Source: a virus. Taken from it: a stretch of 22,241 nt of DNA. Below the pieces are notes generated by a model. That model was not told the DNA's origin and did not search any database. It was given only the letters and a program-made list of their open reading frames with translations. The DNA is taken from positions 1-22,241 of the IMG/VR virus record IMGVR_UViG_3300031507_000028; one strand, 5' to 3'. The position numbers and the translations under genes were made by a program. This document shows positions 1-22,241 of the stretch, piece after piece. The stretch's first letter is position 1, and every line of letters starts with the position of its first letter.

Positions 1-1
1 C

Positions 2-199
2 ATCGACGGCAAAGTCACCGCCGTTGCCACCGACATTGATACGTTGCTAGCGAAGCTGGCAGCGATCCCGACTGCGGGCCTGACGCCCGAGCAGCAGACG
101 GCCCTCGATGCCGCTGTCGTCCACGCCCAGGCGATCGCCGATTCGCTCGGCGCGATCGACACCAAAGCCAACCCGCCCGCACCGCCAGCAGCGGGCTGA
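2..199 (+). CDS. Hypothetical protein, C-terminal end only
   Basis: The frame is open from base 2 to a TGA at 197-199, giving the last 65 residues of a protein whose start lies outside the window. The visible part is Ala-rich and looks helical, with regularly spaced Leu/Ile, and ends in a Pro/Ala tail (NPPAPPAAG). Such helical tails are common in small phage proteins, but I recognise no family. It ends 15 nt before the transglycosylase gene and is probably co-transcribed with it. The antisense frame across this stretch is also open, but it runs against a clearly coding + strand gene, so I treat it as a shadow. Confidence 0.6.
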   Translation: MDGKVTAVATDIDTLLAKLAAIPTAGLTPEQQTALDAAVVHAQAIADSLGAIDTKANPPAPPAAG

Positions 200-214
200 T
201 ATCGAGGATCTGGC

Positions 215-994
215 GTGAACGCGGTGCAAGAGGCGATTGTTCGGGCGGCCCAAGAAGAGGGCATAGACCCGAATTTCGCCCTTGCGACCGCCGAGCGGGA
301 AAGTCGGTTCGATCCCAACGCACACTCGAGCAAGACGATCCACGGCCTGTTTCAGATGTCGGGCCCGCTCCGCGCGCAGTATGGCGTCGGCGATTCCAAC
401 GACCCGTACACCCAGGCAAAGGGATGGGCGCGCTTCTTCAAGCGGAACAAGGCCGAGATGTCGTATGTGGCCGGCCGCGACGTCACCGACGAGGAGGGCT
501 ATCTCGGCCACCACTTCGGCAGCCGCCGCGCGGCGCGCGCCCTGGTCGGTGATCCCAACACGCCGGTTGACCAAGTGTTCACAACGAATGAGCGGACGCT
601 GAACCCGCACTTCGATGAGGCTGGCACCATGGGCGCGCTGAACTCGTCGATCGTTGCCAACATGAGCCAGCGCCGGCAGAAGTTCGCCGGAACCGCGCTG
701 GATCTATCTGGCGAGGGAACGCCAGTCGAAACCGGAAGTGGAACGGGGCGATCACAATCCGCCCCGGACCTCTCCTCGTTCGGCACGCTCGCCAACCTCG
801 AACAGCCGCCGACCGGCGCAGAACCGAACCCGGCCATCGAGGAGCGCAAGTTCGAGGCACCCTCAAGTGGTCTCGACAAAATTAACATGTCCCCGTCGAC
901 CACTAAGGCCGCTCCGGATTTCTCCAGCTATGGAACCCCGGCGGAAAATCCAATGGTCGTCAAAAATCCGGTTCAAATGGGTATCAGAGGATGA
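215..994 (+). CDS. Virion-type lytic transglycosylase (SLT-like)
   Basis: A 259-aa protein that probably cleaves peptidoglycan beta-1,4 glycosidic bonds during DNA entry, or during lysis. Residues about 5-115 resemble a lysozyme-like SLT domain. The motif ERESRFDP (27-34) supplies the probable catalytic Glu29 in the usual Glu-Ser context, followed by GLFQMSG (44-50). A later segment, YLGHHFGSRRAARAL (96-110), resembles the conserved helix of phage transglycosylases. Residues from about 165 onward are Ser/Pro/Gly-rich and probably disordered. There is no signal peptide or membrane segment, which fits a particle-carried enzyme better than an exported endolysin. The start is GTG at 215, with GAGG at 204-207 seven bases upstream. 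The end overlaps the next gene by 4 nt (ATGA). Catalytic class is fairly secure; the role in entry rather than lysis is inferred. Confidence 0.82.
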   Translation: MNAVQEAIVRAAQEEGIDPNFALATAERESRFDPNAHSSKTIHGLFQMSGPLRAQYGVGDSNDPYTQAKGWARFFKRNKAEMSYVAGRDVTDEEGYLGHHFGSRRAARALVGDPNTPVDQVFTTNERTLNPHFDEAGTMGALNSSIVANMSQRRQKFAGTALDLSGEGTPVETGSGTGRSQSAPDLSSFGTLANLEQPPTGAEPNPAIEERKFEAPSSGLDKINMSPSTTKAAPDFSSYGTPAENPMVVKNPVQMGIRG

Positions 995-1629
995 CAATCG
1001 ACCCGACCAAATTCGAGCCCCAGGGCAAGCCCACCCACGAGCAGGCGCGCGCTGTCTGGGACACCATCGCCAACCCCAGCTCCCGCAGGGTGGCTGCCGA
1101 ACTCATCAACCGCGGATTCGACGCGCACTGGCGCACCATCGCGCGCTGGCATGCCAATTCATGGGAAGACCATCGCCCGGTCTCGGAGGAAGTCCGAAGG
1201 CGCATGAGACGAGCCCAGAAGGCAATCCAAGTCCAAAAGGACGCGAAGGAATTCGCCAACCTTCCGGGCAGTCCGCCGCCGCTGACCCTCGATGAATACG
1301 CACTGATCGCCCAGCGCCGCGCCGAACTGATGCTGCTGTCCGAGGCCGAACTCGACAAGACGGAGGCGCGAGCCCGCAAGATCATGAACATCCTGATCGC
1401 CGAGCAGGCCGCCCAGCGCGCCCACGTGATGGTGCTGATCCCGAAGGACACCGGCTCGTTGCTCGGCGCGCTCGCCGATGCTCAGAAGGTCGGCATGACC
1501 GGGGGGATCGACCAACCACCCGTCGGCGGCGACGCGCGCGTCATCAACGGGAGCGCCACGCATATCGAGTCGTCCAACCCGCTCGCGAGCGCGATCGGGA
1601 AGTTTCTCGCAGATATTGAGGCCGCGTGA
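991..1629 (+). CDS. Probable terminase small subunit
   Basis: A 212-aa protein, probably the DNA-recognition subunit that brings the large terminase to the packaging site. Residues about 29-57 form a helix-turn-helix-like block (RRVAAELINRGF, then RTIARWHANSW) of the kind seen at the N-terminus of small terminases. Residues 65-140 are charged and helical, suitable for oligomer formation. The C-terminal 60 residues are Gly/Ala-rich with a final helix. Position is the main support: it sits 200 bases before a clear large terminase gene. It is translationally coupled to the transglycosylase by an ATGA overlap. The family match rests on HTH plus position, so another DNA-binding protein is possible. 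Confidence 0.66.
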   Translation: MTIDPTKFEPQGKPTHEQARAVWDTIANPSSRRVAAELINRGFDAHWRTIARWHANSWEDHRPVSEEVRRRMRRAQKAIQVQKDAKEFANLPGSPPPLTLDEYALIAQRRAELMLLSEAELDKTEARARKIMNILIAEQAAQRAHVMVLIPKDTGSLLGALADAQKVGMTGGIDQPPVGGDARVINGSATHIESSNPLASAIGKFLADIEAA

Positions 1630-1847
1630 TGGGCCACTGCCCGACCTGCCGCCACAGCGACCGCGCCATCGACGGCGACGGAACGGTCTATTATTGCTGT
1701 CGCGCGCGGCCGCCGATCCCAATCTGGACATCGGATGGCCTGATCTGGCGCGTTCCGACCATGCTGGCCTCGGGCTGGTGCGGGCTCCACGAGTTGTCGA
1801 TCTGGAAGTGGCTGGCCGGCCTTAGAAGCCATGGCCCGAGAGCTTAA
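1629..1847 (+). CDS. Small Cys-rich, possibly zinc-binding protein
   Basis: A 72-aa protein between the terminase subunits. It has CPTC at residues 4-7, a Cys pair at 23-24, and Cys51 followed by His54, a spacing that could bind one or two zinc ions. It is also Trp-rich (W33, W40, W50, W57, W60). I do not recognise a family. I chose ATG 1629, which shares a base with the preceding stop (TGATG) and has GAGG at 1618-1621 seven bases upstream. GTG 1626 is also possible but is only four bases from that site. The 3' end overlaps the large terminase start by 17 nt. Position suggests a packaging accessory or DNA-contacting protein, which is inference. Confidence 0.62.
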   Translation: MGHCPTCRHSDRAIDGDGTVYYCCRARPPIPIWTSDGLIWRVPTMLASGWCGLHELSIWKWLAGLRSHGPRA

Positions 1848-3612
1848 GGGGACCAGATATCTAACGACCAAGAATGAGGCGCTCAAGGTGGCGATCCTCA
1901 CGCAACTGCCGTACATGGATTTCTACCAGACGCTGCGCTTCTACGCTTCGGTCGAGCCGCACCTCGACGACAACGGTCGAGCGCTGCTCGACTGCAACGA
2001 CCGCTACTATCTGCTCACGGTCACCTGCCATCGGCGCGACGCCTGGCATCCGTGGCTGTTCGAGCGGTGCCGCGAGGTGGAGGCAAAGCCAGACGAGTAT
2101 CTCGATCTGTGGGCGCGCGGCCACTACAAGAGCTCGATCGGCACGTTTGCCGGCGTGATCCAAGAGGTGATGATCGATCCGGAGATCACCATCGCCATCA
2201 TGAGCGGAACTAACAAGATCGCGATCCCGTTCCTCACCCAGATCCAGATGGAGTTCGAGAACAACGCGGACCTGAAGCGCATCCATGCGGACGTGCTGTG
2301 GGACGAGCCGCGCAAGCAGGCACCGCTCTGGGCCCGCGACAAGGGCATCATCGTCAGGCGCAAGGGCAACCCGAAGGAGGCGACCGTCGAGGCGTTCGGC
2401 GTCATCGACGGTATGAGGACCGGAAAGCACTACGACCTGCTCGACTTCGACGACCTGATCGACGAATCGATGGTCGACAACCCTGAGGTCGTGCAGAAGG
2501 TGACGCAGCGTTGGGAGTTGGCCGGCAACCTCGGCCGCCACACCAAGAAGACCCGAAAGTGGCATTGGGGCACGCGCTATTCGTTCGCCGACACCTACGG
2601 CGTCATCATCGATCGTGGCGTACTAAAGGAGCGGCGTTACCCGGCGACCGAGGACGGCTCGATCAAGGGCAGGCCGGTCCTGATGCAACCGGAGGAGTGG
2701 GACAAGCTGAAGACGGCGCAAAAGAGCACCGTCTATGCCCAGATGCTTCTCAATCCGATCGCAGGTACCGAGGCGACGTTCGACCTGACCACGATCAAGC
2801 ATTACGACGTGATCCCGGCAATCATGAACGTCTACATCATGATCGACCCGTCAAAGGGCGCGAGCAAACGCTCGGATCGAACCGCCATTGCGGTGATCGG
2901 CATCGACGTCGGCGGGAACAAGTACCTGCTCGATGGTTACTGCCACCGAATGAAGCTCTCCCGCCGCTTCGATCTGATGAAGCAGATGAAGAAGAAGTGG
3001 GAGGACCATCCCGGCGTGCAGCTGGTCAAGATCGGCTACGAACAGTACGGTATGCAGTCCGATCTCGAAGTGATCGAGGACGAACTGACGCGTGAGGGCA
3101 ATCTCTTCGAGATCGAGGAGTTGAACACCCCGCGCCAGGGCAAGCACTCGAAGAACGATCGCATCCAGCGGCTCGAACCGGACATCAACCGCGGCACCTT
3201 TTACATGCCGCACGCGGTCTACCACCCGGATTTCGGCGGCGGCCACGCCAACCAGGCTCTCTGGGAGGTGTGGACGCAGGAGGATTATGACCGGTTGGAG
3301 GAAGCTGGGAACAAGAACAACCCGGCCGTCGGCACATTCATCTATCGCCCGATGCGGGACGTCAGCACCAAACAGCGGTACTGCGAGGTGACCCACCAAG
3401 CGTACCGCATCGTCACCGCGATCAAGCGGCGGGACGAGGACGGAAAAATGTATGATTTGACGCGGTTAGCGATCGAGGAATTGCATTTTCACCCGCGTGC
3501 GCCTCATGATGACCTCTCGGACGCAATGAGCCGAGTCTATGACATGGACCCTCTGAAGCCGATCCCGTTCGAGGGTCTCGCCACCGAGATGCCGTCGCAC
3601 CCGGATTCGTAG
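1831..3612 (+). CDS. terL: Terminase large subunit (packaging ATPase and nuclease)
   Basis: A 593-aa protein of typical large-terminase length. It translocates phage DNA into the procapsid through the portal and cuts it. The N-terminal ATPase half has a Walker A-like loop, ARGHYKSS (95-102), in the form usual for terminases, and a Walker B-like stretch, YDLLDFDDLIDES (201-213). The C-terminal RNase H-like nuclease half starts near 334. Candidate metal-binding residues are Asp339 in YIMIDPSKGA, Glu404 in KIGYEQYGMQSD, and the Asp cluster at 560-564 in HDDLSDAMSRV. The start at ATG 1831 lies inside the end of the Cys-rich gene, which suggests coupled translation because the local ribosome site is weak. 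Confidence 0.95.
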   Translation: MARELKGTRYLTTKNEALKVAILTQLPYMDFYQTLRFYASVEPHLDDNGRALLDCNDRYYLLTVTCHRRDAWHPWLFERCREVEAKPDEYLDLWARGHYKSSIGTFAGVIQEVMIDPEITIAIMSGTNKIAIPFLTQIQMEFENNADLKRIHADVLWDEPRKQAPLWARDKGIIVRRKGNPKEATVEAFGVIDGMRTGKHYDLLDFDDLIDESMVDNPEVVQKVTQRWELAGNLGRHTKKTRKWHWGTRYSFADTYGVIIDRGVLKERRYPATEDGSIKGRPVLMQPEEWDKLKTAQKSTVYAQMLLNPIAGTEATFDLTTIKHYDVIPAIMNVYIMIDPSKGASKRSDRTAIAVIGIDVGGNKYLLDGYCHRMKLSRRFDLMKQMKKKWEDHPGVQLVKIGYEQYGMQSDLEVIEDELTREGNLFEIEELNTPRQGKHSKNDRIQRLEPDINRGTFYMPHAVYHPDFGGGHANQALWEVWTQEDYDRLEEAGNKNNPAVGTFIYRPMRDVSTKQRYCEVTHQAYRIVTAIKRRDEDGKMYDLTRLAIEELHFHPRAPHDDLSDAMSRVYDMDPLKPIPFEGLATEMPSHPDS

Positions 3613-3623
3613 GAGACTGCAAG

Positions 3624-3818
3624 ATGCCCGCCCGCTATCTGCCTCCGGTGAAGGTCAAGACGCTGGAGATCCCCTACAAGGTTCTCGTGCTGCGCAACGA
3701 CCAGGATTTCGAGACGGCCAAGCGTAAGGAACCGTTCTACGAGTTTTCCCGCGGTCGCCGCTTCAATGAAGACACCGCCCGCCAGGGGCCGTATTCCACG
3801 GTACCCAACATCCGCTGA
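3624..3818 (+). CDS. Hypothetical protein, 64 aa
   Basis: A short basic protein just after the large terminase. The start ATG 3624 follows GGAG at 3612-3615, which overlaps the preceding stop codon. It holds a beta-like first half (VKTLEIPYKVLVLRND) and a charged second half rich in Arg and Lys. I recognise no family and no catalytic motif. Small proteins between terminase and portal are frequent in podovirus-like genomes, so a packaging or head accessory role is possible but unproven. Confidence 0.6.
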   Translation: MPARYLPPVKVKTLEIPYKVLVLRNDQDFETAKRKEPFYEFSRGRRFNEDTARQGPYSTVPNIR

Positions 3819-3832
3819 TAGGAGCCTGCCCA

Positions 3833-4297
3833 ATGGACTTCAAGCCTTTCGACGCGCCGCCGTCCGACTACCACTCTCTCAATTCCGGCCTGAGCACCGA
3901 GGGCGGCGTGACCGCCAAGGGTTTGATCGAGGGACTGAACGCCTATCTGGCGCACCTGTTCGCGGCGGTCGAGGGCAAAGCCGCGCCGATGATCAAGGCG
4001 GCGAAGCAGGACATCAAGTCCGTCGAGCCCGACCTGGTCGCCCTGTTCGCCGCCCACTCGGATCGGATCAGCGCCATCGAGCATGGGTTGGCCGAGATGA
4101 AGCAGATGCTTGATGCGTTCTTCGACGCTGCTCAGAGCATGCATCAAGCATCTCTTACGCCTGCGACGCCGCCCGCCGAGAGCTCTGACCCGGTCCCGCC
4201 CCATCCCGACCAGCCGGCCGACGTGCAGACCAAGGAAGCCGATCCGGCGCCGCACAACGCCCTCGCCGATATCCTTGCGGGGATATCAGGGCGATGA
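3833..4297 (+). CDS. Hypothetical helical protein, 154 aa
   Basis: The start ATG 3833 has TAGGAG at 3818-3823, nine bases upstream. Residues about 25-105 are predicted helical, with regularly spaced hydrophobics (GLIEGLNAYLAHLF, then AEMKQMLDAFFDAA), so a coiled coil or small helical bundle is likely. Residues 108-145 are Pro/Asp-rich and look disordered, before a short C-terminal helix (NALADILAGI). It overlaps the next gene by 4 nt (ATGA). The layout, helical body plus disordered tail, is common in small head-assembly proteins, but I cannot name the family. Confidence 0.62.
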   Translation: MDFKPFDAPPSDYHSLNSGLSTEGGVTAKGLIEGLNAYLAHLFAAVEGKAAPMIKAAKQDIKSVEPDLVALFAAHSDRISAIEHGLAEMKQMLDAFFDAAQSMHQASLTPATPPAESSDPVPPHPDQPADVQTKEADPAPHNALADILAGISGR

Positions 4298-4740
4298 GTG
4301 AGATCGACGAGCCGATCACCATCTCGGAGACCATCGTCGAGCCGACCGGCCGCAGTCCCGACGTCAAGCAGGTCAAGATCCAGCAGCAATACATTCCGCC
4401 GCTGGACGGCACGCCCGATCAACTCGACCGCTTCGACCTCTCGATTGCGCGCAAGGTCGCCGAGGTTCTTGTGCGCAACTATTACGGCTATGACTGGTAC
4501 GTCATGGCCGAATCGCGGCAGGGCATCGTAGTGTTCTCGATCCCCGACTTGATGGGGCCGACACTCAAGCAGGTCATCCTGCTCGGCCAGTTCGGCGACC
4601 TCGACCCAAAACTGATACGCAAGACCGGAGGGCAGATGTTGGAACGCATGGGGCTGCGCCGGGGGCCGAAGGACAGTGCCGAATACGAGGCGGCGAAGCT
4701 TCGGTTGCATACCTTCGACTTCTCCGACGTGAAGCAGTGA
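4294..4740 (+). CDS. Hypothetical protein, 148 aa, upstream of portal
   Basis: A mixed alpha/beta protein of unknown family. After an acidic N-terminus it has the stretch RKVAEVLVRNYYGYDWYV followed by beta strands (QGIVVFSIPDL) and a helix around GGQMLERMGL. It starts at ATG 4294 within the stop of the previous gene and ends 7 nt before the portal gene, so it is certainly part of the same transcript. The position next to the portal hints at a head or packaging role. No cofactor or active-site pattern is visible. Confidence 0.62.
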   Translation: MSEIDEPITISETIVEPTGRSPDVKQVKIQQQYIPPLDGTPDQLDRFDLSIARKVAEVLVRNYYGYDWYVMAESRQGIVVFSIPDLMGPTLKQVILLGQFGDLDPKLIRKTGGQMLERMGLRRGPKDSAEYEAAKLRLHTFDFSDVKQ

Positions 4741-4747
4741 GGGACTG

Positions 4748-7270
4748 ATGCTCGACAAGGTCTACGCCAAGGGTGAGGACGGCGCGCCAGGCCGGGGATC
4801 CGGCAATCGAGCATCCGCATTGCCTCCCCCAGGCGAGGACGGTGTCGAAAACTCCCGCGACGATCTGGAGAACGCCGCGCAGGAAGACGCCGAGCACATG
4901 GCCGGCGGCCTCGATGACGACGATGATGACTACTACAATCGGAAACCATCCGATGAAGAGTTCCTGCAGATGGTGCGGGAAGCCTCGCAGCAGTCGCAGT
5001 TCTATTCGAACCAGGTGAACAGGCGGGCATGGGAGCGCGCCTACATGGCGTACCGCCAGCAGCACTTCACCGGCTCAAAATACAACACCAACGAGTTCAA
5101 GAACCGCTCGCGGCTGTTCGTGCCGAAGACCCGCAGCGCCGTCCGCAAAGATCTAGCCGCCACATCAGCTTCGCTGTTCTCGACCATCGACACGATCTCG
5201 ATCGAGCCCGGGAACGAGGCCGATCCGATGCAGCGCGGCGGCGCCGCCGTGGTCAAGGAGCTCGTGAACTATCGCACCGACGGCGCGCACGGCAAGGACG
5301 CCATGCCATGGTTCCTGACAGCGCTCGGCGCCCGCCAGACCTCACTCCTGACCGGGTTCTGCGTCACCAAACAGAGCTGGAAGCTCGAGATGCGCCGCAA
5401 GGGCGATGAGAACTTCAAGGACGATGATGGTCAGGAGAAGGTCAGGGACGTCTGGGTTCCGCACATCGACCGTCCCGATTGCCAGTTGATCCCGCCGGAA
5501 AACTGCACCATCGATCCTGCCTGTGACTGGACCAGCCCGGAGCAGGACTCGGCCTATTTCATCATCCGCTGGCCGATGCGGATCGACCAGATCAAAGGCT
5601 ACCAGAACGATCCGCGCCGGCCTTGGAAGAAAGACGTCAGCGAAGCGCAGCTGAAATCGTGCGGCGAGGGCGCGCGCATGGAGGCGACCGCCATCCGCCG
5701 GGCCCGCGACCAGGGCCTCGACCGCTACGATGAGGCCCAGACTGGCCAGACCTTCGACATCATCTGGGTCTGGGAGAGCTTCATCCGGACCGCCGGTCGC
5801 GACTGGACGTTCTTTTCGGCCGGCGAGAAGTTCATGCTGACTGATCCCATGCCGGTCGAGGACGTCTATCCAGAGTTCGGCGGCGAGAGGCCACTTGCTT
5901 TCGGCTATGGCAATTTCGAAGCCTTTTGCGTCTTCCCGATGGCGGCCGCCGAGAGCTGGCAGATGCTCCAGCAGGAGGCTAACGACGTCCGCAACCTAAC
6001 GCTCGATGCGTTCAAGCAGAACGTGATGCCGGTGACCAAGGTCGTCCGCGGCAAGCAGGTCGATCTCGACCAGTTGCGCCGCCGCGCGCAGGGCTCGGCG
6101 ATCATGGTCAACAACAAGGACGACGTCACATGGGAGCGGCCGCCCGACGTGCCGCCGGCCGCCGAGGCGATCCGCCAGCATCTCGACGTGGAGTTTGACG
6201 ACCTCGCCGGCCAGCAGAACTATGGCTCGGTGCAGAACAACAATTCGCTCGGACAGACGCTCGGGGGCTTGAAGCTTGCGGCTGGGTCAGCCAATGCGGT
6301 GCAGGAACTCGACCTCCGCGTCTGGAATGAGACATGGGCGCAAAAGGCGCTGGCTCAGATCGTCAAGCTTGAGCAGTATTACGAATCCGATCAGGTCGTG
6401 CTCGGGCTCTGCGGCGACAAGGCGCAACTGTTCAAGAAGCACGGCATTGATGAGATAACCGACGAACTGATCGAGCAATCGGTCACGACCAGGGTCTCAA
6501 TCGGGCTCGGCGCCGGCGACCCGCAGCAGCGGCTGATGAAATTCACCTCCGCAGCGCAGGCGGCGATGCCCTTCGTGCAGCTCGATCCCCGCTTCAAGAG
6601 CGGCGAGATGACCATCGACGGCGAGGCCATCATGGCCGAGACCTTCGGAGGCGTCGGCTACCGCGACGGCGGCAAGCGCTTTGTCAAGCATGGCCAGCCA
6701 CAGAACAACCCGATGCAGCAGCCCGAAGTCGACGACAAGATAGCCTCGGCAGCGCTGAAGAAGGCGCAGGCCAAGAAGGCAATCATGGACGCGCTCTCGA
6801 ACGCCGCCAAGGTCGGGATCGCGCTAAAGGATCAGGAATTGCTGGAGGCCGCGCAACTGTTCGGCTTCCATCTCGATCATGTCGAGCAGGTCGGCAAGGC
6901 CGCCGAGATGGGTCACAAACATGGCTTGGCGATCGGTGGAGCGCGCAATGCTGCACAGGGCCTCAATCCGGACGGCACACCGATCCAGCCGCCAGGTGCC
7001 GAGGGCGGTGCGGTGCCGCCTACTGCCGGTGGAGCGGTCCCGAGCGGGCCGGTCTCTCCACCGCCTGCCCCCACAGATCCCAACGCGGACCTGACCGGCG
7101 CCAATCCGGCAACGCTCGGCGATCACAGCGTTCCTGCGGCCAATGCTGGCGCCCAGGAGCAGCAGAACGCGGCCGCCCAGGTGCAGCAGGCCAAGAAGAA
7201 GTACAAGATCGGCATCGCCGCGCGCGGTGCCGATGGTCGGGCAAGTCATTTCCACGTCGAGGAGGCGTAG
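4748..7270 (+). CDS. Portal protein
   Basis: An 840-aa portal. Twelve copies usually form the ring at one head vertex through which DNA is pumped in and released, and to which the adaptor binds. Length, position after terL, and content fit the large podovirus portals. After an acidic N-terminal region with a run of six Asp at 56-61, the conserved-looking core begins near 70 and includes FVPKTRSAVRKDLA (124-137). The core continues to about 720 with long helices. The last 110 residues are Pro/Gly/Ala-rich, then Gln-rich and helical, ending in a basic segment. Such a C-terminal extension could reach into the capsid as a barrel or disordered tail. Translation starts at ATG 4748, shortly after the preceding stop, with AGGG just upstream. 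Confidence 0.88.
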   Translation: MLDKVYAKGEDGAPGRGSGNRASALPPPGEDGVENSRDDLENAAQEDAEHMAGGLDDDDDDYYNRKPSDEEFLQMVREASQQSQFYSNQVNRRAWERAYMAYRQQHFTGSKYNTNEFKNRSRLFVPKTRSAVRKDLAATSASLFSTIDTISIEPGNEADPMQRGGAAVVKELVNYRTDGAHGKDAMPWFLTALGARQTSLLTGFCVTKQSWKLEMRRKGDENFKDDDGQEKVRDVWVPHIDRPDCQLIPPENCTIDPACDWTSPEQDSAYFIIRWPMRIDQIKGYQNDPRRPWKKDVSEAQLKSCGEGARMEATAIRRARDQGLDRYDEAQTGQTFDIIWVWESFIRTAGRDWTFFSAGEKFMLTDPMPVEDVYPEFGGERPLAFGYGNFEAFCVFPMAAAESWQMLQQEANDVRNLTLDAFKQNVMPVTKVVRGKQVDLDQLRRRAQGSAIMVNNKDDVTWERPPDVPPAAEAIRQHLDVEFDDLAGQQNYGSVQNNNSLGQTLGGLKLAAGSANAVQELDLRVWNETWAQKALAQIVKLEQYYESDQVVLGLCGDKAQLFKKHGIDEITDELIEQSVTTRVSIGLGAGDPQQRLMKFTSAAQAAMPFVQLDPRFKSGEMTIDGEAIMAETFGGVGYRDGGKRFVKHGQPQNNPMQQPEVDDKIASAALKKAQAKKAIMDALSNAAKVGIALKDQELLEAAQLFGFHLDHVEQVGKAAEMGHKHGLAIGGARNAAQGLNPDGTPIQPPGAEGGAVPPTAGGAVPSGPVSPPPAPTDPNADLTGANPATLGDHSVPAANAGAQEQQNAAAQVQQAKKKYKIGIAARGADGRASHFHVEEA

Positions 7271-7744
7271 ATGCAGGTTGGGCTTATGGTGACGAACGGG
7301 GGTCCGCACCCGGCCGATAAATGGGCCGATGTGACTACCGAGGCTATCCTCGGTCTGTTGGTCGACGCCAACCCCGATGACGATACGCCAGAAGCGGCTG
7401 CCGCGCGCCAGGCCAAGCGCGACCTGCGGCCGAAGCTGTTCGCCGTCCTTTGCGGTCACCATGACGAAGTGCAGAACAAAGAGCGCAAGCGGCTGCCCTC
7501 CGAAGTGAAGCATTTCCTGGCGGCCAAGGATCACGTCGCCGCAGCGATCGAGATGCCGGATCAGTGGGGCGCGGAGAATGCGGTGCTCGCCGTACTCGCC
7601 GCGACACCGTGGGCCGATCACTTCGCCAAACCAGATGTGGCCCAAGTGATCCGCAACATCGTTCGCCAGCACACCGCCGACGTCATGCACATCGAGCGCC
7701 GCTGGCACCACGACCGGCTCGAAGCCGCTCAGAAGGGGGCCTGA
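7271..7744 (+). CDS. Hypothetical protein, 157 aa
   Basis: The ATG at 7271 directly follows the portal stop codon (TAG 7268-7270), with GAGGAGG at 7259-7265 as a strong ribosome site inside the portal end. The protein is mostly helical with many charged residues and His-rich patches (CGHHDEVQ, then RRWHHDRLEA). No family is recognised. It opens the stretch of genes that separates portal from scaffold. The tight junction with the portal suggests matched expression, hence possibly a stoichiometric virion or assembly component. Confidence 0.62.
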   Translation: MQVGLMVTNGGPHPADKWADVTTEAILGLLVDANPDDDTPEAAAARQAKRDLRPKLFAVLCGHHDEVQNKERKRLPSEVKHFLAAKDHVAAAIEMPDQWGAENAVLAVLAATPWADHFAKPDVAQVIRNIVRQHTADVMHIERRWHHDRLEAAQKGA

Positions 7745-7747
7745 TCC

Positions 7748-8401
7748 ATGGCCGGAATCACTACCGCGATGATGGCGAGTTTCAAGCGCGACCTGTTCAA
7801 TGGCGCGCATGGCTTCGCGCAATCCCGCACCTTCACCGGGACCGGTGTCTCGACCCAGACGTGGACTGGTCTTTCGGCATTGACCGGCGTCTACGTCGGT
7901 AACCAGTTGAGCGGGACCAACGTCGCGGCGAATACGATCGTCGCGCGCATCCTGTCATCGACCTCGATCAGGGTCTCCGAGGCATCGACCGGCGCGATCG
8001 GAACCGTCACCGTGGTCGGCGACACGTTCAAGATGGCGCTGTTCAAAGTCGGCGTCGCAGGCACTTACGGCGCGGCCTCGACCAACTACACTGACATGAC
8101 CGGAAACACCGACGAGACATCGGGGACCGGCTATGTGGCGGGCGGCACGGCGCTGACCAACGTCGATCCGGTCGCATCGTCGCCATCGGCCTACACCACG
8201 TTTTCGCCGAACCCATCATGGACATCGGCATCATTCTCCACGATCGGCTGCATGATCTACAACACCATCCAGAATGGTCCGACCGCGACGCTTGGCGTTT
8301 CAGTTCATGACTTCGCCGGCACCCAGACCGTGAGCTCCGGTACCTTCACGGCCCTCATGCCGGTCGCTGCTGTCGGTACGGCCATTTTGCAGATCACCTG
8401 A
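7748..8401 (+). CDS. Small beta-rich virion protein with an inserted module
   Basis: A 217-aa protein of a type widely seen among phage structural genes but without a settled function. The start ITTAMMASFKRDLF (4-17) and the later blocks GDTFKMALFKVG (91-102), SGTGYVAGGTALT (125-137) and IGCMIYNTIQN (166-176) are the recurring signature as I recall it. Between residues about 29 and 90 there is an extra Gly/Thr/Ser-rich beta segment (VYVGNQLSGTNVAANTI and following) that separates N-terminal helix and core, and looks like an inserted module. It overlaps the next gene by one base (TGATG). Likely a tail or capsid surface component; the precise site in the particle is unknown. Confidence 0.68.
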   Translation: MAGITTAMMASFKRDLFNGAHGFAQSRTFTGTGVSTQTWTGLSALTGVYVGNQLSGTNVAANTIVARILSSTSIRVSEASTGAIGTVTVVGDTFKMALFKVGVAGTYGAASTNYTDMTGNTDETSGTGYVAGGTALTNVDPVASSPSAYTTFSPNPSWTSASFSTIGCMIYNTIQNGPTATLGVSVHDFAGTQTVSSGTFTALMPVAAVGTAILQIT

Positions 8402-9759
8402 TGTCCGCTTGGCTCGACAACGTCAAATTCAATCCGACGGCCGGCGGAACGACCGATTGGACAGTCTCGACTGGTGTGTCGAACTATCAAACGCCTGCGC
8501 TTGCCGGCGCGGTAAATGGACGAGCCTACGTATACTTCGCTCTCGATACCGTAGCCGCGCAATGGGAGATCGGGACAGGAAACTACAACACCACCGGACC
8601 TGTCTTGCCGCGCACCACAGTGCTCTACAATTCGGCCGGGACTGGCACTGCTACAGGCCAGAGCGGAGCCGGCACCAAAATCAACTTCACCAACGTTCCG
8701 CAAGTCTCCATCGTTGGGGTCAAGGAAGACCTGATCTCGATAGAAGAGGCAAATACTTTCACGGCTGTTCAACAGGCTCAGGCACTATCGAATATCGGTG
8801 GAGTGAGCGGTGGACTCGTCAACAAATTTCGCAATGGTAATTTCGATACTTGGCAAAGAGGCACGGCAGCGACCACCGTCACAACGGCCGGAGCCTACAC
8901 GGCAGACGGATGGATCGTTCTCCCGACGGGAGCGAGCGTCTCAGTAGACAGACAGTTCAGCAGTCTGAATTTATCATTTTATTCGCTTCGTCTCACCGGG
9001 GCTACAAGCGTTACCGACGCGATTATCAAGCAGCGCATCGAAAGTCTGATGGCCGCTCCTTTGGTTTCGCAAAACGTCACGGTTCAAGCGAAGATATTCA
9101 ACAACACAGGCGGATCGATCACGCCAACATTGACCGTCAAGCGCCCGACCGCCCAGGACAATTGGGCAGCTACAACAACGGATGTGAACGCGGTTTCCCT
9201 CCAGGCATGCGCTAACGGTCAATGGACGACTGTCGCTTATACGTTTGCCGCGGATGCCTCTTCGTACAACGGTCTGGAGATTGCTTTCGATTTCGGAAAC
9301 AATTTTTCCACCAATGGCAAAGCCATCCAAATTTGCGAGGCCGACATCCGTGCAACTCCCGGGATCACAGTCGGGTTAAATTCGGCTCCTCCGGTTCCTG
9401 AGATGAGACCGGTAGGAATAGAATTCGTTCTTTGTCAACGTTATTACCAGCAAACGACTTCTGCCGTCGCCAACCATGGCTATGCATCAGGATGGTGTTT
9501 CAACTCGACCGTGGCTTTTGGCTACCTGCAATTTCCGACGATGCGAGCAACGCCAACGACAGCCATGACAGCTGGATCGACGTTTCAAGCTCTTCTGACG
9601 GCATCAACGTTCAACGGAAGCGCCATTTCCATCACTCCATATAATCAATCGTCAGCCCTCATTCAGCTGACTGTCACCGGCGCGACCGCGGGAGCTCCTG
9701 GCATCATCAGAGACGCCGGGAGCAACAACTCTTCCTTCTCTCTATCAGCAGAACTGTGA
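8401..9759 (+). CDS. Tail fibre / receptor-binding protein
   Basis: A 452-aa probable fibre. Residues 1-110 resemble an N-terminal module common on fibres of this phage type (WEIGTGNY at 55-62, a proline-arginine turn VLPRTTVLY, then NVPQVSIV), probably for attachment to the particle. A short helical linker (111-135) leads to NKFRNGNFDTWQRG (141-154) and ADGWIVLP (168-175), the usual opening of a jelly-roll, carbohydrate-binding-like domain running to about 315. After MRPVGIEFVLCQRYYQ (335-350), a sequence often found in fibre C-termini, a beta-rich tip follows to 452. GC content drops through this gene. Its role, binding of cell-surface sugar, is inferred from the domain plan. Confidence 0.78.
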   Translation: MSAWLDNVKFNPTAGGTTDWTVSTGVSNYQTPALAGAVNGRAYVYFALDTVAAQWEIGTGNYNTTGPVLPRTTVLYNSAGTGTATGQSGAGTKINFTNVPQVSIVGVKEDLISIEEANTFTAVQQAQALSNIGGVSGGLVNKFRNGNFDTWQRGTAATTVTTAGAYTADGWIVLPTGASVSVDRQFSSLNLSFYSLRLTGATSVTDAIIKQRIESLMAAPLVSQNVTVQAKIFNNTGGSITPTLTVKRPTAQDNWAATTTDVNAVSLQACANGQWTTVAYTFAADASSYNGLEIAFDFGNNFSTNGKAIQICEADIRATPGITVGLNSAPPVPEMRPVGIEFVLCQRYYQQTTSAVANHGYASGWCFNSTVAFGYLQFPTMRATPTTAMTAGSTFQALLTASTFNGSAISITPYNQSSALIQLTVTGATAGAPGIIRDAGSNNSSFSLSAEL

Positions 9760-9768
9760 GAAAAATTT

Positions 9769-10689
9769 ATGTCTAACCAGATCATCACCGACAACTACTA
9801 CTTCAAGAGCGGGCAACCTTGGGCAGATATCCGTGCATTCGGTGCTGATCCAGCTTCTCCTTCGAATGAAGTTCCAATTCAACAGGCCATCGATTACATG
9901 GCTGCAACCTACAATGGTGGCGTTGTTCTGATGCCGCCTCAAATCTTCGGCGTGACAGGTGGAGTAGCTCTCAAGAAAGGCGTCAGACTGGTGGGATCAG
10001 GTGTCCGATCAACTTATCTGAGTGGCTTCACCACGAACGTAAATACGCTCACGTTTGATTCCAGTTGTGTGAGAGGATGCAGTGTCGAGAACATGAGCAT
10101 TCAAGGCTACTATAACCCGAACACATCATTGGTCACGTCAAATGCGATCGTCGTATCGCAGAACATCCCCGCGAAGATTTTGCATGTTGAGGCGTTCTAT
10201 GGAGCCGCAGCACTCTATACTCAGGGAATCGATGGTCATTGCTTCGATAGCTGGTTTAACGGCTGCGTTGATAGCGTCGTGTCAAATGGAGCCAACTGGT
10301 ACAACCGGAGCATATTCAACGGAAACGGATCGTTCGCCAGCCAGCGCTATGGTTTCTGGCAGGGCATAGGATATGCAGGTGCGACTTCCCAGGAGAATCA
10401 CTTTACCCTATGTGATTTTTCAGGAAACTTCGTCAATTCAATCCTTCTGCAGAACCCCTACACCGCAACGCCATCGATCAATATCTTCAATGGTTGCATC
10501 ACCAGCGCGCCTGTCAGCGTCTTGAACAATTACTTCGCCTCATTCAGCGGTCATGAGTTTGGATCGCCTACGTTTGCACTTGGTGCCGCTGGCGGCGATG
10601 TTTCGATCGTCGGAAGTCTCGGGTTCCTCACGACGCTCAACCTTCCAGATCCACGGTTTCATAAAGCTGGAAACGTCAACATCAACTAG
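9769..10689 (+). CDS. Tailspike with pectate-lyase-type beta-helix
   Basis: A 306-aa probable tailspike that binds or cleaves capsule, exopolysaccharide or LPS. Residues about 17-80 show the entry of a right-handed beta-helix of the pectate-lyase-3 type: WADIRAFGADP (18-28), IQQAIDYMAA (37-46), then GGVVLMPPQIFGV (50-62) and a coil ending in GVRLVGSG. Repeating short strands with Asn/Gly/Ser turns follow to about 285. The length is short for a tailspike, so a separate trimerisation or catalytic end domain is lacking or very small. Local GC is low (I count 25 of 60 at 10381-10440). The ribosome site is weak (GAGA before the ATG). Polysaccharide substrate and catalytic residues cannot be read off. 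Confidence 0.8.
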   Translation: MSNQIITDNYYFKSGQPWADIRAFGADPASPSNEVPIQQAIDYMAATYNGGVVLMPPQIFGVTGGVALKKGVRLVGSGVRSTYLSGFTTNVNTLTFDSSCVRGCSVENMSIQGYYNPNTSLVTSNAIVVSQNIPAKILHVEAFYGAAALYTQGIDGHCFDSWFNGCVDSVVSNGANWYNRSIFNGNGSFASQRYGFWQGIGYAGATSQENHFTLCDFSGNFVNSILLQNPYTATPSINIFNGCITSAPVSVLNNYFASFSGHEFGSPTFALGAAGGDVSIVGSLGFLTTLNLPDPRFHKAGNVNIN

Positions 10690-10704
10690 GACATGCTCTG
10701 AAAA

Positions 10705-11538
10705 ATGTCCCTACTTGGCTTCGATGCATTAGGTCATTGGTCACTCGGGCACCCGCCGGACATCGGAGCCTCGGTCAATATCACCCTGGCGGGCGTCGCT
10801 GGCACCGGCGTCGCCCGCGCTCTCACGCCAGGGGTCAGCAAGGGCCTGACCGGCGTCACCGGCACCGGCGTCGCCGGTAGCCTTGTTCCTAGTTCGACTT
10901 CTATTTTGATCGGCGTTGCCGGCACCGGCGTTGCCAGATCTCTTACCCCTGAAGTCGATAAATCGGTAGCCGGCGTCACTGGTACCGGCACGGCTGGTCT
11001 GATCGGAGTAACTCTCGACAAGGCGCTCACTGGCGCTACGGGAGTAGGCGTTGCTGGCATCGTCACGCCATCCGTCTCTGCCTTCTTCCAAGGTGTTTCT
11101 GGCACGGGACTCGCAGGCCAGATCACAGCACAACCAAGTGGCGTTTCGATCGGTGTTGCCGGTATCGGCGTCGCCGGCATCGTCACGGCCTCGATTTCCG
11201 GAGGCGGAACCAGCGAAGGTCCGCGCCGACGTCGCAAGAACCAGCACACCGGCCTTGAGCCGATCAAGAAGGACTTCCGGCCACCGGAAGCGCCAGCCGA
11301 GCCGAAGCTTCCGGTCCCGCCTACCCGCTTCATCAGGAAATCGCCGCCAATCGCGCCGGGAAGGTTGGTCGACCCTGTTCTGATTCCGGACGATGTGCTC
11401 GGCCTCGAACAGACCATTCTCAACGCCCAGGACGTTTCCGACGTACTGGCTTTTCTCAAGATGATCGAGCGCGACGAGCAGGACGCAGCCGATATCGCTG
11501 ACGTGCTCTCGCTGCTGAAAGAACTGGAAACGGCATGA
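10705..11538 (+). CDS. Repeat protein with seven 20-residue units
   Basis: A 277-aa protein in three parts. Residues 1-25 contain LGFDALGHWSLG, an opening I recall from structural proteins of alphaproteobacterial phages. Residues 30-165 are seven tandem units of exactly 20 residues, each starting with Gly-[Val/Ala]-x-Gly-x-Gly-x-Ala; the core Gly falls at 30, 50, 70, 90, 110, 130 and 150. Such spacing suggests a beta-solenoid or stacked beta-hairpin rod. Residues 170-225 are basic and Pro-rich. Residues 226-277 hold two similar helices (DVSDVLAFLKMIE and DIADVLSLLKELE) that could oligomerise. It lies after the tailspike, so a tail appendage or linker is likely. Exact function is unknown. Confidence 0.7.
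   Translation: MSLLGFDALGHWSLGHPPDIGASVNITLAGVAGTGVARALTPGVSKGLTGVTGTGVAGSLVPSSTSILIGVAGTGVARSLTPEVDKSVAGVTGTGTAGLIGVTLDKALTGATGVGVAGIVTPSVSAFFQGVSGTGLAGQITAQPSGVSIGVAGIGVAGIVTASISGGGTSEGPRRRRKNQHTGLEPIKKDFRPPEAPAEPKLPVPPTRFIRKSPPIAPGRLVDPVLIPDDVLGLEQTILNAQDVSDVLAFLKMIERDEQDAADIADVLSLLKELETA
10792..11196 (+). repeat. 60-bp in-frame tandem repeat (7 units)
   Basis: The DNA repeats with a period of exactly 60 bp. The ggcaccggcgt-like core recurs at 10801, 10861, 10921, 10981, 11041, 11101 and 11161. First, second and third units are closest at DNA level; later ones have diverged mainly in third codon positions and in the inter-core loops. This pattern indicates old internal duplication kept by selection on the protein, not recent array expansion. 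Confidence 0.9.
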
Positions 11539-11903
11539 GCGATCCGATCGAAGCCATCGCGCGGCAGCAACTAATCGATATGTCGATCGATCTACAGGTG
11601 CAGCTTGAGCGCGGGACCGGGACGAGGCCAATGTTGTGGCTTTTGGCGCGCGCGAGAACCCGTGCGATCGTGGCGGTTTTCAGCATCGTCAAGATCGATC
11701 CGAGCAAGGCCGACGAAATCAGGATGCTACAGAACGAGGTCAATCTCTATTCCGACCTGATCGATGATTGTCGCGCGCTGCTCGCCCGCGGCAATGAAGA
11801 GGATCGAGAACTCGACGAACAGGACCGCATGGAAATCGCGGACCTTCTTACCCCCGAAGATGCCCAGCGTGCTGGGCTCAAGCAAACCCCAGAGGACACA
11901 TAA
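11535..11903 (+). CDS. Hypothetical helical protein, 122 aa
   Basis: The start ATG 11535 overlaps the previous stop by 4 nt (ATGA). The protein is almost wholly charged and helical: IEAIARQQLIDMSIDLQVQ, then SKADEIRMLQNEVNLYSDL, followed by an acidic Asp/Glu-rich tail. One hydrophobic helix (MLWLLARARTRAIVAVFSIV, near 33-52) is interrupted by Arg, so it is probably a buried helix and not a membrane segment. No family is recognised. Its place just before the scaffold, with one base between the genes, suggests a virion assembly role. A packing partner for the repeat protein is one possibility. Confidence 0.62.
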   Translation: MSDPIEAIARQQLIDMSIDLQVQLERGTGTRPMLWLLARARTRAIVAVFSIVKIDPSKADEIRMLQNEVNLYSDLIDDCRALLARGNEEDRELDEQDRMEIADLLTPEDAQRAGLKQTPEDT

Positions 11904-11904
11904 T

Positions 11905-13182
11905 ATGGCCCCCAACGAACCGAACATGAAGATCACGCCCATCACTGACGAGATGACCGAGGCGCAGAGCCAGCGCCAGGACGAGCTCGACGCCAGCCTC
12001 GGCGCAGGCGAGGGCGACGAGCAGGCGTTCGTTCGCAACGAGGAGACAGGTGATACCCCGGAGCCGGGCGAGCGCCCGGCAGCCCGCAAGACCGTGCAGA
12101 TGTCGCCTGGAGACGCCAAGCGGCAGGCGATGATTGATCGATTTGCGCGGCCGGGGATCTTGGCGCCGTTCGACGGCGACATGAACAAGCCCGAGAACAT
12201 CTATGGAGAGGTCGCGGCCGAGACCCTGGAGCCGGACCCAGATGCCGATGAGCCCGGAGTTTCGGCGGCCGACCGCCGCGCGGCTGCCGCGCCGGCCGAG
12301 CCCGAGGTGCGCCAGCCCCGGATGATCACCCAGACGATCCGCGGCAAGGCGATCACTTTATCTGAGGATGAATGGCTCGAACGCGCCCGAAAGGTCGAGG
12401 CAGCGGATAGCTATCTGGAAGAATCGCGTGTTATGCTTGAGACCGCGAAAGAGATTCGGCAAGAGCGCTCCGGCCAGACCAGTCGCCCCAATGACGGTCA
12501 AGCGAACGCGCAAGACGACGGATCGGACCAAGATGCGCAGATCGCCCACCGCCCCAATGGTGAGCTTGATCTCAAAAGCGTCATCGAGAAAATCCAGTTC
12601 GGCGACCCGGAAGAAGCTGCGCAGGAACTCGGCAAGGTCATTACGGCCGTGGCGAGCAAGCAGGCGGACCAGGGGCAGGTCAACAGGCTGATTGCCAATG
12701 ATCTGGCCAAGTCGCAGGCCGACCTCAAGGCGTTCCGAGCCGCAAATCCCGAGCTTGACCAAGACAAAATCGCGAGTGTCGTGATCGAGAATTTGATCTA
12801 CGACATCTACCGCGACGAAATCAAGGCGCTTGGGATGGATGAATCGCAGATCCCGACCAACCCAAAAGACCTCGCCGACTGGCACAGGTTCTACCGGGTC
12901 AGCGGGCACGAAGTCAGCAAAACGTCCGACATCCTGAACAAGGCGAAGGACAAGTTTGTGACGTATCGTGGCGGTCCGCCAACATCAAAACCCGCGCCGA
13001 CGCCCAAGGGGCAGGCCCGCATTGCTGTCAATGTGGATCGAACCGAACGGCGGATGGCAATCCCGCTACAACCGACTCGCGCCGTCACCCCACGTCGAGA
13101 CGAAGCTCCCGCCAAGACCCCCGAACAGTCGCGGAAGGAAGCTGTCGCAGAAATGAGGAGAGGTCGCGGTCAGCTCGTCTGA
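11905..13182 (+). CDS. Probable capsid scaffolding protein
   Basis: A 425-aa protein directly upstream of the coat gene, the usual place of the scaffold. It is acidic and disordered at the N-terminus (residues 1-125), then helical (about 140-330: LSEDEWLERARKVEAADSYL, and a Gln/Glu-rich region before IASVVIENLIYDIYRDEIK), and ends with a strongly basic, Pro-rich tail. A basic C-terminus that touches the acidic coat N-arm is typical of scaffolds such as that of P22. I chose ATG 11905, with AGAGG at 11891-11895, because an in-frame ATG at 11764 would overlap most of the preceding gene. The assignment rests on composition and position, not on a sequence motif. Confidence 0.72.
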   Translation: MAPNEPNMKITPITDEMTEAQSQRQDELDASLGAGEGDEQAFVRNEETGDTPEPGERPAARKTVQMSPGDAKRQAMIDRFARPGILAPFDGDMNKPENIYGEVAAETLEPDPDADEPGVSAADRRAAAAPAEPEVRQPRMITQTIRGKAITLSEDEWLERARKVEAADSYLEESRVMLETAKEIRQERSGQTSRPNDGQANAQDDGSDQDAQIAHRPNGELDLKSVIEKIQFGDPEEAAQELGKVITAVASKQADQGQVNRLIANDLAKSQADLKAFRAANPELDQDKIASVVIENLIYDIYRDEIKALGMDESQIPTNPKDLADWHRFYRVSGHEVSKTSDILNKAKDKFVTYRGGPPTSKPAPTPKGQARIAVNVDRTERRMAIPLQPTRAVTPRRDEAPAKTPEQSRKEAVAEMRRGRGQLV

Positions 13183-13190
13183 AGACGAGC
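13173..13190 (+). other. Hairpin with scaffold stop codon in the loop
   Basis: GCTCGTC at 13173-13179 is the exact reverse complement of GACGAGC at 13184-13190, giving a 7-bp stem. The 4-nt loop TGAA carries the scaffold stop (TGA 13180-13182). It sits 23 nt before the coat start and is not followed by a T-run, so termination is unlikely. RNA processing, stability or translational effects are possible. Confidence 0.5.
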
Positions 13191-13213
13191 ATCACCGACG
13201 AGGACCACCAACC

Positions 13214-14206
13214 ATGACTGGACAAGTCTGGGCAACTGCGACCGAGGGCGGATATCTCTACAGCGACGAGCTGTCGAAGACATTGCGCCGGCAGGTCCAG
13301 CCGCTCACCAAGTTCCGCCAGCTCTGCGACGCCGAGGACGGCACCGAAAAGGGCCTGAACCGAGGCGACGCCTTCCACTGGAACGTCTATTCCAACGTGG
13401 GAACGCAGGGCCGCCGCCTCTCTGAAAACCAGCCGATGCCAGAGACCGGGTTCACCATTCTCCAGCACTCGCTGACCGTCACCGAGGCCGGCAACAGCGT
13501 GCCGTACACCGGCAAGCTGACCTCTCTTGCCAAGCAGGAGGTCGTGTCGATCATCGACAAGACCCTCAAGGATGACGCCCGGAAGTATTTCGATATCGAG
13601 GCGTTCCTGCAATTCAATACCACGCCGCTGCGTTTCGCACCGACGTCGGGCAACTCGGCCACCGCGATCACGCTCGACACGGCCGGAACGTGCACCACCA
13701 CCAACAACCTCGCGTTGGGCACGGGTCATGTCAAGGCGGCCGGCGACACCATGAAGATGCGCAACATCTCGCCGTACATCATGGATGACTACGTCACGAT
13801 CGGCGAGGTGACCACCTTCCGCGGCATCAAGAACACGCTGGAGACGTTGCACCAGTACACCGAGACCGGCCTCGCCCACATCTTCAACGGCGAGATCGGG
13901 CGCTACGAGAGCTTCCGCTTCATCGAGCAGACGTTCATCCCGTCTGGCGGCGCTGCGGACAGCACCACCTTCGATCCCTGGAGCCGCACCGCGGACGCAT
14001 GGAACAATGCCTTGTCTTCGTGGGCATTCTTCATGGGTGCCGACACCGTGACGGAGGCGGTTTGCATTCCCGAGGAAATCCGGGCCAAGATCCCCGGCGA
14101 CTTCGGCCGCTCCCGCGGCATCGCCTGGTACTACCTGGGCGGCTTCGGTCTCGTTCACCCCGATGCGACGAACGCGCGCGTCATGAAGTGGGATAGCGCG
14201 GCCTGA
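13214..14206 (+). CDS. Major capsid protein (N4-gp56-like, HK97 fold)
   Basis: A 330-aa coat protein that should form the icosahedral shell. The block NGEIGRYESFRFIE (225-238) is the most recognisable mark of the N4-gp56 family. The N-terminal region (TLRRQVQPLTKFRQLCD, 23-39) and the helix-rich mid part (TSLAKQEVVSIIDKTLKDDA, 103-122) suit the N-arm and spine helix of an HK97-type coat. The protein has no protease-cleaved delta domain, consistent with a separate scaffold. GAGG lies about ten bases before ATG 13214. It is flanked by the hairpins at 13173 and 14198, and its expression is likely the highest in the window. Confidence 0.88.
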   Translation: MTGQVWATATEGGYLYSDELSKTLRRQVQPLTKFRQLCDAEDGTEKGLNRGDAFHWNVYSNVGTQGRRLSENQPMPETGFTILQHSLTVTEAGNSVPYTGKLTSLAKQEVVSIIDKTLKDDARKYFDIEAFLQFNTTPLRFAPTSGNSATAITLDTAGTCTTTNNLALGTGHVKAAGDTMKMRNISPYIMDDYVTIGEVTTFRGIKNTLETLHQYTETGLAHIFNGEIGRYESFRFIEQTFIPSGGAADSTTFDPWSRTADAWNNALSSWAFFMGADTVTEAVCIPEEIRAKIPGDFGRSRGIAWYYLGGFGLVHPDATNARVMKWDSAA

Positions 14207-14215
14207 TCCGGCCGC
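14198..14215 (+). other. Hairpin with coat stop codon in the loop
   Basis: GCGGCC at 14198-14203 pairs with GGCCGC at 14210-14215. The 6-nt loop TGATCC starts with the coat stop codon (TGA 14204-14206). The stem is short but all G/C. No T-run follows, so it is not a good terminator. It mirrors the hairpin on the upstream side of the coat gene. Confidence 0.4.
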
Positions 14216-14251
14216 ACTGATTCATCTTCAACAGAAAGCGAGAGACGCAAA

Positions 14252-14728
14252 ATGAGCTACGACAACGGCGTAACGGAAACCTACGTGTTTCCGTCTTCTG
14301 CGTTCGGGGCGACCACCGAATCGCGCAAGATCCTCGGGCCGAAGGGCAAGAAGGGTCTGGTGCGGGACATCCGGACGTACATCACCGCAGACATGGTAGG
14401 CACCACCACCGTTCCGGAGGTCAACGTCGGCACTGCCGCGTCCGATTCTGGCGCGATCGTGGCGGAATATGCCCGCCATCGGCTCGGTACCACCGCGATC
14501 CTTGGCAACACCGCGGCGGGCACGCCCTATCGGGCCCGCGCGCTGACCGCCACGGCGCAGAACAACACCGGCGGCATCCCGCCTGCGTTGAGCGACTTCA
14601 CCGCGCATGTGCTACTTGAGACCGCCTATATCCCCGCCGATACGGCCTTCTTCATCAGCCGGATCAAGGGCGTGGGCGGCACCCCAGCCGGCACCGGCAT
14701 CACCGAGGTCGACGTTCAGTGGTGGTGA
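14252..14728 (+). CDS. Probable capsid accessory (decoration-like) protein
   Basis: A 158-aa beta-rich protein downstream of the coat gene, in the usual position of a decoration or cement protein. It is rich in Thr, Ala and Gly, with strands such as VRDIRTYITADM (37-48), FTAHVLLETAYI (116-127) and ITEVDVQWW (150-158), and has no catalytic motif. Its ribosome site is moderate (GAGAG at 14240-14244). A hairpin terminator follows the stop. Role and location on the head are inferred from position and fold style; it could equally be a head-completion protein. Confidence 0.6.
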   Translation: MSYDNGVTETYVFPSSAFGATTESRKILGPKGKKGLVRDIRTYITADMVGTTTVPEVNVGTAASDSGAIVAEYARHRLGTTAILGNTAAGTPYRARALTATAQNNTGGIPPALSDFTAHVLLETAYIPADTAFFISRIKGVGGTPAGTGITEVDVQWW

Positions 14729-14740
14729 GCCACTCGTGAT

Positions 14741-14767
14741 CGGGAGCCGGGATGAGCCCGGCTCTCG
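14741..14767 (+). terminator. Terminator-like hairpin after the capsid genes
   Basis: An 11-bp stem (14741-14751 with 14757-14767, one G-T wobble) and a 5-nt loop (ATGAG) lie 12 nt after the stop of the 158-aa gene. A short T tract (14770-14772) follows after two bases. The stem is strong, but the T tract is weak, so partial termination or transcript-end stabilisation is more likely than a full stop. It lies in the only intergenic gap of 70 nt in the window. Confidence 0.62.
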
Positions 14768-14798
14768 CGTTTCAACCAAGCCAAAGGGGATCATCTCA

Positions 14799-15029
14799 AT
14801 GGCTGGCTATCCCTACCAGGGGATCTATGATCCCTTCGGTTATCAGCGACGCAACCGGCTGGTGTCCGCTCCGATCATGAACCCGCTTCCGCCCAATGCA
14901 ATGAAGGCGGATTGCGGGGACGCAGGTTTGGACGGCTACACCTGCCTTTCCCGCGCGAACCGCTACAACGGCGAGCGCCCTGACATCGGCGGCGAGGACG
15001 AGTTCCTTGGTCCGCGCATGGAGGACTGA
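14799..15029 (+). CDS. Hypothetical protein, 76 aa
   Basis: The start ATG 14799 follows AAAGGGGA at 14783-14790, a good ribosome site. The product is a Gly/Pro/Tyr/Asn-rich, probably poorly structured peptide (MAGYPYQGIYDPFGYQRRNR at the start, CGDAGLDGYTCLSR near 39-52) and ends with an acidic tail. An in-frame extension to 14607 would overlap the upstream gene and run through the terminator, so I reject it. No family is recognised. Its two Cys (39 and 48) are too few for a metal site. The position between coat and tail genes suggests a virion component. Confidence 0.6.
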   Translation: MAGYPYQGIYDPFGYQRRNRLVSAPIMNPLPPNAMKADCGDAGLDGYTCLSRANRYNGERPDIGGEDEFLGPRMED

Positions 15030-15033
15030 CGAT

Positions 15034-15297
15034 ATGGCATCTGGAAGCAAGACCAACGACGTGTTCACCGGAAACCCGGTGGGCGGATCGCCCGGCGAAT
15101 CCACCGGCCTGAAGCGGACCAAGACCCCCGATGGCACCGATCTTGCGGCATATCCGCAGGACAACGTCCATGGCGTCAATCTGCCCAATACCAGGGGCGG
15201 GAGCATGGGCGGTTCGGTCACCAATCTCGCCCACTCGCTGACCGGCGCCAGCGCCGTGCAGCGTTCCCGTGGCAAGCCGGAAAGCTCGGGGATCTGA
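15034..15297 (+). CDS. Hypothetical Gly/Ser-rich protein, 87 aa
   Basis: The start ATG 15034 has GGAGG at 15020-15024, nine bases upstream and inside the end of the preceding gene. The protein is hydrophilic, without clear secondary structure (NPVGGSPGESTGLKRTKTP, then GGSMGGSVTNLAHSL), and contains neither Cys nor Trp. I recognise no family. It may be a small disordered particle protein. I do not see any similarity to the preceding short protein beyond composition. Confidence 0.58.
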   Translation: MASGSKTNDVFTGNPVGGSPGESTGLKRTKTPDGTDLAAYPQDNVHGVNLPNTRGGSMGGSVTNLAHSLTGASAVQRSRGKPESSGI

Positions 15298-15303
15298 TCC
15301 ATC

Positions 15304-15888
15304 ATGTCCGACACCACAACGAACGAGACCCAGGCGCCTCCCTCACAGGGGGCGCCGGCTGCTTATATGCAGCCTCCCAAGATCCGCATGGACCGCGCGC
15401 GCTCCTTCGCCACGATCCACGGCGATCGGCCGCCCGACGATCGCCACGCGCGCATCCACTTCCAGCAGGATGGCCTGTTCTTCGATGCCGGCGGCATCCT
15501 GATCCTCGATCACCCGGACTATCGTGAGGACACGCGGGAAGCCGCCGAGTTGCGCCGCAGGCTCGAGAAGAAGATTCGCCAGCATATGGCGAAGGCGTCA
15601 AAACAAGTTGCCGCTGCGCCGGCCGCGGTCGATCAGGAGGATGGCCACGCCCTCGACGCAGCCGGCGACGATGAGGATGATGACGAGGAAGAGGCGCAGG
15701 AGCCGATCAATCTCTCGTCATGGGTTCGAGGCGAACAGGCCGTCGAGTGGCAGGAGATCACCCAGGAGATCGCCCGCCGTTACAAGAAGCGCATCGCCTC
15801 AATCTCGGATGCAATCCCGTTCCTCGTGAAGGAAGGTGTCTGCCCGCCAAACGAGGTCGCCAAGAAGTTCAAGAAGTTCTTGGACTGA
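15304..15888 (+). CDS. Hypothetical protein with acidic tract, 194 aa
   Basis: This protein has a conserved-looking N-terminal block: HGDRPPDDRHARIHFQQDGL (39-58) followed by FFDAGGILILDHPDY (59-73). I recall similar blocks in unnamed proteins of podovirus-like phages. A charged helix (82-100) leads to an Asp/Glu-rich tract (122-130). The C-terminal 35 residues (KKRIASISDAIPFLVKEGVC and PPNEVAKKFKKF) look like a small helical domain that could bind a partner. It lies 6 nt after the preceding stop and 7 nt before the adaptor gene. Function is unknown. Confidence 0.65.
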   Translation: MSDTTTNETQAPPSQGAPAAYMQPPKIRMDRARSFATIHGDRPPDDRHARIHFQQDGLFFDAGGILILDHPDYREDTREAAELRRRLEKKIRQHMAKASKQVAAAPAAVDQEDGHALDAAGDDEDDDEEEAQEPINLSSWVRGEQAVEWQEITQEIARRYKKRIASISDAIPFLVKEGVCPPNEVAKKFKKFLD

Positions 15889-15895
15889 CGTCGCC

Positions 15896-16807
15896 ATGGC
15901 AATGACATACACATCGCTGCTCGCCCCGAAAGGGACCGCAGGCTCGATTCTGAATTGGGTTGGTTACAGCAAGATCGACAATGTAACCGCCCTCGAAGAA
16001 ACGCAGTCCCTGCTTGTCAGCCTGCTTCGCGTGCGAGAAATGCGAACCGAATGGGTGTTCGGGATGAGCCCGGGCTCTTGTCGTGTGTCATTGCCGTTGC
16101 GGTTTCTTGATCCCATCGGCAAGGCATGGGACATCACCAACTCGATCAAACTCGGCCAGAAGATCGAAACGGAAGTCGAGGGCGCGAGGGCATACGACAG
16201 CTCTCTATCCGGAAGCTTCGGCAACGATCCGTTCACGACAACGGCCGGGTCATCCTCCGTGCTTGCCCATCTCGTCGCTCACAACCTGACCCAGGCGTCC
16301 ACGGTTACGATCATAGGTGCCACCGTGGTCGATGGCGTGACGATGAATGGGACATTCGAGGTGCTCGACGTGGTCGACGTCGATAATGTCCATCTCAATA
16401 TTGGGGATCAGGCCGGTACCGCTGGCGCGGTGGGCGGCGGTGCCGCGGCAACTTACACGGCGAACAAATTGATAACGTCGACGCCTTCGCGCTGGGCCGT
16501 CTGGGACGAGATGATGCAGTTCGATGCGGCATTCGAAATCGCGACGAGCTTCAAGCTCATGTATTTCCGCGCGCCGCCGCCGCTATCTGTGACGAATCCC
16601 ACCAACTTCATCACCAGCCGGTATCCGAAACTCATGAGGGTAGCGACAAATTGCGCCGCTGCCGAGTTCATGAAGGACGACGAGGAGTATAACAAGGCGT
16701 TGACGGCGTTGACGGCGCTGGTGCAGTCGGTCAGCGCCGAGAACGATTTGATCTACCGAGGGGCAGAGTTCGGCACCGATACGCCGACACCGGGGGATTA
16801 CTACTGA
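15896..16807 (+). CDS. Head-tail adaptor (SU10/T7 gp11-like) with insert
   Basis: A 303-aa protein, probably the ring that joins portal and nozzle. Residues 14-95 and 195-300 make up the helical adaptor: an initial helix near 35-52 (TQSLLVSLLRVREMRTEW), then ITSRYPKLMRVATNCAAAEF (239-258) and DEEYNKALTALTALVQSV (262-279), which is the characteristic end of this group. In between (about 108-188) sits an extra beta module that recurs in the nozzle protein. ATG 15896 is the first start in frame after the previous stop; an extension to 15836 would overlap that gene without an apparent ribosome site. The last base overlaps the collar gene start (TGATG). The exact family name should be confirmed by profile search. 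Confidence 0.75.
   Translation: MAMTYTSLLAPKGTAGSILNWVGYSKIDNVTALEETQSLLVSLLRVREMRTEWVFGMSPGSCRVSLPLRFLDPIGKAWDITNSIKLGQKIETEVEGARAYDSSLSGSFGNDPFTTTAGSSSVLAHLVAHNLTQASTVTIIGATVVDGVTMNGTFEVLDVVDVDNVHLNIGDQAGTAGAVGGGAAATYTANKLITSTPSRWAVWDEMMQFDAAFEIATSFKLMYFRAPPPLSVTNPTNFITSRYPKLMRVATNCAAAEFMKDDEEYNKALTALTALVQSVSAENDLIYRGAEFGTDTPTPGDYY
16217..16459 (+). other. Inserted beta module, copy 1 (in adaptor)
   Basis: This segment encodes residues 108-188 of the adaptor. Landmarks are DPFTTTAGSSSVLAHLVAHN, a central VDGVTMNGTFEV and a terminal GGGAAATYT. The same order of landmarks occurs at 18129-18371 in the nozzle gene. The protein is alike, but the DNA has diverged widely. Confidence 0.75.
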
Positions 16808-17820
16808 TGACGGCTGACACCTACGACCCGATCATGGGTTTCATCATTCAGGGCACGGGCAACAACAACAATTCGTGGGGTGACACGTTCTCGAACGCGG
16901 CAACAAAGCCGATGGCACGCGCCATCGGAGGCGCAACAACGCATACCAATACGGGAGGCACGCTCGATCTTTCCGGTTCACCACCTCCAGCCGCACTGCG
17001 CCAGGATATCGACGCGATCCACTTCTTCAACGGAACGCTTACATCCGATCTGACTGTTGTCGTGCCCAACCTCTCGAAAAAATGGATCATCATCAACGGC
17101 ACTTCCGCTGCGTTTAATCTTTATTGGAAGACGCCAACCGGAGTAGCAACGCAAATTCCGCAATCAACGTGGAAGTTTGTAATTTGTGACGGCAATGACA
17201 ACGTGGTTCGATTGGATAGAGAGTTGATCGGATCATTCAGAGCATCCGGCAAAGCCGCTGCCGGCGCGGGCGAATTGGCCTGCAATGGCGCCTCTCTCTT
17301 GCGCGCATCATTTCCTGATCTGTTTACTGCGATTGGCACGACGTGGGGAGCGGTCGACGGTACACACTTTACCTTGCCAAACCTGACTAATACCGGGCGC
17401 TTCTTGCGCTCATCGAGCGGATCACTCACCGTCGGCACCTATCAGGCCAATCAGAACCTGGCACATACTCATACCATGACTGGAGCACCGAGCGTTGGAA
17501 CGCTTGGGACTGACAGCCAAGGTGCACATGTTCATGCCGCAACTGACTCCGGCCACGGGCACCCTGGCAGCACTGTCCCCAATCAAGGAACCAACGGAAA
17601 TAACGGGTTAACCACCGCGATCGGCGGTAACAATACCGCAGGATCGGCGGTTGGACTCTCGATCGCCACAGGCGTTGCCAATGTTACAATCGCTGGGGCT
17701 GGTGCACATACCCACAACATTACTGGCGCGCCAGGTGCAGGCTCTCTCGCAGCAGCCTCTGCCGGAGGAACTGAAGCGCGACCAGAGGCTGCCGTCGTGC
17801 TTATCTGCATCGTGTACTGA
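16807..17820 (+). CDS. Collar-domain tail fibre protein with HxH motifs
   Basis: A 337-aa tail appendage protein. Residues 1-135 form an attachment-type N-terminal part (GNNNNSWGDTFSNAATKPMA at 18-37). Residues about 140-200 match a phage tail collar domain: IGSFRASGKAAAGAGELACN (141-160), ASFPDLFTAIGTTWG (167-181), THFTLPNLTNTGRFLRS (186-202). Then follows a Gly/Thr/Ser/His-rich region with four HxH pairs (220/222, 241/243, 250/252, 301/303) and two copies of an AHTH-type repeat. It ends in RPEAAVVLICIVY, a typical collar-protein terminus. HxH clusters hold iron in other trimeric phage fibres (T4 gp37 tip), so metal binding is plausible. The gene is coupled to both neighbours by single-base overlaps. 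Confidence 0.82.
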   Translation: MTADTYDPIMGFIIQGTGNNNNSWGDTFSNAATKPMARAIGGATTHTNTGGTLDLSGSPPPAALRQDIDAIHFFNGTLTSDLTVVVPNLSKKWIIINGTSAAFNLYWKTPTGVATQIPQSTWKFVICDGNDNVVRLDRELIGSFRASGKAAAGAGELACNGASLLRASFPDLFTAIGTTWGAVDGTHFTLPNLTNTGRFLRSSSGSLTVGTYQANQNLAHTHTMTGAPSVGTLGTDSQGAHVHAATDSGHGHPGSTVPNQGTNGNNGLTTAIGGNNTAGSAVGLSIATGVANVTIAGAGAHTHNITGAPGAGSLAAASAGGTEARPEAAVVLICIVY

Positions 17821-19616
17821 TGTCCCAACTCGAAGAACTTCCGATCGATCCGCCACCTGGCGTCGTCAAGACGGACAGTTCTCGTGTGCTCGAAGGACGA
17901 TGGATCGACACCATCAATTGTCGTTTCGTCGCCAAGAAGCCGCAAAAGATGCGGGGCTGGATCAAGGCATTTGCAGCAGCGACCATGGGCGTTCCGCGAA
18001 CGCTCCACGCATGGCGAGATCGGTCGTTCAACGGTTTCATCGGTGTCGGAACCTACATCAAGCTCTATGTCTATGACCAGAACGGCCAGCAGAACGACAT
18101 CACTCCGTACCGTGCGCAGGGGACGCTCGGAAACAATCCTCTTACCACGACCAATGGATCAGCCGTCATCACGGTCCATCACGTCGCGCACGGTCTCTCT
18201 CCGGGTGATCTGATTATCCTTGCCGGCAGTGCAGCGGTTGGTGGCATCACGCCTAATGTCAGCGAGGTGCCGGTCAATACGGTCGTTGATTCCGACAATT
18301 ACACCTATGTCTTCACCGCTTCGGCCACATCTGGAGCAACCGGAGGGGGTGCCGCAGTCACCTTCAAATATGAAATCCCGGTCGGTGTCGAACTAGGAAG
18401 TTTCGGTTATGGCTGGGGCGTCGGCGGCTGGGGAATCGGGACATGGGGAACGGCGCGCAGTACGTCCACCGTTCAGATCGAGCCGCGCGTCTGGTCGGAA
18501 GACCATTTCGGTGTGATCCTGATCGCAGCCTACAATGGCGGATCGATCTATTCGTTTGACCCGACCCAAGCCCAGCCATGGCCGCGGGCAGTCTTGATTT
18601 CGGCCGATGCCGGCCTGCCCACCAACGTCCGTGCGATGTTCGTGACGCCAGAGCGCTTTATCATGGCGTTGTGCGATGGCATGCAGGTATTCTGGCCGAG
18701 CCAGGGAACGCTCGACGTCTGGACACCGACCGCGACCAATACGGCGAATATCCGCACCCTGACGGAAGGCACAAAGCTGGTAGCCGGTCGCTCGCTGGCT
18801 GAATTCGTGAGCCTCGTCTGGACCGATTCCGCAATCTACCGCTTCCAATACACGGGAGCGACCTACGTCTATGCCTCGTCGATGATCGCCAAGAATTGCG
18901 GGCTGATCTCGCCGAATGGTGCGGTCACCGCCAACGGCGTCGCCTACTGGATGGGTCATGATAATTTCTGGACGTATAATGGTGCAGTCACGCCGATTCC
19001 AAACGTCGAGGACATCCGGAAATGGCTGTTCGATCAGATCAGCATCAACATGGGCTACCAATGTACGGCGATCTTCAATCCCAAGAACGATGAAGTCTTC
19101 TTCTTCATCACGATCACAGGGCAGACTACGCCGACTATCGGCCTGATCTATTCGATCGATCAGCAATGCTGGGCACCGCTCTATTGGGGCCGTTCCGGTG
19201 GAAGCAACTTCACCCAAGGCGATACCTCTCCGTACATGGGAGATGCTTCCGGGTTCATCTATCAGCACGAGGAAGGGCTCGATGCCGATGGTGTCGCTCT
19301 GCCCTATTCTATGACGCTCTCGCCCTACGGCACGACCAAGGGCGGAAAGAGCAACTTTGAGGTTGAGTATCTCGTCAATGACTTTTTCGGTCAGATCGGC
19401 GATGTGACACAGACACTCACGTCATATGATCGCCTCAACGCATCGGCCGTGCTCGAAACGGAGACCGACACCATCGCCGTCACCGACAGCGAACCAGTCG
19501 ACTGTAGGATCGCTGGTCGCTACATCGGCATGACGCTCAGTGGGTCATCGCTCGGGTGCTACGTGCGGCTTGGCCTACCTGTTGCATTCATCAGGCGGAT
19601 CGGAGAACGCTCATGA
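17820..19616 (+). CDS. Tail nozzle / DNA stabilisation protein (beta-propeller)
   Basis: A 598-aa protein with the features of the P22 gp10 / T7 gp12 type, which closes the tail below the adaptor and keeps DNA in the head. N-terminal EELPIDPPPGVVKTDSSRVL (5-24) and ITPYRAQGTLG (94-104) begin the platform. The beta-propeller follows from about 185, with repeated blade-like strands such as FVSLVWTDSAIYRFQYTG and AVTANGVAYWMGHDNFWTYN. The Gly/Trp-rich segment GYGWGVGGWGIGTWGTARS (197-215) precedes the propeller. Residues 105-184 are an inserted beta module that resembles that of the adaptor. The start overlaps the collar stop (TGATG) and the end overlaps the next gene by 4 nt. Confidence 0.8.
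   Translation: MSQLEELPIDPPPGVVKTDSSRVLEGRWIDTINCRFVAKKPQKMRGWIKAFAAATMGVPRTLHAWRDRSFNGFIGVGTYIKLYVYDQNGQQNDITPYRAQGTLGNNPLTTTNGSAVITVHHVAHGLSPGDLIILAGSAAVGGITPNVSEVPVNTVVDSDNYTYVFTASATSGATGGGAAVTFKYEIPVGVELGSFGYGWGVGGWGIGTWGTARSTSTVQIEPRVWSEDHFGVILIAAYNGGSIYSFDPTQAQPWPRAVLISADAGLPTNVRAMFVTPERFIMALCDGMQVFWPSQGTLDVWTPTATNTANIRTLTEGTKLVAGRSLAEFVSLVWTDSAIYRFQYTGATYVYASSMIAKNCGLISPNGAVTANGVAYWMGHDNFWTYNGAVTPIPNVEDIRKWLFDQISINMGYQCTAIFNPKNDEVFFFITITGQTTPTIGLIYSIDQQCWAPLYWGRSGGSNFTQGDTSPYMGDASGFIYQHEEGLDADGVALPYSMTLSPYGTTKGGKSNFEVEYLVNDFFGQIGDVTQTLTSYDRLNASAVLETETDTIAVTDSEPVDCRIAGRYIGMTLSGSSLGCYVRLGLPVAFIRRIGERS
18129..18371 (+). other. Inserted beta module, copy 2 (in nozzle)
   Basis: This segment encodes residues 104-184 of the nozzle protein. 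Landmarks NPLTTTNGSAVITVHHVAHG, VGGITPNVSEV and GGGAAVTFK stand in the same order as in copy 1 (16217-16459). The two copies are about 1.7 kb apart in two genes for touching proteins. Confidence 0.75.
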
Positions 19617-19858
19617 GAAAGCTTTACGGACGGCCTTTCCCCGGGATTCCGCCGGCCATCGCCGCGATGTTCGTTGAGATCGTAACGGCTAGCCAGGACG
19701 GAGACATCATCGATATCGGAGCTGCCTACACCATCACCGGATCGTTCACACCGACAAGGAATCTCAATGTCACGTCGCCGACGGCCGCGAACATCGCCGC
19801 AGTTCTCGCAACCCTCATCTCCGACCTTAAAGCCGGTGGAGCAACCAAAACCACTTGA
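19613..19858 (+). CDS. Hypothetical protein, 81 aa
   Basis: The start ATG 19613 overlaps the nozzle stop by 4 nt (ATGA). The protein begins with basic and Pro-rich RKLYGRPFPGIPPAI, followed by beta-like stretches (MFVEIVTASQDGDIIDIGAAY) and a helix (NIAAVLATLISDLKAGGAT). I recognise no family. The last 92 nt overlap in another frame with the N-terminal part of the following gene. If that gene starts later, the overlap is only 23 nt. It may be a virion component, given its coupling to the nozzle. Confidence 0.6.
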   Translation: MRKLYGRPFPGIPPAIAAMFVEIVTASQDGDIIDIGAAYTITGSFTPTRNLNVTSPTAANIAAVLATLISDLKAGGATKTT

Positions 19859-20297
19859 AGTCGATATTCCGGACTTCACCGTCAAGTTTGCCGAGACCGA
19901 ACAGGACATGGTTGCCATCCATCGCTTCCTGCTTTGGGTGGCAAAGCCGGCGATGCAATGTCCCGTCAACGGAATCAAGAGCCTGGAAGAAGTGATCCGC
20001 GTCGTCCGCGACGAGGTCGCGATCATGGTCATGATCGGCGATGCGCTGGTCGGAACGATGGGCATCATCAACCCGGTTTGGTGGTACGGCGACGAGGGCT
20101 TTCTGACCGACCGCTGGCATTTCGTCCTGCCACAGTACGATGGCACGGCGATCTCGCAGGCGCTGTTGGACGAGGCCGTCAAGATCGCCAATGGCGCGGG
20201 CGTGAGATTCTATCACCAGGGCCGGCCGCGCCTCGCAAAAAACGGTGTCTATTATATGTGGCCCCGGATTTACGGCGGTGGATCAGATAAGACTTGA
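19767..20297 (+). CDS. GNAT-like acetyltransferase domain protein
   Basis: A 176-aa protein. Residues from about 33 to 170 fit a GNAT fold: a strand, a helix (TEQDMVAIHRFLLWVA), a beta arm (VAIMVMIGDALVGTMGII, 84-101), a mid segment with WHFVLPQYDGTAISQALLDE (117-136) and a helix-strand end (KIANGAGVRFY). It could acetylate a host or phage protein or small molecule; the acceptor is unknown. Phages carry similar proteins near tail genes. ATG 19767 has AAGGA at 19756-19760, six bases upstream, but the first 32 residues are basic and low-complexity and lie in the overlap with the previous gene. GTG 19836 would start next to the domain but lacks a good ribosome site. The acetyl-CoA pyrophosphate loop is not clear, so activity may be lost. 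Confidence 0.66.
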   Translation: MSRRRRPRTSPQFSQPSSPTLKPVEQPKPLEVDIPDFTVKFAETEQDMVAIHRFLLWVAKPAMQCPVNGIKSLEEVIRVVRDEVAIMVMIGDALVGTMGIINPVWWYGDEGFLTDRWHFVLPQYDGTAISQALLDEAVKIANGAGVRFYHQGRPRLAKNGVYYMWPRIYGGGSDKT

Positions 20298-20303
20298 TTT
20301 GAC

Positions 20304-20309
20304 AGGAGG
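20304..20309 (+). promoter_or_regulatory. Perfect Shine-Dalgarno site AGGAGG
   Basis: AGGAGG sits seven bases after the stop of the acetyltransferase gene and five bases before an ATC codon at 20315. No ATG, GTG or TTG is in frame close behind it. It decides the start of the S74-domain gene. Confidence 0.8.
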
Positions 20310-20314
20310 CTGCC

Positions 20315-21457
20315 ATCTGCTTCGGCTCACAGACAACCGACACAAAAACCACGACGCCGACGGCGAACCCGGCTGTCGCGAATGCTGCGACCAGCAACCT
20401 CGACTTCGTCAAGAACCTGCAGGACAAAGGATTCACGCCCTATAGCGGCCAGCAGGTTGCCAACTTTTCACCGCAGCAGCAGGCATCCTTTGGCCTGACG
20501 GACGCGATTGCCGGCAATGGCACGGCGCCGCAGGCGACGTCGCTGATCAACCAGTATTCGAATGCGCCGGCCCAGAACGTCCAGGCCGACACGATCAGCA
20601 ACAATATGTCGCCCTACATGAACCAGTACGTCGAACGGGCGCTGGCTCCGCAGTTGCGACAGATGGATATCTCGAACGCGGCAACCAACAACGCCACGAA
20701 TGCCCAGGCGACGGGATCAGGCGCCTTCGGCGATGCCAGGACCGGGATCGAGCAATCCAACAACGCCTTCAATCAGAACGTCCAGCGCGAGGGCGTGATC
20801 GGCAATGCCTATAATCAGGCGTTCAACACCGCAATCGGCGCCGGCGCGCAGGACGTGTCGAATAAACTCTCCGCGGCGAACGCCAACGCTGGCTACAATG
20901 AAAGCGCGCTGGCGCGAGCGCTCGGCGGTTCCAGCGCGCTCCAAGGTCTCCAGAATCAGCAACTCGGCGTGGCTCAGGCCCAGAACACGATGGGCCAGCA
21001 GCAGACCGCCAAGAGCCAGGCCGACCTCACGGCGCAGTACAATCAGTGGCTAATGGCGCAGCAGTATCCGTTCCAGACCGCGCAGCTGATGAACGCGACT
21101 ACGGGCACGGCGGCTGGCGCAATGCCGGCGAGTTCTACGACGACCGAAGAGAAGCCGGATAATTCAGGATTGGCGCTTCTTGGAACAGCGCTTGGGACGG
21201 CCACGAAATTCATCCCATCGGATCAGCGCCTCAAGGAAGATATCGATGAGGTTGGCAGCCTCCGCGATGGCACCCCTGTGTTCTCCTATCGCTACAAGGC
21301 CGATCCGTTCAAGCGTAAACAGATCGGGTTGATGGCGCAGGATGTGATGAAGCGGCGCCCCGACGCAATTCTAACTCTTGATGATCCCGGGGGAACGATG
21401 TTGGTCGATTATCAGGCCGCGACCGAAAATTCGCGGCTTCTTTCAATCGCCATTTAA
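20315..21457 (+). CDS. Tail-associated protein with S74-type C-terminal chaperone domain, ATC start
   Basis: A 380-aa protein if read from ATC 20315, which lies five bases after a perfect AGGAGG. The N-terminal part begins CFGSQTTDTK and continues NPAVANAATSNLDFVKNLQD and GFTPYSGQQVANFSPQQQA, a beginning I know from a common phage family of unknown role. The middle (120-270) is Ala/Gln/Asn-rich and helical. The C-terminus holds SDQRLKEDIDEVG (302-314) and KQIGLMAQDVMKRRPDAI (335-352), typical of an S74 intramolecular chaperone. Ser302 and Lys307 have the spacing of the autocleavage dyad. The domain is short, about 78 residues. The first in-frame ATG is 20606, which would drop 97 conserved-looking residues. 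It is probably a tail or DNA-ejection component. Confidence 0.75.
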   Translation: MCFGSQTTDTKTTTPTANPAVANAATSNLDFVKNLQDKGFTPYSGQQVANFSPQQQASFGLTDAIAGNGTAPQATSLINQYSNAPAQNVQADTISNNMSPYMNQYVERALAPQLRQMDISNAATNNATNAQATGSGAFGDARTGIEQSNNAFNQNVQREGVIGNAYNQAFNTAIGAGAQDVSNKLSAANANAGYNESALARALGGSSALQGLQNQQLGVAQAQNTMGQQQTAKSQADLTAQYNQWLMAQQYPFQTAQLMNATTGTAAGAMPASSTTTEEKPDNSGLALLGTALGTATKFIPSDQRLKEDIDEVGSLRDGTPVFSYRYKADPFKRKQIGLMAQDVMKRRPDAILTLDDPGGTMLVDYQAATENSRLLSIAI

Positions 21458-21469
21458 GGAGCATGCGCG

Positions 21470-22241
21470 ATGGGGCTGTTCGACTGGCTAAGCGATGCGA
21501 TGGGCTCCGGTGCCAACCCGATGGGCGGAAGCTCCATGGGCAGCGTCGATCCGATGGGCAACGCCACTGGTGGCCAAACGCCGCTGGCTCCTCCTGCCGA
21601 ACCGATGCCGCCCGCGCCGCCGCCCGTGATGCCGAAGCCGGCAGACACGGCCGCAGGGCCGGATCCGACCGCAGCCCCGCCTGTGGCTTCTCCTCCGGTG
21701 CCAATGCCGCAGCCGCGTCCGGCCGATGCCGGTGGACCGGGCGTGTCGCCGCCGCCCCCGCCTCCGGTGCCGCCGCCCAGCGGAGGCATGCCGGGCGCCC
21801 CGCCCGCCGGCCCGACCGGACCGCCGCTCTCAATCGCCCCGCCGATCGCGCCCGAGCAGCCCGGAGCACCGCAAGGCAACGCGATCAGTCGTGCACTTGG
21901 CCTTGATCCGAATCGAACCCGTTCAATATTCGGCGGGCTCGGGGCGGGACTGACTGCGGCTGGTAACAGCGCGGGCAAATCGCCATTCCAGGCGCTGAGC
22001 AGCGGCGCTGGTGCTGCCCTGGAGGGTAGCGAGAAGACCGAAGACAAGACCTACGACCAGAAGATCAAGTATCTGCAGGCAGCGGTCGCGGCGCAATCGG
22101 CCGGCGACAAGGCTGCCTACAACAAAAACTATGCCGCCTATCTCGTCGGCAAGCTCAAGGCTGATACCGACAAGGCGGCGAGCGACGGCGGCAGCGGCAA
22201 GAAGGGCGCGTGGAATAAGCCCGACAGCCAGAAGTTCATCG
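21470..22241 (+). CDS. Pro-rich phage protein, cut by the window end
   Basis: The frame is open from ATG 21470 to the last base, giving 257 residues without a stop. AGGAG at 21457-21461 overlaps the previous stop and lies eight bases before this ATG; another ATG at 21463 is too close. The N-terminus MGLFDWLSDAMGSGANPMGG resembles those of phage internal or tail proteins. Residues 45-140 are almost wholly Pro/Ala/Gly/Met. Then come a Gly/Ala-rich helix-forming part (GLGAGLTAAGN) and a charged helix (EKTEDKTYDQKIKYLQAAVA). It may be an ejection or internal virion protein, but the family is not recognised. Composition resembles the portal C-terminus only in bias. Confidence 0.7.
   Translation, partial: MGLFDWLSDAMGSGANPMGGSSMGSVDPMGNATGGQTPLAPPAEPMPPAPPPVMPKPADTAAGPDPTAAPPVASPPVPMPQPRPADAGGPGVSPPPPPPVPPPSGGMPGAPPAGPTGPPLSIAPPIAPEQPGAPQGNAISRALGLDPNRTRSIFGGLGAGLTAAGNSAGKSPFQALSSGAGAALEGSEKTEDKTYDQKIKYLQAAVAAQSAGDKAAYNKNYAAYLVGKLKADTDKAASDGGSGKKGAWNKPDSQKFI

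Follow-up and report, generated by a model that had tools for sequence, protein, structure and literature searches.

Initiation at AUC and AUU codons is known in a handful of cellular genes. The gene infC starts at ATT in Escherichia coli and at ATC in Streptomyces (PMC5472188), a single ATC start has been detected by N-terminomics in E. coli (PMC13245402), and GFP production from ATC is measurable in the same organism, with ATC placed in two efficiency classes in the text of that study (PMC6925171). In S. aureus, AUU and AUA starts with extended Shine-Dalgarno sequences reach about 10-30% of the level of AUG (PMC13009471). Free-standing homing endonuclease genes are described in phages, among them the Endo VII-motif family of F-CphI (PMC6083498) and the mob and seg genes of T4 (PMC2988022).

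The window discussed here is the whole stretch of DNA that was analysed, a virus record of 22,241 bases (IMGVR_UViG_3300031507_000028) that carries, besides the gene under study, a terminase-like gene, an SU10-type portal, a transglycosylase and structural genes. All features of the locus lie on the plus strand. An upstream gene of 176 aa (19767..20297), whose homologues are found directly upstream of the ejection gene in relatives, ends at the stop codon TGA 20295-20297; its homologue in the sister phage L026 has a weak GNAT-type acetyltransferase resemblance below the cut-off (Pfam GNAT, E 0.03). A further TGA at 20300..20302 closes the frame of a 380-codon ORF on its 5' side; it excludes starts before 20303 and makes frameshift entry from the upstream gene into the ejection frame impossible. 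There follow the AGGAGG Shine-Dalgarno sequence (20304..20309), the 5-nt spacer CTGCC (20310-20314) and ATC (20315..20317), the putative start codon. All relatives have ATG or TTG at the aligned codon, which in two of them, L026 and L033, coincides with the 3' boundary of an Endo VII insert. Codons 2-4, Cys-Phe-Gly (20318..20326), are invariant in a 14-sequence alignment, and the more distant L044 has Cys-Leu-Gly. The frame ends at TAA 21455-21457, and its earliest in-frame ATG, GTG or TTG, according to both the ORF list and the sequence, is the ATG at 20606..20608 (Met98), which lies inside the conserved motif NNMSPYMNQYV. The positions that the sequence-only reading had given for the stop, AGGAGG, ATC, the open frame and ATG 20606 were all exact.

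Translated from 20315 to 21457, the gene yields a virion protein of 380 aa that belongs to the DNA ejection protein family. Its profile matches are to phrog_4287 ('DNA ejection protein', E 3.7e-27), across residues 6-370 and so nearly the full length, and to phrog_6121 (E 4.7e-15). While the likeness to the phrog_4287 family thus extends along nearly the whole protein, the window protein is unlike the family in its C-terminal Peptidase_S74 (chaperone of endosialidase) domain (residues 302-351, 21218..21367; PF13884, E 9.7e-9), which is missing in many close relatives. The domain is present in the window protein and in some relatives and missing in others with a common N-terminal 280 residues (L001-L007 versus L008-L018), a pattern that is best read as domain swapping in an ejection-type protein. 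In three relatives (L011 at 2890, L014 at 2839 and L016 at 2884), 20-50 extra Ser/Thr/Asn/Gly-rich residues stand between the MCFG start and the TANPAV motif. Structure prediction gave low confidence (pLDDT 36), and a search of cellular genomes yielded no relatives.

Relatives were collected from IMG/VR as 20 and then 40 loci, with a few more added by further searches. In every relative with a readable N-terminus (about 28 distinct ones) the gene starts at the codon opposite ATC 20315 in the alignment; this codon is ATG in 26 and TTG in two (L026 and L033), and the codon after it is Cys2, almost always within MCFG (MCLG in L044). None of these homologues starts at the position of 20606, and the uniform use of the aligned codon puts the start position beyond chance. 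That translation begins at 20315 rather than 20606 had been proposed by the sequence-only reading, which named the starts of homologues as a check, and the comparison bears the proposal out. Selection can be assessed as well: between the window and its sister L026, residues 2-97 have a dN/dS of 0.14 and residues 98-280 one of 0.16, and the replacement:silent counts on the window branch in residues 2-97 are 9:12 and 8:16 with two outgroups, which indicates no relaxation; a third outgroup, L025, gives 20:14, and this ratio may reflect a short foreign-like tract in L026. Judged by these comparisons, purifying selection acts on residues 2-97 just as it does on the rest of the protein. Because of the homologue starts together with the selection on residues 2-97, it is nearly certain that the ejection protein has its true N-terminus at 20315. 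Translation from ATG 20606 would use the first canonical in-frame start codon and yield a 283-aa protein, but this ATG has no Shine-Dalgarno sequence (score +0.3 kcal/mol), it serves no homologue as a start, Met98 is an internal invariant residue, and the 97 codons upstream of it are under purifying selection; such a start has next to no probability. Other in-frame near-cognate codons before 20606 were considered and rejected, none having a leader stronger than -4.9 kcal/mol.

The AGGAGG hexamer itself is not rare in the window, where it occurs 9 times against 9.3 expected from shuffles. The ATC leader, at -10.3 kcal/mol, is nevertheless a strong one: a match of this strength is seen at only 0.7% of the window positions sampled, and it is the fourth strongest among the relatives. 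The leaders of the three non-ATG members are stronger than those of the ATG members, in a comparison of small size (Mann-Whitney p 0.017, n=3 versus 25), and RNA structure around the ATC start is ordinary. Given that the upstream and ejection genes are only 1-20 nt apart in most relatives, coupling of ATC initiation to termination at TGA 20295-20297 is plausible.

The two relatives with a TTG start have a much wider gap between the upstream and ejection genes, of 571 nt in L026 and 560 nt in L033 versus at most 20 nt in most others. The gap holds an ORF, 182 or 176 aa long, that encodes an Endo VII domain (PF02945; E 2.7e-26 and 1.1e-23) and the conserved sequence VDHDH..G.VRGLLC..CN; the insertion point is precisely the ejection gene's start codon (L026 3450-3998; L033 3468-3998). 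The insert is an optional gene between two conserved genes, which we regard as an Endo VII-type, homing-like gene, and the window has the empty site. In the interrupted arrangement, a Shine-Dalgarno sequence (AAGGAG or GGGGAGG) lies within the last endonuclease codons and is followed by the TTG start; L033 has the same layout as L026, and its leader is similar to the one in L035, a relative with an empty site. Over the 45 bases before GCC (-45..-1), the window leader shares 41 of 45 positions with the 5' flank of the L026 insert and 9 of 45 with the 3' flank; the sequence before the insert in L026 is thus a window-type leader, so that the endonuclease gene uses the leader that serves the ejection gene in the window. 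In codons 2-17 the L026 ejection gene shares 85% identity with L025 and 65% with the window, and in codons 18-33 it shares 67% and 90%, respectively. That L026 acquired a short foreign tract along with the Endo VII insert is only suggestive, as identity also varies elsewhere in the gene, and it gives at most an indirect hint that the endonuclease gene may be copied into insert-less alleles. A different insertion, of 214 nt, is found between the upstream and ejection genes of L036 and L038 (approximately 3787-4000), where ATG is kept and a possible small ORF starts MAKLTSSDRNKIASKNFAG.

A search with the L026 endonuclease returned, among many matches, T7-like phages in which an Endo VII gene separates genes 13 and 14. 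Gene 14 of these phages encodes an internal virion protein (PF24072) that likewise begins Met-Cys. The window gene pair showed no detectable homology to gp13/gp14 of T7; hhalign gives a probability of 0.04% between the alignment of the window gene and that of the T7 gp14 family, and a Pfam scan has no PF24072 match. The resemblance is therefore one of position and not of common descent. Where the insert is present, gene 14 starts with ATG in EcoDS1, TH20, RN5i1 and KN1-1, with GTG in 101136BS1 and PDP351P4, and with ATT in ZCEC02, PSK1, Esher2, HC13, U8, CY1, pO91 and ZG49, as well as in KM02, which has a shortened endonuclease ORF. Without the insert, 9 of 10 records have ATG, the exception being PRF-SP5 with GTG. 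The conserved ATT start (ICEPISIG...) is found in nine Kayfunavirus isolates (L103 at 701, L108 at 674, L113 at 801, L114 at 802, L115 at 801, L116 at 771, L117 at 774, L118 at 763 and L119 at 597), with an in-frame stop 6 nt upstream. These isolates differ from each other at up to 26 of 290 positions, and yet all have ATT, with codons 2-11 differing mostly silently, so ATT is very probably the real start of gene 14 in them. The GenBank annotation of gene 14 in the ATT records inspected starts several codons too far downstream. In 101136BS1 (L097), the start is GTG 1856 by homology and the annotated one is ATG 1910; in KM02 (L119, 411-593), the Endo VII ORF is reduced to an annotated CDS of 183 bp, and gene 14 has kept its ATT.

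When starts are counted by lineage, non-ATG codons occur in 4 of 7 lineages with the insert versus 2 of 32 without it (Fisher p 0.0055), a post hoc comparison of lineages that are not fully independent. Endo VII-type insertions are associated with loss of ATG (TTG, GTG and ATT starts) in two unrelated phage groups, and the conserved ATT starts in T7-like gene 14 imply that rare AUH starts on such phage genes are real. In Salmonella phage PRF-SP5 (L106, 672-702), gene 14 has no Endo VII gene, a GTG start and a hybrid leader, ctaaggaggtgaaccGTG; this leader resembles empty-site sequence joined to sequence from the end of an insert, as if an insert had been lost by recombination between two Shine-Dalgarno sequences.

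The question of whether the ATC in the window is genuine has several possible answers. The reading that we consider somewhat better than even is that the ejection gene starts at a genuine, weak AUC codon, aided by the strong AGGAGG; here we infer that the true base sequence is ATC, that the codon is read as Met and that the protein is made at a low level. ATC at this codon is known from one assembled contig and from no relative in the family, so it has to be weighed whether the true codon is ATG and one base, at 20317, was changed from G to C in sequencing or assembly; we consider this possible, though less likely. ATC is one substitution away from ATG, and ATG stands in 26 of the 28 distinct relatives. 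The gene, however, has no other deviation from invariant columns: residue 1 is the sole (nearly) invariant column of the ejection-protein alignment in which the window deviates, so errors do not seem to be widespread in the gene, and the neighbouring ORFs are intact. An error would not depend on leader strength, yet the window leader is unusually strong, and two errors would be required if the true codon were TTG as in L026, whose position as the sister phage has tree support of 100/96 and whose TTG start is itself weak. Pattern searches of IMG/VR for further copies gave no match to a second copy of the window leader with any third base in the start codon, and a looser leader pattern matched L026 only, in a collection that may lack the records nearest to the window. 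Of the claims of the sequence-only reading, the start position is strongly supported, and ATC as a real start in preference to a sequencing error is probable, with a single assembled contig behind it. That relatives carry an Endo VII-type insert at this site was not visible to that reading.

A third possibility is that ATC is real but a recent, near-null mutation in a minority variant, the gene being poorly expressed or silent. ATC is unique to the window contig, and AUC initiation is weak in E. coli measurements, but the reading frame is without decay and under similar purifying selection throughout, evidence that a very recent change would escape; we regard this as quite improbable. That ATC was left by the precise loss of an Endo VII insert is not favoured, since the window leader agrees with the sequence on the 5' side of the L026 insert (41/45) but not with that on its 3' side (9/45); the L026 insert seemingly arriving with a short foreign tract also speaks against such a scar, and the window is more readily seen as the original empty site than as a site that lost an insert. 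It is important to bear in mind what stands against a genuine ATC: underproducing a virion protein might be harmful, the codon is one base change from the commonest ancestral codon just as an error would be, and the test of Shine-Dalgarno strength has three weak-start members only. Leader strength, the weak TTG start in the sister phage and the real rare starts in comparable phage genes together tilt the balance towards a genuine ATC.

If AUC is indeed the start, the strong Shine-Dalgarno sequence (AGGAGG, 5 nt away) would place the 30S subunit at the codon, and ribosomes terminating 17 nt upstream would probably help to deliver it. The initiator tRNA would read the near-cognate AUC at lowered efficiency, and the product would be a low-level protein beginning fMet-Cys-Phe-Gly, with the strong Shine-Dalgarno sequence and the termination 17 nt upstream holding output at an adequate level. 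A bolder proposal, which we consider unlikely, is that Endo VII-type homing genes target the start codons of ejection-protein genes in unrelated short-tailed phages. The start-codon changes, ATC at the empty site and ATT, GTG or TTG where an insert is present or has left a scar, would then result from this conflict as resistance alleles or rebuilt starts, and they would be tolerated since the gene stays active behind a strong Shine-Dalgarno sequence. That ATC alters the site of an Endo VII-type enzyme, and so protects the phage from insertion, is a speculative guess.

An AUC start is, on this evidence, probable in a phage virion gene, beyond the handful of cellular genes, and an AUU start is conserved in gene 14 of sequenced, cultured T7-like phages that are mis-annotated in public records. 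The association with an Endo VII-type gene placed precisely at the start codon points to a simple way in which mobile endonucleases could rewrite translation starts. The wider pattern, that is, Endo VII genes at ejection-gene starts and a conserved AUU in cultured phages, is a more valuable result than the ATC in the window alone.

Compared with the known systems, the window resembles the AUU, AUC and AUA starts of the infC/pcnB type in having a near-cognate AUH codon behind a strong Shine-Dalgarno sequence that annotation programs miss. The N-terminus lies at a non-canonical codon, as judged from about 28 distinct relatives; no canonical in-frame start is within reach, given TGA 20300 and an ATG 20606 without Shine-Dalgarno sequence; and AGGAGG at 5 nt (-10.3 kcal/mol) is strong. 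Codon conservation was not found, the relatives having ATG or TTG and the window alone ATC. Whereas the infC/pcnB-type genes function in translation or RNA processing, the window gene encodes a phage virion protein, and its ATC is without known regulatory feedback. The L026 and L033 inserts are like free-standing homing endonucleases in being an optional Endo VII-motif gene (PF02945) between conserved genes, and differ from them in sitting exactly at a start codon, which in the window is without insert. In the Endo VII-bearing gene 14 of Kayfunavirus, the start is ATT, kept in nine isolates with the insert or a remnant of it present, whereas the window has ATC and no insert; the two have in common an ejection-type virion gene, an M/I-Cys N-terminus, an AUH start and an Endo VII insertion site.
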